The notes beneath the pieces are model-generated. The model did no database searches. It was not told where the DNA came from and saw only the letters and a program-made list of their open reading frames with translations. DNA of 64,000 nt from Bdellovibrio sp. ZAP7 (GTDB lineage Bacteria > Bdellovibrionota > Bdellovibrionia > Bdellovibrionales > Bdellovibrionaceae): NCBI RefSeq assembly GCF_006874645.1, contig NZ_CP030082.1, positions 3,720,001 through 3,784,000 of the forward strand, in the 5' to 3' direction. Below are positions 1 to 64,000 of the stretch, one piece after another. Every line of letters begins with the position of its first letter. Position 1 is the stretch's first letter. A program made the position numbers and the translations under genes.

Positions 1-407
1 CTCTTGGTTCAACTGCAATTGCCAGTGAGTTCTGCCCTTCGGCGGAAGATTACGAAGCGCAAGGCTGGGTTGTGCATAATCCAGAAGACTTTGCGAAGCT
101 TGAAAAGACTTTCGATGCGATGTTATCTGCTGGTCAAAAAAACGGTCAGATCATTGACGATATGAGCGGTCACATGGTGACTGGTGATCTCGATAATAAG
201 GAAATCATGTTAGCCGTGAAGTCTTACGAAGACCTGCGCACCCCAGACATGGTGATGTACGGCGATCATGCAACGTACACTCATATGGAAACTCAAAAGC
301 GCGTCGAGATCCGTTGGTTCAACGGTAAAAAGAATTTAGTGATCAATCCCAAGTACATCAAATGCATCACAGGACAGCCGCCAGTGGCTGAAAATGTGAT
401 TCTGTAA
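1..407 (+). CDS. Hypothetical protein, 3' part only (cut by window edge)
   Basis: The reading frame is open from base 3 to the TAA at 405-407, so the start lies left of the window. A GTG at 72 is in frame, but the residues before it read as ordinary coding sequence, so it is unlikely to be the start. About 134 residues are visible. They are soluble, mixed alpha/beta in character, with no signal peptide, membrane segment or motif that I recognise. Family and function are unknown. A strong terminator follows directly, so this is the last gene of its transcript. Confidence 0.6.
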   Translation, partial: LGSTAIASEFCPSAEDYEAQGWVVHNPEDFAKLEKTFDAMLSAGQKNGQIIDDMSGHMVTGDLDNKEIMLAVKSYEDLRTPDMVMYGDHATYTHMETQKRVEIRWFNGKKNLVINPKYIKCITGQPPVAENVIL

Positions 408-430
408 ACAGCCTCCACCCGGGTAGTAAG

Positions 431-460
431 AAGGCTGAGTGATCCTCGGCCTTTTTTATT
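431..460 (+). terminator. Rho-independent terminator
   Basis: The arms GGCTGAG and CTCGGCC (one G-U pair) enclose a four-base loop and are followed by six T. It lies 25 bases after the stop of the first gene. Confidence 0.75.
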
Positions 461-563
461 AATACGCTCGCATCCGAGTGAAAAATCGCAAGATATGATC
501 TTTATCATACAGAGTTCTTCCGACCAGCCGACAAGCATAGTGAAAAAACCTGCGAGGTGCACT

Positions 564-974
564 ATGTCTGACAATTTTTTTAAATGGGACCAAGAACGTC
601 TTACCACTCATGTCGATGCGATGGATAACGAGCATAAAAAGTTAATAGAGATTATGAATCGATTGTATGACCGCTACGAAGCGAAAGCGACGAAACCGGA
701 GTTGCAATCCATCGTTCGCGAACTGGCTTCCTGGACGATCACTCACTTCGACCACGAAGAAAAATTCTTTGATACTTTGGACTACTCGCAAGCTGCTGTT
801 CACAAAAAAATTCATAAGGATTTGGTCGAGCGCTTAAAAGGCCACGCGACTGAATTTGACAAGACAGGCGTATTAACGCCTGCATTCTTCCAATTCCTGA
901 AAACTTGGCTAACAGCCCACATCATGGGGATTGATACCAAGTATGGCGTCATTGCCGCCCAAAAGTCTGCTTAA
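564..974 (+). CDS. Bacteriohemerythrin-like oxygen-binding protein
   Basis: A single hemerythrin domain of 136 residues, the usual size for a stand-alone bacteriohemerythrin. The di-iron ligand pattern is intact: MDNEH near residue 24, HFDHEE, the HKKIH pair, and HIMGID near the end. The family binds O2 reversibly at a non-haem di-iron centre and is used for oxygen storage, delivery or sensing. The frame is open further upstream to 495. I chose ATG 564 because the domain begins there and GAGGTG precedes it. It stands alone between two terminators and has no signal peptide, so it is cytoplasmic. Confidence 0.88.
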   Translation: MSDNFFKWDQERLTTHVDAMDNEHKKLIEIMNRLYDRYEAKATKPELQSIVRELASWTITHFDHEEKFFDTLDYSQAAVHKKIHKDLVERLKGHATEFDKTGVLTPAFFQFLKTWLTAHIMGIDTKYGVIAAQKSA

Positions 975-982
975 AAATAAAT

Positions 983-1010
983 AAGGCTGGTTCATCACCA
1001 GCCTTTTTTA
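983..1010 (+). terminator. Rho-independent terminator
   Basis: A perfect AAGGCTGGT / ACCAGCCTT stem with a five-base loop and a T run, just after the hemerythrin gene. It could also act on the convergent ilvE transcript, because the stem is preceded by A-rich sequence. Confidence 0.8.
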
Positions 1011-1058
1011 TTTCCGATTCGTACCGGAATATTCAATTCATTATCCTTCAAGATCCGA

Positions 1059-2123
1059 TTAAACGAGTGGAGAAATCCAGTTCATAGAATCTTTCACTGT
1101 GCCTTTTTGAATCCCAGTGATTTCGTTATAAAGCTCAGTGCTCAATGGACCGGTTTCGTTGCCGTTGATCATCCAGTCTTTTTCATTGTAGTGAATCACG
1201 CCGATTGGTGAAATCACTGCAGCTGTTCCCGTACCGAAAGCTTCTTTCAACTCGCCCTTCTCCAGGCGCTCAATCACTTCTGTGATTGTGATACGTCTTT
1301 CAACGATCGGAAGATTTTTCTTTTTCAAAACCTGGATGATAGCATCGCGGGTACCACCCGACAAAATGCTGCCGTTCAATGCTGGAGTCACGATCTCGTT
1401 ATTGAAAACAAAGAACGCATTCATTGTACCAACTTCTTCGATACCCAAACGCTCAACGTCCAACCACAAAACTTGCGCATAACCCTTTTGTTTCGCTTCC
1501 AAGGCCGCTTTCAAACTGGATGCATAGTTCGCACCGGCTTTCACAGCACCCAGGCCACCCGGAGCTGCACGCAAGTATTTTTCCTCAGTCCAGATTTTCA
1601 CTGGTTTTGCGCCTTCAGAGTAATAAGAACCCACCGGAGACAACAAGATGAAGAAAGTGGTTTCGCGAGAAGGACGAACCCCCAAGAAAGCCTCAGTACC
1701 GATCAATGTGGGACGGATGTATAAAGAAGTATTTGGCCCGTGAGGAATCCAACGCTCGTCCACTTTCGTCAACTCATGCAAACCTTGCATAAATAGCTCC
1801 ATAGGCGGAGCTTGAAGACACATACGTTCGGCACCCTCAACCAGGCGGTTGTAGTTGAAATCAGGACGGAAGAAGACAACCTTGCCATCGTTTTGGCGGA
1901 AAGCCTTCATACCTTCGAAAAGTGCCTGACCGTAATGAAATACCGAAGCGCCTGGGTCCACAGAAAGAGGGCCATAGGGAACGATCGAAGCCTCGTACCA
2001 ACCTTTGCCTTCAGAGTATTTTGCCACAAACATGTGGTCTGTGAAGTATTGACCAAAACCAAGTTGATCAGACGGAGGAAGAGCCTTCGGGGATTTCACG
2101 AGAGTTGTAGAGATATTTGTCAT
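1059..2123 (-). CDS. ilvE: Branched-chain amino acid aminotransferase (class IV PLP)
   Basis: 354 residues, the length of the eukaryote-like (BCAT/YbgE) branch of class IV aminotransferases rather than the roughly 305-residue E. coli IlvE. The FHYGQALFEGMKAFR segment, the GAVKAGANYASS segment carrying the PLP lysine (near residue 195), EEVGTMNAFFV, and the ILSGGTRDAI and GTGTAAVISPIG phosphate-binding regions are all present. It interconverts leucine, isoleucine and valine with their 2-oxo acids, using 2-oxoglutarate. It is monocistronic and converges on the hemerythrin gene. The ribosome-binding site is weak (AGGTACC). Confidence 0.93.
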   Translation of the reverse strand: MTNISTTLVKSPKALPPSDQLGFGQYFTDHMFVAKYSEGKGWYEASIVPYGPLSVDPGASVFHYGQALFEGMKAFRQNDGKVVFFRPDFNYNRLVEGAERMCLQAPPMELFMQGLHELTKVDERWIPHGPNTSLYIRPTLIGTEAFLGVRPSRETTFFILLSPVGSYYSEGAKPVKIWTEEKYLRAAPGGLGAVKAGANYASSLKAALEAKQKGYAQVLWLDVERLGIEEVGTMNAFFVFNNEIVTPALNGSILSGGTRDAIIQVLKKKNLPIVERRITITEVIERLEKGELKEAFGTGTAAVISPIGVIHYNEKDWMINGNETGPLSTELYNEITGIQKGTVKDSMNWISPLV

Positions 2124-2196
2124 GAGACTGTGGTACCTAATTTCAATCCATCGGTCAAACCGCAGTGCCCGCGAAATGCATTTGTGGCAGTTTTTT

Positions 2197-2406
2197 CTAT
2201 GCGAGCATCACTAAGAAATAAGGGCTGGGGCCCACTAAGGGAGCCCGTCCACCCATCACATCCAATTGACGGCGGCTCATCGTGACATCTTGGGTTTGTG
2301 TTTGGGGTTCAGGTGGTTTTGGCGGCGGAATTTTCGGCTGCTCTCGAGTGGGACAACCCGATAAAACCAGAGCCGTTAAAAAAAGGAGGAGATAACGCCG
2401 TTTCAT
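2197..2406 (-). CDS. Small proline-rich lipoprotein
   Basis: 69 residues. A basic N-terminus and hydrophobic core end in the lipobox LVLSGC, so the mature protein should start with a lipidated cysteine near residue 18. A proline-rich stretch (IPPPKPPEP) follows, then a short polar tail ending in hydrophobic residues. The GGAGGAG ribosome-binding site sits eight bases before ATG. I do not recognise a family. It may serve as a membrane-anchored spacer or accessory lipoprotein. It lies between menB and ilvE in the same direction, with a hairpin separating it from menB. Confidence 0.7.
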   Translation of the reverse strand: MKRRYLLLFLTALVLSGCPTREQPKIPPPKPPEPQTQTQDVTMSRRQLDVMGGRAPLVGPSPYFLVMLA

Positions 2407-2446
2407 GGCTTTATTCTCCTCCCACTAAATAAGAATTTGTACTTAA

Positions 2447-2472
2447 TTAGGGCTGTTTTTTAATAGCCCTAA
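2447..2472. terminator. Hairpin between menB and the lipoprotein gene, probable weak terminator
   Basis: A perfect 8-bp inverted repeat, TTAGGGCT / AGCCCTAA, with a ten-base loop, lies ten bases after the menB stop. No clear T run follows on the minus strand, so termination would be inefficient. It could equally be a processing or stability element. Confidence 0.45.
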
Positions 2473-2481
2473 AACGCATTT

Positions 2482-3381
2482 TTAGTAATGCCAAGGGAAC
2501 TTGGAGAAGTCTCTTTCGCGTTTCTCGACGAAAGCTCCACGGCCTTCGACTGCTTCTTCAGTACCGTAAGCCAGTCGAGTCGCTTCTCCAGCAAACAACT
2601 GCTGACCCACCAGACCATCATCGATCATGTTGAAACCGAACTTCAGCATACGCATCGCAGTTGGGCTCTTCGTATTCATTTCAGCAGCCCATTCCAACGC
2701 AACCTTCTCGAGATCTTTATGTGGGATCACGGCGTTGACCATGCCCATTTCAAAAGCTTCCTGCGCAGAGTAATTGCGACCCAGGAAGAAAATCTCACGG
2801 GCACGTTTTTGACCGACCATGCGAGCAAGGTAAGCTGAACCGTAGCCGCTGTCGAAGCTTGCGACATCTGGATCTGTTTGTTTAAAGATCGCGTGCTCTT
2901 TACTTGCCAGCGTCAGATCGCAGACAACATGCAAAGAGTGACCGCCACCCACAGCCCAACCAGGAACTACGGAAACCACGATTTTAGGCATGAAACGAAT
3001 CAAGCGCTGAACTTCCAAAATATGCAAACGCCCCAAACGAGCCAGGTCTGCTTTACCAGAAGCTTCTTTGTCTTCATATTTGTAACCGTCTTTACCACGG
3101 ATGCGTTGGTCACCACCGGAACAGAAAGCCCAACCCGCATCTTTCGGAGATGGTCCATTGCCCGTGATCAAAACAACCCCCACATCAGGAGTGATGCGCG
3201 CATGCTCCAAAGCCATGTACAATTCGTCCACGGTTTGTGGACGGAAGGCATTGCGAACTTCGGGGCGATTGAAAGCGATGCGTACCGTGCCCTGATCTTT
3301 GGCACGGTGATAGGTGATATCTTTAAAATTAAAACCAGGGACTTCAGTCCACCATTCAGGTGTGAAAATATCGGAAACCAT
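2482..3381 (-). CDS. menB: 1,4-dihydroxy-2-naphthoyl-CoA synthase
   Basis: A 299-residue crotonase-fold enzyme of menaquinone synthesis that cyclises o-succinylbenzoyl-CoA to DHNA-CoA. The diagnostic CSGGDQRIRG loop, GWAVGGGHSLHVVCDL oxyanion-hole region, SFDSGYGSAYLARMVGQKRARE helix and the FSKFPW C-terminus are present. The segment before SFDSGYG reads QTDPDVA: aspartate sits where E. coli MenB has the bicarbonate-binding glycine. This suggests the type II, bicarbonate-independent subclass. The start is supported by GGAGGAATAA before ATG; a loopless palindrome, CCTCCGGAGG, overlaps that site. The gene follows aroC by 19 bases, so it is probably the end of the aro operon, joining chorismate supply to quinone synthesis. 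Confidence 0.92.
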   Translation of the reverse strand: MVSDIFTPEWWTEVPGFNFKDITYHRAKDQGTVRIAFNRPEVRNAFRPQTVDELYMALEHARITPDVGVVLITGNGPSPKDAGWAFCSGGDQRIRGKDGYKYEDKEASGKADLARLGRLHILEVQRLIRFMPKIVVSVVPGWAVGGGHSLHVVCDLTLASKEHAIFKQTDPDVASFDSGYGSAYLARMVGQKRAREIFFLGRNYSAQEAFEMGMVNAVIPHKDLEKVALEWAAEMNTKSPTAMRMLKFGFNMIDDGLVGQQLFAGEATRLAYGTEEAVEGRGAFVEKRERDFSKFPWHY

Positions 3382-3400
3382 TTATTCCTCCGGAGGCGTT

Positions 3401-4429
3401 TTACAGTTTGTCTGTTTTAGCCCAGAGGTAATGGTCTGCCAATACCAGCCATGTCATGGCCTCCAGTACAGGGATTGCGCGAGTCACGATACAAGGATCA
3501 TGACGTCCTTTTTTTGCCACATCTAAAATAGAGCTGGTGGGTTTAAAGGAAACTCGCAATAAAATGTCATCGCCAGTTGAAATACCGCCGCGGATTCCAC
3601 CGTAAACGTCCTGGGAGCCCTGATGGAACTGAGTTCCCTGAACTTCGGCTGAATCAAAACCCAAACCCAACTCAAATCCGTTCGCAGCACCCACGCTCAT
3701 GAAAGCCATGGCCAGGTCTGATTTCAACTTATGAAATACGGGCTGACCCAAATGCGCTGGCGGAGCCTGAATCAAAATTTCTGCAATACCGCCATAGCTG
3801 TCGCCGCTTTCCTGCGCTTTCTTTAAAAGCTCTGCAACCTTTTGATCGTCTTTGGAAGGAAAACGCGCTTGATAGGAATCCACATCGACATTGGCAACGT
3901 TTTTACGATCAGCCTCTGGCAATGTCATCGGACCGATTTGTGAGGCATAGCCGATAACTTTGGTGCGAGCACTTACTTCGTTCACCAACATTTTCGCCAC
4001 GGCACCAGCCATCACGCGTGAAACGGTTTCACGTCCTGAAGAACGACCACCACCTCGGTGATCACTGTGACCGAATTTATTTTTCCAGACATCATCGGCG
4101 TGACCCGCACGTGGAGAGTTTTGAATTTTAGAATAATCCTGAGAACGCGCATCTTGATTTCTTACGATGATCGCAATCGGAGTGCCCAAAGTCTTTCCTT
4201 CAAACACACCACTTAAAACTTCTGGAACATCCGTTTCCTGGCGGCCTGAAACAATTTGTCCTGATCCATGATGACCGGGACGACGTCTTTCTAATTCACG
4301 AGTCAGAACATTCGCATCGAATTTAACTCCAGCAGGACAACCATCAATTAAAACACCTAGGGCTGTTCCGTGACTTTCACCAAAAGATGACATCGTAAAG
4401 CGAGATCCAAATTGATTTGCTGAACTCAT
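3401..4429 (-). CDS. aroC: Chorismate synthase
   Basis: A 342-residue FMN-dependent enzyme converting EPSP to chorismate, the last step of the shikimate pathway. Family signatures: GESHG near residue 18, RRRPG, the RAGHADDVWKNKFGHSDHRGGGRSSGRET region with the catalytic histidines and arginines, and the late GGISTGDDI and RHDPC segments. ATG overlaps the stop of the upstream fusion gene by four bases (ATGA), indicating translational coupling. menB follows after 19 bases. Confidence 0.95.
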   Translation of the reverse strand: MSSANQFGSRFTMSSFGESHGTALGVLIDGCPAGVKFDANVLTRELERRRPGHHGSGQIVSGRQETDVPEVLSGVFEGKTLGTPIAIIVRNQDARSQDYSKIQNSPRAGHADDVWKNKFGHSDHRGGGRSSGRETVSRVMAGAVAKMLVNEVSARTKVIGYASQIGPMTLPEADRKNVANVDVDSYQARFPSKDDQKVAELLKKAQESGDSYGGIAEILIQAPPAHLGQPVFHKLKSDLAMAFMSVGAANGFELGLGFDSAEVQGTQFHQGSQDVYGGIRGGISTGDDILLRVSFKPTSSILDVAKKGRHDPCIVTRAIPVLEAMTWLVLADHYLWAKTDKL

Positions 4430-6252
4430 GCTTTTTCCTCACACTCTTTCCAGAAAACTCGCTGCAGCTGAGCCTGGGCAATAAACATTTTCAAACCGGA
4501 TTCATAGTTGGCGCCACACAGCTGCGCGTATTCTCTGCCCACTGAATCTTCTTTGTAATTCAGATCAAAAACCATGGCTGGCTTCCAATCCGCCGGAGGC
4601 ATATAAGTTTCATCCACGCGTGGAGCCGCCCAAACAATGACTTTAGGAACAAAGTCAGCTGACGCTTTTGAACCATCACGGGGTTCACCCGTACGTGCCG
4701 AATAATACGAGGCATGAGGCAGAACTTTTTCGATCATCGGTAATGTGCCACCGCCACCCCAGACGACGATTTCTTTTTGCAAAGGTGCAAGCATGCCCAC
4801 GCCTTCGATCAACTCGATGAAGCCAGCTTCATCCGTTGAGGTCCCCTGCCACTTCACTTGTTTTTTATTATAATATAAAGTGTTCACTGCGCTTAACGTC
4901 GGATGCTGACACCATTTCGCAGCCGGCTCCTTATGCGGAGCAGTGACTGCAGCATATTGCAGCCCCATTTCCTGTAATAACGGCATCGCTTGATCCCACT
5001 CGTCGCGGGCAATGCGAATTGCAAAAACCGGAATATTTCTTTCAAAGAAAAAATCAGAATGTTCAACCGGAGTAAAACTGTGAACCACCGGATCACCCAG
5101 AACCGCCGCAAAATTTGATGGTCTTGTGGGTGTCATCATCCACTGAAACAAACTGGGTTGATCGCCCGCACTACCTTCGCCTTCACGCCAAAAATTAATC
5201 AGCTGCTGACCTTTTTGACGAAGTCGGTACCACGTCCAACGACCATCGGTCGAGCGCGGAATAAAACTGCGAGTCTCGTCCTGTTCCTGCTGCCAGTGAT
5301 GCAGGCGCGACAGGTCTTTGAAACTATCAATCAGCGGAGCAAATTTTAAATGCGCAACTTCCGATTCCAATTTCTGCAAATCCAGGAAATGCGCGCTTTC
5401 GTGGGCCGACAGGATTATTTTTTCTTTGGGAATATTCTCTAAGACATCCGTCGGCGCCCCAAGTTCCAGGGGCCAATCGATCCACGTCGCTTTATTCAAA
5501 AGGAACTGGGCACTTTCAGATTTCCACCAACCGGCGCGGTCTTTGGCTGCCCGGAAAGAAAAGATGAATTTATCCTGCGGGAATTCGCCGATGAAATGCA
5601 GAATATTTTCTTCACTTAGGAAATCATCACGAAGTTCAAAGTACTCAACACCACGACCTGCATACCGTTCTTTAAACATGGGCAGACGATGGAGCTTTTC
5701 AAAAGTGGACGCCAGGACCGTTACTCCCCCGCCGATGTTTTGCAGTTGATGCGAAAGAATTCGGCGTTCCAGATTTAAAACCTGGTGATGATGTTCAAAT
5801 ACGCCTTCTGGCATCAAGTACACTTCATCAGCAACCGCTTGGTAGCGAACTTCGCGGGGGCTTGCTCGTTTGATGAATTCCTGCAACGGAGTCATGTCGG
5901 GATTCAAACGTGGACGATTTAAAAAGATGCGCCCATCCAAGTCCGTCTGCCTCTTAACCCACAACACATGCAGATCATTGGGAATGATGCTGACATCGAA
6001 ACCCGCTCCTAAAACCAAAAAGATGTCCTTATAAGGTTTTTGTAAAACCTCCAGAAACATCTGCCTTTCCATTTCGCGGAAATAGGCCTCGCCGTGCTCC
6101 ATGAAAAGTTCTCGGATGGTTTTACCGATGCGTTTTTCGATCTCATCATCCAGATCCAAGTACGCGACATTCGGATTTTGCATGGTTAAGCTCATGCGCT
6201 TGATCAATTCTGTTTTGCCGGTGCCACGGTGTCCGATAATTAATGTAATCAT
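4426..6252 (-). CDS. Trifunctional shikimate kinase / 3-dehydroquinate dehydratase (type I) / shikimate dehydrogenase fusion
   Basis: 608 residues in three domains. About 1-165 is shikimate kinase (AroK/L): P-loop GHRGTGKT at 7-14 and substrate/Mg aspartates in LDLDD at 32-36. The family's later glycine-rich motif appears as LGAGF. About 170-372 resembles type I dehydroquinase (AroD): ELR, FSFR, ILSAHE (catalytic His), LKFA (Schiff-base Lys), a late WYR, and GSAGDQ matching the family's SAPGQ loop. About 378-605 is shikimate dehydrogenase (AroE): GDPVVHSFTP, VTAPHK (catalytic Lys), AVNTLYY, TSTDEAGF (catalytic Asp) and a GGGG nucleotide loop. Starts overlap by ATGA on both sides (aroA upstream, aroC downstream). 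The dehydroquinase domain is the most divergent; its activity is inferred from retained residues. Confidence 0.88.
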   Translation of the reverse strand: MITLIIGHRGTGKTELIKRMSLTMQNPNVAYLDLDDEIEKRIGKTIRELFMEHGEAYFREMERQMFLEVLQKPYKDIFLVLGAGFDVSIIPNDLHVLWVKRQTDLDGRIFLNRPRLNPDMTPLQEFIKRASPREVRYQAVADEVYLMPEGVFEHHHQVLNLERRILSHQLQNIGGGVTVLASTFEKLHRLPMFKERYAGRGVEYFELRDDFLSEENILHFIGEFPQDKFIFSFRAAKDRAGWWKSESAQFLLNKATWIDWPLELGAPTDVLENIPKEKIILSAHESAHFLDLQKLESEVAHLKFAPLIDSFKDLSRLHHWQQEQDETRSFIPRSTDGRWTWYRLRQKGQQLINFWREGEGSAGDQPSLFQWMMTPTRPSNFAAVLGDPVVHSFTPVEHSDFFFERNIPVFAIRIARDEWDQAMPLLQEMGLQYAAVTAPHKEPAAKWCQHPTLSAVNTLYYNKKQVKWQGTSTDEAGFIELIEGVGMLAPLQKEIVVWGGGGTLPMIEKVLPHASYYSARTGEPRDGSKASADFVPKVIVWAAPRVDETYMPPADWKPAMVFDLNYKEDSVGREYAQLCGANYESGLKMFIAQAQLQRVFWKECEEKA

Positions 6253-7427
6253 GGCTTAATCCCGATCATGTCCCAGAATTCCGGGAAACTTTTGTTAATA
6301 GCTTCGGGATGTTGAATTTTGATTTCATGTCCCATCAACTTCATCAGGACCGCCGCCATCACCATGCGGTGATCTTCGTCAGGATTAAAGACGATGCCTT
6401 TTTTCAAAGTTTGGTTGGGATTCCCGTGAATGATCATACCATCTTCCAGGACTTCGTATTGAATTCCCAAAAGATTGAAAAGATCTGCCACCTTGGCGAT
6501 ACGATTAGATTCTTTGGCCACCAAGTGAGGTGCCCCATGAAGTTTGGAAACACCATCGGCAAAACTGCAGACGACCGCAAGCACCGGGAACAGGTCCGGG
6601 CATTGAAACAGATTCCAGTCCACCGCGCGCAAGTGCTTGGGTTTATTGATCGTCAGAATTCTTCCATCCAGTTCAACTCCGACACCCATTTTTTTAAAAA
6701 TTTCGACGAAAACTTTGTCGGGTTGCTCTGTCACTTCCGGGAAGTTTTCAATAACGGAGGTTCCAGCCAAGGCACCTGCAGAAGCCATCGTAAACATCGA
6801 GCTCATATCGGCTTCGACTTCATAGGATAGCTTTTCCAGACGCTGTTCTGCGGGAACCAAAAATCCTGTGGGAGTTTGCTTGATTCGCAAACCCATCTTT
6901 TTCAGCATTTCCAGTGTCAGCAGAAAATAACTCTCTGAAACTTTGCTGCCGACTAATTCGAAATCCAGATCAAAACTTAAAAGCCAGGAATTAAGAATCA
7001 AAGCAGAGGCATATTGGGAAGACTCGGTCGTGTCGACCTTAATCGGCACGCCTCTGAACTTCTTCCAGCCTTCACTGACGATATGCATTTCATTTTTTTT
7101 GATTTGCGCCTGAACACCCAGCTGACGAAGAAGATCGATCAAACCTTTTTGCGGACGGGACATCAAACGCGGGCTTCCCTTAAGGACATGCACACCACGA
7201 ATACGCGAAGCTCTTAAAGCCATAAAACGAAATGTCGTTCCGCCCTCACCACAATCAATGCGGCTGCTTGCTTTCAGACCTTTTAGGCCTTCTCGCATAA
7301 AGCGCACATCATCACATCCCGCAAAACCGTGAAGATCCAAAACTGGAAAATAACTTTGGACAATCAATGCACGATTGAAAACAGATTTAGATCCCGGGAT
7401 GCTTCCTTGAAAGTGGAACTTAGCCAT
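6249..7427 (-). CDS. aroA: 3-phosphoshikimate 1-carboxyvinyltransferase (EPSP synthase)
   Basis: 392 residues, shorter than the usual 425-430 and divergent, but the family landmarks are present: PGSKSVFNRAL near the N-terminus (the usual PGSKS.s.RAL), a CGEGGTTFRFM segment in place of GNAGTaLR, SRPQKGL, ESSQYASAL, DMSSMFTMASAGALAG, CPDLFPVLAV and DEDHRMVMA near the end. It joins PEP to shikimate 3-phosphate. ATG overlaps the end of aroB by eight bases, and its ribosome-binding site (AGAGGAG) lies inside aroB. It is coupled through ATGA to the downstream kinase-dehydratase-dehydrogenase fusion. Confidence 0.92.
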   Translation of the reverse strand: MAKFHFQGSIPGSKSVFNRALIVQSYFPVLDLHGFAGCDDVRFMREGLKGLKASSRIDCGEGGTTFRFMALRASRIRGVHVLKGSPRLMSRPQKGLIDLLRQLGVQAQIKKNEMHIVSEGWKKFRGVPIKVDTTESSQYASALILNSWLLSFDLDFELVGSKVSESYFLLTLEMLKKMGLRIKQTPTGFLVPAEQRLEKLSYEVEADMSSMFTMASAGALAGTSVIENFPEVTEQPDKVFVEIFKKMGVGVELDGRILTINKPKHLRAVDWNLFQCPDLFPVLAVVCSFADGVSKLHGAPHLVAKESNRIAKVADLFNLLGIQYEVLEDGMIIHGNPNQTLKKGIVFNPDEDHRMVMAAVLMKLMGHEIKIQHPEAINKSFPEFWDMIGIKP

Positions 7428-8475
7428 GAAGCTCCTCTTCGCGCTGGCGACAGATCTCGATTAACAGATCATCGACGCTCACTTCTCGAATCACCGTTTT
7501 GCCAGGTTTTTGTACGAAAACAAATCTTAGCGTTGCCGCTTTGGTTTTCTTTTTATCGCTTAAAAGCAGACGACGATATTCATTAAGGTCGTTGCTTTTG
7601 ATAGAAATCATATCATCACGCAGTGGTGACAACAGGAATCCCATGATCGGCTCGGAATAAATTTTCTCGGCCTCAGTCGGTTTCATGATTTTCTTTTGCA
7701 CACTAAAGCGTAGGGCAAAATCCAAACCATAATTAATAGCAATACCATGAGGCAATTCGTAATAGCTTTCCAAAACATGGCCGACAGTGTGGCCCAGATT
7801 CAGAACATGGCGAATGCCTTTTTTCTCTTCAGGATCTTTGGCGACAACTTTGTATTTGGCTTTAACTGCTGCCTCCAGATGCTTCCAAAGAACTCTGGAA
7901 TTCACCTGGCGTTCTTTGGCCAAAGAGTTCCACAACTTTCCGCCCTCGATCAGCGCGATCTTTACCAGTTCTCCGAACCCCTCATAGGCACGGGCTTCGG
8001 GTTGGGACATCAGCACCGAGCGAACCATCAAGATTTGCTCTGCAGGATAAAATGTGCCGATTTGATTTTTCGCGCCACCAACATTCAGCGCGGTTTTTCC
8101 ACCGTGTGCGGAATCAATCGCAGCCAACCACGTGGAGGGAATATGGATCAAGCGCACGCCGCGCTTTAAAATGCTTGCGACAAAACCACCGAAGTCACCG
8201 AGACTGCCACCACCAACCACAACGATGGTGAGTTTTTTTACAGAAGTTTGTTCTGTAAGTTTAGTAATTGCTTTGATGTGGCGAGGGAAATGCTCGATGT
8301 CTTTTAAATGCTCGCCGGCTTGAACCGCATATTTCAGGGCGATTTGCTGCGACCATTTTTTAAAGACAGGAGATTTCTGCGCAAGGATCTGATCGTAAAT
8401 CAGAAGAAGTTCCTCCCCCAGTTTTTTTACCGGAGGAAGTTCATTCGAAAAGACAAGCGTGCTTTGAGATTTCAT
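7420..8475 (-). CDS. aroB: 3-dehydroquinate synthase
   Basis: 351 residues, NAD- and metal-dependent; cyclises DAHP to 3-dehydroquinate. Diagnostic segments are GGGSLGDFGGFVAS, the RGVRLIHIPST strand, GGKTALNVGGAKNQIGTFY, EGFGELVKIALI, RHVLNLGHTVGH and LPHGIAINYG, which together carry the NAD-binding glycines and metal-binding Glu/His residues. A TTG one codon upstream (8478) is an alternative start. It begins seven bases after the stop of the exported coiled-coil gene and probably shares its transcript. No strong ribosome-binding site is visible, so reinitiation is possible. Confidence 0.93.
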   Translation of the reverse strand: MKSQSTLVFSNELPPVKKLGEELLLIYDQILAQKSPVFKKWSQQIALKYAVQAGEHLKDIEHFPRHIKAITKLTEQTSVKKLTIVVVGGGSLGDFGGFVASILKRGVRLIHIPSTWLAAIDSAHGGKTALNVGGAKNQIGTFYPAEQILMVRSVLMSQPEARAYEGFGELVKIALIEGGKLWNSLAKERQVNSRVLWKHLEAAVKAKYKVVAKDPEEKKGIRHVLNLGHTVGHVLESYYELPHGIAINYGLDFALRFSVQKKIMKPTEAEKIYSEPIMGFLLSPLRDDMISIKSNDLNEYRRLLLSDKKKTKAATLRFVFVQKPGKTVIREVSVDDLLIEICRQREEELHG

Positions 8476-8481
8476 CAATGC

Positions 8482-8898
8482 TTACTTTTGCTCTGCGTAT
8501 TCGGCTTTAGCTTTTGCATAGGAATCAGAAATTGAATCCCAAGCTTTGCTCATACCATCTTTCATGTGATTCCATGCTTTGCCTGAGCTCTTTTTAAGTT
8601 TGGAAAGATCTTGGGACATGCTTTCTTGTTTTTTCTCAAGAGCAGCAATTTGCTCGTTCATTTCTTTTTTAGCTTCGCCCGTTTTATCTGCAGCGGCTTT
8701 TTTTAACTCTGCAGTTTCTTTTTTCATTTCAGCAAGTTTCGTTTCCATCTCTTTTTGGAAAGCGTCTTTTTGTTCTTTAGAATAGTTGGCTGCTGAAGTA
8801 GCGGCGTCAGAAGTTTTTTGTTTTACTTCATCCGCAGTTGTTGCAAATGCGGGTTGAAATGCAGAAAGAGCGATAAATAGGGCGAATACAGATTTCAT
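8482..8898 (-). CDS. Exported coiled-coil protein
   Basis: 138 residues: a signal peptide ending near AFA (about residue 20), then almost entirely charged heptad-like helix rich in Lys, Glu and Ala, with a last segment containing two Trp (KAWNHM, KAWDSI). The mature protein is expected to be a periplasmic coiled coil. Family and partner are unknown. It is the first gene of the run leading into aroB, seven bases away, though its function gives no hint of a link to aromatic synthesis. Its start region is locked in a perfect 12-bp hairpin (see 8901-8929), so its translation is probably regulated. Confidence 0.75.
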   Translation of the reverse strand: MKSVFALFIALSAFQPAFATTADEVKQKTSDAATSAANYSKEQKDAFQKEMETKLAEMKKETAELKKAAADKTGEAKKEMNEQIAALEKKQESMSQDLSKLKKSSGKAWNHMKDGMSKAWDSISDSYAKAKAEYAEQK

Positions 8899-8900
8899 AT

Positions 8901-8929
8901 ACTGGTCTCCTTAATTCAAGGAGACCAGT
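8901..8929 (-). promoter_or_regulatory. Perfect 12-bp hairpin sequestering the ribosome-binding site
   Basis: ACTGGTCTCCTT and AAGGAGACCAGT pair perfectly around a five-base loop. On the minus strand the 3' arm contains the whole Shine-Dalgarno AAGGAG, eight bases before the ATG at 8898. There is no T run after it, so it is not a rho-independent terminator for ung. A role as translational switch or mRNA-stabilising leader is inferred. Confidence 0.7.
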
Positions 8930-8938
8930 TTACATGCC

Positions 8939-9547
8939 CTAGAGGCTCCAGTCCACAGGCTCTTTGCCCTTGGACTTTAGATACTCATTGGCTTTTGAGA
9001 ATGGTTTTGTTCCGAAAAAGCCGCGATGTGCCGATAGCGGCGACGGGTGAACAGATTCAATAACAAAGTGCTTTTTGCGGTCAACGAAGGCGGCTTTCTT
9101 CTGGGCATAAGCACCCCACAAGATAAAAACGATGTTTTCTTTTTCTTCATTTAGAACGTGGATGATTTTATCCGTGAATTCTTCCCAACCCTTACCTGAA
9201 TGCGCAGCAGCTTTCCCATCCTCTACCGTCAAAACCGCATTGAGTAAAAGCACTCCATGCTCTGCCCACTTGGTCAAAGAACCGCTTTTGGGAATCTCAA
9301 TTCCCATGTCGGCCTTCAATTCCTTAAAAATATTCAGCAATGACGGTGGGAAACGCACACCCTCACGCACTGAAAAACACAAACCGTGCGCTTGACCGGG
9401 ACCGTGATAAGGATCTTGACCGACGATAACCACTTTCACTTTATCAAGTGGTGTCAAATTCAACGCCGCAAAGTATTCATCACCTTGCGGATAGATCGTC
9501 TTTCCTGCTTTGGACTCTTTTTGCAAAAATGCCGTCAGACTTTTCAT
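8939..9547 (-). CDS. ung: Uracil-DNA glycosylase (start uncertain, N-terminus probably longer)
   Basis: Removes uracil from DNA. Family 1 motifs are complete: VGQDPYHGPGQAHGLCFSV (catalytic Asp), LLLNAVLTV, WGAYAQKK and HPSPLSAHRGFFG. From ATG 9547 the product is 202 residues, about 20 short of the family. The frame stays open upstream to a TAG at 9671-9673, and bases 9548-9601 encode ELHPSWKAKLAAEFEKDS, which matches the conserved N-terminal W-x-x-x-L region of the family. No ATG, GTG or TTG is in frame there; only ATA (9604), ATC (9634) and ATT (9667) are. The true start is therefore either a rare codon or this internal ATG. Confidence 0.93.
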   Translation of the reverse strand: MKSLTAFLQKESKAGKTIYPQGDEYFAALNLTPLDKVKVVIVGQDPYHGPGQAHGLCFSVREGVRFPPSLLNIFKELKADMGIEIPKSGSLTKWAEHGVLLLNAVLTVEDGKAAAHSGKGWEEFTDKIIHVLNEEKENIVFILWGAYAQKKAAFVDRKKHFVIESVHPSPLSAHRGFFGTKPFSKANEYLKSKGKEPVDWSL

Positions 9548-9793
9548 GGAGTCTTTTTCAAACTCCGCTGCAAGTTTCGCTTTCCAGCTTGGGTGTAATT
9601 CTATTTTATGTTTGGTATTAGATAATTTTTCGATTTTGTCGCTCGTCTCAGAATGATACTCGTCAATAGTCTAGTTTCGCGATTCTAATTCAAACCTATT
9701 GGTTTTCAAATTATTTTTCATGCCGCCGTTAACTTGACCAGACAAATCTAAGCCTCATTGTTAAACTAGTTATAAGGAAAAGGAGGCCCGCCT

Positions 9794-10195
9794 ATGACGA
9801 ACCTTCCAAACCCCACCATTCAACTTATTGAGGATAATCCAGAAGTTAAGTCCTTTATCTATCAGCAGATAGCGGAATTTGACGGCTTTGTTACTCCTGA
9901 AACTGTGGTCACGGTTGTGGCCCGAAATCCGAAAAAACTCGCGCTTCAGTATGAAACGGAAGGCAAGGAATTCAATCGTCGCGATTTGAGCAAGCTCTAT
10001 CGTATTGCGATTGTTCTATCGGATGGCGAAGCCAAGGTCGAAGCCGAAGGTGTGCATCAAGACATCTACCTTGCGATTAAACTGGCAAAAGACAATCTGA
10101 TGTTGAAGCTGGTTGAGATTCAAGACTCCGTCGTGAGTCACCAAGATCGCTTGGTGGAGATCAATCATTACCTTCAGCCACAGACTTTACACTAA
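9794..10195 (+). CDS. Possible HPF/RaiA-like ribosome-associated protein
   Basis: 133 residues, cytoplasmic. The order of elements resembles the ribosome hibernation factor domain: a helix after a short N-terminal strand, a basic strand region (VVARNPKKLALQYE), then IVLSDGEAKVEAEGVHQDIYLAIKLAKDNL, which parallels the family's signature strand followed by DlYaAID-type helix. Conservation is weak, so the family call is tentative. It has a very strong ribosome-binding site (AAGGAGG). It converges on the di-iron hydroxylase gene, and its terminator lies inside that gene's 3' end. Confidence 0.5.
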   Translation: MTNLPNPTIQLIEDNPEVKSFIYQQIAEFDGFVTPETVVTVVARNPKKLALQYETEGKEFNRRDLSKLYRIAIVLSDGEAKVEAEGVHQDIYLAIKLAKDNLMLKLVEIQDSVVSHQDRLVEINHYLQPQTLH

Positions 10196-10198
10196 ACC

Positions 10199-11113
10199 TC
10201 AATCGACTCTCTTCAAGCTGATTGAAGGGAGTCTTTCTTTTAGATAGCGGAACGGATGAGCCATTAGTCCGGGAATGTCTTTAGGGATGTTCTCGCCCTG
10301 GACGCCCACGGCGCCGACGTGCTGATCTTGCGGCTTATACCAAGTTTTAAAAACCACGTCCCATACAGATAAAACCTTTCCGAAATTCTTTGCAGAGATT
10401 TCCGGTGTCACTGAGTGATGCCAGCGATGCAATTGCGCTGTATTAAAGATTTTATTCAGCGGTCCCATTTCAAAATCAACATTCGCATGCTCTAGCAATC
10501 CCGTTACGGCGTTGACCAACAAGAATAATGCGATCAACTCTTGCGGAACTCCCAATAAGAAAAGCGGGAAAAAATAAAACAGCCAGTTAAAGAACAAATC
10601 CACCGGGTGAAAAACACCAGCATTATCCCAGTACACACGTTCAACCACGTGGTGGATAGAATGGAATTTCCATAATGCTGTCACTGTGTGACCAAAGCGA
10701 TGTGTCCAGTAAAAAAAGAATTCACAGATTAAAAGCGCCGGTACCAATTGCGCAAGCAAAGGCCACTCTTTCGGCCATAGCGTGTGAATATTGTCGTGGA
10801 TAAATCCTGAAGTGGAACTTAAAAAAGCAAAACCTAAAATGATCTCAACAATTTTAGAAAGGATGGGCAAAACGATATTCGTTAGAGTGAAATTGTAAAT
10901 GCGATCGCCGCGGGGAATATTCCACTCTTCACGGTAAGGCATCACCCGCTCTGTGATCGCAATAATCACGATCACACCGATGGAAATCAACGCCGTGAGG
11001 ACTGCGAGCTTTTCACCAGGAAAGTTATCCTTAAAGAGGAAAAAAAGATACACCGCAGCCGTCAAAAGAGCTGGATAGTAAACGCAGCGGATTGTTTGAT
11101 GAAGAGCCTTCAT
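10199..11113 (-). CDS. Fatty acid hydroxylase / sterol desaturase family membrane protein
   Basis: 304 residues with several hydrophobic segments and the histidine clusters of the family in the expected order: HRFGH near residue 151, HSIHH shortly after, an isolated LLEH region, and LHRWHH further on. These bind a di-iron centre that hydroxylates or desaturates lipid chains at the inner membrane. The substrate cannot be told from sequence; it might act on membrane or lipid A fatty acids. A small membrane ORF ends 16 bases upstream. The convergent partner's terminator lies within its final codons. Confidence 0.87.
   Translation of the reverse strand: MKALHQTIRCVYYPALLTAAVYLFFLFKDNFPGEKLAVLTALISIGVIVIIAITERVMPYREEWNIPRGDRIYNFTLTNIVLPILSKIVEIILGFAFLSSTSGFIHDNIHTLWPKEWPLLAQLVPALLICEFFFYWTHRFGHTVTALWKFHSIHHVVERVYWDNAGVFHPVDLFFNWLFYFFPLFLLGVPQELIALFLLVNAVTGLLEHANVDFEMGPLNKIFNTAQLHRWHHSVTPEISAKNFGKVLSVWDVVFKTWYKPQDQHVGAVGVQGENIPKDIPGLMAHPFRYLKERLPSISLKRVD
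10205..10241 (+). terminator. Terminator embedded in the 3' end of the opposing gene
   Basis: GACTCTCTTCAA and TTGAAGGGAGTC form a 12-bp stem (one G-U pair) followed by TTTCTTTT. It serves the plus-strand gene ending at 10195 but lies within the last codons of the minus-strand hydroxylase. Confidence 0.7.
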
Positions 11114-11129
11114 ATTTCCTCTTATTCCT

Positions 11130-11264
11130 TTACATCATCCAAGCAAGAAGCAGACCCAAAAACCCCCAGGGAATAAGCAATAGGTAAGATCCTTTGAAGG
11201 ATTTGGCTCGAAGGACCCAAACTCGCAGGCTGACGTCAAAAAGTTCGACGTGCTTATCACGCAT
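11130..11264 (-). CDS. Possible small membrane protein
   Basis: 44 residues from the in-frame ATG at 11264: a charged N-terminus (MRDKHVELFDVS) followed by one transmembrane helix (YLLLIPWGFLGLLLAWMM). An AGAGGAG lies about 14 bases upstream, rather far for a ribosome-binding site. It sits just upstream of the fatty acid hydroxylase gene in the same direction, so it could be a small partner of that membrane enzyme. The frame can be extended to 11360, but that would overlap the divergent gene. Coding status is uncertain. Confidence 0.35.
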   Translation of the reverse strand: MRDKHVELFDVSLRVWVLRAKSFKGSYLLLIPWGFLGLLLAWMM

Positions 11265-11330
11265 AAAGGCGTTTAATTCTCCTCTGACGACCTGTTTTCT
11301 GGCACGCACCTGGCAGTTGCTGTCATCTAT

Positions 11331-12311
11331 ATGAAAACGTCCATGAAACGCCTGATTCAAATGGTTTCCATTTTCTTAGCTTGCCAGTCTGCGCTGGCAT
11401 CTGAAACTGATAATTTCACAAGACGTAATCTTGAAGTTGACGCTCAAGAATGGCTCAACTCGCAAATGAATGAAGCGATTCAAAACGCCGTTCAAAAAGC
11501 AGATCCCAACGTTCCCTATTCAGTTCATAAAATTTTATTTAAATCTTTGGGCGGAGTGTTCTGGGCCAAAATTGAAAAGTGGTCTGACAATCCTGTCTCT
11601 CCGGCAGAGCAGGTGGCATTTGAAGAATCCATCTTTCGTGACGTAGGACACTTCAAAGGGACTTCCAGTTTTATTCGTCGCCTGGTGAAATTTAAAAGCT
11701 ACTACTCCCCCGGCATCTATCGCATGGGTGACACCGTGTTTGGCGCCGATAAGTTAGGTCACTTCCTGCAATTGGGTTATTCAATGTATCTGGCTGACGG
11801 CCAAAAAAGGAAGCCCGAGTTCAAAGACGTGAGACCTCTGTTTGCAAGATTCGCTGATGTTATTTCAGGTGATGCGAAATTCAGAAAGCAATTACAATCA
11901 AAAGGTTTAGATCTAGCTTACGAATACAGTCACTTTCAAGAAAACGGCGAATGGGGACTTAAAGGCCCCATGGCTCGCTCGTGGGCTGACATGGCCGCCA
12001 ACGTCGAAGGATATAAGTTCTGGTCTGAACTGACAGGCGGTTCTGATCCTTATGTTAAAAAAGGTGCCGATGGCCGCTGGGTGCAGGTCAAGAAATTCGA
12101 ATGGGGCCGCTATGTAACCCCGGCGTGGGACGAAGCTGTAAACCGTACAGACTATGATCCTCGTTTCGCTGATCAAGTTGAAAAACGCAGCCAGGAAGCG
12201 ATGGAGAAAAACAAATATGTTCTTCCAGGTATTGATAGCATCTATGAAAAATACGGAGTGGATACGAATCGCGTTTTTAACAACCTGTGCTCTAAGATTT
12301 TCACTTGGTAA
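11331..12311 (+). CDS. Exported protein of unknown function
   Basis: 326 residues. A signal peptide (second Met at 11343 is an alternative start) ends near ALA at about residue 23. The mature part is soluble and has two conserved-looking segments: FGADKLGHFLQLGYSMY (about 140-155) and SWADMAANVEGYKFWSEL (about 215-232). The Asp/His-rich pattern of these segments suggests a metal or substrate site, but I do not recognise a family. It is transcribed divergently from the small membrane ORF and hydroxylase, and is followed by further exported-protein genes. Confidence 0.75.
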   Translation: MKTSMKRLIQMVSIFLACQSALASETDNFTRRNLEVDAQEWLNSQMNEAIQNAVQKADPNVPYSVHKILFKSLGGVFWAKIEKWSDNPVSPAEQVAFEESIFRDVGHFKGTSSFIRRLVKFKSYYSPGIYRMGDTVFGADKLGHFLQLGYSMYLADGQKRKPEFKDVRPLFARFADVISGDAKFRKQLQSKGLDLAYEYSHFQENGEWGLKGPMARSWADMAANVEGYKFWSELTGGSDPYVKKGADGRWVQVKKFEWGRYVTPAWDEAVNRTDYDPRFADQVEKRSQEAMEKNKYVLPGIDSIYEKYGVDTNRVFNNLCSKIFTW

Positions 12312-12368
12312 ATCTTACCTGTCGATAGATTGATCATCTGATTTGTTCGATTTTGTACACTTATAAAA

Positions 12369-12420
12369 TTCCTTTCTGCATGAGACAACGCTTTCAACAA
12401 AGCAACTCATGCAAAAGGAA
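12369..12420 (+). promoter_or_regulatory. Long leader hairpin sequestering the ribosome-binding site
   Basis: TTCCTTT-C-TGCATGAG (12369-12384) pairs with CTCATGCA-AAAGGAA (12406-12420): 15 pairs with a single bulged C. An inner GCTTT/AAAGC stem (12390-12394 with 12399-12403) caps it. The 3' arm contains the AAGGAA Shine-Dalgarno of the gene starting at 12426. No T run follows, so it is not a terminator. Confidence 0.7.
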
Positions 12421-12425
12421 ATCCT

Positions 12426-12989
12426 ATGAACAAGTATTTTATCTCTGCCATCAGCCTTCTCCTTGCGGCCCAGGCCAACGCAGGAATTTTCACTAAGAAA
12501 TATTCTTTCTGCGAAGTGACTATCTCGGGTGATTCGCCCGTCATCTTGGGCACCAATGTTTCATCAACAAGACTTCCAGAATATGGCGAAGATATCTTGG
12601 GATACCTTGGTGTTGACGCTGCCAACATCGCCCTGGATGCCTTGATCGCCAAAGGCATCTGCCCACGTCACTCTGTAAAATTACCAGTCGATAAGTCCAC
12701 TGTCGTCTGTGAACAATATAAAATCAAAGAATCTCCAGAGACGGACATCGCCCCGTTTACCTATCGCGAATTTAAAACGAAATACATCATGTGCGAAGTT
12801 GGTTATAGCGATCAATTTCAATATAAGTATGTGTTTGGCTATAAGGCCGGTCAATGGGCAGACACCCTGACCGAAAGTTCAAATTCCTTTGGAGCAAATG
12901 TTGCCTTAAATGTTTTAATCGCAAAAGGCATCTGCCCGGCTTACTCGGTGAAAGCGATTACTAACGGCAAGCATCCCGTCTGCAACTAG
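12426..12989 (+). CDS. Exported protein with two related cysteine domains
   Basis: 187 residues: signal peptide to about residue 19 (AQANA), then two related halves. Each runs from CEV, through a strand region, to an alanine-rich helix ending LIAKGICP, then SVK and a final VC. The matching stretches are ALDALIAKGICPRHSVK and ALNVLIAKGICPAYSVK. Each half carries Cys at equivalent positions, so disulphides in the periplasm or outside the cell are likely. No known family is recognised. It starts five bases after a hairpin that takes up its ribosome-binding site. Confidence 0.75.
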   Translation: MNKYFISAISLLLAAQANAGIFTKKYSFCEVTISGDSPVILGTNVSSTRLPEYGEDILGYLGVDAANIALDALIAKGICPRHSVKLPVDKSTVVCEQYKIKESPETDIAPFTYREFKTKYIMCEVGYSDQFQYKYVFGYKAGQWADTLTESSNSFGANVALNVLIAKGICPAYSVKAITNGKHPVCN

Positions 12990-13070
12990 AGAAAGAAAAA
13001 AACGGAATTTATCATTTAAAAATTTATAAATCACAGACCGAAAATCATTATAAAAATGGAGATAAGATCT

Positions 13071-13370
13071 ATGAAAAAAGTGGTTGTTTTATTGTCCCTT
13101 ATGCTTTCCTCTCAATCATTTGCATCGGTTCCCGCGGCACAATGTAAAGAGTTTGCTAGTGACCTCATAAAAGTTTCCATGCCAAAAGATGCTAAAGACC
13201 TTCCTAAACTCGTAGGATGGAAAAGAATTAAATACATATACGAAAACGACGAAGATCGGGTTTTATATGTGACATTGTTGGCGTTCCAATCGAAAAGCGC
13301 TTATGTTGAAGTTGAAGCTTTTGTAGACGGAGTATGCCAACTAAAAAGCATCAACATTGTAAGAGAGTAA
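13071..13370 (+). CDS. Small exported protein
   Basis: 99 residues from ATG 13071, chosen because GGAGAT precedes it and a standard signal peptide (MKKVVVLLSLMLSSQSFA) begins there; the frame is open to 13056. The mature part is about 80 residues with two cysteines (AQCKEF and GVCQL) that could form one disulphide, and alternating strands (YVTLLAF, YVEVEAFV). Function is unknown. It follows another exported Cys protein by about 80 bases and ends at a strong terminator. The sequence around it is AT-rich compared with neighbouring genes. Confidence 0.7.
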   Translation: MKKVVVLLSLMLSSQSFASVPAAQCKEFASDLIKVSMPKDAKDLPKLVGWKRIKYIYENDEDRVLYVTLLAFQSKSAYVEVEAFVDGVCQLKSINIVRE

Positions 13371-13389
13371 AGACCTACGGACTATAAAA

Positions 13390-13420
13390 AAAAGGCTTCT
13401 GTTTACAGAAGCCTTTTTCA
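13390..13420. terminator. Bidirectional rho-independent terminator
   Basis: A perfect AAGGCTTCTG / CAGAAGCCTT stem with a four-base loop, A run on one side and T run on the other. It lies between convergent genes. Confidence 0.85.
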
Positions 13421-13430
13421 TTTAATTATT

Positions 13431-14339
13431 TTATTTACCGACTTCGAAAGCCAGAGGCAGATACTTGCTGGAGCTTGTCGCCGAGGAAGTATTCGCAGCT
13501 TTTCTTGCTGCATCCAACTTCACCAGTGTCCCGATGATGTCTTGCAATTGATCAAACGGTGCCAAGTTCGGTGGAAGATTTTCTTTTAGCTCCATCGTTA
13601 ATACAGGAGTACTTCTTTCCATCCACATGTAGCGACCAAGACTGCCCGGATAATTTCCTAAACTTCTCCACGGCAAGTAATCAAACTTTGGCGGTGGAGA
13701 AAATTTCGGCCCGTCGAAATCCAAAACCTTTAATGGAGTGTGCACCGACACGATGAAATCAGGTTTGAAATCATCGATATGGTGAAGGGCACATTTCGTT
13801 TCCGGCTCGCTGCCACCCTCTTTACCTGGGAAGCGACGTGGATTTTCACTTGTTGTTTTCTTCCAGGAAGCAATCGCGCCCGCATCCCAATCTTTTGTTG
13901 GGAAGTTACGATTCACGTCGATCTTGTTCGCGTTCGTGCGGGTTTTGTATTTCACACCATCAGGATTTAGAACTGGAACAACTCTCCACGTATTTCTTGG
14001 AGCGATACTTTCCAAACGTTCCATCCAGTAACGGCCGACTGTTCCCGCATGTGTTTCATCACCATGAATCAGACTGATCACCAAGATACGTTTCGCACCG
14101 GTATCACTAGCTGTTTTGTCATAATGATAAATAGGACGGCCTTCAACGCTCACGCATTGCGGATCCATTATCACTTTGGCACAAGCTTGTTGCAAAAGTT
14201 TGTCATCCCACGCGCCTGGGAATTTTTTAAGATCGTTCACGCAGGTCTGATCAAGGTTTGCATACTCCGCATGCGCTGCGGATACCCCTGCGAGTGAACA
14301 AATCATACTTACTATTAGGTAACGAAGTGGCTTCATCAT
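13431..14339 (-). CDS. Exported M14-family zinc carboxypeptidase
   Basis: 302 residues with a signal peptide (to about AHA, residue 24). M14 features in order: LIHGDETHAG (zinc ligands in HGDE), VLNPDG, RTNANKIDVNRNFP (substrate-binding Asn-Arg), VSVHTP (third zinc ligand) and TMELKE (catalytic Glu). It resembles the murein peptide amidase MpaA group, which trims peptides from peptidoglycan fragments. In a predator such an exported enzyme could act on self or prey wall peptides, which is inference. ATG 14336 is an alternative start. Its 3' end abuts a bidirectional terminator. Confidence 0.85.
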   Translation of the reverse strand: MMKPLRYLIVSMICSLAGVSAAHAEYANLDQTCVNDLKKFPGAWDDKLLQQACAKVIMDPQCVSVEGRPIYHYDKTASDTGAKRILVISLIHGDETHAGTVGRYWMERLESIAPRNTWRVVPVLNPDGVKYKTRTNANKIDVNRNFPTKDWDAGAIASWKKTTSENPRRFPGKEGGSEPETKCALHHIDDFKPDFIVSVHTPLKVLDFDGPKFSPPPKFDYLPWRSLGNYPGSLGRYMWMERSTPVLTMELKENLPPNLAPFDQLQDIIGTLVKLDAARKAANTSSATSSSKYLPLAFEVGK

Positions 14340-14413
14340 TTCTATCTATTATCCCACGTCTTTAAATTCTCTCAAGATGAGAAAATGCCTTTTTTCGATC
14401 CAATCTGAGAATC

Positions 14414-14440
14414 GCTATAAAACGACTAAAGTCTTATAGC
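14414..14440. repeat. Nested palindrome, possible operator
   Basis: GCTATAA and TTATAGC (14414-14420, 14434-14440) enclose a second inverted repeat, GACT-AA-AGTC (14424-14433). It lies in the intergenic region between divergently transcribed exported-protein genes, about 65 bases before the start at 14504. Confidence 0.35.
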
Positions 14441-14503
14441 CATTCGTCCGTAATGTAAAAGGTGATGTTTTTAGCACTCATGTTGTAGTTTTGAGGAGGA
14501 AGT

Positions 14504-14725
14504 ATGGTTAATAAAGGTGGTTTTAGTTTCGTCGCGATGTTGGTGATAAATCCCGTCGTGATACTCTTCTACCAAAACTGCTCGATGAGCCCTATAAGTC
14601 ACGCGCAGAACTCTCCTCCTAAGGTGATTGAGCGCAAAGTCGCTTCTGAGGTGAAACCTATTTTAGCTGAGGTAAAACCGGCTTGTGATACGAACAAAAA
14701 AGAGTGTCCGACCCTTAAGGAGTAA
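14504..14725 (+). CDS. Small membrane-anchored or lipidated exported protein
   Basis: 73 residues. A hydrophobic N-terminal segment (FVAMLVINPVVILFYQNC) ends at a cysteine that could be a non-classical lipobox; otherwise it is an uncleaved anchor. A Lys/Glu/Pro-rich tail follows, with two more cysteines near the end (KPACDTNKKECP). GAGGAGG precedes ATG at good spacing and a strong terminator follows, which makes a genuine single-gene unit likely. No family is recognised. Confidence 0.65.
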   Translation: MVNKGGFSFVAMLVINPVVILFYQNCSMSPISHAQNSPPKVIERKVASEVKPILAEVKPACDTNKKECPTLKE

Positions 14726-14758
14726 ACCTCTTTCTTAAAAATTGATGTTGTTGTTCAA

Positions 14759-14795
14759 AAGCCCCGGTGCATAAAAACGTCGGGGCTTTTCTTTT
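14759..14795 (+). terminator. Rho-independent terminator
   Basis: AAGCCCCG and CGGGGCTT form a stem with a long loop, followed by TTTTCTTTT. It insulates the lexA promoter from the upstream gene. Confidence 0.75.
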
Positions 14796-14839
14796 ACCGT
14801 TGGCGCGGCGCTGAAACGAAAAACTAGACCATTTTCTTT

Positions 14840-14880
14840 TTGACTTACATATTATTTACACTGTAAGTTCATATGTAAGT
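14840..14880 (+). promoter_or_regulatory. lexA promoter-operator with TTAC-N3-GTAA box
   Basis: TTACACTGTAA at 14856-14866 fits TTAC-N3-GTAA, the LexA box reported for B. bacteriovorus. It is flanked by a second, wider inverted repeat, ACTTACAT (14843-14850) and ATGTAAGT (14873-14880). A possible -35, TTGACT, starts at 14840. The right arm ends one base before the lexA ATG, so bound repressor would cover the promoter and start region. Confidence 0.8.
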
Positions 14881-14881
14881 T

Positions 14882-15601
14882 ATGACAAAGAAATTGCCCC
14901 TCCCATCACTGACACCTAAAGAAAAATCCGTTCTCGAATATATCGAGGCGCAAATCTTAAGTTCAGGTATTTCTCCGTCATATCAAGAAATTAAGGATCA
15001 CTTCGGTCTAGCGTCGTTCAATTCGGTTCAGAATTATCTGAAGCAATTAACGACGAAGGGTTACATCACAAACCCAGTTAACCAGAAGAGAGCCATCCAA
15101 GTGCTTCATTCAGCGTCCGCTGTTCAGGATCACTTGCAAGCAAAAGTCTCGACGACGACGGGATCTCATCGCACTAAGCTCCTCCAGGCTCGTGACGAGA
15201 TCCTGTCCCTTCCCTTACTTGGGAAGGTGGCTGCGGGACAACCTATTGAAAATTTCAAACATGATGAATTCGTTGATGTCCCACCCTCCATGGTTCGCAA
15301 TCCTTCAAAGTCTTTCGCTTTGAAAGTACAGGGCGATTCCATGATTGATGACGGTATTTTTGATGAAGACATCATTCTGGTTCAGGAACAAAAATCTGCG
15401 AGCAATGGCGATATCGTGGTTGCAACTGTCGATAATGAAGCGACGGTGAAACGTATTTACCTACGCCCCCGCCCTGACAGCGGCAACTCGGATAAACAAG
15501 TTGAACTGCGTCCGTCCAATTCCACAATGAAATCTATGTGGTTCACGCCAGATCAAGTTGAGATTCGCGGCATTGTTGTGGGTTTGATTCGCAAATTCTA
15601 A
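14882..15601 (+). CDS. lexA: LexA repressor / SOS autoprotease
   Basis: 239 residues, longer than the usual 200-220. The N-terminal winged helix-turn-helix (about 10-70: LTPKEKSVLEYIEAQI, SPSYQEIKDHFGLAS) is joined by a long Thr/Ser-rich linker to the S24 peptidase domain. The Ala-Gly self-cleavage site is in KVAAGQP, the catalytic serine in GDSMIDDGI and the lysine in EATVKRIY. It represses SOS genes until RecA filaments trigger self-cleavage. A perfect family-type operator overlaps its own promoter, so it is autoregulated. The ribosome-binding site is weak and lies within the operator arm. Confidence 0.95.
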   Translation: MTKKLPLPSLTPKEKSVLEYIEAQILSSGISPSYQEIKDHFGLASFNSVQNYLKQLTTKGYITNPVNQKRAIQVLHSASAVQDHLQAKVSTTTGSHRTKLLQARDEILSLPLLGKVAAGQPIENFKHDEFVDVPPSMVRNPSKSFALKVQGDSMIDDGIFDEDIILVQEQKSASNGDIVVATVDNEATVKRIYLRPRPDSGNSDKQVELRPSNSTMKSMWFTPDQVEIRGIVVGLIRKF

Positions 15602-15730
15602 TCTCAAATTCATACGGCTAATTCTTCTAGATGGTCCTGATTTGTCCTCAGTCCGGTTCCGTGGAGTGGGTCTTGCCTGTCCCCTAAGCTCCTTCCATAA
15701 TGTTAAGAAACAGCTTAACTGGGACGTTCA

Positions 15731-17704
15731 ATGAAATTTGTTTTTAGCAGCTTGCTAGTAATGGCTATGACGGCCTTTATTCAACCTTCGTTAGCCAAAT
15801 CCAAAAAGAAATCTTCAAAAAAAGATGCAACCGCAGTGACAACATCAGCTCCTGAGGCAACGCCGACTCCGTCAGCAACACCCACTGTGACTCCGACACC
15901 ATCTGCTACTCCTGCAGATACGCCAAAAGCCGAAGCCAAAGAATCTGATGATTACACTCGTCCGGTTTTTTTCTCGGTCGAAGAACCTGATGTTAAAATT
16001 AAAAACCCAACGGTGTCCTACGATTTAAAATCTGACAAAGGCCGCTCTTTAAAAATTGCCGACTTCGTTTTCAATAACGATTCCCTGCGCGCATCGATTG
16101 AAGAAAAAAATCTGCGCATCACCTGGGACACGATGATTATGCCAACCGGGGATCTTTCAATCATCGATAGTTATGGTAAAGAATTGTGGAAAGTGACTTT
16201 GGATAAATCCGGTGACTGGAAATTCTCTGATTTTAAAAGTGAAAAAGCACCGCAATGGCAGTCAGGCAACCACTTCCGCTTTTGTCTAAGATCGGAAAGT
16301 GGCAAAGGCTTCACTGCGATGTGCACACAAACCTACGGTATAGAGATCAAAGACGACACGATCACGTTGGATTATACCAAATCTGAAACTGCTCCACGTG
16401 TAATTGCCCTGAATGAAGAACGTAAAAACCTGAAAGACGATATTGAAGTTGCAGTGGGAGCACCGGTTGGCTTCCTGGCGACTTTGAAATCCGGTGCGAC
16501 TTATGAATTCATGTCAGAGCCCATCGCTCTGGATCTGAAAGATTTCATCGAGAGCGAACAAAAAGGCAACGTGACCTTCAAAGGTGCATTGCCAGCTCCA
16601 ATTGGTGACACGAAAATCTTGCCAGGAATTGAATACGGTTCTGTGACGAAGGCTTTTGGTTTTCAAAAGTCCATCGCTGAACCTGTCGACCTTTGGCAAA
16701 TCGATGTTCCATTGAAAAGCTCACGCCTGCACTTCCACGGAAAATACGGCGGCGTATTCACATATAACTTGGAAATCAAAAACTATCCGAAAATAAAGGA
16801 CCGTCTGTTCCTTCATAAAAATGCTTTGAAAGGTACTTACAATTCTAAAGATCAAGTCAAAGTGAAGGTCGGCAAGGATTCCAAAGTTGAAGGCCTGGTT
16901 CCTGCAAATGAAAAAGACAAAGATTCTGACTTAAGAATCTGGAAATTTGAAACGAACGAAAAATACGCGCTGAACAAGCCACAATTGCTTTTAACTGAAG
17001 GCGAAGCCGGCAAAACCGAACCACACAAAGCCTACATCGAAATCTATCGTGGCGGCTCTGGTGAGGCGAGCTTGCGTCTTAGCGGTATTTCCACAACCTC
17101 AGGTGGCTCAACGTTCATCGGCGAAGCCCATTTGCAATACTGGTTTAACGACCTTTTCGGTTGGCAAAACAACTACCTATCCAAACAACGCTGGGGTGTT
17201 TCCGCAAAATACTTCACAACATTAGCTGACGTAGACGCCCAAAGAGAAAACGGCGGCACAGAAAAAGTAAGCCTGTCATCCACAGAATTAGATGTACGCT
17301 ACCGCTTCGCCCAAGGCTTGTGGGAGCGAGATGAAACAGTAGGTGCCATCGCAGCCTATGAAGCCCTCTCAGTTGGTGAACAAAAGGCGAATAAGATCGG
17401 TGTCGGTCTATTCTGGGCACGCTCGATGCCAAAAACATTCGACAACTGGTTAAACAAACTCTCCTTCTTTAATCATCCTAAATACGTGGACATGGAATTC
17501 ATCCAGTTCGTCAGCTCTACTGATAGCGGCACGAAAATGGGAAATGACTTCTTGTTGAACTTCCATGGAAAAATCTTATTCACCAATACTTTCTTTGGCG
17601 AGCTGGGTTTCGGCCTGAAAAGGTATGACTTCACAAAAGCTGACGATTCCGGCGCGAGCCTTTCCAGCTTCTATGGCACCATTGGCGCTGGTGTTGACTT
17701 CTAA
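15731..17704 (+). CDS. Outer-membrane beta-barrel protein with Thr-Pro linker
   Basis: 657 residues. Signal peptide to about residue 22, then a Lys/Ser stretch and a low-complexity Thr-Pro-Ser-Ala linker (about 43-70). The middle (about 75-450) is beta-rich and periplasmic or surface-like. The last 200 residues have alternating hydrophobic strands with aromatic ends and finish in GVDF, a typical barrel-assembly signal with terminal Phe. No family is recognised. A short hairpin, GTTAAG/CTTAAC (15702-15719), precedes the start. Synonymous codon choice shifts toward GTA/GCA/TTA around 17210-17420. It ends in a strong terminator ahead of a TIGR02147 regulator. Confidence 0.72.
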   Translation: MKFVFSSLLVMAMTAFIQPSLAKSKKKSSKKDATAVTTSAPEATPTPSATPTVTPTPSATPADTPKAEAKESDDYTRPVFFSVEEPDVKIKNPTVSYDLKSDKGRSLKIADFVFNNDSLRASIEEKNLRITWDTMIMPTGDLSIIDSYGKELWKVTLDKSGDWKFSDFKSEKAPQWQSGNHFRFCLRSESGKGFTAMCTQTYGIEIKDDTITLDYTKSETAPRVIALNEERKNLKDDIEVAVGAPVGFLATLKSGATYEFMSEPIALDLKDFIESEQKGNVTFKGALPAPIGDTKILPGIEYGSVTKAFGFQKSIAEPVDLWQIDVPLKSSRLHFHGKYGGVFTYNLEIKNYPKIKDRLFLHKNALKGTYNSKDQVKVKVGKDSKVEGLVPANEKDKDSDLRIWKFETNEKYALNKPQLLLTEGEAGKTEPHKAYIEIYRGGSGEASLRLSGISTTSGGSTFIGEAHLQYWFNDLFGWQNNYLSKQRWGVSAKYFTTLADVDAQRENGGTEKVSLSSTELDVRYRFAQGLWERDETVGAIAAYEALSVGEQKANKIGVGLFWARSMPKTFDNWLNKLSFFNHPKYVDMEFIQFVSSTDSGTKMGNDFLLNFHGKILFTNTFFGELGFGLKRYDFTKADDSGASLSSFYGTIGAGVDF

Positions 17705-17727
17705 AGCACATCACAGATCATTTTAGA

Positions 17728-17754
17728 AAGGAGCTTCCAGGCTCCTTTTTTTTT
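17728..17754 (+). terminator. Rho-independent terminator
   Basis: AGGAGC and GCTCCT pair around a short loop and are followed by nine T. Confidence 0.85.
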
Positions 17755-17869
17755 GAAAACTGCTCCATCCGCTACGCTGTTCACAATTCTGTCGCAATAA
17801 AAGAACAACACTTCCGTTTTGCAATGCTCATAAATTGACTGACTCCAAAATAGACAGCCAATATGGCGC

Positions 17870-18655
17870 ATGTCTAAAAACCCTAAAACTCCAGCCAAAT
17901 ATGCCGAAGTTGCCGAATTTCTAAATGCTATTCTGAAAAGCAAACGCACGAAAAATCCCAAGTATTCGATGCGCGCTTTTGCCAGAGATTTAAAAACTTC
18001 TCCAGGACGCATTTCTGCAATTCTTGCCGGCCATGCATTGCCAGGAAAAATCGTCAGAAAAAGAATCTTGTCGGTTTTGGACATGAGTCCGGAAAAAGCA
18101 TCTAAATTGGAATTTCTGATCGGCAAATATCTATTGGAAAGAAAAGCCCCTAATCAGTATTTTCAAGTAACCGAGGAAGTGCAAACTTTCCTTCCCGAAT
18201 GGCATCATTTTGCAATTTTAAATTTATTGGAAAACAAGGACTTCAGAAACGACCAACATTGGATTTCACACCGACTGAACCTTGATGAAACTATCGTCTC
18301 GGAATCCATCAAAAAACTAATCTTGGTGGGCCTCGCAAAAGAGGAAAATGGGAAACTTGTACCGACTCATGCGAACATCACTTCAACCCACGACATTCCA
18401 TCAGAAGCTCTTAAAAACTATCATCGCCAAATGATTAAAAAATCTATGGAAGTATTAGACGAAGTACCGGTGGATTTGCGAGATGTCACCTCTTTGATCC
18501 TCGCAACCAATCCACGCCAGATCTATAAAGCAAAGCTATTAACAAAACAATATCGCCAGGACATGATCAAACTTCTGGAAGAGGGTGACAAAACCGAAGT
18601 TTATAGCGTTTGCATTCAGATAACACCCATCACTAAAGCAATTACCGCGGTATAA
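17870..18655 (+). CDS. TIGR02147 (DUF4423) family regulator-like protein
   Basis: 261 residues, cytoplasmic. The N-terminal third resembles a helix-turn-helix domain (YSMRAFARDLKTSPGRISAILAG). The rest follows the TIGR02147 pattern: a middle region (FLPEWHHFAILNLLE, LVPTHANITSTHDIPSEALKNYHRQMI) and the C-terminal VPVDLRDVTSLILAT, then QYRQDMIKLLE and EVYSVCIQITPIT. The family was first defined as paralogues in Fibrobacter and is common in Bdellovibrio; its biochemical role is not established. The stop lies eight bases before an exported protein with a GNGG motif. The same pairing recurs at 52964-54833. Confidence 0.8.
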   Translation: MSKNPKTPAKYAEVAEFLNAILKSKRTKNPKYSMRAFARDLKTSPGRISAILAGHALPGKIVRKRILSVLDMSPEKASKLEFLIGKYLLERKAPNQYFQVTEEVQTFLPEWHHFAILNLLENKDFRNDQHWISHRLNLDETIVSESIKKLILVGLAKEENGKLVPTHANITSTHDIPSEALKNYHRQMIKKSMEVLDEVPVDLRDVTSLILATNPRQIYKAKLLTKQYRQDMIKLLEEGDKTEVYSVCIQITPITKAITAV

Positions 18656-18663
18656 GGATATTT

Positions 18664-19356
18664 ATGAAAAAACTGCTTCTGTTTTCCACAATCTTATTCG
18701 CACAGACATCCTGGAGCACGGCTACTGAATTCGGAAATGGCGGCAACGCGGTGGTTTGCCCCTATGGCGAACATGAGATTGTAACCGCGTACGACATGAA
18801 TGAAGTTATTTTTCGATATGAGTTGCTTCCCTCATTTCCCCCGATGGTGAGTGCTGATTGTCAAAACCAACGCAATGGTCGCGAGATCTGCGAAACCGGA
18901 ACTGACATTGCCAGAGCTATCCTGAACCGCCTGGCTCTACTTGATCAGGATTTGATGAACGATCTTTTAGGTAAATTAGACACATTCTGGTCAGAGGCCA
19001 TCTTAGTTTACGGTGATCTAACTCCTGTAAACGACTCCGGCCTAAGTTTTGTGCCTGAAGGCTGTTCACTAAAACAATTGGCGATTCAGCAACAACCGAT
19101 TTTCGAGCAAGACAGCCGCTACTTCATTTCCGGTTCACTTTGGAATAAAATGGATGGTCAGGGAAAAGCCGTTTTGATACTTCATGAAATCATTTATCGT
19201 TATGCTTTAGAGCATGGTGCTGCAACTAAAAGCTCGGTGCCGATACGGTACTTCAACTCTCTATTAATCTCTGACAAACTTAAAGAATTTACTCCGAAAC
19301 ACTACATGAAAGTTTACTTCCAGGTATTCAGAATAAATCAAGAACCAGAACGTTAA
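18664..19356 (+). CDS. Exported GNGG-motif protein paired with TIGR02147 regulator
   Basis: 230 residues. The signal peptide ends about residue 20; the mature protein opens with EFGNGGNAVVC. A later segment, KAVLILHEIIYRYALEHG (about 178-195), has the HE of a zinc-protease helix, but Tyr replaces the second His of HExxH. Three or four cysteines in the first half could form disulphides. No named family is recognised; the GNGG start and HE helix recur in the protein at 52964-54016, which is also paired with a TIGR02147 gene. It starts eight bases after its regulator and was probably co-transcribed with it. Confidence 0.7.
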   Translation: MKKLLLFSTILFAQTSWSTATEFGNGGNAVVCPYGEHEIVTAYDMNEVIFRYELLPSFPPMVSADCQNQRNGREICETGTDIARAILNRLALLDQDLMNDLLGKLDTFWSEAILVYGDLTPVNDSGLSFVPEGCSLKQLAIQQQPIFEQDSRYFISGSLWNKMDGQGKAVLILHEIIYRYALEHGAATKSSVPIRYFNSLLISDKLKEFTPKHYMKVYFQVFRINQEPER

Positions 19357-19379
19357 AAATATTCTGTTCCGTTTTATAA

Positions 19380-19408
19380 AAGGGAAATGGTCACGTTTCC
19401 TTTTTTTA
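19380..19408 (+). terminator. Rho-independent terminator
   Basis: AGGGAAA and TTTCCT form a stem with an eight-base loop followed by seven T. Confidence 0.65.
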
Positions 19409-19513
19409 TTTGCAATTCACCGTAGTGAACGAACTCTGTTGAGACGCCCTTCACTTTTCTTCCTCCCTTCCGAATTTAGTACGGAATAATTAACCAATGG
19501 GGAGGGTGGAACC

Positions 19514-21073
19514 ATGTTTATAAAATCAATTGTTGGAATGTTGATCGCCGCAAATATCGCTAGCGCTGCAACTTCCAAAGTAGACGATTCTGATAAGGGG
19601 TGGACCTGGTATCGCATCGGCTCGTACGCTGACGACGATGCTTACAAGCTGATTGCCCACGGCACGCACAATCGCAACAGTTACGGCCAATATACCTTCA
19701 ATGGCACCGGTGTGGCTGTTTACGGATGGCAAGGACCTAACGGTGGACAGCTTGAATTCATAGTGGATGGCGTGTCTCGCAAAACCGTCAGCGTCGCAAG
19801 CTCCATTGAACGCTATAACTTTAAAATGTTTGAAATCGCGAACCTTTCAAAAAGCAGCCACACGCTGCGTATTGTTTCCAAAAATACCAAATGGGTGATG
19901 ATCGATTATCTGGTGATTGAAGACGGCAGCACGACGACGCCGACTCCAACACCGTCACCGACTGTTTCTCCGTCTCCTCCACCAACTGTGACGCCAACAC
20001 CAACGGTAAGCCCGTCACCAACCGCAACGCCACAGGATCCGACTCGTTACACAGATGATCGCGAATTGGTCGTGCGCACGATTGCAAATTTCTCCAAAGC
20101 AGATGACGTCGTGAAATTCTTAGATATGGCAAAACGAAACAACTTCAACATTGTTTCCGTTTCTATCAAGCAGGATGAAGATGAAAATGTACCGTCAGGA
20201 ACTGTATTCTATCCAAGTAAAATCGCTCCAGTCGCAGCAGTTTACAAAAACTTTGATGTGATAGGCACGATAATCACGGAAGCCGCAAAACGCGGCATTC
20301 GTGTCAAAGCCTGGATCCCGCAATTCCACGATCAGGTCGCGGCTCGCAAGAACGCTGACTGGGCCATGAAAGCATTGGTAAATGGAAAAATAGTTCCGTT
20401 CCAAGGAAGCAATCCCGACAGCCCGGAATATTTCGTAAATCCTATCAATCCTGAAGTTCAAGATTATGAAATCTCGATCATCAAAGAGTTCCTATCCCTG
20501 TACAAAGTGGATTCAGTCGCGATCGACTGGTTGCGCTTCGATAATTGGAATATGGATATGAGCGATAGAACGCGCAGCGATTTCCAGGCGATCTATGGAT
20601 ATGATCCTGCGACAATCAATTTCGCACAAAGCTCAACCAAACGAACTCAGTGGAATGAATTCCGCATGCAAAAAGTAGCGGACTACGCTGGCCGAGTAAA
20701 AGCAGCAGTACAATCGGTACAAAATGTCCCACTAGGCTCTTACACTCTGCCACCAGAGTTCATAGAATGCGCCCAAAGCGCAAAACGCTTAGCACAACAC
20801 TTAGATTTTTTCAGTCCAATGGCGTACTACGATGACTGGGGCTATCAATTAAACTGGGTCTATGACAGCGTAATCGCCGATCTAGTATCCGAAGTAGGCA
20901 TCACCAAAAAAATAATTCCAGCCTACAACTACTACTGGTCAGTAAGCGAGTTCCAACAAATCTATAAAACACTAAACACCCGCTATCCACAAATCCGCGG
21001 AGGCTCCTTCTTCAAATACGGAAAATGGGCCGAATCCGACATGACCACCGCCGACCAAGGCAGCAAAAAATAA
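19514..21073 (+). CDS. Exported GHL10-like glycosidase with N-terminal beta domain
   Basis: 519 residues: signal peptide (to about residue 18), a beta-sandwich domain (about 25-145; FNGTGVAVYGWQGPNGG, WVMIDYLVIEDG) resembling carbohydrate-binding modules, a Thr-Pro-Ser linker (about 146-180), then a TIM-barrel-like domain. The last matches the GHL10/PF02638 glycosidase-like pattern: ITEAAKRGIRVKAWIP, YFVNPINPEVQDYEISIIKEF, and VDSVAIDWLRFDNW with a likely catalytic Asp. It probably cleaves a surface or prey polysaccharide; the substrate is unknown. GGGGAGG precedes the start. The last 390 bases use noticeably more GTA, GCA and TTA/CTA codons than the first part. Confidence 0.72.
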   Translation: MFIKSIVGMLIAANIASAATSKVDDSDKGWTWYRIGSYADDDAYKLIAHGTHNRNSYGQYTFNGTGVAVYGWQGPNGGQLEFIVDGVSRKTVSVASSIERYNFKMFEIANLSKSSHTLRIVSKNTKWVMIDYLVIEDGSTTTPTPTPSPTVSPSPPPTVTPTPTVSPSPTATPQDPTRYTDDRELVVRTIANFSKADDVVKFLDMAKRNNFNIVSVSIKQDEDENVPSGTVFYPSKIAPVAAVYKNFDVIGTIITEAAKRGIRVKAWIPQFHDQVAARKNADWAMKALVNGKIVPFQGSNPDSPEYFVNPINPEVQDYEISIIKEFLSLYKVDSVAIDWLRFDNWNMDMSDRTRSDFQAIYGYDPATINFAQSSTKRTQWNEFRMQKVADYAGRVKAAVQSVQNVPLGSYTLPPEFIECAQSAKRLAQHLDFFSPMAYYDDWGYQLNWVYDSVIADLVSEVGITKKIIPAYNYYWSVSEFQQIYKTLNTRYPQIRGGSFFKYGKWAESDMTTADQGSKK

Positions 21074-21130
21074 AAGAAGAACTTTAACAGATCCCGGGAG
21101 TAGGTCCCCTACTCCCCAAGTGAGAAATAA

Positions 21131-21157
21131 AAAAGCCAGACAATGTCTGGCTTTTTT
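21131..21157. terminator. Bidirectional rho-independent terminator
   Basis: AAAAGCCAGAC and GTCTGGCTTTT pair around a three-base loop and are flanked by A and T runs. Confidence 0.85.
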
Positions 21158-21206
21158 ATTTCAAGCGCTCCCCGGCCCCGAACCCGTCCCCCACCCCCTC
21201 GAAGGA

Positions 21207-21361
21207 GGGCTCGTCAAAACGGTCCAAGCGCACAAAATGCAAAGCATTTTGTGGCGAAGCCCACGCGGAGGGCCGTCGCTGCCACGCAGGCGTACTCCAA
21301 GTACGCCGGAGAGCAAGCGAGGGTCCGACAACGCAGTCGATTGGGCCGTTTTCACGAGCCC
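21207..21361. repeat. Large palindromic GC-rich element or structured RNA
   Basis: Bases 21207-21227 pair with 21341-21361 (21 positions, one mismatch and one G-U). Inside lie two perfect hairpins: CACAAAATGC-AAA-GCATTTTGTG at 21231-21253 and GGCGTACT-CCA-AGTACGCC at 21289-21307. Short ORFs cross the region on both strands but look like by-products of the palindromes. It is much richer in G and C than its neighbours. It may be a dispersed palindromic repeat (REP- or MITE-like) or a non-coding RNA; copy number in the genome would decide. Confidence 0.6.
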
Positions 21362-21370
21362 ATAAAATAC

Positions 21371-21443
21371 GAAAGGGAACACGGCTCAGCCTTGCTCCCT
21401 TTCAATCCCCTCGAGACGCAGTAACTCCTGATTAAGGAGTTAC
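21371..21443. repeat. Two further hairpins beside the palindromic element
   Basis: GAAAGGGA (21371-21378) pairs perfectly with TCCCTTTC (21396-21403), and GTAACTCCT pairs with AGGAGTTAC at 21421-21443. Neither has a T run on the side of the dksA-like gene that ends at 21479, so they are weak terminators at best and may belong to the element next to them. Confidence 0.45.
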
Positions 21444-21478
21444 CTTAATATTCAATTTTATAGCTCTTGCTAATCGTA

Positions 21479-21850
21479 TTAGCCGCGAGCGTAGCGTTTG
21501 TTCACAGACTCGCGAATCTCAGCACCTTCGATGCTTAGACGAGTCCAAGGAATTGCGCGCAGACGTTCTGGCTCAATTTCCTCTTCAGTTTCTTCGCAGA
21601 AACCGAAAGAACCGTTTTCGATACGTGCCAGAGCCGATTCGATTTCCATAAGCTGTGAACGAAGTCTTTCGTGCATGCTTAGGAATTCCTGTTCAGCAAG
21701 TACGCGAACCGTTTGGTCGCCTTCGTCGCCGCCCTTTTCCTCGTTCTGGTCCAAATTCAATCGTGCTTCCTTCACTCTATTGAGGATATCTTGCTTCGAT
21801 TGCAAAAGTCTTTGTCTGCATTCGCCGACCAACTTTTCAGAGATAGCCAT
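21479..21850 (-). CDS. DksA/TraR-family protein lacking the zinc finger
   Basis: 123 residues from ATG 21850, chosen for the GAGGGGGG site before it. Architecture is that of DksA: a long coiled coil with an acidic tip (GDEGDQTVR, matching the family's DxxDxA tip apart from Thr for Ala) and the C-terminal globular region. The four zinc cysteines are reduced to one: GFCEETEEEI keeps the first, while the others are replaced by Thr, Ser and Gly. This resembles zinc-independent DksA2-type proteins. It would bind in the RNA polymerase secondary channel and modify initiation with ppGpp. No canonical DksA is in the window. Confidence 0.82.
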   Translation of the reverse strand: MAISEKLVGECRQRLLQSKQDILNRVKEARLNLDQNEEKGGDEGDQTVRVLAEQEFLSMHERLRSQLMEIESALARIENGSFGFCEETEEEIEPERLRAIPWTRLSIEGAEIRESVNKRYARG

Positions 21851-22169
21851 ACTGCCCCCCTCGTTCCTTCGAGCTTGAGTGCCAATTTGGAACTGAACTA
21901 TTAAGTTCCAGCCCTGTATTTTTTGCAAGCATAAAATCTTACATCACCTTACAGCTTTCCAAACCATTGATAACACTTATATTTCAATGTTTGTGGACAA
22001 TGATGCGACTATGCTAAATACCCGAAAAATCGGGCCTTATGACATCTTCTTTCACATCATGCAGGGCGTTAACATTATACACCAGAGGGTTTGGAAAGAA
22101 AACAGAGGGGCCTTTAGAAGCTAGTTATTCTCAGATTAGAACAAACTCAAAGTGTCCGGCGGGAAAACA
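21851..22169. other. Intergenic region without a recognised gene
   Basis: AT-rich, with stops in all frames. It holds the upstream region of the dksA-like gene and one small hairpin, CCCGA-AAAA-TCGGG, at 22021-22034. I see no RNA gene or protein-coding frame. Confidence 0.5.
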
Positions 22170-22199
22170 AAAGGCGACCTACTAGACTTCGGTCGCCCT
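22170..22199 (-). terminator. Rho-independent terminator
   Basis: GGCGACC and GGTCGCC pair around a ten-base loop. Read on the minus strand the stem is followed by TTTTGTTTT, placing it at the end of the gene that stops at 22237. Confidence 0.75.
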
Positions 22200-22236
22200 G
22201 AGAGCCTCTTATGCAATCAATCTCCCCCGAGACTGC

Positions 22237-22584
22237 TTACAGACACTCGGCTACACGAGTGAGGAGGTCGCTAGTTGCCTCTTGGAGCTTATCCGACATG
22301 CGCTTGCCTTGAACCCCGCGTGTGCGGAAAGCTTTCGCAGAGGCTTTCATTTCTTTAGTTATGGATTTCTTAGAAGTCTCGCCCGAAGCCACAACCAGAT
22401 TGTCGGAATACTCTTCCAAAGTGGAAGCAAACGTCTCGTGGTTGCTGACCAGGCTGTTCATGATTTGGGATTGAGCGTCTTTCATGGACTGCAGCTCGGC
22501 TTTAAGAGCTTTGCAGTTATCATTGGAAGCAGATGCAGCTGTCGTCGCGAGGAGAATTGCGGAGGCTAAAATCAGTGCTTTCAT
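22237..22584 (-). CDS. Small exported helical protein
   Basis: 115 residues: signal peptide ending ASA (about residue 19), then a mostly helical, charged mature part of about 95 residues with one Cys near each end (NCKAL, AECL), which could be bridged. No family is recognised. It is a single-gene unit with its own terminator. Its ATG directly follows a perfect 9-bp hairpin that covers part of the Shine-Dalgarno sequence. Confidence 0.72.
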   Translation of the reverse strand: MKALILASAILLATTAASASNDNCKALKAELQSMKDAQSQIMNSLVSNHETFASTLEEYSDNLVVASGETSKKSITKEMKASAKAFRTRGVQGKRMSDKLQEATSDLLTRVAECL

Positions 22585-22615
22585 GAAGAGACCTTTCGTG
22601 TGGATAGGTCTCTTC
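22585..22615 (-). promoter_or_regulatory. 9-bp hairpin abutting the start codon
   Basis: GAAGAGACC (22585-22593) and GGTCTCTTC (22607-22615) pair perfectly around a 13-base loop. On the minus strand the stem ends immediately before ATG, and the GG of the likely Shine-Dalgarno GAAAGG lies inside it. Both arms share the GAGACC/GGTCTC core with the hairpin at 8901-8929. Confidence 0.6.
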
Positions 22616-22675
22616 TAAGCAATCCCCCTGCCACCTCCAACTCGATTTTACAGAGGGAAGAGGTGACATTTCAGG

Positions 22676-23284
22676 CTAGGATTTGAGAATTTTTTCAAAC
22701 TCGTCTTTAGTGTCGCCAGCAGTGTAAGGGGCTAACAAACGTGTCACGTGGCGCTTACCGCGCTCGATTGTACGGCGGCCCGGTTGGCGTTCCGCAGACT
22801 CGAAGAACTGCAGGAACGTCGTGGACATTGCCAGCAAGGATTCCGCTACGTATTGCATCTCGTGAACGTCATCGATTTTCACCATTTTGCCTTCGCGCAC
22901 CCATTGACGGTATAAGATCACCATCAACTTCATCATTTTCTGAATATGCGTGCGCCACATTTTAGCAAGCTCCACATCTTTGCGACGAAGAGCGTACATT
23001 TCGCGGTGGAAGAAACGATAGCGCCAGTAAAGATCGAAGTTATCGTTGATGAATTCTTGTGGAGTGACTTTTTTTACGCGACGAGGACGCCATACATCGT
23101 ATGTTTCCTTAGCCATGCGCTTAAACAGTTCCACCAGGATTTCTTCTTTGTTGTCATAGTGGAAATAGAGGTTGCCTGGGCTGATATCCATCGCTTTTGC
23201 GATGTGATTCGTGGTTACGGCAACAACGCCACTACGATTAAAGAGATCGATGGATGTGAGAAGGATGCGTTCTTTAGTCTTCAT
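22676..23284 (-). CDS. TetR-family transcriptional regulator
   Basis: 202 residues. The N-terminal 50 are a standard TetR helix-turn-helix (KERILLTSIDLFNRSGVVAVTTNHIAKAMDISPGNLYFHYDNKEEI). The remainder is helical ligand-binding domain with many basic residues and no recognised ligand signature. It is transcribed divergently from the penicillin-binding protein gene across 138 bases, which suggests it may regulate that gene or itself; no clear operator palindrome was found there. Confidence 0.9.
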   Translation of the reverse strand: MKTKERILLTSIDLFNRSGVVAVTTNHIAKAMDISPGNLYFHYDNKEEILVELFKRMAKETYDVWRPRRVKKVTPQEFINDNFDLYWRYRFFHREMYALRRKDVELAKMWRTHIQKMMKLMVILYRQWVREGKMVKIDDVHEMQYVAESLLAMSTTFLQFFESAERQPGRRTIERGKRHVTRLLAPYTAGDTKDEFEKILKS

Positions 23285-23422
23285 GGAATTAAGTCTTTAG
23301 TCCAATTTAACGAGGGAGTCACGTCGTAAACCCTTAAAAGTCGCACTCTGAGCCAGTTTGCCGTGACTTCTTTCGAGAATGGCCTTGAAACTGCCAATTT
23401 ACTGGTGTTACGCTTAAAAGAT

Positions 23423-24712
23423 ATGCGATCTAATAGAAAACCTAATTTGTTGAAACTATTCATATTTTCGAGCGTTTGCGGAGTAGCAATTTACTCTCTT
23501 GTGGGCTTTACCAAAGCCAGCACTCCAGAAGCACAAGCCGAAAAACAACTTCAATCCCAAATCGAACAGCGTTCTCAAATTGCAAAAGCATTGAACGACA
23601 AGATCAAAAACAACGAATTGCCTTCTAAGATGAACGTGCAATGGGATGGTCACGACGAACAGTTCGCGGTCAACTACACGATCGATTCGTCTCTACAACA
23701 AGAAGCAGATCGCCTTTTGAAATCCTACAAACCTGATTACGGCGCTATCTTTATGATCGATGCGACAACAGGTGAAGTGTTGGCGATGTCCAGTTTCCAA
23801 CGCGACAACCCAACAGGTAACAACTTGAACCTGCAAGCGACTTTCCCTGCGGCTTCGGTTTTCAAAGTTGTGACAGCGACGGCCGCAGTTGATAAAGCCG
23901 GCGTCGAACCATCACACAAAATCCACTACAACGGTGGAGCATATACTCTATACAAAAAGAATGTTTTATCGGACCGCGTAACTCGTTGGACGAATGTGAT
24001 TTCGTTGAAAGATGCTTTCGCACGCTCCATCAATACAGCGTTCGGTCGTTTGAGTATCGAAAATCTTCACCCAGAAGATTTGAACGAGTACTCGAACCGT
24101 TTCATGTTCAATCAAGAAATCGCTGCTGACTTCCCCGTGGATATGGGTGTTGCCTACATCCCACCGGGCAAAGGCTTTGAAATGGCTGAAGCGGCTTCTG
24201 GTTACAACAAAATGAACCGCATGAGCCCTGTTCAAGGTGCGATGATCGCAGCTTCTGTTGCGAATGACGGTAAAGTTGTAGTTCCTTACATCGTAAACTC
24301 GATGCAAGACAAAGAAGGCAAAACAGTTTACCAAGGTCAAACTATGCACAAAGGCGAGACGATGACTAAAGAGTCCGCTTCGAAAGTGCGTGAGTTGATG
24401 GAACAAACAGTTATTGCTGGTACTTCTCGCCGTTCTTTCCGCCCGATCACAAAAGATCGCAAATTTAAAGAAATCGAAATGGGTGGTAAGACAGGTCACT
24501 TAACGGGTGACAACCCTAAGGGCCGCGTTGATTGGTTCGTAGGATACGCGCTCGAAGAAAACAGAAAGATCGCCGTAGCAGCGATCACTGTGAATAAAAA
24601 GTTCTGGACAGTTAAATCCGCTCACTTGGGTCAAAGCATGTTTAAAAAATACTTTGCTCCAGTGATCGCGGCTCAACAAGCTAAACGCAGCATCACTTCT
24701 GTAGAAAACTAA
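23423..24712 (+). CDS. Penicillin-binding transpeptidase-domain protein
   Basis: 429 residues from ATG 23423 (the frame is open to 23363). One N-terminal membrane anchor (LLKLFIFSSVCGVAIYSLVGF), a short coiled region, then a transpeptidase domain: SVFK (SxxK, nucleophile Ser), SIN (SxN) and GGKTGHLTG (KTG). No transglycosylase or MecR-like dimerisation domain is present, so it is a compact class B-like D,D-transpeptidase of the periplasm. It could cross-link cell wall during filament growth or septation. It has its own terminator and lies divergent from a TetR gene. Confidence 0.87.
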   Translation: MRSNRKPNLLKLFIFSSVCGVAIYSLVGFTKASTPEAQAEKQLQSQIEQRSQIAKALNDKIKNNELPSKMNVQWDGHDEQFAVNYTIDSSLQQEADRLLKSYKPDYGAIFMIDATTGEVLAMSSFQRDNPTGNNLNLQATFPAASVFKVVTATAAVDKAGVEPSHKIHYNGGAYTLYKKNVLSDRVTRWTNVISLKDAFARSINTAFGRLSIENLHPEDLNEYSNRFMFNQEIAADFPVDMGVAYIPPGKGFEMAEAASGYNKMNRMSPVQGAMIAASVANDGKVVVPYIVNSMQDKEGKTVYQGQTMHKGETMTKESASKVRELMEQTVIAGTSRRSFRPITKDRKFKEIEMGGKTGHLTGDNPKGRVDWFVGYALEENRKIAVAAITVNKKFWTVKSAHLGQSMFKKYFAPVIAAQQAKRSITSVEN

Positions 24713-24736
24713 GGTACGGACACACCTTGTCCAAAC

Positions 24737-24769
24737 AAAAAAGGCAGGATCATCTCCTGCCTTTTTTTA
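24737..24769. terminator. Bidirectional rho-independent terminator
   Basis: AAGGCAGGA and TCCTGCCTT pair around a five-base loop, with A and T runs on the two sides, between convergent genes. Confidence 0.85.
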
Positions 24770-24770
24770 T

Positions 24771-26033
24771 TTAGTTCACCCGTTTGCTGATAACATCAAC
24801 AGAACGGTAATAAACTCTGCCATCATCGTCATCGCGAACCGCGATAACGCCTGATTGATAGACGCCGACAACAACGCCCAGATAGTAACGGCTTCCGCCG
24901 CCCGACATAACGCGATCGCCCTGGCAAATGCCTTTGGATCTTTCACAACGGATGCTTTTTTTAATCACGTCTGTTCTGCGGAAATAGGCTCTGCTGTCGT
25001 CATCGTCGCGAACCTGGAAAATACCATTTTCCCAAATGTTTACGATACGACCAGAATAGTATTTGCTGGAGCTGCCTGAAATCACATATTCACCAACACA
25101 TTTACCGTCAAAACAATTCACAGAAGCGAACACCACATCTGTTTTGCGGAAATAGCGACGACCATCATCGTTGTCACGAACTGCAACTAAGCCGTTCGTA
25201 TAAGCACCAACAATTTTCCCCAAATAGCCGTTAGAACCACCATAAGTCAAAACGTCTTGTCCGATGCATAATCGTTTGGAAGTTGCACACTGGATCTTCT
25301 TGAACACCACTGCAGAAGATCTTACGTATGTTTTGCCATCGTCATCGTCTCTGACAACGACTTGGCCATTGTCATAAACGGCCACGACTTGGCCGGTATA
25401 ATAATTTGAACCACCACCGCTGATAACCGCATCGCCTGCCCTCAGTGGACCAGCAGATGACGGAGGAGGTGGACGCGGAGGATTGCCAGGGCCTGGAGCT
25501 GGTGGTTGTGGCGGGAATACATCGCTTAAAGACAACTGTGGCCAACGCTCATCAGATGAAACCAGGACTGTGACATCCGCTTCGCCGCCGTAAGCTTCCA
25601 TACGCAAATCGATCGTGAACACACGCTCGTTCAGGTATTCAGAACTCATGGCTGCGCCCGCAGTTAAAATATCAGGGCTCACCAAGTTACGTACTGGTGT
25701 CGTGTTCACACGCGCACCACTGATCACTACTTTACCACCGTTCACGCGAATGGAAACTCTCTGGATCACCACACCAGGTCGCACAGAAATGCGGTAAACC
25801 GTTCCACCGGAAGCTCTGGAAACATTCGAGATCCGTAAAGTACCCGCTTCAGAAGCAGGCGTACTAGGTTCAGATGGTGGGGGCGGAGGAGGAAGTGGCG
25901 TTGGATATTGATTTCCCGGAGAACCCGATTCTGAACCAGGATCCAAATCAGGAAGGTCTTCGATATTGTCGGCGCGCGCGATAAGGGAAAACGACAGAAC
26001 GACTGCTGCTAGAGAAAGTAAGGCTTTTTTCAT
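24771..26033 (-). CDS. Exported protein with four VRDDDDGR-type repeats
   Basis: 420 residues. Signal peptide (to about residue 21), acidic and proline-rich linker, a beta domain (about 65-170), a second proline linker, then four tandem repeats of roughly 55 residues (about 198-420). Each repeat has the pattern G..V.SGGGS.YY.G.VV.VY.NG...VRDDDDGR.Y.R..DV and most end in a Cys-x-Cys spacer. The repeats look like small SH3- or Tudor-like barrels with an Asp-rich turn that could bind Ca2+ or a basic ligand. Family not recognised. It is likely a periplasmic or surface adhesin-type protein; this is inference. Confidence 0.75.
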   Translation of the reverse strand: MKKALLSLAAVVLSFSLIARADNIEDLPDLDPGSESGSPGNQYPTPLPPPPPPSEPSTPASEAGTLRISNVSRASGGTVYRISVRPGVVIQRVSIRVNGGKVVISGARVNTTPVRNLVSPDILTAGAAMSSEYLNERVFTIDLRMEAYGGEADVTVLVSSDERWPQLSLSDVFPPQPPAPGPGNPPRPPPPSSAGPLRAGDAVISGGGSNYYTGQVVAVYDNGQVVVRDDDDGKTYVRSSAVVFKKIQCATSKRLCIGQDVLTYGGSNGYLGKIVGAYTNGLVAVRDNDDGRRYFRKTDVVFASVNCFDGKCVGEYVISGSSSKYYSGRIVNIWENGIFQVRDDDDSRAYFRRTDVIKKSIRCERSKGICQGDRVMSGGGSRYYLGVVVGVYQSGVIAVRDDDDGRVYYRSVDVISKRVN

Positions 26034-26150
26034 AATGTGAGCATAGATAACAGATCGCCCCAGGAAGCCACTACTATTTCCGAAGTCAGTTCATTAAAAA
26101 CCGGTGTCTGCAGGTCAACAGGCAGAATTTTCAGAATCTGCCTTGCGTAC

Positions 26151-26753
26151 CTACTCGTCTTTCTTCTTTTCTTGATGAGTGATTTCGATCGGAGTGACAT
26201 CCAGGACTTCAACATCCGTGAGCTCTCGCTCTTGAGGAGCTTCTTCGTTCATGTCTCTGAAGCCTGAACCATCATTGCGGAATTCGTAGTACTTAAAGCC
26301 ACCCGGGCCGCCAGCTTGGGGACCACCCCCACCCATTCCGCCAAAGCCGCCGAAACCAAAAGGACCACCTCCGCCGAAGTTAAAGACGCGCGCAGAACCG
26401 CTGGCCATCTTTTTCGCCATGTAAAGCTTAAATCTCCACACGATCAAATGACGAAAACCCGGAAGCAACAGGAAAATACCCGCAATACGAGTGAATGCAG
26501 ATGGGACCAAGAAGCACAATCCAGAAATGAAAACTGCTCCTGAGTGTAAAAGTTTATTCGCCGGCAATTGACCTCGGGAAACTGTGCTTTGCAAGCTCAT
26601 CATAGCCATGCGGCCCACAGTATTCACAATCAGAATACCCAGCAAGCACGGCACAAAATAAATCAACATGGTATTGAAGAATCCTGCAATACGCACCACC
26701 GAGAAGAAAATAATAATTTCAGCAATCACCCATGGCAGAGGAACTACGAACAT
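26151..26753 (-). CDS. fxsA: FxsA-family membrane protein
   Basis: 200 residues with two to three membrane helices. The family core is recognisable: GQLPANKLLHSGAVFISGLCFLVPSAFTRIAGIFLLLPGFRHLI, followed by a basic helix, a glycine-rich segment (GGGGPFGFGGFGG) and an acidic tail. In E. coli the protein reduces phage T7 exclusion by the F plasmid when overproduced; its normal role is unknown. It follows the exonuclease III gene by 12 bases, so they are probably co-transcribed. Confidence 0.82.
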   Translation of the reverse strand: MFVVPLPWVIAEIIIFFSVVRIAGFFNTMLIYFVPCLLGILIVNTVGRMAMMSLQSTVSRGQLPANKLLHSGAVFISGLCFLVPSAFTRIAGIFLLLPGFRHLIVWRFKLYMAKKMASGSARVFNFGGGGPFGFGGFGGMGGGGPQAGGPGGFKYYEFRNDGSGFRDMNEEAPQERELTDVEVLDVTPIEITHQEKKKDE

Positions 26754-26765
26754 AGAACGTCCTTT

Positions 26766-27533
26766 TTAAAATTCCAAAGTTGCAACCACTGGGCAGTGAT
26801 CGGAACCCTCAACTTGATCCAAGATATCTGCAGAAACCAGATGCTTCTCCAGACCACGAGAAATACAAATGTAATCAATACGCCAGCCGCTGTTTCTGTC
26901 GCGGGCAAAATCATAGTAAGACCACCAGGAATAACGATGCTCTTCGTTCGGCTTAAAGTAACGGAAAGTATCGATGAATCCCAAATCCAAAAAAGAATCA
27001 AACCACGCACGCTCTTCCGGTAAAAAGCCGCTGACTTTGCTTAAGCGAATAGGATCAAAGACATCAATATCATCGCGAGCAACATTATAGTCACCCACCA
27101 CAACAATCTGTTTGCCAGTCGCCAGTTTTTCTTTCAGATGTTCGTTCAAATCTTTTAGAAACTGTTGTTTGAAGCTATGGCGTTCATCCCCTGAACCACC
27201 ATTTGGAAAATAAATATTGTACAAATCAAAATGCGGATGCTCAGTGATGACGATACGGCCTTCGGAATCATAGGCTTGAATACCGATTCCATGTTTCACA
27301 TCTTTAGGTTCATTGACCAAAAAAGTTGCGACTCCTGAATATCCTTTTTTAACAGCAGAAGACCAATAAGCGTGAGGACGGTGCAACTGACGCGCTTCCA
27401 CCTCTACCTGATCGATGTGAGCTTTGGTCTCTTGAACACAAAAGATATCTGGATTTTCACGTTTCACGAAATCCACCAAGCCCTTCTTATGGCAGGCACG
27501 GATCCCATTCACATTCCAAGAGATGATTTTCAC
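26766..27533 (-). CDS. xth: Exodeoxyribonuclease III
   Basis: A 255-residue AP endonuclease and 3'-exonuclease of base-excision repair. Motifs: KIISWNVNGIRA, CVQETK (metal Glu), YNIYFPNGG, VVVGDYNVA (active Asp-Asn), WWSYYDFARDRNSGWRIDYI and SDHCPV (final Asp-His). I chose the GTG at 27533 because AAGGAGAAACT precedes it and the conserved protein starts there; the frame runs on to a GTG at 27557. It is divergent from an ATP-grasp-like gene and leads into fxsA. Confidence 0.93.
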   Translation of the reverse strand: MKIISWNVNGIRACHKKGLVDFVKRENPDIFCVQETKAHIDQVEVEARQLHRPHAYWSSAVKKGYSGVATFLVNEPKDVKHGIGIQAYDSEGRIVITEHPHFDLYNIYFPNGGSGDERHSFKQQFLKDLNEHLKEKLATGKQIVVVGDYNVARDDIDVFDPIRLSKVSGFLPEERAWFDSFLDLGFIDTFRYFKPNEEHRYSWWSYYDFARDRNSGWRIDYICISRGLEKHLVSADILDQVEGSDHCPVVATLEF

Positions 27534-27600
27534 AGTTTCTCCTTGTTTTTCACTCACAAACCGCTATCTATGAATGCAGGCAGTTTTAGCAGGAGTTCGA

Positions 27601-28770
27601 GTGGGCTTAAAGTCAAAATTCATCGCGCAACTTAAAAAATCCTTCCCAGGGCTCAATACAGAGCAACTGGAGAGTCTGGTTGCCGAGAACTTGCTTTCGC
27701 CGTTCCACGTTGAGCTTCCCAAATCGGTTTTAGAACAGGCGCAACAAATCGTTTCCACGTTCTTTACCTTGCGCGAAAAGGACTCCTACAAAAGCCATTA
27801 TCGTGACCTTGCGGCCCTTAAAGGCTTCAAAGATCCTGGCAATAAATCAATCATGATGAGCTATGATTTTCACTTGGATGAAAATCAGCAACTAAAGTTG
27901 ATTGAAGTAAATACCAATGCCTCTTTCTTGGCTTTGGGCCATGAAATGTACAAAACTTTGGAGCTTCCCCTGCCCGTGGCAGATTTCACGTGGGATGAAA
28001 TTCGCAATGACATCTTGAACGAAATGAAATTACAGGGACATCCTGTGGGTGAGGGCCCCTTCCGCGTGGCGATCACCGACGAAAAACCTTCCGAGCAAAG
28101 ACTGTTTGCGGAGTTCCTGGTTTACAACGAACTGTTCAAATCCTGGGGTTGGGACTCGCGCATCGTCGACTATCGCGAGCTCTTCAATAACTTTGATCCG
28201 CAATTCATTTACAATCGCTACACGGATTTCTTTTTGTCTGAAGAATCCAGCCAGGTTTTAAAAGACAAATTTGTTAGCGGTGATGTATGTCTGTCGCCAA
28301 ATCCCTACGAGTACTTGCTCCTTGCAGATAAGCAGCGCTTGATTGAATGGAGCCAACCCGGATTCTTGGAAGCCCATGGCATGACAGAGCAGGAAATCCA
28401 GGTTTTGCGAAATGCCGTTCCGGTTTCCTATGATCTGACTACGACAAATGCCGATGAGCTTTGGTCGATGCGCAAAAAACTATTCTTTAAACCGAAAAAC
28501 GCTTTCGGATCGAAACAAAGTTACCGCGGGCATTCGATGTCGCGCAAAGCTTTCGAAGATCTCCAAACCAGCCCCACGATTGCGATGGAATATATTCCTG
28601 CACCAGAAGTTCCGTTTGAGACACCGGAAGGCACGCAGAACTTCAAATACGATCTGCGCTGTTATGCCTACCAGGGACGCCTGCAGCTAGTTCTGGCGCG
28701 CTTTTACCAGGGTCAGGTCACGAACTTACGCACCCCGTATGGCGGTTTCGCTGCCTCCGTTTTCAAATAG
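27601..28770 (+). CDS. ATP-grasp-like protein of unknown substrate
   Basis: 389 residues from GTG 27601, chosen for CAGGAG five bases upstream (the frame begins at 27574). No signal peptide. Segments resembling an ATP-grasp fold are LIEVNTNASFL, a lysine-rich loop (LFFKPKNAFGSKQSYRGHS), TIAMEYIPAPE and DLRCYAYQGRLQLVLARFYQGQVTN, which could supply the ATP and Mg ligands. The family and substrate are not recognised; ligation of an amine or amino acid to a carboxylate would be typical of the fold. The SelO-like gene follows in the same direction after a structured leader. Confidence 0.6.
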   Translation: MGLKSKFIAQLKKSFPGLNTEQLESLVAENLLSPFHVELPKSVLEQAQQIVSTFFTLREKDSYKSHYRDLAALKGFKDPGNKSIMMSYDFHLDENQQLKLIEVNTNASFLALGHEMYKTLELPLPVADFTWDEIRNDILNEMKLQGHPVGEGPFRVAITDEKPSEQRLFAEFLVYNELFKSWGWDSRIVDYRELFNNFDPQFIYNRYTDFFLSEESSQVLKDKFVSGDVCLSPNPYEYLLLADKQRLIEWSQPGFLEAHGMTEQEIQVLRNAVPVSYDLTTTNADELWSMRKKLFFKPKNAFGSKQSYRGHSMSRKAFEDLQTSPTIAMEYIPAPEVPFETPEGTQNFKYDLRCYAYQGRLQLVLARFYQGQVTNLRTPYGGFAASVFK

Positions 28771-28803
28771 GCTCCCACTCTAGGTCTCCTAAAGGAGTCT
28801 CAA

Positions 28804-28885
28804 CCTTAGACACTCCCCTGGCCAATTCCAATAAACCAAACTTTGGTTTTGGTCTAAGGACTATTCTGTCTAGTCCAGTAGGACT
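28804..28885 (+). promoter_or_regulatory. Leader with nested and competing hairpins upstream of the SelO-like gene
   Basis: CCTTAGAC (28804-28811) pairs with GTCTAAGG (28852-28859) around a perfect palindrome, AAACCAAA-C-TTTGGTTT (28833-28849). GGACTA (28858-28863) can instead pair with TAGTCC (28871-28876), which itself overlaps an AGTCC/GGACT stem (28872-28885). The stems exclude each other, as in attenuators or riboswitches. The inner palindrome could alternatively be a repressor site. Confidence 0.45.
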
Positions 28886-28975
28886 TTTACTCTTTTTAGG
28901 GCTTAATATTTAAGTAAGGCTAGAATGGCCTTATTTCTAGTGTGTCTCATTTTTCCGCAAGGAGTGTGGAAGTAC

Positions 28976-30829
28976 ATGACGGTTAAGCACAACGGCGCTA
29001 AAAAATTAGCTCAGGAAAGTTTCTATTCCTCATTTGATCAACTTAATGGTGTGCATCCGTGGATGGAAGCTGTTCAAGACGGCTTTATCGCTTACCGCGT
29101 TCGTCAGCTAAACACCGGTAAAATCGCGTACTTCAATTTTATCCTCGCTAAAGAAATGGGTTTGATTCCGGCAGATCATCCAGAAACGATGACAGATGAA
29201 CTGGAAGACAAGCTGATCGAGACCTTTTCTATTCAAATCATTAACGAATACGATGAATTAAACAGCCGCCGTATCGATCCCTCAACAATCCGTCCTCATA
29301 AATACATGGCCACTCGTTATCTGCAGTTGCAACACGCAAACAAGCAGGGAAAAACTTCGGGTGATGGTCGAGGTATTTGGAATGGAACCGTTTACAATCG
29401 CGGAATGACTTGGGATGTTTCCAGTCGCGGAACTGGCGTGACTCGCCTCTCCCCAGGATCGGTGCAAGCTCAGCGCCCCTTGAAAACTGGCGGAACTGAG
29501 TTTGGTTATGGTTGTGGTCTGGCTGAAATCGATGAACTTTTTGGTGCGTCGATTCTGGCAGAAGTGATGCACTTGCAAGGCATCCGCACGGAGCGTGTTC
29601 TTTGTATCGTCGACTTGGGTAAAGGCTATGGAATTGGTGTTCGTGCCGCTCCCAACCTGATCCGCCCGGCTCACTTGTTTCTTTATTTAAAGCAGGAACG
29701 CATTCAAGAACTAAAAGCTGCGACGGACTATTTTATTGATCGTCAGGTTTCCAATAAAGCGTGGCCGATCAAAGCCCGTGGCAACGCAAAGTATGACGAG
29801 CTGCTGTCTTGCGTATGCACTTCCTTTGCAGAATTCACTGCACAGCTTGATACCGACTATATCTTTGCATGGCTTGATTGGGACGGCGATAACGTCCTGG
29901 CCGATGCAGGTATCATCGATTATGGCAGTGTTCGCCAATTCGGCATTCGTCACGATAAGTATCGTTACGATGACGTGGAAAGATACTCGACAAATTTGAA
30001 TGAGCAAAAATCCAAAGCCCGTTTGATCGTGCAGGTTTTTGCGCAAATGGTGGATTACCTGCAAACAGGTCGCAAAAAGTCTTTGCGTGCCTTCGCAACT
30101 CACCCGGTAATCGAACAGTTTAATAAGCAATTCGATAAATGCCGTGCGAATCGTATTTTGTACCGCATGGGCTTCAACGAATCCCAGCGGGAAAACATCC
30201 TGGCCCACAAAGGCCTGTTCGAAAAATACGACAAAGAGTTTTCATACTTTGAAAGAGCTAAAGTCAGCGGAACCACTGAAAAAGTAGCTGATGGAGTAAA
30301 CCACGCGGCGCTATTCAACGTGCGCAACATCCTGCGCGAGTATCCGCACCATTTGGCAAAGAATCCTTTGCCATTTGAAAAACGCTTTATGTTGGATAGC
30401 GAATTCTTTAAGCAGATTCTGTCCAGCTTTGCGAAAACACGTGACGCACGTTTAAGCGAAAAGCACCGTCGCCACATTCAGGCGTTCCAGGCCGCGTATC
30501 GCGAGCTGGTAACAGCAGCTGCGGGCAAAAACAAACCAGAACAAATCCTAAAAGGCATCTGCGATCGAGCAGAAGTTTTGAATTCAGACAAACGCATCAC
30601 TGGAAATGCCTTGATTGAAATGGTGGATGCGATTATCAATGAGAAGAAGCGCGGACTCTCGATGACTCAAATTCAAAGAATCATTGACCGTCTGGTTTTT
30701 GAAAACAGTGGAGTTCCTGAAACACCTGTCAGCCGTTTTTATAAAGAAAAAGAAAAAACTGCTGCTGTGAAGATGGATCTTTACGCAAAACTTCTCAGTC
30801 TTGTAGAAGAAAACAAAGAAAGCATCTAA
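28976..30829 (+). CDS. Divergent SelO-like pseudokinase (possible protein AMPylase)
   Basis: 617 residues from ATG 28976 (AAGGAG upstream; the frame is open to 28925). The middle parallels SelO/YdiU: SGDGRGIWNG, SSRGTGVTRLSPG in place of the KGAG-TPYSR region, ELFGASILAEVMHLQGIRTERVL matching the REfLaSEAMhhLGIPTTRAL helix, IGVRAAPNLIRPAHLF, and DGDNVLADAGIIDYGS matching the metal-binding DN and DYG residues. SelO proteins transfer AMP from inverted ATP to Ser/Thr/Tyr residues. This one is longer than the usual 480-residue form, with a helical C-terminal extension of about 230 residues. A lipoprotein gene starts three bases after its stop. Confidence 0.72.
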   Translation: MTVKHNGAKKLAQESFYSSFDQLNGVHPWMEAVQDGFIAYRVRQLNTGKIAYFNFILAKEMGLIPADHPETMTDELEDKLIETFSIQIINEYDELNSRRIDPSTIRPHKYMATRYLQLQHANKQGKTSGDGRGIWNGTVYNRGMTWDVSSRGTGVTRLSPGSVQAQRPLKTGGTEFGYGCGLAEIDELFGASILAEVMHLQGIRTERVLCIVDLGKGYGIGVRAAPNLIRPAHLFLYLKQERIQELKAATDYFIDRQVSNKAWPIKARGNAKYDELLSCVCTSFAEFTAQLDTDYIFAWLDWDGDNVLADAGIIDYGSVRQFGIRHDKYRYDDVERYSTNLNEQKSKARLIVQVFAQMVDYLQTGRKKSLRAFATHPVIEQFNKQFDKCRANRILYRMGFNESQRENILAHKGLFEKYDKEFSYFERAKVSGTTEKVADGVNHAALFNVRNILREYPHHLAKNPLPFEKRFMLDSEFFKQILSSFAKTRDARLSEKHRRHIQAFQAAYRELVTAAAGKNKPEQILKGICDRAEVLNSDKRITGNALIEMVDAIINEKKRGLSMTQIQRIIDRLVFENSGVPETPVSRFYKEKEKTAAVKMDLYAKLLSLVEENKESI

Positions 30830-30832
30830 GTT

Positions 30833-31351
30833 ATGACAGCAAAGTATATTGTCTTGGCGTTGGCAGCGGGTCTGTTCACTCTTTCCGGCTGCGCACTCAG
30901 CAAAGGCACGATCAAGGACTCTCCACGCCTTGAGTCTTCCAACATCACTATTCCTCCAATGAGCAAATTGAATCCAAAAGCGATGTCTTTGAATATCGTG
31001 GATAATCGTGCTCCTGAGTTCAGACAATTCTCTGCTGAAATCAAAGCTGAAATCACTCGTGCTTTAACTTTGGCATTGGGCCGTCAAAATATCGAATTGA
31101 AATCCGGCGCACCAAATGCTCTGACATTGACGATTCAAGATTATAAAACAGCAGAATTCCAAGAAGGTTGCGTGCAATTAGTCGGAAGCCTGGACATCCC
31201 TAAAAAAGGCAAAGCCAATGCTTCAGCTTACAGCTGCATGGAATTTAAATCTTTTGGCAGAAAAGTCGGATCTGATATCGGCGCTGCCTACGAAAACGCT
31301 TTGACAGAAGTTTTCAAAGGCATCAATTCAGGAATGGAACAAATTCCTTAA
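30833..31351 (+). CDS. Lipoprotein, YajG-like size, unknown function
   Basis: 172 residues. Signal sequence with lipobox FTLSGC (Cys near residue 20). The mature protein has a strand-helix pattern (AMSLNIVDNRAPEF, AEITRALTLALGRQNIEL, ALTLTIQDYKTAEF) that resembles short envelope lipoproteins which bind or stabilise outer-membrane structures. Two Cys (EGCVQL, YSCMEF) may form a disulphide. It is coupled to the SelO-like gene (three-base gap) and ends in a strong terminator. No specific family is claimed. Confidence 0.75.
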   Translation: MTAKYIVLALAAGLFTLSGCALSKGTIKDSPRLESSNITIPPMSKLNPKAMSLNIVDNRAPEFRQFSAEIKAEITRALTLALGRQNIELKSGAPNALTLTIQDYKTAEFQEGCVQLVGSLDIPKKGKANASAYSCMEFKSFGRKVGSDIGAAYENALTEVFKGINSGMEQIP

Positions 31352-31356
31352 AAAGA

Positions 31357-31386
31357 AAAAGGGCTCCTCACGAGCCCTTTTTTATT
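31357..31386. terminator. Bidirectional rho-independent terminator
   Basis: AAAGGGCTC and GAGCCCTTT pair around a five-base loop with an A run before and a T run after. It lies between convergent genes and touches the last bases of the esterase gene. Confidence 0.85.
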
Positions 31387-32029
31387 AGTTTTTACTCAAT
31401 GTCGAGAGTTGATTACGAACCCATTTTCTTATTAACGGGTACTCTTCGACTTCCAGGGTGTGTTTCTTTTCCATCTCGACCCACTCCACTTTAAGACCCG
31501 CAGATTTCAATTTCTCAACGCCGTACTTCGTTTCAGGAAGTGGCAAAATATCATCCGCATGGCCGTGGGTAAACATCCATGGCGTTTTTTTGGAATCATC
31601 CGCCAGGTTGTTTTTCCAGCGAGGATAAAAGTTAAAGTATCCACTGATACCTACTACCCCACCTAATTGCTTAGGATAGTTCAAACCGATATCGGCACTG
31701 ATAAGGCAACCTTGGGAAAAGCCGAAAAAGAAAATGTTTTCGCTCTTCCAACCTTGGTTTTCCAGTTCATTTAAAAGAGTGAAAAGCTTTTCGCGGATTT
31801 TTAGAACGCCATTTGCTTGATACGGAGGTTCTCCATACCAAGTGTATCCTGTCATAAATTTCCGTGGAGCATTCAACAACAAGTAATTCATTTCCGGAAT
31901 GTTCAACTCGTCGTCGAATTGACGAAACGGACGAATGCTGTCACCACGACCGTGCAATACGATCATCAAGTAATCAGACTTCTTTTTCGCAGGGATAAAC
32001 TTGTGCTTAAACAAATCAGTGGTAATCAT
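31385..32029 (-). CDS. Phospholipase/carboxylesterase-family hydrolase
   Basis: A 214-residue alpha/beta hydrolase of the short carboxylesterase (YpfH/lysophospholipase) group: LHGRGDS oxyanion region, GFSQGCLIS with the nucleophile Ser, HGHADDILP with the Asp, and KKHTLEVEE with the His. No signal peptide, so it is cytoplasmic. The substrate is unknown; small acyl esters are typical. The ATG shares a base with the stop of the upstream S41 protease gene (TAATG), so the two are translationally coupled. Confidence 0.85.
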   Translation of the reverse strand: MITTDLFKHKFIPAKKKSDYLMIVLHGRGDSIRPFRQFDDELNIPEMNYLLLNAPRKFMTGYTWYGEPPYQANGVLKIREKLFTLLNELENQGWKSENIFFFGFSQGCLISADIGLNYPKQLGGVVGISGYFNFYPRWKNNLADDSKKTPWMFTHGHADDILPLPETKYGVEKLKSAGLKVEWVEMEKKHTLEVEEYPLIRKWVRNQLSTLSKN

Positions 32030-33588
32030 TAGTTCACTCCAGCAATTGCTTTAGAACAGAATAAAATCTGACGAGCTTTTTTCAGCTGAACGTCCTCGTT
32101 CACCGCACCGTCTTCTGTATCCAAGCAGTCCTTGCTGGAAATTAGATTTTTCAACGAACGCACATGACGCTCGGGAGCCATCAATGGATTCACGAATTGA
32201 TCTTCTTCACGATCCACCGAGATCTTATCAAAGTTCACGGCCACATCCGGAGACAGACCCTTCATCTGCGGAGAACGACCCGAGGGCAGGTAATAGAAAC
32301 CTTTTGTTTCAAACAGAGCGATTTTCTTATTTTGTGTCCAGTATTCACCCTCTTGGAATGAACCTTTCCCAAATGTTCTTTCGCCCACCAAAATCGCTCG
32401 ATTCAAATCACGCAAAGCTCCAGCCACGATCTCTGCCGCACTTGCTGAACCTGCATTAATCAGGACGGCCACGGGTTTATCAAAGATCTTAGGCTCGCCA
32501 CCGAAGTATTCTTCTGCCTTTTTAGATGGATCCAAATAACGAATGTCGAAGATTTTTTTGTCGCCACCAACAAAAAGGCTCGCGATACAAGCAGCCTCTT
32601 CCATTTGTCCACCTGGATTGTCACGCAAGTCGAACAACAATCCACGGACATGGGCTTTGTTCACGACTTCCAAAGCCTCCTTCATTTTATCGCAGGAGCC
32701 TTTGGCGAATTTATTTAAACCAATCACAGCGATCGGTTTGATACCTTCGATCACTTGAGTTGTTAAAGTGGAAACGACGATTTCAGTACGCTCCAATTTT
32801 TTACGAATCGTTTCACCATCGCGGGAAACCAGCAAAGATACTTTCGTACCTTCCTCGCCCTTTAGCATTTCCATCACACGAGCCTGCAACAAAGGATGAA
32901 CAGGCTTGCCATCGATTTCCAAAATAACATCGCCACGCTTAAGACCTGCACGGTCAGCGGCGCTGCCCGCCAAGACTTTGCGAATCGCATAGTTGCCATT
33001 TAAACGGCCGACTTGCACACCCGCTGTTGTCATTCTGTTATCTGCACGGGAAACGACTTCTTTAAACATCGCTACCGGCATCAAATACGTATGGGGATCA
33101 CGGAATACGGAAATAAAGCCATTAAGCCCCACTCCCACCATCAATGATTTTTGAGAGGAAGAAATATATTTGGCTTCGATTTTTTCCCAAACCTTGATGA
33201 ATGAAAAGCGTGTCGCTTCAGCAGTATTTTCATTAAAGAACTGTTTCCAAACAGCCAACTGTTTCTTTTCAGTGGAAAGATCTTGGATAAATCCATCGTG
33301 TGCTGGAAGTACATTGCCTTGTTGATCGACTGTTACGTTGTAACGGCTGGCCACGGCAATAATCGCGTTGGCACACGCCAGGAAATAGCGCTCAGAACTG
33401 GAACATGTTGTTGAGTCCAAAAGGTCTTCTAATGCAGCGGGCTCTAAGCCCGTATCGGCCCAATAGCTATCTGTAGACTTCACTGCGGGAACAGATGGAG
33501 CATGGTGGTGACGCGTCCACAGGAGGCTCCCCCCAAGGACCGCCACACTCAATGATGCTAAGAAAAATCGACGTGAGCTCAATAACAC
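32029..33588 (-). CDS. S41-family C-terminal processing peptidase
   Basis: 519 residues: N-terminal signal or anchor (FFLASLSVAVLGGSLLW), an N-terminal helical domain, a PDZ domain (about 195-265; GVQVGRLNGNYAIRKVLAGSAADRAGLKRGDVI) and the S41 catalytic domain. The catalytic serine is in INAGSASAAEIVAGAL and the lysine in VGERTFGKGSFQ; PSGRSPQMKGLSPDV is the usual late segment. It degrades or trims periplasmic proteins from the C-terminus. GTG start with GGGAGG six bases upstream. Co-transcribed with the esterase gene through TAATG. Confidence 0.9.
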   Translation of the reverse strand: MLLSSRRFFLASLSVAVLGGSLLWTRHHHAPSVPAVKSTDSYWADTGLEPAALEDLLDSTTCSSSERYFLACANAIIAVASRYNVTVDQQGNVLPAHDGFIQDLSTEKKQLAVWKQFFNENTAEATRFSFIKVWEKIEAKYISSSQKSLMVGVGLNGFISVFRDPHTYLMPVAMFKEVVSRADNRMTTAGVQVGRLNGNYAIRKVLAGSAADRAGLKRGDVILEIDGKPVHPLLQARVMEMLKGEEGTKVSLLVSRDGETIRKKLERTEIVVSTLTTQVIEGIKPIAVIGLNKFAKGSCDKMKEALEVVNKAHVRGLLFDLRDNPGGQMEEAACIASLFVGGDKKIFDIRYLDPSKKAEEYFGGEPKIFDKPVAVLINAGSASAAEIVAGALRDLNRAILVGERTFGKGSFQEGEYWTQNKKIALFETKGFYYLPSGRSPQMKGLSPDVAVNFDKISVDREEDQFVNPLMAPERHVRSLKNLISSKDCLDTEDGAVNEDVQLKKARQILFCSKAIAGVN

Positions 33589-33762
33589 CCCATGCCTCCC
33601 GACAGGTACGAATGGGATTCACCAAAGCAACGTCCATGCCGCCCCAGCTCCAATTGGTTGCATTTTACGGCCTTATTTTTGAACTATTTGCAGGTTTGGA
33701 CAGAGCTTCCACAAGGGCTTTTTCTTGTGTATCCCAAAGGGCTGTAATAGGGTGAATTCACT

Positions 33763-34731
33763 ATGATTATTGTAACTGGTGCAAACGGATTTATTGGCAG
33801 CGTGATGGTATGGCAACTCAACGAAAAAGGGTTCTCCGATATCATCGCCGTGGATACGGTCGATCTTCAAAAACGCAACCTTCTTCGTAAGCGCGTTTAC
33901 AACAAATTCTTAAAGAAAGACGATCTTTGGTCATTCCTGGAAACCGATGAAGCCAAAAAGAAAGTCACTTGGATCATCCACATGGGAGCTTGTTCTTCCA
34001 CGACGGAAACCAACAAAGACTTCCTATGGGAAAACAATACCAACTATACACAACGCATTTTTGAATGGTGTACGAAAAATCAAAAAAGCATGATCTATGC
34101 TTCCAGCGCTGCGACTTACGGTGCTGGCGAGTTGGGTTTTGACGATACGACGGACCCTGAAAAACTAAAACCGTTAAACCTATACGGTGAATCCAAAGTG
34201 TTATTTGACCGTTGGGCTTTAAAACAGCAGCAAACTCCAGCTCACTGGTACGGTCTTAAATTCTTTAACGTCTTCGGTCCGAACGAATACGAAAAGGAAG
34301 GCATGGCGAGCATCGTTTTCAAAGCGTACAACCAAATCAAAGAAACTGGCGTTCTGGGATTATTTAAATCTGCAAATCCTGAATACAAAGACGGCGAGTT
34401 CATGCGTGACTTCGTTTACGTCAAAGACGTAACGGGCTGGATGGCCGAGTTGATGGAGAAAAAACCAACAAGCGGCATCTACAACATGGGCTTCGGCAAG
34501 CCTCGTACCTGGTTGGATTTGGCAAAAGCCACCTTCACAGCGATGGGTAAAGAGATGAAAATAAACTGGATCGAGATGCCAGAAAATATTCGTGGTCAGT
34601 ATCAGTACTACACTGAAGCCAAAACGGATAAATGGAACCAAGCTGGAATGAGCGCTCCGAAATGGCCTCTGGAAAAAGCTGTAGATGATTACGTTAAGAA
34701 TTATCTAAGTCACGAAGACCCCTTGTTATAA
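33763..34731 (+). CDS. hldD: ADP-L-glycero-D-manno-heptose 6-epimerase
   Basis: A 322-residue short-chain dehydrogenase-fold epimerase that makes the L,D-heptose used in the LPS inner core. Family signatures: TGANGFIGS nucleotide loop, IIHMGACSSTTE, the ASSAATYG and LYGESKVLFD catalytic Ser/Tyr-Lys region, KFFNVFGPNEYEKEGMAS and MRDFVYVKDV. The gene begins a run of three closely spaced plus-strand genes (aromatic hydroxylase, trmJ). Other heptose genes are not in the window. Confidence 0.92.
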   Translation: MIIVTGANGFIGSVMVWQLNEKGFSDIIAVDTVDLQKRNLLRKRVYNKFLKKDDLWSFLETDEAKKKVTWIIHMGACSSTTETNKDFLWENNTNYTQRIFEWCTKNQKSMIYASSAATYGAGELGFDDTTDPEKLKPLNLYGESKVLFDRWALKQQQTPAHWYGLKFFNVFGPNEYEKEGMASIVFKAYNQIKETGVLGLFKSANPEYKDGEFMRDFVYVKDVTGWMAELMEKKPTSGIYNMGFGKPRTWLDLAKATFTAMGKEMKINWIEMPENIRGQYQYYTEAKTDKWNQAGMSAPKWPLEKAVDDYVKNYLSHEDPLL

Positions 34732-34743
34732 GAAAGCATTGTC

Positions 34744-36486
34744 ATGGAGACGGACTTTTTACCACCGCATCTTAGAAAATACGTCGTTGAGCAGCACTAT
34801 GAAAAGTACACTCCGATCGATCAAGCAGTCTGGCGCTATATCCTGCGCCAGCTGAAATCCTATTTGTCCAAACACGCCCACGAAAGTTACGTCGAGGGTT
34901 TGAGCAAAACAGGTATTTCCGTTGAGCGTATTCCGCGCATTGAAGAAATCAGCAACAAACTGAAAGAATTCGGCTGGAGAGCTTTGCCGGTAAGTGGATT
35001 TATCCCACCGGCGGCATTTATGGAATTGCAATCCCTAGGGGTTCTTCCGATTGCCTCTGACATGAGAAGCATCGATCACCTTCTGTACACACCAGCTCCC
35101 GACATCGTTCACGAAGCGGCAGGACATGCGCCGATTTTGATTCAACCAGAATTTGCGGAATACCTTCGTCAATATGCTCAGGTTGCTAAAAAAGCGATCC
35201 TTAGCAAAGAAGACCTCGATATGTACGAGGCGATTCGCGAGTTGTCTGATTTGAAAGAAAATCCGGGCTCGACTGCGGAACAAATCAAAGCAGCAGAACT
35301 AAAACTGGAAACTGTCAGCAAAAATACCACTCACGTATCCGAAGCTGCAGAGCTGGGTCGCATGAATTGGTGGACTGCTGAATATGGTTTGATCGGCACT
35401 TTGGATAATCCAAAAATTTTCGGTGCGGGACTTCTTTCCAGCAAAGGCGAATCTCAGGCTTGCTTAAAACCAAACGTTAAAAAGATTCCCCTTTCAGTTG
35501 AATGCATCAAGCAAGGCTACGACATCACAGAACAACAACCACAATTGTTCGTAACTCCTGATTTTAAAACTTTGGTGCGTGTTCTGAATGAAATGGCTGA
35601 CCAGATGGCTTTCCGCTTGGGTGGCCTGCAAGGTTTGAATAAAGCCATTGAAGCTCAATCGGTGAATTCTGCAGAATTATCGTCAGGTATTCAAATCTCT
35701 GGCCAAATCATTGAAGCGATCACCGATTCAGCGCAGAACGTAGCTTACCTTCGCTTACAAGGTCCTTCACAACTTTCTTTCAAGGATAAACAACTTCCAG
35801 GTCACGACAAGTCTTACCATTTGCATGGCTTTGGCACCCCGGTTGGATTTTTAAAAGACTACCCGTCGAAAGATGCTTCCAATCTGACTCGCACCGAGTG
35901 GGCAGATATCGGCGTGGAAATCGGCAGTAAATCTCGTTTGGAATTTGTTTCCGGTGTCGTGGTGACAGGAACTGTAAAAGGCATGACGGTTGTTGAAGGC
36001 AAAACAATTTTGCTTTCCCTCACTGATGCGAAAGCTGAATTCCAGGGCCGCATCCTGTTTGATCCGTCATGGGGTCAGTACGATATGGCTTTGGGAGCTA
36101 AAGTTAATTCAGTCTTTGGTGGCCCGGCGGACCGCGAGGCTTATGGTGAAACTGAAGACTTCGTCGCAAAACGTGTCCCAGCCCCCCATTACCAGCCAGA
36201 AGAGCTTAAACTGCAGACGCAATACGGTCGCTTAAGAGAACTTCGTGAAAAGAATATCCAGGCTGCAGAGCTGGAAAAATCTTTGTCCGATCTTTTGGCA
36301 AACCATGATAAGGACTTCCCACAAGATTGGTTGCTTCGCCTGGAGGCTTTGGAATTGACCAAAGCTCGTTTAAGCAACTCGGCTTTGTTGGCAAAACTTG
36401 AAAAGGATCTTCAAGGTTTGGCAGGCAAAGATGAAACTACTAAAAATCTTATCCACGACGGAATTGCTTTATCAGGAAACCTGTAA
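34744..36486 (+). CDS. Biopterin-dependent aromatic amino acid hydroxylase with long C-terminal extension
   Basis: 580 residues. The first 300 are a phenylalanine-4-hydroxylase-type domain: PAPDIVHEAAGHAPIL gives two iron-binding His, and EYGLIG the Glu, separated by a longer, helical insert than usual. SGFIPPAAFMELQSLGVLPIASDMR matches the pterin-side segment. The last 280 residues are not part of the bacterial enzyme (about 280 residues in all) and contain a beta-rich region (KSRLEFVSGVVVTGTVKGM) and a terminal coiled coil. It would turn Phe into Tyr; the extension may regulate or localise it. It lies 12 bases after hldD and abuts trmJ. Confidence 0.82.
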   Translation: METDFLPPHLRKYVVEQHYEKYTPIDQAVWRYILRQLKSYLSKHAHESYVEGLSKTGISVERIPRIEEISNKLKEFGWRALPVSGFIPPAAFMELQSLGVLPIASDMRSIDHLLYTPAPDIVHEAAGHAPILIQPEFAEYLRQYAQVAKKAILSKEDLDMYEAIRELSDLKENPGSTAEQIKAAELKLETVSKNTTHVSEAAELGRMNWWTAEYGLIGTLDNPKIFGAGLLSSKGESQACLKPNVKKIPLSVECIKQGYDITEQQPQLFVTPDFKTLVRVLNEMADQMAFRLGGLQGLNKAIEAQSVNSAELSSGIQISGQIIEAITDSAQNVAYLRLQGPSQLSFKDKQLPGHDKSYHLHGFGTPVGFLKDYPSKDASNLTRTEWADIGVEIGSKSRLEFVSGVVVTGTVKGMTVVEGKTILLSLTDAKAEFQGRILFDPSWGQYDMALGAKVNSVFGGPADREAYGETEDFVAKRVPAPHYQPEELKLQTQYGRLRELREKNIQAAELEKSLSDLLANHDKDFPQDWLLRLEALELTKARLSNSALLAKLEKDLQGLAGKDETTKNLIHDGIALSGNL

Positions 36487-37272
36487 ATGAAACGTCCCTT
36501 CGAAGTGCGCATTGTTTTAGTGCGCACAATTTATGAGAGAAACGTCGGCGCCACTTCTCGTGCTATGAGCAACATGGGCGTTGAAAAATTGATCATGATC
36601 GCACCTCAGTGCGAATTGACCTACGAAGCTCAGCAAACGGCAGCCACAGGTCAAACGGGTCTGCAAAATCGCACGACATATCAATCCTGGGATGAGTTCA
36701 TGGCTAATGAGCCCGAAAGCATCAAAATTGCCTTTACTGCCCGTGATGGTAAAGGTCGTCAGGTTCGCGATATCGATGACGTTCTGGCCGACGTCAAAGC
36801 CAACGCTCCCCAATTTCAACATGAATCCGACGAGCCCTACACAGTTCATTTGATCTTTGGTCCCGAAGACTGGGGCCTTGCAGGTGAAGACCTGGAATTC
36901 GCAAACCACTGTGCGTGCTTGCCGACTTTCGGTGAAAACTGGAGCTTGAATCTGGCTCAAGCAACCTTGCTGGGCATGTTCTCATTGCGTAAAGCTTGGG
37001 GCGGCAACCGCACGAAGCTGGATGGCGGTAAAAAACGTCGTGCTCCTCAAGGTATTCAAGGGATCAATCCTGAGCAAACCTTGAAAACATGGATTGAAGA
37101 GATGGGCTTTGATCTTTCTAAACAACGTAAGATCAACGCCTTCACTGTGCTTCGTCGTATGCTTTTACAAAACACACCGACCAAAAAAGAATTGGTGATC
37201 CTGGAAACGGTTCTGCAACAATCCATCCGCAAACTCCGCGAATGGAAAGAATTTAAAAATCGCGAACGCTAA
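36487..37272 (+). CDS. trmJ: tRNA (cytidine/uridine-2'-O-)-methyltransferase TrmJ-like
   Basis: A 261-residue SPOUT (TrmH/TrmJ) methyltransferase. Motif 1 is RNVGATSRAMSNMG with its catalytic Arg, motif 2 is LIFGPEDWGLAGEDL and motif 3 is SLNLAQATLLGMF, which form the knotted SAM site. It methylates the 2'-OH at position 32 of tRNA in E. coli. A short C-terminal helical tail follows. It starts directly after the hydroxylase stop, so the two are translationally linked. Confidence 0.87.
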   Translation: MKRPFEVRIVLVRTIYERNVGATSRAMSNMGVEKLIMIAPQCELTYEAQQTAATGQTGLQNRTTYQSWDEFMANEPESIKIAFTARDGKGRQVRDIDDVLADVKANAPQFQHESDEPYTVHLIFGPEDWGLAGEDLEFANHCACLPTFGENWSLNLAQATLLGMFSLRKAWGGNRTKLDGGKKRRAPQGIQGINPEQTLKTWIEEMGFDLSKQRKINAFTVLRRMLLQNTPTKKELVILETVLQQSIRKLREWKEFKNRER

Positions 37273-37334
37273 AAGGTGCCAGGTCCTGTTTACGTGTGCA
37301 CCGCATCCGAAACAGTAAAAAGGTGCCCTGGCGC
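37270..37334 (+). repeat. Duplicated AAAAGGTGCC motif
   Basis: AAAAGGTGCC occurs at 37271-37280, followed by AGG, and again at 37317-37326, followed by CTGG. The two copies lie 46 bases apart in the short region between trmJ and the DUF4337 gene. Function unknown; it may be part of a dispersed intergenic repeat. Confidence 0.35.
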
Positions 37335-37386
37335 AAAACCATTTCTTAACTTTTGTTAATTCATTCATGGTGCTAGAATATGTGCC

Positions 37387-37938
37387 ATGGATGAAATCGA
37401 AGTACCATTAGAACAAACCCAAGAACATATTCAACACCACGCTCTTCACGACGGCGGCAGCGGTAATAGCCTCATCAATTTGAGCGCTGTGCTCTCTGCG
37501 ATCCTAGCCGTGTGTGCGGCGATCTGCGCTTTGCTAGCGGGTCACTATTCCAATGAAGCGATGATCGAGCAGATCAAGTCATCGGATCAGTGGTCTTACT
37601 ATCAAGCCAAAGGTATCAAAGGCGCTTTGCAGGAGTTCCGTTTAGAAATGAACACTCAGCAAAGTGACACCGCTAAGGTTGAAGCCATCAAAGCTAAGAT
37701 CGAAAAGTACAAAGAGGATCAGGAAAAGATCTCGGAAGATGCAAAAGAGAAAGAAGAGATCAGCGAGCTCAAGCTTCACCAACACGAACGCCTGGCAATG
37801 GCCGTGACGTTCTTTCAGGTGGCCATCGCGATTATAGCGATCGGCGTACTAACTCGCAAAAAATTCTTCTTTTATATGGGTACGGGATCCGGAATACTCG
37901 GACTGATTCTGTTTATTTCGTTCTTATTTATCAGCTAG
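37387..37938 (+). CDS. DUF4337 membrane protein
   Basis: 183 residues: an acidic N-terminus, one membrane helix (about 30-52; LSAVLSAILAVCAAICALLAG), a long charged coiled-coil section outside the membrane (about 60-135), then two helices (VTFFQVAIAIIAIGVL and GILGLILFISFLFIS). This is the pattern of the DUF4337 family, whose function is unknown. The conserved SDQWSYYQAKGIK segment after the first helix is present. It is a single-gene unit with its own terminator. Confidence 0.82.
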   Translation: MDEIEVPLEQTQEHIQHHALHDGGSGNSLINLSAVLSAILAVCAAICALLAGHYSNEAMIEQIKSSDQWSYYQAKGIKGALQEFRLEMNTQQSDTAKVEAIKAKIEKYKEDQEKISEDAKEKEEISELKLHQHERLAMAVTFFQVAIAIIAIGVLTRKKFFFYMGTGSGILGLILFISFLFIS

Positions 37939-37946
37939 AAATAAAA

Positions 37947-37972
37947 AAAGCGGGCTTAGAGGCCCGCTTCTT
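37947..37972. terminator. Rho-independent terminator shared by convergent genes
   Basis: AAGCGGGC and GCCCGCTT pair around a six-base loop; a T-rich tail follows on the plus strand and an A run gives T on the other. It overlaps the last codons of the minus-strand gene. Confidence 0.75.
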
Positions 37973-38372
37973 CTTCCTGAATCTCAATTTCTTTATCGCG
38001 GACCGCGCGAAGTTGCTCATCCAGTTTTTGAAGCGCGATTGCGAAGGCTTGGCCCATGTCATTCAGTTCGTGAATGCGCCCCATGGTTTCAGTTTCTTCC
38101 GCTCCGACCAGGCGTAAGCTTTCAAGCTTTGCCGAGTTTAAATCGATTTCTTTAGTTAATGTTTCCATCTTTTGATTAATGCGTTTTCTGTCTTCGATCA
38201 GGGCTTTCGTGATTTCACGAACCTGGTTCAGACTCAAAACATCTAATTTTCCACTTTCAAAAGCGCTTTTGGTTTCTTCAGTGACTTCTTCGTCACCCTG
38301 AAAGGCCTCCCAAAACAAAGCCCACTCATTTTTAAGGGAACTTACCATCGACCTATTACTGTCATCACCCAT
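37956..38372 (-). CDS. Coiled-coil protein of unknown function
   Basis: 138 residues, acidic, without signal peptide or membrane helix. The N-terminal 45 residues look globular (EWALFWEAFQGD); the rest is two long amphipathic helices (IEDRKRINQKMETLTKEIDL and MGQAFAIALQKLDEQLRAVRD). An AGGAG lies 13 bases before ATG; a second ATG nine codons on is an alternative start. It may share a transcript with the upstream PspC and ribD genes (24-base gap). No family is recognised. Confidence 0.65.
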   Translation of the reverse strand: MGDDSNRSMVSSLKNEWALFWEAFQGDEEVTEETKSAFESGKLDVLSLNQVREITKALIEDRKRINQKMETLTKEIDLNSAKLESLRLVGAEETETMGRIHELNDMGQAFAIALQKLDEQLRAVRDKEIEIQEEEAGL

Positions 38373-38396
38373 ATATCTAAAAATACTCCTGCGCCC

Positions 38397-38801
38397 TTAG
38401 GGCGACTTTGCAGGTTTAGGGCTTTCAGGTATCAAGAAGTAACAAAGCCCATAAACCAAGATCGCAGCTCCGAATGTGACGTACAAAAAGAGGAGAGCCG
38501 TGGTTCTTACCACTCCCACCTCGAGTGCGTATCTCTTGGCTATTCTAGCACAGACGCCTAGAACCTTTCTATCTAGAGCATAGTCCAGTCTGTCGACGCG
38601 AGGCAGCGCATACCATAGGGTGAAATATAAGAGCACCCCAGAGCCAAACCAAAGGATAGCGACCAACCAAATAATGCGAAGCATCCAGGTTTCAATTTCA
38701 AAAGTCTGAGCCAGACCTTTGCAAACCCCGGCCAAGGCTCCGTCAGAGGCTCGAACCCAACGATATTTAGTATTCTGAACTCCGGCTGCCATAGTTTCCA
38801 T
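38397..38801 (-). CDS. Tandem PspC-domain membrane protein
   Basis: 134 residues with two PspC-like units. The first is GALAGVCKGLAQTFEIETWMLRIIWLVAILWFGSGVLLYFTLWYALP; the second is DRKVLGVCARIAKRYALEVGVVRTTALLFLYVTFGAAILVYGLCYFLIP. Each has the GVC.G.A motif and its own membrane hairpin. PspC proteins take part in inner-membrane stress responses in other bacteria, sometimes as phage-shock regulators. The gene overlaps the ribD stop by one base (TAATG), so translation is coupled to riboflavin synthesis, which is an unusual pairing. Confidence 0.85.
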   Translation of the reverse strand: METMAAGVQNTKYRWVRASDGALAGVCKGLAQTFEIETWMLRIIWLVAILWFGSGVLLYFTLWYALPRVDRLDYALDRKVLGVCARIAKRYALEVGVVRTTALLFLYVTFGAAILVYGLCYFLIPESPKPAKSP

Positions 38802-39988
38802 TATTGAATTCTCCCTGTGATCATAAAGTCATTTCCGAAGGTTTTATAATTCGGATGTTGAATAAAGATCTTATCCTTCATGGTTTCGATGCGAACGGTT
38901 TCCGTCCAAGATTTCGAACCACCACTGCCCATGATGATGGGAGCCTGGAACATATAGATCCGATTTACCAAATCACTGTGCACGAAGCTGCTGGCAGTTA
39001 AAGCGCCGCCTTCAACTAATATGGATCTGAATCCCAGTTTGTAAAGCTGAGCCAAAAGATCTTCCAAATCCAGATCACCGCCGACTTTGGTTTTCACAAA
39101 AATCAACTGCGGAACCTTGGAAAGCTTTTGAGCTTTCTTTTGAGTTTCGTCTTTCAGTTCCTCCGCCACGCACCAAAAAACGTTCTGCGAATCATGCTCT
39201 GCACAGACTTTAAGTTCCGGATATTTTGCTAAAAGATCGGCTTCACCATCGATGATGACAACTTTGTTTTTCTTTTCAATTTGCGGATGACGAATGTTGA
39301 GTGAAGGATTGTCGAATTTGATCGTCCCTTTACCCACCAACAAACCATCATAACACGCGCGCAGATAATGAACGTATTCGCGAGATTCTGAACCCGTGAT
39401 CCATTGGCTTTCCCCCGAGCGCAGGGCTACTTGTCCATCCAGGGAGCTCGCCATCTTCAAGGCGACAAAAACTTTCTTGTGACGGAAATTCCACAGAAAG
39501 GCTTCACAGACTTCTTCAAGCTTGATGCGCATTTCCTGATCTAATTTCAAATCGTCAGCCTGATAAAGATCCGCTTCGATTCCCACATGGCGCAGAATCT
39601 CTGCACCTTGGCCCGCAACCAAAGGATTTGGATCAATCAATCCAAAAGTCACCCGCTTGATGGGAAGTTTTGCAAGCATCTTGGCGCAAGACGGTGTTTT
39701 GCCTTCGTGAGCACAAGGCTCCAAAGTCACGATCACGTGAGCATCTTTAAGATCTTCATGAGAAAGGTTTTTTACGGCGTTTACTTCCGCATGAGGACCG
39801 CCGTAAAACTCGTGATGACCGGCAGAAACAAAGCCACCGCGGGCATCCAAAACAACACATCCTACAAGTGGATTAGGGCTAACACGGGGCCCACCTTTGT
39901 ATGCCTCACTTATGGCTAATGCCATAGCCGCATCGACGGTCATAGGCGTTCCCCGAACGGGTGTAGTAAGACTGCTAATAAGTTCCAT
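38801..39988 (-). CDS. ribD: Bifunctional riboflavin biosynthesis deaminase/reductase RibD
   Basis: 395 residues from ATG 39988, chosen for GGGAGAAG before it (the frame runs to 40075). The N-terminal deaminase domain has HAEVNAV and PCAHEGKTPSC zinc motifs and NPLVGCVV. The C-terminal reductase domain begins KVFVALKMASSLDGQVA and includes GKGTIKFDNPSL and ILVEGG. Together they convert the diaminohydroxypyrimidine ribose phosphate to the ribityl-aminouracil phosphate. No other rib genes lie nearby; PspC-like and coiled-coil genes follow. Confidence 0.93.
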   Translation of the reverse strand: MELISSLTTPVRGTPMTVDAAMALAISEAYKGGPRVSPNPLVGCVVLDARGGFVSAGHHEFYGGPHAEVNAVKNLSHEDLKDAHVIVTLEPCAHEGKTPSCAKMLAKLPIKRVTFGLIDPNPLVAGQGAEILRHVGIEADLYQADDLKLDQEMRIKLEEVCEAFLWNFRHKKVFVALKMASSLDGQVALRSGESQWITGSESREYVHYLRACYDGLLVGKGTIKFDNPSLNIRHPQIEKKNKVVIIDGEADLLAKYPELKVCAEHDSQNVFWCVAEELKDETQKKAQKLSKVPQLIFVKTKVGGDLDLEDLLAQLYKLGFRSILVEGGALTASSFVHSDLVNRIYMFQAPIIMGSGGSKSWTETVRIETMKDKIFIQHPNYKTFGNDFMITGRIQ

Positions 39989-40104
39989 GGGGCTTCTCCC
40001 GCTTGAATTTGCGGCTCCCAGCTTAGTCTCAAAATGAGGCGATTTCAATCTGAGGATTTTAACGATTTTTAACAAATAAACCCGAAAGAATTTAGAAAAA
40101 TTAA

Positions 40105-40124
40105 CCGATATTTATTTATATCGG
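40105..40124 (+). promoter_or_regulatory. 7-bp inverted repeat overlapping a ribosome-binding site
   Basis: CCGATAT and ATATCGG pair perfectly around TTATTT. The 3' arm runs into the GGGGGG of the Shine-Dalgarno for the small ORF at 40138. It could be an operator or a hairpin that hinders ribosome access. Confidence 0.45.
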
Positions 40125-40137
40125 GGGGAGTAGCATC

Positions 40138-40257
40138 ATGAGTAGCAAAGCCAAGAAAAAAGAAGAATCGGTCTGGTATTACGTGATGATGGCGGTAAAC
40201 TCCCTGGCAATTCTATTTGCAATCGGTATGTTACGCGATCTGATGTGGATTTATTAG
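40138..40257 (+). CDS. 39-residue single-pass membrane protein
   Basis: The ORF encodes a basic N-terminus (MSSKAKKKEESVWYY) followed by one hydrophobic helix (VMMAVNSLAILFAIGMLRDLMW). The GGGGGGAG ribosome-binding site lies seven or eight bases before ATG, among the best in the window, which argues for translation despite the small size. It occupies the gap between the ribD and helicase genes on the opposite strand. Family and function are unknown. Confidence 0.65.
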   Translation: MSSKAKKKEESVWYYVMMAVNSLAILFAIGMLRDLMWIY

Positions 40258-40263
40258 GCTGAT

Positions 40264-41526
40264 CTACACTCCAGCTTCGCTGGAGCGGGCTTCTAGCTTC
40301 TTGTAAAATTCCAAAACTTTTGGGTCCACGATAATTGATCTGGGATTCCAACCAATCAAATGCAGACCTTGAGCAGATTTTAACCGGGACAGTGCCACAT
40401 AAGCTTGGCCAGGCTCCCACAGACGACTCAAGTTACACCACAAGTCATCCAAAGTTGCCCCCTGGCTTTTGTGAATCGTCGTTGCATAAGCCAGCGTCAG
40501 AGGAAATTGAATCACCTGCGCCATGACATTGCCCTCGGCATCTTGCAAAGCAAAGGAAACCTTGTCGGCCGTGACTTCGCGACCACCGTCTTTTTTGATT
40601 GTGATTTCATCGGCAGCGATATCCGTCACCACTCCCCGAGTTCCATTCACCCAACGTTTTTGCGGATCATTTTGCAAAAACATCACCCGGCAGCCCAATT
40701 TCAAAACCAGTTTTACCGGCACCGGTGCTGACTTCATCAGAATATCGACGTGTTTTTCAGAGCCAAAATAAATCGAATCAATCGTAACTTCTTCTTCGTT
40801 GATCTCGCTTAATTTTTTCTGATTGAAATCATCCGCATCGGCTTTGCGCGGAAATAATCTTGTCCCCGGATCGTCTTGATCATGGTCACGTAAATGTTCA
40901 TTTAAAAAATCGCGCACACGTTCCGTCACCAAACCGTGACGAACATCACTCAACACATCTAAAAATAAATTATCAGAGACGCGTTGATTATGGGAAAGCA
41001 TCACGGATTGAAAACCGGTTTGCTGCCAGACGGGATTTAAAAAACACCAGTCACGCGGACCATTTTGTGTGACCGGAGGAAGCTGGGCAAAATCACCGAC
41101 AGCGATAATGCGCATGCCACCCCAAGGCAGACTGGACTCACGGGCTTTTTGCGAAAGCGCTTCGGCGATCATCAACGCCTGTCCAGGAATCATCGAAATT
41201 TCATCGATGATCACGCCCTCGACTTTACGAAGTCGCGCCATCAATTTATTATCTTTGGAAGCACGCTGGTAAGTGGAGTCAGGACCACCCTCCATAATAC
41301 CCAAACCAAAAAAACTATGAAAAGTTCGGCCACCCAACAGAACTGCTGCCGCTCCGGTACTGGCCAGAATCGGTATGGCCTTTGGGTCAAGTTCGCGCAT
41401 GAACTGACGAATTAAAAAACTCTTGCCGCTGCCCGCCCCACCCGTCAAAAAAACGTTCTCTCCGGACCTTAAAAGTTCCAGAGCATCAGCTTGTTCGGGT
41501 GAGAGTTCCACAGGTTTTTTTGTCAT
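40264..41526 (-). CDS. Pif1/RecD-like DNA helicase
   Basis: A 420-residue superfamily 1 helicase. Walker A is LTGGAGSGKS near residue 30, then LASTGAAAVLLGGRTFHSFFG, Walker B VIIDEISMI, GDFAQLPPV, and the C-terminal UvrD-like part LAYATTIHKSQGATLDDL and YVALSRLKSAQGL. This set of motifs is that of the short Pif1-type enzymes, which unwind 5' to 3' and resolve blocked or G-rich structures. The family name is firm; the cellular role here is inferred. It stands alone. Confidence 0.88.
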   Translation of the reverse strand: MTKKPVELSPEQADALELLRSGENVFLTGGAGSGKSFLIRQFMRELDPKAIPILASTGAAAVLLGGRTFHSFFGLGIMEGGPDSTYQRASKDNKLMARLRKVEGVIIDEISMIPGQALMIAEALSQKARESSLPWGGMRIIAVGDFAQLPPVTQNGPRDWCFLNPVWQQTGFQSVMLSHNQRVSDNLFLDVLSDVRHGLVTERVRDFLNEHLRDHDQDDPGTRLFPRKADADDFNQKKLSEINEEEVTIDSIYFGSEKHVDILMKSAPVPVKLVLKLGCRVMFLQNDPQKRWVNGTRGVVTDIAADEITIKKDGGREVTADKVSFALQDAEGNVMAQVIQFPLTLAYATTIHKSQGATLDDLWCNLSRLWEPGQAYVALSRLKSAQGLHLIGWNPRSIIVDPKVLEFYKKLEARSSEAGV

Positions 41527-41627
41527 AAAAAAGGATCATGCCACCGAGGTATAGGCAATAGCAAGATTGTGTTGCCTTTCAAGGCAAAGGGTCATGAAAT
41601 ATTCAGGCATCATTTGAAAGGACTCAT

Positions 41628-43616
41628 ATGAATCGCTCTTTGTTGATTTTGATGGCAGCGAGTCTAACGGCTCAGTTCTCTTTCGCTGCTAAACCATCCT
41701 CTGACATTCCCGAAAAACGTGAATTTCCCGTAAATACTTCGATCAATCCTTGTGAAAATTTCGAAGGCTACGTTTGTTCAAACGTGAAGGAATCTTTCAA
41801 GCTTCGTGCCGATCGCAGCTATCATGATTTCGCGTTCAGCGATTCTGCAGAAAGACTTTTGGAAACCAAAAAGAAATTCATGGCTGACTTGCCTAAGGCA
41901 AAAGATCTGAATGAGCGCACTCAACAGCTTCGCAACTTCTATATGTCCTGCATGGATCCCAAAGCCCGCGCGAAAGCAGAAAAAGATGAAGTTAAGCGCG
42001 TGCAAAAATCTTTGCAGGGCATCGAATCCTGGGAAGATCTAGTTACATACCTGAACCAACAACAATCCAAAGGTGGACAGTTCTCGTTGGCGAATATGTG
42101 GAGCTACCCTGATCCAGATGATTCAAATAAATTGAACGTGGGTCTATTTGGCAACCTGATGGGTCTTCCGGATCAAAAATACTATGAGCAACCGGAATTG
42201 ATGAAAGACTATCAGAAACTTTTAACGGCATTCTTTAAAAACGTCGATCCCAAAGGCAAAGACGGCAAAGCGGAAGACCGTGCCAAAGCGGTGATCGAAG
42301 TTGAAAAAGACTTTGCTAAAGTTTACCCAACTCCAGCCAAGCGTCGTGAACGCTTCTCTGAACGACACATCAGCACCCAAGACGAGGTCGTAAAAAAATA
42401 TCCGAATTTGAAACTGGATATTCTGTTTAAGAAAGCTCCGAAAACAGCTTTGGTTTCCGTGCCCTTGTTTGAAGGAACTGACTTTGTAAACGCGGAAATT
42501 GCCAAGCGTCCTTTGGCTGTTTGGAAAGACGTCGCCTTAAGAAAGTCCGTTTATCAATATCTAGATGACGGTTACTCAAAATTCTATGAACAGCGTTTTG
42601 CTTTTAATAAAAAATACTTCGGTGGACCTGAAACTCGGCCGGTGCGCCAAGAGCGTTGCACCGAAGAAATCATGGGTAATTTCGATAAAGAACTTGATGC
42701 GGCTTTGATCGAAAAACTATTCCCGAATTTCGACGAGGCCAAAGTTCAAGAAATCGGAACAAAAATCCGTTCCAGCATCCTGGAAGGCTTGGAAAACAAT
42801 AAATGGCTTTCTAAAGACGCTAAAAAAGAAGCGATCAAAAAGATTAAAACAGCTCGCTTGCAATTGGTAAAACCACACAACGATCGTGAATGGGATTTCA
42901 CTCCCCTCCGCCATTATTCCCAAACGGATATGATGGTGAATGATCGTTTGTTGGCTGAAGCTAATTACAGCAAAATGCTGCACGAACTTACTGAACCCAA
43001 CAATAAAGACGCTTGGGGCATGGGCCCGTTGACCGTGAATGCTTACTACAGCCCGACGGAAAACAAGTTCGTTTTGCCGATCGGTATTTTGCAATATCCG
43101 TTCTATAACAAAGACGGCAGCATCACAGAAAACCTGGGTGCGGTGGGTGCCGTGATCGGTCACGAATTGGGTCATGGTATCGATGACAAGGGTTCAAAAT
43201 TTGACTCTGCCGGTGCCTTGAAAGAATGGATGAAAGATAAAGACCTGGAACAGTTCTCTAAACGTGGCGAGCGTATGGTAGACCAATTTAATAAAATTGA
43301 TCACGACGGAAAACTAACCTTGGGTGAAAACGTAGCCGATTTGGTTGGATTGACGTTTGCTTACAACGCCGCTTTCCCGGGAAACAAAGGCAGCCTTGAA
43401 GACAAGAAAGCTTTCTTTACCGCGTATGGACGCTTGTGGTGCACGGTGGCTCGTCCTGACTTTGAAAAACTGCAAAGAAAAACAGACCCGCATTCTTCCG
43501 GGATCGCTCGCATTAACGAGCAGGTAAAACACCAGCCAGGATTTGCGGAAGCGTTTCAATGCAAACCAGGCGATAAAATGACCCTACCTGAGGCCGATAG
43601 AGTTCAGATCTGGTAA
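41628..43616 (+). CDS. Exported M13-family metallopeptidase (neprilysin/PepO-like)
   Basis: 662 residues with a signal peptide (to about residue 20). The N-terminal two-thirds are the helical M13 domain that limits access to the cleft. The zinc site is VIGHELGHGID (HExxH) with GENVADLVGL giving the third ligand, and NAYYSPTENKFVLPIGILQYPF is the usual segment before it. A late HSSGIARINEQVKHQPGFAEAF matches the family's C-terminus. It cleaves small peptides in the periplasm or outside; in a predator it may digest prey peptides, which is inference. It is monocistronic. Confidence 0.93.
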   Translation: MNRSLLILMAASLTAQFSFAAKPSSDIPEKREFPVNTSINPCENFEGYVCSNVKESFKLRADRSYHDFAFSDSAERLLETKKKFMADLPKAKDLNERTQQLRNFYMSCMDPKARAKAEKDEVKRVQKSLQGIESWEDLVTYLNQQQSKGGQFSLANMWSYPDPDDSNKLNVGLFGNLMGLPDQKYYEQPELMKDYQKLLTAFFKNVDPKGKDGKAEDRAKAVIEVEKDFAKVYPTPAKRRERFSERHISTQDEVVKKYPNLKLDILFKKAPKTALVSVPLFEGTDFVNAEIAKRPLAVWKDVALRKSVYQYLDDGYSKFYEQRFAFNKKYFGGPETRPVRQERCTEEIMGNFDKELDAALIEKLFPNFDEAKVQEIGTKIRSSILEGLENNKWLSKDAKKEAIKKIKTARLQLVKPHNDREWDFTPLRHYSQTDMMVNDRLLAEANYSKMLHELTEPNNKDAWGMGPLTVNAYYSPTENKFVLPIGILQYPFYNKDGSITENLGAVGAVIGHELGHGIDDKGSKFDSAGALKEWMKDKDLEQFSKRGERMVDQFNKIDHDGKLTLGENVADLVGLTFAYNAAFPGNKGSLEDKKAFFTAYGRLWCTVARPDFEKLQRKTDPHSSGIARINEQVKHQPGFAEAFQCKPGDKMTLPEADRVQIW

Positions 43617-43720
43617 CCACTACCGCCCCTTGTCGAGGAAAACTTCAGAATTCCTCATATGTCAGGGGGCATCTCTTGAAGGTATTAAGCTTCACTGTTA
43701 TTGTAATACTCTTGTCTCCC

Positions 43721-43737
43721 CTCCGGCTCTGCCGGAG
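43721..43737. repeat. Short perfect hairpin before the rhodanese gene
   Basis: CTCCGGC-TCT-GCCGGAG. No T run follows on the plus strand; a pyrimidine-rich stretch precedes it. It may be a weak terminator for the M13 gene or a leader element. Confidence 0.4.
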
Positions 43738-43764
43738 TAATTGAGCTCCAGGAGGGCTTTTACG

Positions 43765-44130
43765 ATGACAGTGAAGGTTTACGATTTCACATCTAAAACA
43801 GAGAATCCTAATTTTGAAGATGTTCAAGACATTGCTCCTCTTGAACTTCATCAAAACATGTCCAAAGTAAAAATGATCGATGTTCGTCAGCCTGATGAAT
43901 ACACTGGTGAGCTTGGCCACGTCCCAGGTTCCCAGTTATTAGTGCTCGACACTCTTCCAGATCATTTGGAAGACCTTCCTAAAGACCAAACAATCGTGTT
44001 TATCTGTCGCAGCGGAGCCCGTTCGGCTCGCGCCACTGCTTTTGCGAAGATGAATGGATTCACACACGTATTTAATATGCTAGGCGGAATGCTTCATTGG
44101 AATGAATTGCAACTGCCTGTTGAAAGATAG
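43765..44130 (+). CDS. Rhodanese-like sulfurtransferase
   Basis: 121 residues from ATG 43765 (AGGAGGG upstream). A single rhodanese domain: MIDVRQPDEYTGELGHVPGS, the FICRSGARSARA active-site loop with the catalytic Cys, and FNMLGGMLHWNEL. It probably moves sulfane sulfur, or detoxifies cyanide, in the cytoplasm. The HAD nucleotidase gene starts four bases after its stop, and a small membrane protein after that, forming a three-gene unit that ends at 45742. Confidence 0.9.
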   Translation: MTVKVYDFTSKTENPNFEDVQDIAPLELHQNMSKVKMIDVRQPDEYTGELGHVPGSQLLVLDTLPDHLEDLPKDQTIVFICRSGARSARATAFAKMNGFTHVFNMLGGMLHWNELQLPVER

Positions 44131-44134
44131 AATT

Positions 44135-45508
44135 ATGCCAGGAAAAGTATTTGTTAACAGAACATTGAATCTTAAAAAGATTCGCTACATCGGTGTTGAT
44201 ATGGACCATACGTTGGTTCGTTATAACTCCGAAAACTTTGAACGACTTTCTCATACTACGATGATCGATAAATTGGTTAAACGTGGTTACCCGGAAACTC
44301 TTCGCAAGCTGACGTTTGATTATAACTTCGCGATCCGCGGACTTGTGATCGACCGTAAGATGGGAAATCTTTTGAAATTGAACCGCTACACGGCGATCCG
44401 TGCGAGCTATCATGGTTTGAAACCACTTGATTTCAAAACTCATCAAAAACTTTATAAGTCGACTTACATCGATCTTTCCAACACTGATTATTTGGCAGTC
44501 GATACATCGTTCTCCATTTCTTTGGCGAACCTTATTGGCCAGATCGTTGAATTGAAAGACACCGATACAGCTAACAAGTATCCAGAATACGTTCAGATTG
44601 CTGACGACGTTTTGGATGCTTTGGATGAAGCTCACCGTGACGGCTCATTGAAAGATGAAGTTAAAAAGAACCTGGATCACTACATCATTAAAGATCCAGG
44701 ATTGGTTGCGGGCCTTGAAAAATTCCGTCGCCACGGGAAAAAGATTTTCGTTCTTACGAACTCTGATTTCCATTACACGAAATTGCTTTTGGACTATGCG
44801 GTTCAACCGTTCCTGAAAGATTTCAAATCATGGCAGGATCTTTTTGAAGTCACGATCACTTTCGCTTCCAAGCCCAAGTTCTTCTATGAAAATCAAAAAT
44901 ATCTGCGCGTGAACCCAGCTGACGGCTCCATGACAAACATGGAAGGCAAGCTGACTCCGGGCATTTACCAAGGCGGTAATGCTAAGAAGTTCACAGCCGA
45001 CCTTGATTTGAACGGTGATGACATTCTTTACATTGGTGACCATATCTACGGCGACATCCTTCGTTTGAAAAAGGATTGTAACTGGAGAACAGCGATGGTG
45101 ATCGAGGAGCTTGATTCTGAAGTTGAAAAAAACAGACAAGCCGAGCCGATCAATGCCGAAATCGAGACCTTGATGAAAAAGAAAGAGCCGTTTGAAGACG
45201 AGTTGACTGAAATCATGACTCGTAAAATTGAAAAAGCGGCTGACGTTAACGAAGCGCAAATCGAAACTCTGCAAAAAAGTATTTCAGAGATCGATGGTCA
45301 GATTAGTTCTCACATCAAAAAACAACAGGCGCTGTACAATGCGAACTGGGGTCAATTGATGAGAGCAGGTAACGAGGAAAGCTATTTTGCTTACCAGTTG
45401 GACCGTTATGCTTGCGTATATATGGAAAAATTGGCGGATCTTTTGGAGCTGTCTCCAAGAACTTACTTCCGTGCACCACGTAGACCACTAGCCCACGAGA
45501 TTTACTAA
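44135..45508 (+). CDS. HAD superfamily 5'-nucleotidase (cytosolic II-like, HAD-IG)
   Basis: 457 residues from ATG 44135. Motif I is GVDMDHTLVRY near residue 23 (nucleophile Asp), motif II VLTNSDFHYT and motif III ILYIGDHIYGDILRLKK; these, and the insert between them, fit the cN-II/HAD-IG family that dephosphorylates purine nucleoside monophosphates. A coiled coil follows (about 320-410), then RYACVYMEKLADLLELSPRTYFRAPRRPLAHE, the typical C-terminus. A predator that degrades prey nucleic acids could use it in nucleotide balance, which is inference. Confidence 0.87.
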   Translation: MPGKVFVNRTLNLKKIRYIGVDMDHTLVRYNSENFERLSHTTMIDKLVKRGYPETLRKLTFDYNFAIRGLVIDRKMGNLLKLNRYTAIRASYHGLKPLDFKTHQKLYKSTYIDLSNTDYLAVDTSFSISLANLIGQIVELKDTDTANKYPEYVQIADDVLDALDEAHRDGSLKDEVKKNLDHYIIKDPGLVAGLEKFRRHGKKIFVLTNSDFHYTKLLLDYAVQPFLKDFKSWQDLFEVTITFASKPKFFYENQKYLRVNPADGSMTNMEGKLTPGIYQGGNAKKFTADLDLNGDDILYIGDHIYGDILRLKKDCNWRTAMVIEELDSEVEKNRQAEPINAEIETLMKKKEPFEDELTEIMTRKIEKAADVNEAQIETLQKSISEIDGQISSHIKKQQALYNANWGQLMRAGNEESYFAYQLDRYACVYMEKLADLLELSPRTYFRAPRRPLAHEIY

Positions 45509-45509
45509 T

Positions 45510-45707
45510 ATGAATAAGACAAACGCACTTTGGATTTTAGGTTTAATTGTTGTCGCAGCCGTTGCTTTTAGCTTAGGGAAACGTTCTGTGCATTGCCAGA
45601 CGGCTCCAGCGATCGATGCAGCCGCCTGTGGAGCTCCGGCGAATACGTTCCCGACGAATTTGCCTCCTCCACCGCCACCAACTGAACCAAACAGTTCACA
45701 TCAGTAA
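45510..45707 (+). CDS. Small anchored proline-rich protein
   Basis: 65 residues: an N-terminal membrane helix (ALWILGLIVVAAVAFSLG) followed by a Cys-containing stretch and a proline-rich tail (TNLPPPPPPTEPNSS) expected in the periplasm. It starts one base after the stop of the nucleotidase gene, so it is almost certainly co-translated with it, though no functional link is apparent. No family is recognised. Confidence 0.65.
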   Translation: MNKTNALWILGLIVVAAVAFSLGKRSVHCQTAPAIDAAACGAPANTFPTNLPPPPPPTEPNSSHQ

Positions 45708-45713
45708 AAAATA

Positions 45714-45742
45714 AAAAACCGGGTTCTAGGACCCGGTTTTTT
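45714..45742. terminator. Bidirectional rho-independent terminator
   Basis: AAACCGGGTTC and GACCCGGTTT pair around a three-base loop with A and T runs on the sides, between convergent genes. Confidence 0.85.
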
Positions 45743-45761
45743 ATTTTTTGATTCAGATGTT

Positions 45762-46709
45762 TTATTTGATGATCGTTAGCTCTTTAAGTTTCGCTTTAAT
45801 GTCTGAGACCTTTGCGTTGCGACCGTTTAAAATCATATAGTCTGCTGCCTTTTCGATATTTTCCATGTCTGTCTTATCTAGAAGGGCTTTACGTCTTTTC
45901 TCGTTCACGTCTTCCTGCTTTTTCAAGCATTCCGGAAGCTGTGGCTGGTCAGTTTCTTCTTTGCATTTATCGACTGGTGAACCTTTGCGCTTGCCGCCGT
46001 CAGAAACCAGGGATGCCACTGTGTCGTCTTTAGACGTGCTCTCTGATTCCTCGTCAGCTTCTGATTGAGCTGCGACCTTGTTCGCTTCAGCTTGGTCGTC
46101 GTCCTGAATAGCCTCGCTCATTGCTTCAACCAATTCATCGGACAAGGCTGAGGTTGCAAGCTGTGCTTGAGCGGAATAAGCCGCCAATTGACCTTTGGTA
46201 TCCAGACGCAAAACGGTCATGATGAATCTCATCAAAATACCACCTTTTTGCTCTGTTAAATACGATTCGTAAGTCGATTTATCGATTTGTAGTTTCGTCG
46301 GAGAAATCCAAGCCAACACCAAAGTGGATTTGTCGTTCGGATCCTTTGAAGCCTTCACTTGGGGAATAAAGAATACGTCCGCCGGAGCGGTTTTATTATA
46401 AAGAGAAAGAACTGACCATTTTCTGGAAGTGATCGTCTTAACGAAACCGATGGAATCGTCGCCGTTGACCTTTAGATTTGAAACAACTGGATCAATATAG
46501 TTGCGATAGGCGTCGTCATCCTGGAAGTTGAAGTCTTCTTCCTTGATAGCGCTTTGCTCAGCGATGCGTTTGGCTTCTTTTGCAGTCTTGCCATTCATGC
46601 TTCCTTTGGCAACACGAACGCCTGATTTCGAGTGTCCAGTGTCTAAACACCCTGCCGTAAATTGTAAGCAAATTAAGGCCCCGATAACGGGTAAAGCCAA
46701 TCTCTTCAT
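45762..46709 (-). CDS. Lipoprotein with acidic and basic low-complexity regions
   Basis: 315 residues. Signal with probable lipobox FTAGC (Cys near residue 21), then a basic stretch, a beta-containing domain (about 60-160: SIGFVKTITSRKWSVLSLYN, FFIPQVKA, LVLAWISPTKLQ), and an acidic, Gln/Glu/Ser-rich segment (about 195-230). Charged helices form the end. No family is recognised. A hairpin just before ATG takes up the GGGAG ribosome-binding site. Confidence 0.68.
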   Translation of the reverse strand: MKRLALPVIGALICLQFTAGCLDTGHSKSGVRVAKGSMNGKTAKEAKRIAEQSAIKEEDFNFQDDDAYRNYIDPVVSNLKVNGDDSIGFVKTITSRKWSVLSLYNKTAPADVFFIPQVKASKDPNDKSTLVLAWISPTKLQIDKSTYESYLTEQKGGILMRFIMTVLRLDTKGQLAAYSAQAQLATSALSDELVEAMSEAIQDDDQAEANKVAAQSEADEESESTSKDDTVASLVSDGGKRKGSPVDKCKEETDQPQLPECLKKQEDVNEKRRKALLDKTDMENIEKAADYMILNGRNAKVSDIKAKLKELTIIK

Positions 46710-46711
46710 TA

Positions 46712-46746
46712 TAAGCTCCCATTTTTTCTATACACCCAGGAGCTTA
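46712..46746 (-). promoter_or_regulatory. 8-bp hairpin sequestering the ribosome-binding site
   Basis: TAAGCTCC (46712-46719) and GGAGCTTA (46739-46746) pair perfectly around a 19-base loop. On the minus strand the 3' arm includes GGAG of the Shine-Dalgarno, six bases before ATG 46709. There is no T run, which argues against a terminator. Confidence 0.6.
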
Positions 46747-46773
46747 CAATCTCTATGCCCGCCTATTTGTATT

Positions 46774-47343
46774 TTAAGGCGCGGGAACCGGCGGAGGGTT
46801 GTTGCCACCATCAAATAGCGGATAAAGAACGTTCACAGTGTTATTACGCTGAGTAACGACACACTCTTGAGAGATGATTCTGTAGCGCTCGATTGGGAAA
46901 TGATAACCGCGCTCGACCCAACCCCAACCAGTCCAATCAACATAACGACGATAGCCTGTGCCCACTCTTTCAGTCACAGAGCGTGTCTCAAAATGATACG
47001 TCAACAGAGGGAAGCGGATCTTAACAATGCCGTCCTTCTCCATTTTCATCTCGGCTTTTTCATCAAACACGCAGCCATACAAACCATCCACGCTGCGCAC
47101 GCGACCTTTTACAGTTTCGCCCACTTGGACTTCGTGATTCTTTGGCATTTTGAACTCAAAAAACCAGTTCACTTGAGCACCGTTAGCATAAAAGCTAGTC
47201 GTGTTCATCGTCACCGAGCCATCGAACTCGATCAAGTCCGCTTCAGCTGTACGACTTTTATTTTCGTAAGTGCCTTCGAAAATATTTCCTGCCTGAGAAA
47301 CTCCCGGCAATACCAACATCATCGCTACAATCCATTTATTCAC
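46774..47343 (-). CDS. Exported beta-rich protein
   Basis: 189 residues from a GTG start (AGGGAG upstream). Signal peptide to about residue 18 (VSQA), then alternating strands (ADLIEFDGSVTMNTTSFYANGAQVNWFFEF), a Trp/Tyr-rich loop (YRRYVDWTGWGWVERGYHF) and a proline tail. Two Cys (YGCVF, QECVV) may form a disulphide. It lies nine bases after the gene ending at 47353 on the same strand, so they are co-transcribed. Family unknown. Confidence 0.68.
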   Translation of the reverse strand: MNKWIVAMMLVLPGVSQAGNIFEGTYENKSRTAEADLIEFDGSVTMNTTSFYANGAQVNWFFEFKMPKNHEVQVGETVKGRVRSVDGLYGCVFDEKAEMKMEKDGIVKIRFPLLTYHFETRSVTERVGTGYRRYVDWTGWGWVERGYHFPIERYRIISQECVVTQRNNTVNVLYPLFDGGNNPPPVPAP

Positions 47344-47352
47344 GAAGACTCC

Positions 47353-48075
47353 CTAGTTTCGGTTAAATAAAATAATATAATCTTTAGGACCAGTTTGCTC
47401 CATCATCGTGGAGTACTTGTTCGCTTCAAGTTTTTTACGATAAGTTCTGCGAGCGACATTGCGAACGGCACAAGCAAACTTGCTCGTTCCTGCCGGATCC
47501 ACTTCACCACTATCGATACACTTGGGCTCAAAAGCCGCTTCCTGAGCGCGTGTCACCGGAAAGGTGCTCACACTTAAACTGGTCACGTCCAATTTATAAT
47601 CTGTCTTAAGTTTCGCAACAGGATTCGCATCGATCAGCTGCGAAGCATAAATATTAGGAACAACCACTGCGACACGAAGTCCCTCGGCGCGGGCTTTTTC
47701 AATTCCCTCCACCAGGCGCTGCATTTCTTCCTTCATTGCAATGTAAACAGCGGGACGGAAAAGCTCCACGTAAGGGAGCATCGGCTCAACGATCACGACG
47801 TCGTATTTGGAACCTGCGTCTTGATTACTGTCGATGAATCCCTTCACCAGTTCCATCTCTTCAATTTTGTTAGGAGTGACACCCAGGATCACAACTGGGG
47901 CGGCTTTAATTTCTTCACGCAAACGCTCGAAGACCAGCTTCCCCATCTCTTCAGGTGTGGAAACATGAGTAAATTCGATCTTAGGAGTTGTTTCAGGCCC
48001 CACAGAAAAATTTATGGAGAAATAAAGGCCTACAGCGATGATTAAAACGGCGCCAATCCAGTACAAGTGCTTCAT
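47353..48075 (-). CDS. Membrane-anchored periplasmic protein, unknown function
   Basis: 240 residues: an N-terminal anchor (YWIGAVLIIAVGLYFSIN), then a soluble alpha/beta domain (VVILGVTPNKIEEM, YDVVIVEPMLPYVELF, GLRVAVVVPNIYASQLI) with a repeated strand-helix pattern that could be Rossmann- or flavodoxin-like. A Cys pair near the end (PKCIDS, FACAV) may form a disulphide. Family unknown. It is the first gene of a two-gene unit with the exported beta-rich protein, divergent from the CoA operon. Confidence 0.62.
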   Translation of the reverse strand: MKHLYWIGAVLIIAVGLYFSINFSVGPETTPKIEFTHVSTPEEMGKLVFERLREEIKAAPVVILGVTPNKIEEMELVKGFIDSNQDAGSKYDVVIVEPMLPYVELFRPAVYIAMKEEMQRLVEGIEKARAEGLRVAVVVPNIYASQLIDANPVAKLKTDYKLDVTSLSVSTFPVTRAQEAAFEPKCIDSGEVDPAGTSKFACAVRNVARRTYRKKLEANKYSTMMEQTGPKDYIILFNRN

Positions 48076-48197
48076 AGGACTATCGACCTATCACCGCTGA
48101 CCCATCATGGCAAGGCTCGTTGTAATCTGTTAAAATTGTGCTAAGTTGCGAACATTACAGCGGACTTGATCCTAATAAGACAGGTACCTAAAAAATT

Positions 48198-48920
48198 ATG
48201 GCGACGAATACGAATTTACCAATTTCTTATCTCATTATTGGCTCTGGCCGCGTCGCCCGCCATATTGCTCACTATTTTCATCTGTCAAATATCAGTTTTC
48301 AAAGTTGGGATCGCTCCCAGGACCCTCATGCATTACGCGTTAAGATTGCGGCAGCCACTCATGTTTTGTTGGCTATCAGCGACGGTGCCTTGCAGGGCTT
48401 TTATCGCCAACACCTGATGGGACATGATGAGAAAATCGTGGTGCATTTTTCCGGCGCCCATTCCTTTGACGGAATGATCGCGGCACATCCGTTGATGACT
48501 TTTGGAAATGATCTTTACGAGCTAGAATTTTACCGGAAAATCCATTTCACTTTAACCGGTGCCTCTAGCCTGGACGAGGCCTTGCCAGGTCTCACGAATT
48601 CATATTCCTGGCTCCCTTCGGCACAAAAGGCGCTTTATCATACACAGTGTGTGATGGGTGGAAATTTTGTGACTTTGTTGATTGCCAGAATGCTTTCCGG
48701 CTTTGCAGCGATGAAGGTTCCCGCAGAAGCAGCTCATCTGTACGTGCAAAAAGTTGTGGAAAACACTTTTGCAAATCCTGAGACCGCACTGACGGGCCCG
48801 CTAGTTCGTAAAGACGTTGAAACAGTGGCGGCGAATCTTAAAGCTTTGGAAAACGATCCGGCTCTGAATATCTACAAAGCATTTCTTGAAACCTATTGGC
48901 CTGATTATCCGCGAAAGTGA
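48198..48920 (+). CDS. Rossmann-like DUF2520 protein, candidate ketopantoate reductase
   Basis: 240 residues. The N-terminus is a dinucleotide fold (LIIGSGRVARHIAHYF), followed by HVLLAISDGALQGF and VVHFSGAHSF; the C-terminal half is helical (the DUF2520 part). It begins the pantothenate-CoA operon, and panB starts nine bases after its stop. The one pantothenate step without a gene here is ketopantoate reduction (PanE). A non-orthologous ketopantoate reductase, PanG, with a Rossmann domain is known from Francisella. That this protein fills the PanE role is inferred from context; it also resembles other NADP oxidoreductases of the family. Confidence 0.7.
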   Translation: MATNTNLPISYLIIGSGRVARHIAHYFHLSNISFQSWDRSQDPHALRVKIAAATHVLLAISDGALQGFYRQHLMGHDEKIVVHFSGAHSFDGMIAAHPLMTFGNDLYELEFYRKIHFTLTGASSLDEALPGLTNSYSWLPSAQKALYHTQCVMGGNFVTLLIARMLSGFAAMKVPAEAAHLYVQKVVENTFANPETALTGPLVRKDVETVAANLKALENDPALNIYKAFLETYWPDYPRK

Positions 48921-48929
48921 GGCCCAGCT

Positions 48930-49727
48930 ATGAAATCCATTCTCGACTTCCAGGAAAAGAAAAATAAAAAACAAAAGATCTCCATGATCACTTGTTATGA
49001 TTACACTTTTGCTTCGATCGTAGCTGAGAGCGATATTGACTGCATTCTGATCGGCGATTCACTGGCAAACACAATGCACGGCTTTTCTACAACTCTTCCT
49101 GCGACCGTAGAAATGATGGCCCTGCATACGGCGGCAGTAGCTCGTGGTGCTGGCACTAAAAAATTCATCACAGCGGACTTTCCCTTCATGGCGAACCGTA
49201 AAGGTTTAACCGCGACCATGACGGCGGCAGCGAAAATCATGCAAGCTGGCGCTCATGCTTTGAAGCTCGAAGGTGGCGACGAGTACACTTACAAAATCGT
49301 CCGTCATCTGGTGGATTCCGGTGTGCCAATCATGGGTCACTTGGGTTTAACTCCTCAATCCGTCAATCAACTGGGTGGCTTTAAAGTTCAAGGCCGTGAC
49401 GACAACGCTCAAGCGAAAATCCGCGAACAGGCTTTGCGCCTGCAAGATGCTGGCGCTTTCTGCGTAGTGCTTGAATGTGTTCCTTCAAAACTTGCGACTG
49501 AAATCACGGAATCTTTGGATATTCCAACAATTGGTATCGGTGCGGGTCCTGATACAGACGGCCAGGTGTTGGTTCTGCAAGACATGCTGGGTATGAATCC
49601 AGGCTTTAAACCGAAGTTTGTAAAAACTTATTTCAATGGTTTTGAGGCTTTGAAAAAAGCTTTCAACACTTATCACTCTGAAGTGGAAGCCGTTGATTTC
49701 CCGACCGAGAAAGAGAGCTATTCCTAA
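48930..49727 (+). CDS. panB: 3-methyl-2-oxobutanoate hydroxymethyltransferase
   Basis: A 265-residue ketopantoate hydroxymethyltransferase: transfers a hydroxymethyl group from methylene-THF to 2-oxoisovalerate. Signatures: MITCYDYTFASIVAESDIDCILIGDSLANTMHG, FITADFPFM, KLEGGDEY, GHLGLTPQSVNQLGGFKVQGR and IGIGAGPDTDGQVLV. The frame overlaps panC by one base. It is the second gene of the operon. Confidence 0.95.
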   Translation: MKSILDFQEKKNKKQKISMITCYDYTFASIVAESDIDCILIGDSLANTMHGFSTTLPATVEMMALHTAAVARGAGTKKFITADFPFMANRKGLTATMTAAAKIMQAGAHALKLEGGDEYTYKIVRHLVDSGVPIMGHLGLTPQSVNQLGGFKVQGRDDNAQAKIREQALRLQDAGAFCVVLECVPSKLATEITESLDIPTIGIGAGPDTDGQVLVLQDMLGMNPGFKPKFVKTYFNGFEALKKAFNTYHSEVEAVDFPTEKESYS

Positions 49728-50482
49728 TGATTCAAGTTCTGCGCACTCCCGCTGAACTCAAGGCGTGGAGAAAAAATCAGAAAGGCAGCGTTGGCTTCGT
49801 ACCAACCATGGGGGCTTTGCATTCAGGCCACGAACAGCTGATGAAAAATGCCCGTCGTGAAAACGATCTGGTAGTGCTTTCTATTTTCGTGAATCCAACA
49901 CAGTTCAATGATCCAAAAGATTTCGAAAAATATCCCCTGACTTGGGATCAGGATTTGAAAATCGCGGAAAACAACAAAGTCGATGCGATCTTTTACCCGC
50001 GTTATCCAGATATGTATCCTGATGAGTACCGCTATAAGGTTGCCGAGAACAGCTATTCTAAACTTTTGGACGGCGCCCACCGTCCGGGTCACTTTGATGG
50101 CGTCCTTTCTGTGGTGATGAAACTTTTCAACGTCGTTGCTCCGAACAAAGCCTACTTTGGCGAAAAAGATTTCCAACAACTGACTTTGATCAAGGGCATG
50201 GTCGACGCCTTCTTTATGGATGTCGAGATCGTTCCGGTAGCCACGGTTCGCGAAAGCGATGGCTTGGCTAAGAGTTCGCGCAATTTATTGCTGACTCCAG
50301 AGGAGCGCGAAAAAGCTCCGATTATTTATAAAACTATCACCACCGCAGAATCTGCTGAGGAAGCGGCGAAAGCTTTATCTGCTGCAGGATTTGATGTGGA
50401 TTATGTGACAGATGTTCACGGGCGCCGTTTTGTAGCGGCTCGCTTGGGCTCTGTGAGGCTGATTGATAATGTCCAAATCTAA
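49727..50482 (+). CDS. panC: Pantothenate synthetase
   Basis: 251 residues: joins pantoate and beta-alanine with ATP. Family motifs: GFVPTMGALHSGHEQLM, VSIFVNPTQFN-type FVNPTQFN, HRPGHFDGVLSVVMKLFN, YFGEKDFQQL and RESDGLAKSSRN (KSS for the usual mSS). It starts in the last base of panB and overlaps coaBC by 14 bases. Its substrate beta-alanine comes from PanD at the other end of the operon. Confidence 0.94.
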   Translation: MIQVLRTPAELKAWRKNQKGSVGFVPTMGALHSGHEQLMKNARRENDLVVLSIFVNPTQFNDPKDFEKYPLTWDQDLKIAENNKVDAIFYPRYPDMYPDEYRYKVAENSYSKLLDGAHRPGHFDGVLSVVMKLFNVVAPNKAYFGEKDFQQLTLIKGMVDAFFMDVEIVPVATVRESDGLAKSSRNLLLTPEEREKAPIIYKTITTAESAEEAAKALSAAGFDVDYVTDVHGRRFVAARLGSVRLIDNVQI

Positions 50483-51746
50483 AGTTCTCTTTATGATGAC
50501 TGGCTCCATCGCATGCTACAAAGCATGTCAGGTGGTTTCGCGTCTGGTGCAAGCAGGTTGCGAAGTTCAAGTTGTGATGACACCTTCAGCATTAAAGTTC
50601 GTGGGCAATGCCACACTTGAAGGCCTGACAGGAAAACCTGTCGTTAGCGACATGTACTCGCAAGGAAACGTGATGGATCATATCCATCTGATGCGTTGGG
50701 CGGATTTGATATTGGTGGCTCCGGCAACGGCGAACTTTATCAATAAAGCGGCGCAAGGTATCGGTGATGATCTGGTCTCCACTTTGTTCCTGGCTCATGA
50801 TTTTAAAAAGCCGTTCTTGATTGCACCCGCGATGAATACTTCCATGTATCTTCATCCAGTCACACAAAAATCTCTGCAAACTTTGAAATCTTACGGGATT
50901 GAGATACTTGATTCTGCATCGGGCATTCTTGCTTGCGGTGAGGAAGGTTACGGTAAACTTCTAGATCCTGATGAGATTTTGAAAATTACTTTGGCTCACC
51001 TGCATAAAAAGGCTCCCGAGGCCGAGAATACAGAACAAGCTGTGGCTCTCCGCTCATCCGAACTTTCCAAAGTGAAAGTTCTAGTAACTGCAGGCGGTAC
51101 GCAAGAACCCATCGACACAGTTCGCACCATAACCAATCTAAGTTCTGGTCGCACGGGAATTTCTTTGGCGGAGTACTTAAGCCAAATGGGTTTTGATGTG
51201 ACCTTGCTTCAGGCCCATGGCACTGCCAAAGCGGAACATGTGAATCACCATGATTACTTCACAAGCTTTGCAAGCCTGGATTTTCAATTGCAAAAGTACC
51301 TGGCGGAGCAAAACTTCACGCATGTGATTCATGCAGCTGCTGTCAGCGACTATTCTGTGGATTCTATCGAAGTCGATGGCAAAAACTATCGCCCACTGGA
51401 AGTAAAAAAAGTCAGCTCGGACGCTCAAGGCATGAATATTCACCTTAAGCGCAATCACAAGATCGTGGATCGCCTGAAAGAGTATTCTAAAAACAAAGAC
51501 GTAAAGGTGGTGGCATTTAAACTGACCAGCCACGCGACACCGGAACAAAAGAAAGCTGCTGTGGATAAGCTCTTCAAAGCGTCCCACGCTGATTTCGTTG
51601 TTCACAATGATTTGACTGATATTGATATTGTAAATCGCACTCACAAGTTCACCCTGTACAACCACCAAAGCTTTATTGCTTGCGAGAATCTGGATCAGCT
51701 GACAAGTGAGTTGATTCGCGTGATGCTACCAAAGGAAAACCTATGA
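50469..51746 (+). CDS. coaBC: Bifunctional phosphopantothenoylcysteine decarboxylase / phosphopantothenate-cysteine ligase
   Basis: 425 residues from ATG 50469 (the frame reaches 50463). The CoaC half (about 1-185) has the flavin-type [27 protein letters not shown] and [11 protein letters not shown] segments. The CoaB half has [25 protein letters not shown] and AAAVSDY, with a lysine-rich [16 protein letters not shown]. It makes phosphopantetheine from phosphopantothenate. It overlaps the panC 3' end by 14 bases and coaX by four (ATGA). Confidence 0.94.
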
Positions 51747-52513
51747 TTTTATGTCTTGATGTGGGTAACACCCAAATCTTTGCAGGACTCTTTGATAAAG
51801 ACAAAATGGTGATGTCTTTCCGTAAGAACTCTAAAAGTGGAGCTTCTTCGGATGAAACCGGCATCTTCCTGCGCACGGCAATTCGCGAGAATGGTTATGA
51901 CCCGGCTTTAGTAAAACAAATTGCGATCTGCTCGGTGGTGCCTGAGGTGATTTATTCCCTTCGTGGGGCCTGCATGAAGTATTTCAATATCAATCCGTTC
52001 ATCCTGCAAGCTGGAGTGAAAACGGGCCTTCGTGTGAAATACCGCAATCCTTTAGAAGTGGGTGCGGATCGTATCGCGAACTCCATCGCGGGCACTCACC
52101 TGTATCCGAATAAAAACCTGATCATCGTAGATCTTGGTACAGCGACAACATTCTGTGCTGTTTCTAAAGAGAAAGACTACTTAGGCGGATCAATTGTATC
52201 GGGACTTCGTCTGTGTATGGAGGCTTTGGAAAGTAAAACTGCCAAGTTGCCATCAGTTGAGATCGTTCCCATGCACGAAGCCTTGGGTCGCACGACAATT
52301 GAAAGTATTCAATCTGGTTTGTATTACGGCCACTTGGGTACAATGAAAGAAATCATCGCTCGTATCACTCGTGAGTGCTTCCAGGATGAAAAGCCTTTCG
52401 TAATCGGAACGGGTGGTTTCTCTTCCCTATTTGAAAAAGAAAAAGTTTTCGACGTTATTATCCCTGACTTAGTTTTAAAAGGAATGCTGATCGCACTTCA
52501 GCATAATGCTTAG
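51743..52513 (+). CDS. coaX: Type III pantothenate kinase
   Basis: A 256-residue CoaX. The ASKHA-type [12 protein letters not shown] near the N-terminus binds ATP phosphate; [11 protein letters not shown] (Asp) and [12 protein letters not shown] are the substrate and nucleotide motifs, and [10 protein letters not shown] and [10 protein letters not shown] complete the family pattern. It phosphorylates pantothenate without CoA feedback inhibition. The start overlaps coaBC (ATGA). Confidence 0.94.
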
Positions 52514-52521
52514 AGGTTATT

Positions 52522-52908
52522 ATGAATGTATCACTACTTAGAACCAAAATTCACAGAGCCACAGTTACTGAATCCGATCTAAACTATGAAGGTTCGATCA
52601 GCATCTGCCCGGATCTGATCAAAGCCTCTGGCTTATTGATGAACGAACGCGTGGATATCTATAACTGCAATAACGGCGCACGTTTCTCGACTTACGTGAT
52701 ACTGGGTGACAAAGGCGACATCTGCCTAAACGGAGCCGCTGCCCGCCACGTTCAAAAAGGTGATCTGGTGATTATCTGCTCTTATTGTGGGTTGTCCATG
52801 GATGAAGCTAAGAAATTCGAACCGACAGTCGTTTTCGTGGATGAAAAGAACCGCGTGAAAGAAAAGCGCGCGGAATCCCACAAAAACAACAAAAAGAAAA
52901 AGAAGTAA
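52522..52908 (+). CDS. panD: Aspartate 1-decarboxylase
   Basis: 128 residues: makes beta-alanine. The self-cleavage site YEGSISI (Gly-Ser near residue 24-25, giving the pyruvoyl group) is intact, and NNGARFSTYVI and NGAAARHVQKGDLVIICSY match the family. A C-terminal lysine-rich tail (HKNNKKKKK) is added. It starts eight bases after coaX and ends the CoA operon, ahead of a terminator. Confidence 0.94.
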   Translation: MNVSLLRTKIHRATVTESDLNYEGSISICPDLIKASGLLMNERVDIYNCNNGARFSTYVILGDKGDICLNGAAARHVQKGDLVIICSYCGLSMDEAKKFEPTVVFVDEKNRVKEKRAESHKNNKKKKK

Positions 52909-52935
52909 AAGGTACGTACTTACCTGCTCCATAGA

Positions 52936-52966
52936 AAAATCCCGGGCTCTCACCCGGGATTTTTTA
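52936..52966. terminator. Bidirectional rho-independent terminator
   Basis: AAATCCCGGG and CCCGGGATTT pair around a six-base loop, with A and T runs, between convergent genes. Confidence 0.85.
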
Positions 52967-54016
52967 TTTCTTCCTTAGGCCTGTCGAAAAAGGCGATGAC
53001 GTCGTACCTTCAGATGCAAAATACTGACAAGAAAATTGAATCTCACCATATCTCACAATCATTCTTAACGTACTTTTACAAATGGGATTATCTGCAAAGA
53101 TCACCGTCGATACGACCGTCTCATCCCTTCCTTTGTCAGTAGCCTTTGATCTTAAAATCTCCACAACAGTTTTTCGCCCATTTGTTTCTTCACCGCAGTT
53201 GTTTGGCTCTGTGATGACAAATTTCAAACGTAAAACCGTGTTGTAGTCTTCCTGGAAGTATATCGACCCTTCCATGGGGTTTCCCCCCACACTGGTTTCA
53301 TAGGTCATCAAATTCTCATCTTGGAAAAGACGTGATCCTGCTATTTGTGCGCCAAATTGCCCCGTTCCATTTGAAGCGTCACATGCAAACAGGTCCCGGA
53401 TACCAAACTGTGAACCAATTTTCCCTTTTCGCTTCGCCACGCTGACCAGAGACGTTGCAACCGCATCCAAAAGATCCCTGCCTGATTTAAAAGGACCGAT
53501 CTTTTCGTTATCCGTTACTGCTTTACCCTCAAACAGCGCTTTATGTTCAAATTCATGAGTTATCAGGAATAGAACTTGGACCGGAGCCATGGTACGCATT
53601 GAATCCCTATGAAATTCAATCGCTCCCTCGGGGCCTAAACTCGTTCTAGCAGCCACCGACATTGCTTTACCATCGGGACCTTGTACATACAATGGCTCCT
53701 CTCGTAAAACAAAGTCAGTCGGTTTATCTCCACTACTCAACATCAAAATCTGTTGTCCGACTTTAAAAAAGAAATCACGACAGAACTGAACCTGCTCCAC
53801 TGACAACCGGTTTGTTTGACAGAACTTCTCTTTCTCCTCGGGCTGGCTCAAAACAAATTTCATTGTCGCGTTCATAGATTCCCGCGTCGCGCGTAAAAAT
53901 TCAAAAACGGGATCTCCACCATTTCCCACAACAGTACCGGACGCGTGCGCCTGTTGAATAAGCACCAGAAAAATGGTTGCGATCAGATAAATTAACTTAA
54001 GAATTTGATTCTTCAT
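52964..54016 (-). CDS. Exported GNGG-motif protein with HEFEH, paired with TIGR02147 regulator
   Basis: 350 residues. Signal peptide to about residue 25 (AHA), mature start SGTVVGNGGDPVFEFLRATRESM. The segment LFLITHEFEHKALFEGKAV (about 158-176) holds a full HExxH zinc-protease motif, followed by SGRDLLDAVATSLVSVA, which could supply a third ligand. Six or more Cys allow disulphides; the last third is beta-rich. It resembles the exported partner at 18664-19356 in the GNGG start and the HE helix. The start overlaps the TIGR02147 gene by 20 bases, so translation is coupled. No named peptidase family is recognised. Confidence 0.72.
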   Translation of the reverse strand: MKNQILKLIYLIATIFLVLIQQAHASGTVVGNGGDPVFEFLRATRESMNATMKFVLSQPEEKEKFCQTNRLSVEQVQFCRDFFFKVGQQILMLSSGDKPTDFVLREEPLYVQGPDGKAMSVAARTSLGPEGAIEFHRDSMRTMAPVQVLFLITHEFEHKALFEGKAVTDNEKIGPFKSGRDLLDAVATSLVSVAKRKGKIGSQFGIRDLFACDASNGTGQFGAQIAGSRLFQDENLMTYETSVGGNPMEGSIYFQEDYNTVLRLKFVITEPNNCGEETNGRKTVVEILRSKATDKGRDETVVSTVIFADNPICKSTLRMIVRYGEIQFSCQYFASEGTTSSPFSTGLRKK

Positions 54017-54833
54017 GAATCGCCCCGATTGGAGTTAGATGAATTGCCACTTGAACTAACGAGTCCTTACCTTGCGGATTATTCTCGATAAACTCCAACA
54101 ACTGCTGTTGAAAGGAGTCGACCAGGCCTCGCAGTTCATCCATTTTGTTTTTATCGACCGAAACCAATACTGTAGCGGACTTGCGCCGATGCGATGGCAA
54201 TACCGAAATTCCCCGATGAGCAATATCGAGTGCTTTCTTATGAAAAGACCGGATATTTTCATTGGGAATTTCATTCGTCGTGGCCACAGCACTTTCCTCA
54301 GGAACAATTTTTCCTTCAGGAGTTCGTCGCCAGAAGCCTTCTCGAATCAAAAAGTCTACAGACTTTTGAATTCTCTCCGGACTTACAATACCCGAAAGCA
54401 TTCTGTGCAGATTTTTAGGATCCGAAGAAAAACCCTTCAAATTCACCAAATCCTTCACATAGGGATTAACCCAGTCTGATAGAATATGGTTCTTTGCAAT
54501 ACGCTTAACAGGAATTTTCTCTTCTGTAGAATTCGAAACTACCTTCAGAACATTTCCCAATAATTGCTTATCAAGATAATCTTGTTCGATTTTTGTAAGC
54601 TTAAACACCACACACAAAGCCGGAAGATTGTCACGAGTCACTTGGCGGTGCCCGTTGATAATCTGAGAAACCAGAGTCTGCGACAAGCCACTCACCCGTT
54701 GAGTGCGTTGACGTAAACTGAAAGATCCGGTTTTCTTATAGTATTCAAAAAGAGCCCGAAGAAACTTTGCTGGTTCCCCATAGTCAAAGACTACGGGGCG
54801 CACTAGTTCCACAGTTTGGTTTTGGGATCTCAC
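53997..54833 (-). CDS. TIGR02147 (DUF4423) family regulator-like protein
   Basis: 278 residues. N-terminal helix-turn-helix-like region (FSLRQRTQRVSGLSQTLVSQIINGHRQVTRD), the middle domain with LIREGFWRRTPEGKIVPEESAVATTNEIPNENIRSFHKKALDIA, and the C-terminal LPSHRRKSATVLVSV to VQVAIHLTPIG. This is the same architecture as the protein at 17870-18655 with little sequence identity. GTG start overlaps the upstream exported protein gene by four bases (GTGA), and its own end overlaps the downstream GNGG protein gene by 20. Confidence 0.78.
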   Translation of the reverse strand: MRSQNQTVELVRPVVFDYGEPAKFLRALFEYYKKTGSFSLRQRTQRVSGLSQTLVSQIINGHRQVTRDNLPALCVVFKLTKIEQDYLDKQLLGNVLKVVSNSTEEKIPVKRIAKNHILSDWVNPYVKDLVNLKGFSSDPKNLHRMLSGIVSPERIQKSVDFLIREGFWRRTPEGKIVPEESAVATTNEIPNENIRSFHKKALDIAHRGISVLPSHRRKSATVLVSVDKNKMDELRGLVDSFQQQLLEFIENNPQGKDSLVQVAIHLTPIGAIHEESNS

Positions 54834-55429
54834 TTATAGGTTCCCAAGAACTTACAGCTAATATCGACATTAAGCAGAGGTTGCCCCGTGACGTCGTCAG
54901 TAATCTCCATGCTTGCAGGACCCATTTCTTCGTCATTAAATACCGGGGTTTTTCCATTCACAGAAGTTTTTTTCCAACGTGTCACAGGATCCGAACCAAA
55001 TGGATCATTACTTTGCATGCAAGCCACTTGGCCATCATCGTAACATGCCTGAACCGGCCCACCGTCATTTTTGTGTTTACAATAGCCGCCCGCCACGCCC
55101 ATACATGTGAACTGACGTGCTTCAATCCCCGTAGCTCCTGGGATTTCCCGAGACGCGTGGGAATAGTAAAAATTCAAATTGGCAAAGGCATGACCATGCT
55201 TAGCATCGATTTTAATTTTCATTTGTGTCTGACCCATAGTTTCATCGAAGGGTTTTGTCGTTCCGCCTGATGAAGGAAGTCGCACAACGGAAAGCTCTTG
55301 AGACTGAGTACTCTCCGTGCCACTTAAACGATCCTTAATTTTTGCAGTACATGTGAATTTATCCGCGACAACAGCGTGAGAAGTGCTCGCGCCAAGAATA
55401 AGTAAAGAAGCTAATACTAGGTGTTTCAT
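54830..55429 (-). CDS. Exported Cys-rich protein, first gene of the TIGR02147 cassette
   Basis: 199 residues with a signal peptide (to about residue 19, SHA). The mature part has eight Cys (FTCTAK, FTCMGVAGGYC, QACYDDGQVACM, ISCKF) and a beta-rich pattern, so it is likely disulphide-bonded in the periplasm or outside. No family is recognised. It is coupled through GTGA to the TIGR02147 regulator, so the operon reads Cys-rich protein, regulator, GNGG protein. Confidence 0.7.
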   Translation of the reverse strand: MKHLVLASLLILGASTSHAVVADKFTCTAKIKDRLSGTESTQSQELSVVRLPSSGGTTKPFDETMGQTQMKIKIDAKHGHAFANLNFYYSHASREIPGATGIEARQFTCMGVAGGYCKHKNDGGPVQACYDDGQVACMQSNDPFGSDPVTRWKKTSVNGKTPVFNDEEMGPASMEITDDVTGQPLLNVDISCKFLGTYK

Positions 55430-55615
55430 GGTGTTCTCCCAAAATTGTTTAATTCAAAAACGATTTCAACGTCGATGAAGAAACTATTGCAGGATATTCT
55501 TGCGTAGCCAAGAGGGGCTGGTCATCAAAATGATTGCATATGTAATCACCGCGGCAATCCCTGCGAGGGGAAATTGACCCTGTTTGCGGGATTTTCTGTG
55601 TCTTTGAGGACGAGT

Positions 55616-56035
55616 TTACTCGATAGCTTCGACTTCGATACCAGCCGCGATCAGCATTTCGGCAAGGACGCCGTTACCTTCGATGGTTTTTCCGCTGTAG
55701 GTCCCGTCATAGATGCGGCCGCAGCCACACATCGGGGATTTGGATTTTAACATGGCTTCTTTCACGCCGAATTTCAGCGCGATTTCCAAAGCTTTTTGAG
55801 CTCCGCATTTGTACTCGGCCGTGACGTCTTTGCCATTTTTATCGATAACCTTGTCACCGATACGTTCAGCGGGCGTGCGTGGAGTGGAAAGTCCTCCCAT
55901 TTCCTCCGGGCAAACGGCGATGGTCATCCCTTCCTCGTGGAGAACGGTGACTTCTTCGCGCAGCTGATGCTTTCCATCATAGCGGCATGGTTTTCCGATT
56001 AGGCAGGCTGAAACTAGGATCTTTCCTTCACTCAT
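55616..56035 (-). CDS. DUF523 protein
   Basis: 139 residues. Conserved Cys segments of DUF523 (COG1683): VSACLIGKPCRYDG near the N-terminus, AVCPEEMGGLSTPR, and LKSKSPMCGCGRIYDG. The cysteines suggest a metal or iron-sulfur site; the function of the family is not known. It has no signal peptide. It stands alone upstream of the divergent ABC-F gene. Confidence 0.88.
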   Translation of the reverse strand: MSEGKILVSACLIGKPCRYDGKHQLREEVTVLHEEGMTIAVCPEEMGGLSTPRTPAERIGDKVIDKNGKDVTAEYKCGAQKALEIALKFGVKEAMLKSKSPMCGCGRIYDGTYSGKTIEGNGVLAEMLIAAGIEVEAIE

Positions 56036-56164
56036 AAGCCCGCAGTTATATCACAGCCAATGCTCAAAAAGACCGTCACCTGCAGAAAATTCATGACTGT
56101 AAAATGTGTGAACACCCTGCATGACAGCTAGCACTACAAAAAGGGAACTGTTACCTTCTGGGGT

Positions 56165-57997
56165 ATGGGTATTACGTTATTGCAGTTACAGGATGGGCAT
56201 AAGGCTTATGGGGCTAAGGTTCTTTTTGATCAGGCGACATTCGCGATCAACGAGGGCGAGCACGTGGGAGTTATTGGTCCCAATGGAGCGGGTAAAACCA
56301 CTCTTTTTAAAATCCTGGTGGACCAAGAACATTTGGATGAAGGCATTGTGACCAAGTCTCAGCAATTGCGCCTGGGGTACTTGGAACAAGAGTCTGACTG
56401 GAATATCTCTGAAAAAGTTGAAGAATACCTGGATAAGAACTGCATCACTCCCCTTTGGGAGTTAAAGCAATTCGGCATTAAACTTGGTCTGACTGAAAGA
56501 CATTTTCAATCCCATTTGAAGGAACTGAGTGGCGGCTTCCGCATGCGTGTGAAGCTTTTGTACTTGATTGGTCAAGAGCCGAACTTGTTATTGCTGGATG
56601 AGCCAACAAACTTTTTGGATCTGGAAACGTTGTTGGTTCTGGAAAGTTTTCTGCAAGAGTACAAGGGTGCGTTCCTGTTGATTTCCCATGATCGTGAATT
56701 CCTTCGTCGCGTGACCGATCATATTTTGGAAGTTGAAGCCGGCGATATCGTAAAATTTGCTGGAAACCTGGATGACTATTTCGAACAAAAAGCGATGCTT
56801 GCGGAACTTTTGCAAAAACAGGCCATGAGCCAAGCTGCAAAGAAAAAATCCATTATGGACTTCGTCACACGTTTTGGTGCGAAAGCAACCAAAGCACGTC
56901 AGGCCCAATCTCGCCTAAAGGCTTTGGAAAAGATGGAGACCATCGAAATCAAAGCAGCTCCGACTCACTCCCATATTCACATTCCACCTGCGAGTGCGAC
57001 CGGGAAAGTAATTCTGGAAATCGAGAACGCGGATTGCGGGTACGGTGACAAAGTCATTTTGAAAAACGTAAACCTGCGCCTGGAGCGCGGGAATCACTTA
57101 GGTATCGTGGGATTAAACGGTGCCGGTAAATCCACTTTGCTAAAATCTTTGGGTGAGCAGATTCCGCTGGTGAAAGGTTCCATCAAATGGGGCCATCAGG
57201 TAAGTTTATCATATTTTGCGCAGCACACGCCCGAAGCATTGAATCCTGAGCACACGGTGATCGAGGCGATGGCAACGTTGGCTCACAAAGACGTGATCCA
57301 ACAAGATATCCTAAACATCGCAGGAAGCTTGTTATTCAGTGGAGATGCGATTAATAAAAAAGTAAAAGTCCTTTCCGGTGGCGAGAAGTCACGCGTGGCT
57401 TTGGGACAAATTCTTTTGCAAAAGTCTCCATTGTTGCTTCTGGATGAGCCGACGAATCACTTGGACTTCGATACCGTTGAAGCCTTAACTGGCGCTTTAG
57501 AAAAATACGAAGGCACGATTGTTACCGTAAGCCATGATCGTGGTTTCATCGGACGTGTGGCGAACAAAATTCTGGAAGTGAATCACGGCCTGCTGACGCT
57601 TTATCCAGGCACTTATGATGAATACGTATGGAGTCTTCAAAAGGGCTTCCTGTCTGAACGCGTATTTAATGATGAAGCGACTCGCAAGCCGACAACCGGA
57701 CAAACTTCGGATGAAGCGCCCAAATTTAATTACAAAGAAGAACGTAAACGCATTGAAGGCCTGATTAAGAAGGCACTGAAATTGATAGAGGATTCCGACA
57801 AACGGATCACCAGCCTGTCAATAAGACGAGACAGCTTGAACGAATCCCTTATTTCAGGTGCAGCAACTAATACTGCTGCCACCGCCAAAGAACTGCACGA
57901 GATCAGTGGTCAAATCGAGGACCTTGAAAATCAAATGTTGCAGGCCATGGAAGATCAACATCAATACGAACAAGAATTAAAGAACCTTATAGGATAA
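56165..57997 (+). CDS. ABC-F ATPase, Uup-like
   Basis: 610 residues with two ATP-binding cassettes and no membrane domain. Walker A are GPNGAGKTT (near residue 40) and GLNGAGKST (near 320); signatures LSGGFRMR and LSGGEKSR; Walker B LLLLDEPTNFLD and LLLLDEPTNHLD. A linker between cassettes and a C-terminal coiled coil (about 520-610) are like Uup, an ABC-F protein tied to ribosome function and DNA-excision control. The name is inferred by layout. The DUF2799-like lipoprotein gene starts two bases after its stop. Confidence 0.87.
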   Translation: MGITLLQLQDGHKAYGAKVLFDQATFAINEGEHVGVIGPNGAGKTTLFKILVDQEHLDEGIVTKSQQLRLGYLEQESDWNISEKVEEYLDKNCITPLWELKQFGIKLGLTERHFQSHLKELSGGFRMRVKLLYLIGQEPNLLLLDEPTNFLDLETLLVLESFLQEYKGAFLLISHDREFLRRVTDHILEVEAGDIVKFAGNLDDYFEQKAMLAELLQKQAMSQAAKKKSIMDFVTRFGAKATKARQAQSRLKALEKMETIEIKAAPTHSHIHIPPASATGKVILEIENADCGYGDKVILKNVNLRLERGNHLGIVGLNGAGKSTLLKSLGEQIPLVKGSIKWGHQVSLSYFAQHTPEALNPEHTVIEAMATLAHKDVIQQDILNIAGSLLFSGDAINKKVKVLSGGEKSRVALGQILLQKSPLLLLDEPTNHLDFDTVEALTGALEKYEGTIVTVSHDRGFIGRVANKILEVNHGLLTLYPGTYDEYVWSLQKGFLSERVFNDEATRKPTTGQTSDEAPKFNYKEERKRIEGLIKKALKLIEDSDKRITSLSIRRDSLNESLISGAATNTAATAKELHEISGQIEDLENQMLQAMEDQHQYEQELKNLIG

Positions 57998-57999
57998 AT

Positions 58000-58800
58000 A
58001 TGAAAAAACTCATTGCGATCGCTTTTGTTTCCTCCATGTTTGTCGGCTGCGCCAGCCAACTTAAGAAAGATTGCGAATCTACGAATTGGTTCAAGTACGG
58101 TGAAGAAGTAGCCCTGCGTGGTGACTGGTTGTCTTCCGACGCGAAACTTCTGGCTTGCCGCAAAGAAGAAGCAGAGATCAGCGAATCTCAAGCGGATCTT
58201 GGTTTTAAAAGCGGTCGCCAAAAATATTGCACGGGAACTAACTCTTACCTAGTTGGCAAATCTGGTGATGCTTTTTCTAAAGATCTTTGCGATACGCCAG
58301 CATTGAAATCTATTGTTTCTGATTACAATAAGGGTCTGCGTGACTATTGCTCTAAAGCGAATGGGTTTAATGCGGGTTCTTCCGGCAAAAAGTATAAGAA
58401 TCTTTGCCCGGCTGAGCTTGAAGCAGGATTTTTGCCAGAGTATAAAAAAGGCCGCTTAAAATACGTGGAAGCGCAAATCAAAAACTTGGAAAACCGTCAG
58501 CGTGACTTGCAACTGGCGATTGCCAACAAAAACACTCAAGTTGTAACGGCACAGATGAACTTTATGTCCATGCAGAATCGTCGTAACGCTTTGGAAAGCC
58601 AAAAGTCCTTTGCACAATCCACTAATAACCTGGCAGATGTCGGTCGATTAACCAACGAGATCCAAAATGCTGACTGGGATGTAAGTCGCGCCAGACAAGA
58701 CGTCGACAGAGCCAATGCTGAGAAAAGAAATCTGGAAGCGGAGCTCGATCAAACCGGAAAAACCATCGCGGAGTACCGCACAGAGATGGCAGGACTTTAA
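58000..58800 (+). CDS. DUF2799-like lipoprotein with C-terminal coiled coil
   Basis: 266 residues. Signal with lipobox-like FVGC (Cys near residue 17). The first half follows the DUF2799 pattern, with repeated Cys- and aromatic-containing segments (STNWFKYGEEVALRGD, FKSGRQKYC, YNKGLRDYC, FNAGSSGKKYKNLC). The second half is a long charged coiled coil. The role of the family is unknown; it is probably an outer-membrane lipoprotein. It is translationally linked to the ABC-F gene and ends at a terminator. Confidence 0.8.
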   Translation: MKKLIAIAFVSSMFVGCASQLKKDCESTNWFKYGEEVALRGDWLSSDAKLLACRKEEAEISESQADLGFKSGRQKYCTGTNSYLVGKSGDAFSKDLCDTPALKSIVSDYNKGLRDYCSKANGFNAGSSGKKYKNLCPAELEAGFLPEYKKGRLKYVEAQIKNLENRQRDLQLAIANKNTQVVTAQMNFMSMQNRRNALESQKSFAQSTNNLADVGRLTNEIQNADWDVSRARQDVDRANAEKRNLEAELDQTGKTIAEYRTEMAGL

Positions 58801-58834
58801 AAAAAAGGGGCTTCAAAAACCCCTTTTTCTTTTT
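58801..58834 (+). terminator. Rho-independent terminator
   Basis: AAAGGGG and CCCCTTT pair around a nine-base loop and are followed by T-rich sequence. It lies between convergent genes. Confidence 0.75.
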
Positions 58835-58839
58835 AGGAT

Positions 58840-60372
58840 TTAGAATCTGAACCATTCAATCGCATCGACATACGCTTTTGGTTGGTAAGCATTCGCTGTC
58901 TGACTAAAGCGAACTTCTTGCCAGCCTAGGCTCTTAAAAGATGGATTGTCCACATCTCGCTTTTTAATAAAATCTTGAACATTTAATACCAAAGCCAATT
59001 CATCACGCTTCATCAATAGTGACGGCAGATGGAATTGCACGAAGGACATACCTTTATTCTCTAAAGCAAATCCTTCTGCGCCGGATTTCAAATACTCGCG
59101 GTATTTGATTTCGACTTTAGGATCACAGTGCTCTACCACCAATAACTTTTCCGTGCTGTCCGAGTAATCCATCACGTAACTGAAGCTGTAACCCCCGCAC
59201 TTTTCAACGATGGTGCGATTGGCTTTGATTTGACCAAATGTCTTAATTGGAATCGGGAACTTTGATGGAAGCATCCACAAGTTATCTTGATCACGAAGTG
59301 CGATCTGCGTTTGCGGTTGTTCCTTGGCAATTTTCAACAATTCCTGGAAAGCCTTAGTATCCGTCGAAAGCTTTTGGTTACTAACGTAAAGAACATCAAA
59401 GCTTGCTTCTGCAAAGGCTTTTTCATATCCGTGACTACGCAGTTCATTTGCAAAATTCGCAGCAAACAGACGATATATGTTTGAGGTCTTGGTCAACTCA
59501 GCTGAAGCCACATACTGATTGAAGTTCTTTAAGACCGCCGTTGCGCGCGCCAAGGTTGATGCATTTGCATCCCCAGCTACAGAAAGAACCGGATTGTATT
59601 CGCCACGAATAATCAAGCCCATCTTGCGCGAGAACTGATAACGCTCTCCCACTGATAAGGATTTATAAGCCTTGACCCAGCTATTTAAAAGAAGCGGGCG
59701 AAGACTCATCTCCAATACTTCTGGAGCGATTGCTGAAAGATTCTGTCCTGAAGCACAGATCTCATAGTCTTCGGATTGCTTCCACGGAGAATCACAATAA
59801 GCCTCTGGTGATTTGATCACATAAGGCCACTTCACCGGCAGAATCGCAGTCTTCACATGCGTTGACGGGTCCCCGATATCCAAGTCACCTGCCAGCAGAT
59901 AGACCAAAAAGTCGGTTGCGACTTCTTCCATCAATTCCTGCTGAACGAATAGGGTTTCATTTCTTTCACGGTACCAGATTTTAGCCAAAGCTTTTTCCAG
60001 ATGTCCTGGAGCTTCAACAAGGTTTTGTCCCATATAGATCACATGTCCCTTAATACGGAACATATTCGGGTGATCACCCAGAATTACCAGCTGCACCTTT
60101 TGATAGAACGGTTCAATGCTTTCTAAAAGCCTTTCCGTCGCACCAATGCGCAGGTTTAGATCCCTGAGGTTTTCCCCAAAGTAAGTGCTATAGCGAGTCG
60201 CCTTGTTCACGGCGCAACGATAAACCAAATCCTCATGTCGCCCCGAGGTTCTGTCAATTTTCTCGACAACCTTGGAATCGATACAAAGAGGCCTTTGGTT
60301 CATCTGCAGAACAACCAGGCTAAGTATGCCAAAACAGGCAAAAGAAATGTAAGTGAGCCAACGTGACAACAT
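58840..60372 (-). CDS. Membrane-anchored protein of unknown function
   Basis: 510 residues: an N-terminal anchor (LTYISFACFGILSLVVLQM), then a large soluble, mostly periplasmic domain with a few Cys (PLCIDS, YRCAV, AYCDSPWKQSEDYEICASG). A region FVQQELMEEVATDFLVYLLAG is helical and acidic but lacks an HExxH. No family is recognised. It follows an ABC-F gene by eight bases on the same strand, so both are on one transcript. Confidence 0.65.
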   Translation of the reverse strand: MLSRWLTYISFACFGILSLVVLQMNQRPLCIDSKVVEKIDRTSGRHEDLVYRCAVNKATRYSTYFGENLRDLNLRIGATERLLESIEPFYQKVQLVILGDHPNMFRIKGHVIYMGQNLVEAPGHLEKALAKIWYRERNETLFVQQELMEEVATDFLVYLLAGDLDIGDPSTHVKTAILPVKWPYVIKSPEAYCDSPWKQSEDYEICASGQNLSAIAPEVLEMSLRPLLLNSWVKAYKSLSVGERYQFSRKMGLIIRGEYNPVLSVAGDANASTLARATAVLKNFNQYVASAELTKTSNIYRLFAANFANELRSHGYEKAFAEASFDVLYVSNQKLSTDTKAFQELLKIAKEQPQTQIALRDQDNLWMLPSKFPIPIKTFGQIKANRTIVEKCGGYSFSYVMDYSDSTEKLLVVEHCDPKVEIKYREYLKSGAEGFALENKGMSFVQFHLPSLLMKRDELALVLNVQDFIKKRDVDNPSFKSLGWQEVRFSQTANAYQPKAYVDAIEWFRF

Positions 60373-60380
60373 ATCACAGG

Positions 60381-61919
60381 CTAGGATTGCAAAAGGCAGA
60401 CCTCCCTAGTTTGAATATTCTCCAGGAATACCGGGTCATGGGAGACCACCAATAATGCGCCCTGATAGCCAATAAAGACGTCCTCCAGAACCTCCAGACT
60501 TTGCAAATCCAGATTGTTCGTGGGCTCATCCAGCACCAACAACTCCGGTACTGCATCCGCCAGAAAGACTTTCGCTAAGCACAGCTTAAGTTTTTCTCCA
60601 CCACTCAGGCTTTCAACCTTTTGATGAACTCGATCCGCAAAAAATTGAAACGCGGCAAGCTCATTTCGAATCCACTCGGATCCTTTGCTACTTACATCCA
60701 TGATGGACTCCAGCACCGTCTGCCCGGAATTCAAGATGCTATATTCCTGATCGATCAAACTGGTGTGCAAAGTTCCCACCTTCAACTCTCCTCGGATTTC
60801 GCCAAGGGGCTTCTGACCGTTACTTAGCAGAAGCTGGAGCAAAGTGGTTTTCCCGGCGCCATTCTTTCCAGTAAGGGCCCAACGCTCGGGGCCTTTCATA
60901 TGCAGAGTCAAGTTTTCTGGCCAAAGCCAACTATCGCTTCCTGCAAAGCGAAAATTAAAATCAGCAAGGGTGAATATCAATTTGTCCGCCGGCACGGCAG
61001 AGTCCAATTCTTTTAGACGCAGAATCGTCTGACTCCGCATGCCGGCAAAATGCGACTGAAAATCCGCGCTGGCATTCTCGGCTCTCTGTGATTCGTTGGT
61101 ATTTATAGTTCCCAACGTCACTTGCGCCGCCCGTTTTCTAGCACCCAGAAGAATTTTCGGCATTCCACCTTTTTCGCCCTGAATCTGCCCACGGCGCATG
61201 CGCTTTTCTTGGGACTGAACTTTGCTGTGCAGCTCTCTCTCGGTTTTCTTTTTCTCGCGGCGCAATTGATCCAAGGTGGATTGTTCTAGTTCAATTTCTT
61301 GAGTCCTTTGCTCGTGATAAAAAGAGTAGCCTCCACCATAGGCGCGCATTCCCTGATTCGACATTTCCAGAATGGAATCCATCGACTCCAAAATCTCGCG
61401 ATCATGACTGATAACCAAGATATTCCCATCAAAACCTTGAACAAATTCTGTGATTCGACGTTTGGCTTCTCGGTCTAAGTTGTTTGTTGGTTCATCCAAA
61501 ATCAGTAATCCCGAATTAATCGCAAGGGCTTTGGCAATTCGCACGCGCGTCCACTCACCACCGCTTAATTGCTGAAGTGTTCGATCAAAGGGAATATCTC
61601 CCAGGAGACTTTCTTGAGTGACCGCATCTAGCTGCGAGGATTCCCAGATATCCACCAAGAATTCCCCGACGGTTTGGACCGGCCGTTCTTCGATTTGTCG
61701 CAAGTAAGTAACTGGATGACTAGCATGGATCTCACCTTCCGTCGCAGGGATTTCTCCCGACAGAATCTTTGCCAAAGTGGATTTTCCGATACCGTTCGGC
61801 CCCAAGAGCCCATAACGACCCGATCCAACAGTAAAACTTAAGGACGAAAACAAGCGCAGCCCATTGCTGAACTCAAAGCCGACCTTGTGGGCCGTCATTT
61901 GAAATATTTGATTGTGCAT
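60381..61919 (-). CDS. ABC-F family ATPase
   Basis: 512 residues, two cassettes: Walker A GPNGIGKST (near residue 40) and GKNGAGKTT (near 345); signatures LSGGEWTR and LSGGEKLK; Walker B LLILDEPTNNLD and LLVLDEPTNNLD. The linker between them is rich in Lys, Arg and Glu (REKKKTERELHSKVQSQEKRMRR), as in ribosome-binding ABC-F proteins, some of which protect from antibiotics. The subfamily is not determined. It leads an operon with a membrane-anchored unknown protein. Confidence 0.85.
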   Translation of the reverse strand: MHNQIFQMTAHKVGFEFSNGLRLFSSLSFTVGSGRYGLLGPNGIGKSTLAKILSGEIPATEGEIHASHPVTYLRQIEERPVQTVGEFLVDIWESSQLDAVTQESLLGDIPFDRTLQQLSGGEWTRVRIAKALAINSGLLILDEPTNNLDREAKRRITEFVQGFDGNILVISHDREILESMDSILEMSNQGMRAYGGGYSFYHEQRTQEIELEQSTLDQLRREKKKTERELHSKVQSQEKRMRRGQIQGEKGGMPKILLGARKRAAQVTLGTINTNESQRAENASADFQSHFAGMRSQTILRLKELDSAVPADKLIFTLADFNFRFAGSDSWLWPENLTLHMKGPERWALTGKNGAGKTTLLQLLLSNGQKPLGEIRGELKVGTLHTSLIDQEYSILNSGQTVLESIMDVSSKGSEWIRNELAAFQFFADRVHQKVESLSGGEKLKLCLAKVFLADAVPELLVLDEPTNNLDLQSLEVLEDVFIGYQGALLVVSHDPVFLENIQTREVCLLQS

Positions 61920-62069
61920 AAATGAAATATCCGTCTGCGAACCTGAGTGGTTCTAAAAGAGTTATTAAAAAAAGAATAACGACGGATTTATTTTCTCATA
62001 GACGCCAAGGTTTGCGCCCTGGCCAAAGCAGTATAGCAAAGCCCCCCACGATATGCTAGTATCTGCGCC

Positions 62070-62729
62070 ATGAAAAAGCTTTTGATCATCCAGCACGAAT
62101 TGGATGGGCCTCCAGGTACTACCTTGGACTGGGCGTCTCAAAATAACTACGCCGTTGAGCTCTGGTCACCTTATCTGGGTGAACCAGCGCCGACTCGTTT
62201 AGACTACGATGGGGCAGTGATCTGCGGTGGCAGCATGGACACCTTCGAGGAAGAAAAGTTCCCGTGGTTGCGCGCCGAAAAAAAACTGATTCGTGATTTG
62301 ATCGATAACAATGTGAAGATCTTTGGGCTGTGCCTGGGTTCTCAATTGATTGCTGACATCATGGGTGGCAAAGTCCATATTCATGACCCAGGTTGGGAAA
62401 TTGGTTTCGTTCCTGTGGAAACAACGGATGGCGAAACTATTCAGGCTTTCCACTGGCATCACTGCACTTTTGATTTACCGCCTGGGGCAGAACTTTTCGC
62501 TACAAACAGTTTCTGCAAAAATCAGGGTTATAAAATCGGGAAGAACATCGTCGCCACTCAATTCCATCCAGAAACGACTGAGGATTGGATTAGAGAGTGC
62601 GCAGATGAGGTAGGTACCTCTCACAAAGGGATCGTGCAAAATCGCACTGAGATGCTGGCTTCGCTCCCTTTACAAAAGCCCCTTAAAGAGTGGTACTTCC
62701 GTCAGCTGGATAAGCTCTTCAATTCTTAA
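62070..62729 (+). CDS. Class I glutamine amidotransferase-like protein
   Basis: 219 residues, stand-alone GATase domain: YDGAVICGGSMD, IFGLCLGSQLIADIMGG with the nucleophile Cys, and ATQFHPETTEDW with the His-Glu pair. Such proteins, including GMP synthase-like GATases, release ammonia from glutamine or hydrolyse gamma-glutamyl bonds. The synthetase partner is not adjacent. It is monocistronic with a terminator, divergent from an ABC-F operon. Confidence 0.87.
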   Translation: MKKLLIIQHELDGPPGTTLDWASQNNYAVELWSPYLGEPAPTRLDYDGAVICGGSMDTFEEEKFPWLRAEKKLIRDLIDNNVKIFGLCLGSQLIADIMGGKVHIHDPGWEIGFVPVETTDGETIQAFHWHHCTFDLPPGAELFATNSFCKNQGYKIGKNIVATQFHPETTEDWIRECADEVGTSHKGIVQNRTEMLASLPLQKPLKEWYFRQLDKLFNS

Positions 62730-62745
62730 TTTCAAATTGTACAAA

Positions 62746-62777
62746 TAAAAAAGGCCTGGGATCACCAGGCCTTTTTT
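62746..62777. terminator. Bidirectional rho-independent terminator
   Basis: AAAGGCCTGG and CCAGGCCTTT pair around a five-base loop with A and T runs on the sides, between convergent genes. Confidence 0.85.
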
Positions 62778-62792
62778 ATATTTTCATTCTGG

Positions 62793-64000
62793 CTACATGA
62801 AGATGCGTTCGCAGCGTAGCATGTAGTTACGTTGCTTACCTTGCTCTACCAGTTTCAGGAACTTTTGACCCGCTGGAAGAACCAAAGAATAACCTTTATT
62901 GCGATACATACCCCCCGCACTTGGCTTGCTGTTGTTCACAAGCTGAACGCCCGTTTCTCTGTGGAATTCCTTTTCAAACTCTTTAAAAAAGTCTACGCCC
63001 CATTGATTGTAAACAGCTTCTGACAGCCAAGAAGGTGCCGTATTGCCATGAAGAATACCAACGCTTACTGAAGTTGCTCCACGGATCAGGTTCGATTGTT
63101 CCCAAGCTTGGGTGATATCTGTTCTACCCACTTTATCAAAGAACTCTTGAGTCAAATAAGTATCGCCGTAGTCACGAAGAACGATTTTTCCCGTTGGACG
63201 TGACTTCTCGTCCAGCTCAACCAGGAAGTTTTGAGAGTGAGGCGAATCGTACGTCATACCTGTCAAAGCAAAGAACTCTGCCAAGGCGCGAGCCAATGGT
63301 TTGTTGTAGTGTTCGTTCCAATAGCTTGCAGGAGCGTTTGATCCGTTGAGCTTAGCCAGCTCACGACCTTTTTGCTCGTGCACGATTGAAAAGCCTGGCA
63401 CATAAGTTTTACCCGAGTTCGTCAAAGTGTCATAAGAGCGAATGATCATACCCTGATCGATGACAACCTCACCTTTTGCATTACGAGTCTCGATACCAAA
63501 GGCCACCGGCTCATCCAGCAAAATGATGTTTTCAAGTTTAGGTTGGCTTTTCAATTGGTCATTCACAAAATCCGTCATCATCCGGATTTGCTTACCGTCG
63601 TCCCAGTCCTGATGTTTATCACGCCAGTGACCGCCGGTTTTATCAGTAGAACCTTTAAAGGAGAACTCAGCGTTCGTCACAGGGTCGACGATGATATAAC
63701 TGCGCGATGCAGTCATGTATCCTTTATAATAGACTTTTTTAATGGGAGTGATGCCATTGTCTTTCAGGAAGTTCGCAATCTCCTGCCACCACTTTGTATC
63801 CTCAGGATTGATAATCCAACGCAGGTACTTCACACCATTTTCTTCGTGAATCAAAGAATTTACGAACTTCTCAGGTGCGCGTTCTGCGATATCTGCTTGA
63901 ATCAAGCTAACGGGAATATCGTAGTGATAAACACTGACAGCTTGATCACTGCGAGTGGTAACCGCATTGGCTTTAGTTTCCAACGTCACAAGTTGTTGCA
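62793..64000 (-). CDS. Protein of unknown function, 5' end cut by window edge
   Basis: The frame is open to the right edge; a GTG at 63989 is in frame, but the start may lie beyond 64000. About 400 residues are visible. The order of motifs (SFKGSTDKTGGHWRDKH, YVPGFSIVHE, SPHSQNFLVELDEKSRPTGKIVLRDYGD) recalls kinase-like or siderophore-synthetase (IucA/IucC-type) folds, in which a His-x-Gln-Asn and an Arg-Asp bind nucleotide and metal. The match is too slight for a family claim. Its convergent neighbour is a glutamine amidotransferase. Confidence 0.55.
   Translation of the reverse strand, partial: QQLVTLETKANAVTTRSDQAVSVYHYDIPVSLIQADIAERAPEKFVNSLIHEENGVKYLRWIINPEDTKWWQEIANFLKDNGITPIKKVYYKGYMTASRSYIIVDPVTNAEFSFKGSTDKTGGHWRDKHQDWDDGKQIRMMTDFVNDQLKSQPKLENIILLDEPVAFGIETRNAKGEVVIDQGMIIRSYDTLTNSGKTYVPGFSIVHEQKGRELAKLNGSNAPASYWNEHYNKPLARALAEFFALTGMTYDSPHSQNFLVELDEKSRPTGKIVLRDYGDTYLTQEFFDKVGRTDITQAWEQSNLIRGATSVSVGILHGNTAPSWLSEAVYNQWGVDFFKEFEKEFHRETGVQLVNNSKPSAGGMYRNKGYSLVLPAGQKFLKLVEQGKQRNYMLRCERIFM

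Follow-up and report, generated by a model that had tools for sequence, protein, structure and literature searches.

A patchily distributed three-gene cassette joining a TIGR02147/DUF4423 regulator to a predicted exported zincin-like protein

The window analysed is a stretch of 64,000 nucleotides (G000:C1:3720001-3784000) within a 4.12 Mb single-contig genome, and the cassette described here lies at 52964-55429 on its minus strand, where the ORF list with translations gives three overlapping ORFs. Gene 1 (54830..55429, minus strand) encodes a Cys-rich protein of 199 aa predicted to be exported; gene 2 (53997..54833, minus strand) has a GTG start and encodes a TIGR02147/DUF4423 HTH regulator of 278 aa; and gene 3 (52964..54016, minus strand) encodes a protein of 350 aa, also predicted to be exported, with the motifs GNGG and HEFEH. 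Genes 1 and 2 share the 4 nt GTGA (54830..54833, minus strand), and genes 2 and 3 share 20 nt (53997..54016, minus strand). The ORFs and both overlaps are as the initial annotation had described them, and small overlaps persist in relatives: in the orthologous cassettes, the gene 1/gene 2 junction also has overlaps of 1-28 nt, and the gene 2/gene 3 overlap is 8-20 nt. The same annotation had read fixed stoichiometry into the overlaps, which does not follow, as overlapping genes do not imply it for a cytosolic regulator and exported proteins. Against the cassette in genome G017, differences in all three genes are mainly synonymous (dN/dS 0.09 for gene 1, 0.00 for gene 2 and 0.12 for gene 3), therefore all three are real genes under purifying selection. 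The gene 2 protein, with zero amino-acid differences to G017, scores 107 bits against TIGR02147 (cut-off 50, residues 15-269) and 90.2 bits against DUF4423 (cut-off 30), and by the curated cut-offs it is a full member of the TIGR02147 (Fsuc_second)/DUF4423 regulators. Orthologues of gene 1 occupy the same position in G017, G037, G238 and G212, with five invariant Cys; its protein has no match in Pfam, NCBIfam, PHROGs or the PDB, and a direct PDB profile search with it gives no credible match.

The protein encoded by gene 3 (protein 3) has no curated match in Pfam, NCBIfam or PHROGs, and what it may be has to be read from its conserved positions and its predicted fold. Protein 3 and its aligned relatives have signal-peptide-like N termini, a prediction made by eye from the sequences. 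Just past the signal peptide stands GNGG (residues 31-34, codons 53915..53926, minus strand), which is invariant in alignment A2. The HEFEH motif (residues 154-158, codons 53543..53557, minus strand) falls in the predicted active-site helix, and its HExxH form is invariant in 19/19 sequences. So is Asp169 (codon 53510..53512, minus strand), the candidate third metal ligand in an HExxH-x10-D arrangement: all 19 relatives have Asp at exactly +11 after HExxH with no change of spacing. The complete list of invariant positions in the 19-sequence alignment is G31-N-G-G34, C66, C79, H154, E155, H158, D169, P175, F176 and R180. The predicted model has a zincin-like domain at about residues 34-197 (pLDDT about 80-97 across most of residues 41-200), in which a strand at 133-136 is followed by a helix at 145-159 that contains HEFEH, and a beta-rich C-terminal domain at about residues 202-340. 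Its best fold match is deuterolysin (1eb6), an M35 aspzincin, with Z 10.7 and rmsd 3.9 over 148 aligned residues, a score that comes from realigning Foldseek's candidate list; plain Foldseek with the same model returns no match at E <= 0.001. The next fold rows for the domain are at Z 4-5, with PprI and MATCAP among them. Profile comparison matches the HExxH region, an edge strand and helix, to the mini-metallopeptidase selecase (E 0.0015). Pfam metallopeptidase families are also found in the relatives as sub-threshold matches (PhageMetallopep in 11/19, and also M48 and M78), all those with displayed cut-offs scoring below them. A group of proteins with HEYSH aligns to the HEFEH group by profile from the signal peptide onward, with probability 93%.

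Taken with the model, these results support a zincin-like HEFEH domain, and the conserved residues make a His-His-Asp zinc site probable. On the strength of the predicted fold, protein 3 probably works like an aspzincin. The suggestion of an exported metallopeptidase, for which structure prediction had been proposed as a check, thus comes through in its structural part: the predicted fold is zincin-like and deuterolysin-like, and the invariant Asp169 is a candidate third ligand; peptidase activity would be a further step from these features. The resemblance to M35 (deuterolysin and peptidyl-Lys metalloendopeptidase) lies in the predicted fold, the HExxH, the invariant Asp downstream and export. 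In M35, however, the Asp that binds the metal and the catalytic Tyr are both part of a GTxDxxYG motif (PMC7215534, PMC11985622). Protein 3 lacks this motif, the context of Asp169 being D-x-x-x-[IV]-GPF, so it has no Tyr three residues past the Asp and no counterpart of the catalytic Tyr. Pfam M35 has no match in protein 3 or its relatives at E <= 1, PF14521 (M35) has none in this genome at E <= 0.001, and a profile-profile comparison with bacterial M35-like proteins is weak (probability 52%). We considered and rejected membership in M35 given the weak profile comparison and the missing signature and Pfam match. The minigluzincins, selecase and proabylysin, resemble protein 3 in the edge strand and HExxH helix, where the profile match lies, but the selecase match spans about 60 residues only; both are single small domains (105-110 residues) that lack the GNGG segment as well as the C-terminal domain. 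We also observe two variations on the architecture. In a sister branch (L052-L056, L060), the zincin gene is followed by an overlapping gene for a lipoprotein-like protein of ~420 aa with the motif IIGNKL..MS.L, and this regulator-zincin-lipoprotein operon is conserved. In other families of the phylum (L063-L066, L070, L072, L073), the HExxH domain is fused to different C-terminal parts, which by eye look LamG-like, FN3-like or repeat-like, often with a lipoprotein-type signal.

The pairing of a regulator with an exported protein recurs in this genome. There are 40 matches to TIGR02147, corresponding to about 35 genes, and counts of modules are taken from the loci around these matches. An exported protein with [GN]xGG and HE motifs stands behind 14 of the regulators (in one case with an intervening gene) and divergent to 5 more, about 19 in total, of which twelve proteins are linked by profiles (alignments A2, A3 and A4), the remainder being assigned from their GG and HE motifs only. 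Most of the module proteins contain a [GN]xGG motif. Where the orthologous cassettes have the overlap of genes 2 and 3, most other modules have a 4-nt ATGA, and this junction is found in many tandem modules, both here and in genomes of other genera. One region (G000:C1, about 2404736-2545722; L006-L009, L026, L031) holds at least six modules of a regulator and a GG/HE protein in about 140 kb, and is a possible duplication hot spot. The module protein at L015 (2007-3305), with GNGG and HEYAG, has a C-terminal half that resembles ankyrin repeats.

A parallel module lies in the window itself, which we call locus 1. It has a TIGR02147 regulator gene (17870..18655, plus strand) followed by a gene for an exported GNGG-HEIIY protein (18664..19356, plus strand; alignment A3), in which HEIIY occupies residues 174-178. 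This motif had been described as a degenerate version of HExxH. HEIIY is indeed present, but the notion of decay does not hold, as HExxY is the conserved state of a subfamily of its own. HExxY is found in seven paralogues of this genome, where the Tyr is invariant in 7/7, as are an S and an R further on; relatives are present in 46 of the 66 genomes of the family; of 29 further loci inspected, almost all keep the motif; and in other genomes 17/29 HExxY loci adjoin a regulator. The locus 1 protein is modelled with pLDDT 79 and pTM 0.79. Its fold matches are at Z 5.0 and below, with zinc peptidases in the lead and the Grifola aspzincin first, and plain Foldseek gives no match to this model at E <= 0.001. 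A profile comparison aligns the HExxH group with the HExxY group across the core of strand and helix (probability 93%). The HExxY proteins thus form a subfamily that is widespread and conserved, and whose resemblance to the zincin fold is weaker. Two members found by the HExxY profile (L116 at G000:C1:3412362 and L117 at G000:C1:3382430) have no TIGR02147 gene nearby, and L117 is a long protein of 759 aa or more with HEYFF.

The prevalence of such motifs bears on whether these proteins are peptidases at all. The family could have kept the zincin fold for binding or sensing, its members being pseudo-peptidases that serve as receptors of the envelope, as adhesins or as inhibitors, each paired with a regulator of its own. 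Most paralogues in this genome do have HExxY, HExxW or HExxG rather than HExxH; the Tyr form is the one preserved among the seven paralogues and nearly all of the further loci; [GN]xGG is retained where HExxH is not; and one branch has barrel-like C-terminal domains. For the branch of protein 3, on the other hand, the invariance of His154, Glu155, His158 and Asp169 in 19/19 sequences speaks against a pseudo-peptidase, because an inactive protein would not need those four residues. We regard the binding role as somewhat unlikely, the strongest of the alternatives, and for protein 3 we keep to the reading as a zincin-type metallopeptidase.

The cassette itself has a patchy distribution. Protein 3 is present in 2/24 genomes of the genus, and the three-gene order with short overlaps is found in five genomes of the phylum (G000, G017, G037, G238 and G212); the G212 copy of gene 1 is either shorter or runs off the end of the contig. 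At the boundary between panD and the cassette there is a terminator hairpin (52934..52965, plus strand) that abuts the end of gene 3. The same hairpin occurs in G022, where the site is empty: panD, whose product is 96% identical, and the terminator are followed directly by a gene that we take to be DUF523-like. The cassette at the panD site would then be an insertion common to 2/24 congeners, for which a gain in the ancestor of G000 and G017 is the simpler reading, and the cassette has probably been moved horizontally. Searches with protein 3 find no match among plasmid records. A search of genome contigs with protein 3 alone gives no relatives; with a four-sequence alignment it gives three, all in metagenome bins, which are named Bdellovibrionales, Bdellovibrionia or Bdellovibrionaceae. 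In G183 (L071, G183:C73) we find a decayed copy of the cassette, with the regulator and the GNGG protein in pieces and the HExxH missing.

The distribution also weighs on a proposed use for the enzyme, namely that it would be a predation effector, acting on the envelope of the prey. The host is Bdellovibrio-like, and a different DUF4423 protein, Bd3700 of B. bacteriovorus, is among those up during growth in prey (PMC12546842). Against this, the cassette is present in only 2/24 genomes of the genus, therefore it is not needed for predation generally, and nothing in our analysis ties it to predation. The predatory role put forward in the initial annotation accordingly finds no backing here, and we consider it unlikely; being a claim about use, it may overlap with the explanation that we prefer.

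Evidence on regulation comes from upstream of gene 1, where about 100 nt away there is a palindrome, TGATTACATATGCAATCA (55531..55548, no strand assigned), that we propose as a candidate operator. It is identical in G017, and has the counterparts TGATTACATTTGTAATCA in G238 and TTTACTTTTGTAAA in G037. The conserved form is TGATTAC-N4-GTAATCA, and the palindrome in G000 departs from perfect symmetry by one base. In the sister branch, whose proteins start with STFVGNGG, palindromes of the form TTTAC-N3-GTAAA precede the regulator gene. The common pattern TTAC-N3/4-GTAA occurs in 10/12 upstream regions, whereas shuffles that preserve dinucleotides contain it in 0.15 regions on average and in 2 at most; these figures somewhat overstate the case because the pattern was picked after viewing the sequences. 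The 14-base form of the palindrome has only a few copies per genome. In G183, the TTTTACN3GTAAA of the module is the sole copy in 3.8 Mb; in G000, a search allowing one mismatch gives, besides the palindrome of the cassette, just two sites, of which one precedes the TIGR02147 module at 2465804 by ~70 bp. A conserved palindrome upstream of such operons supports a dedicated autoregulator, in agreement with the earlier suggestion that the regulator belongs to its cassette, and the simplest reading of the sequences is that the regulator would bind its own promoter via the palindrome. A scan for sigma-70-type promoters does no better than shuffles. We also tried a single exact operator for all modules in this genome and rejected it: TTAC-N3-6-GTAA is upstream of only 4/28 modules (shuffle mean 0.36, maximum 3), therefore each regulator appears to go with its own site, and each may have its own or none. 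At L133 (G045:C12), the palindrome is missing and the regulator, just behind a transposase-like ORF, has an apparently truncated N terminus.

Pairs such as ImmR/ImmA and DdrO/PprI likewise have a gene for an HTH regulator adjoining one for an HExxH protein, and the peptidase would cleave its partner regulator and lift repression, a scheme that we consider highly improbable here: the regulator and HExxH genes do overlap, the weak fold matches include PprI (8sln, Z 4.6) and one relative has a weak M78 match, but an ImmA/IrrE-type pair needs a cytosolic peptidase, and protein 3 and its relatives have clear signal-peptide-like N termini and also conserved Cys or outer-membrane-type C termini, therefore the peptidase is predicted to lie in another compartment than the regulator, and the two should not meet.

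The reading that we favour, with moderate confidence, is that of a patchy, probably horizontally moved and self-regulated operon whose three products are an exported disulfide-type protein, a regulator of the TIGR02147/DUF4423 family and a zincin-type metallopeptidase that is likewise exported. The regulator would most likely bind TGATTAC-N4-GTAATCA in the promoter of its own operon and hold expression low until relieved by a signal, which may come from the envelope or from nutrients. Once transcribed, the overlapping genes would couple translation of the regulator with that of the exported proteins. Proteins 1 and 3, given their predicted signal peptides, would pass through Sec to the periplasm or the outside. 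There, protein 3 would bind zinc and cut a protein or peptide substrate, most likely a protein, and the Cys-rich protein 1 may also act outside the cytoplasm, where it could serve as an inhibitor, a chaperone or a substrate of its partner.

The literature searched gave no target, partner, operator or binding site for TIGR02147, and both the pairing of regulator and exported protein and the palindrome appear undescribed in it. TIGR02147, a multi-copy family, gains here a candidate operator and, in the exported zincin-like proteins, a recurrent partner. The exported zincin-like proteins, many of them with HExxY, form a group that is unrecognised by the curated family libraries scanned. As a more tentative proposal, one we hold with less confidence than the operon itself, the modules of a TIGR02147 regulator and an exported zincin-like GG/HE protein, many per genome, may constitute an undescribed class. 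Each regulator would control its own operon only, through a palindrome of its own; the HExxY sites would be working but non-standard, binding a metal or a ligand; and regulators and exported proteins together would provide the cell with a modular set of responses at the envelope.
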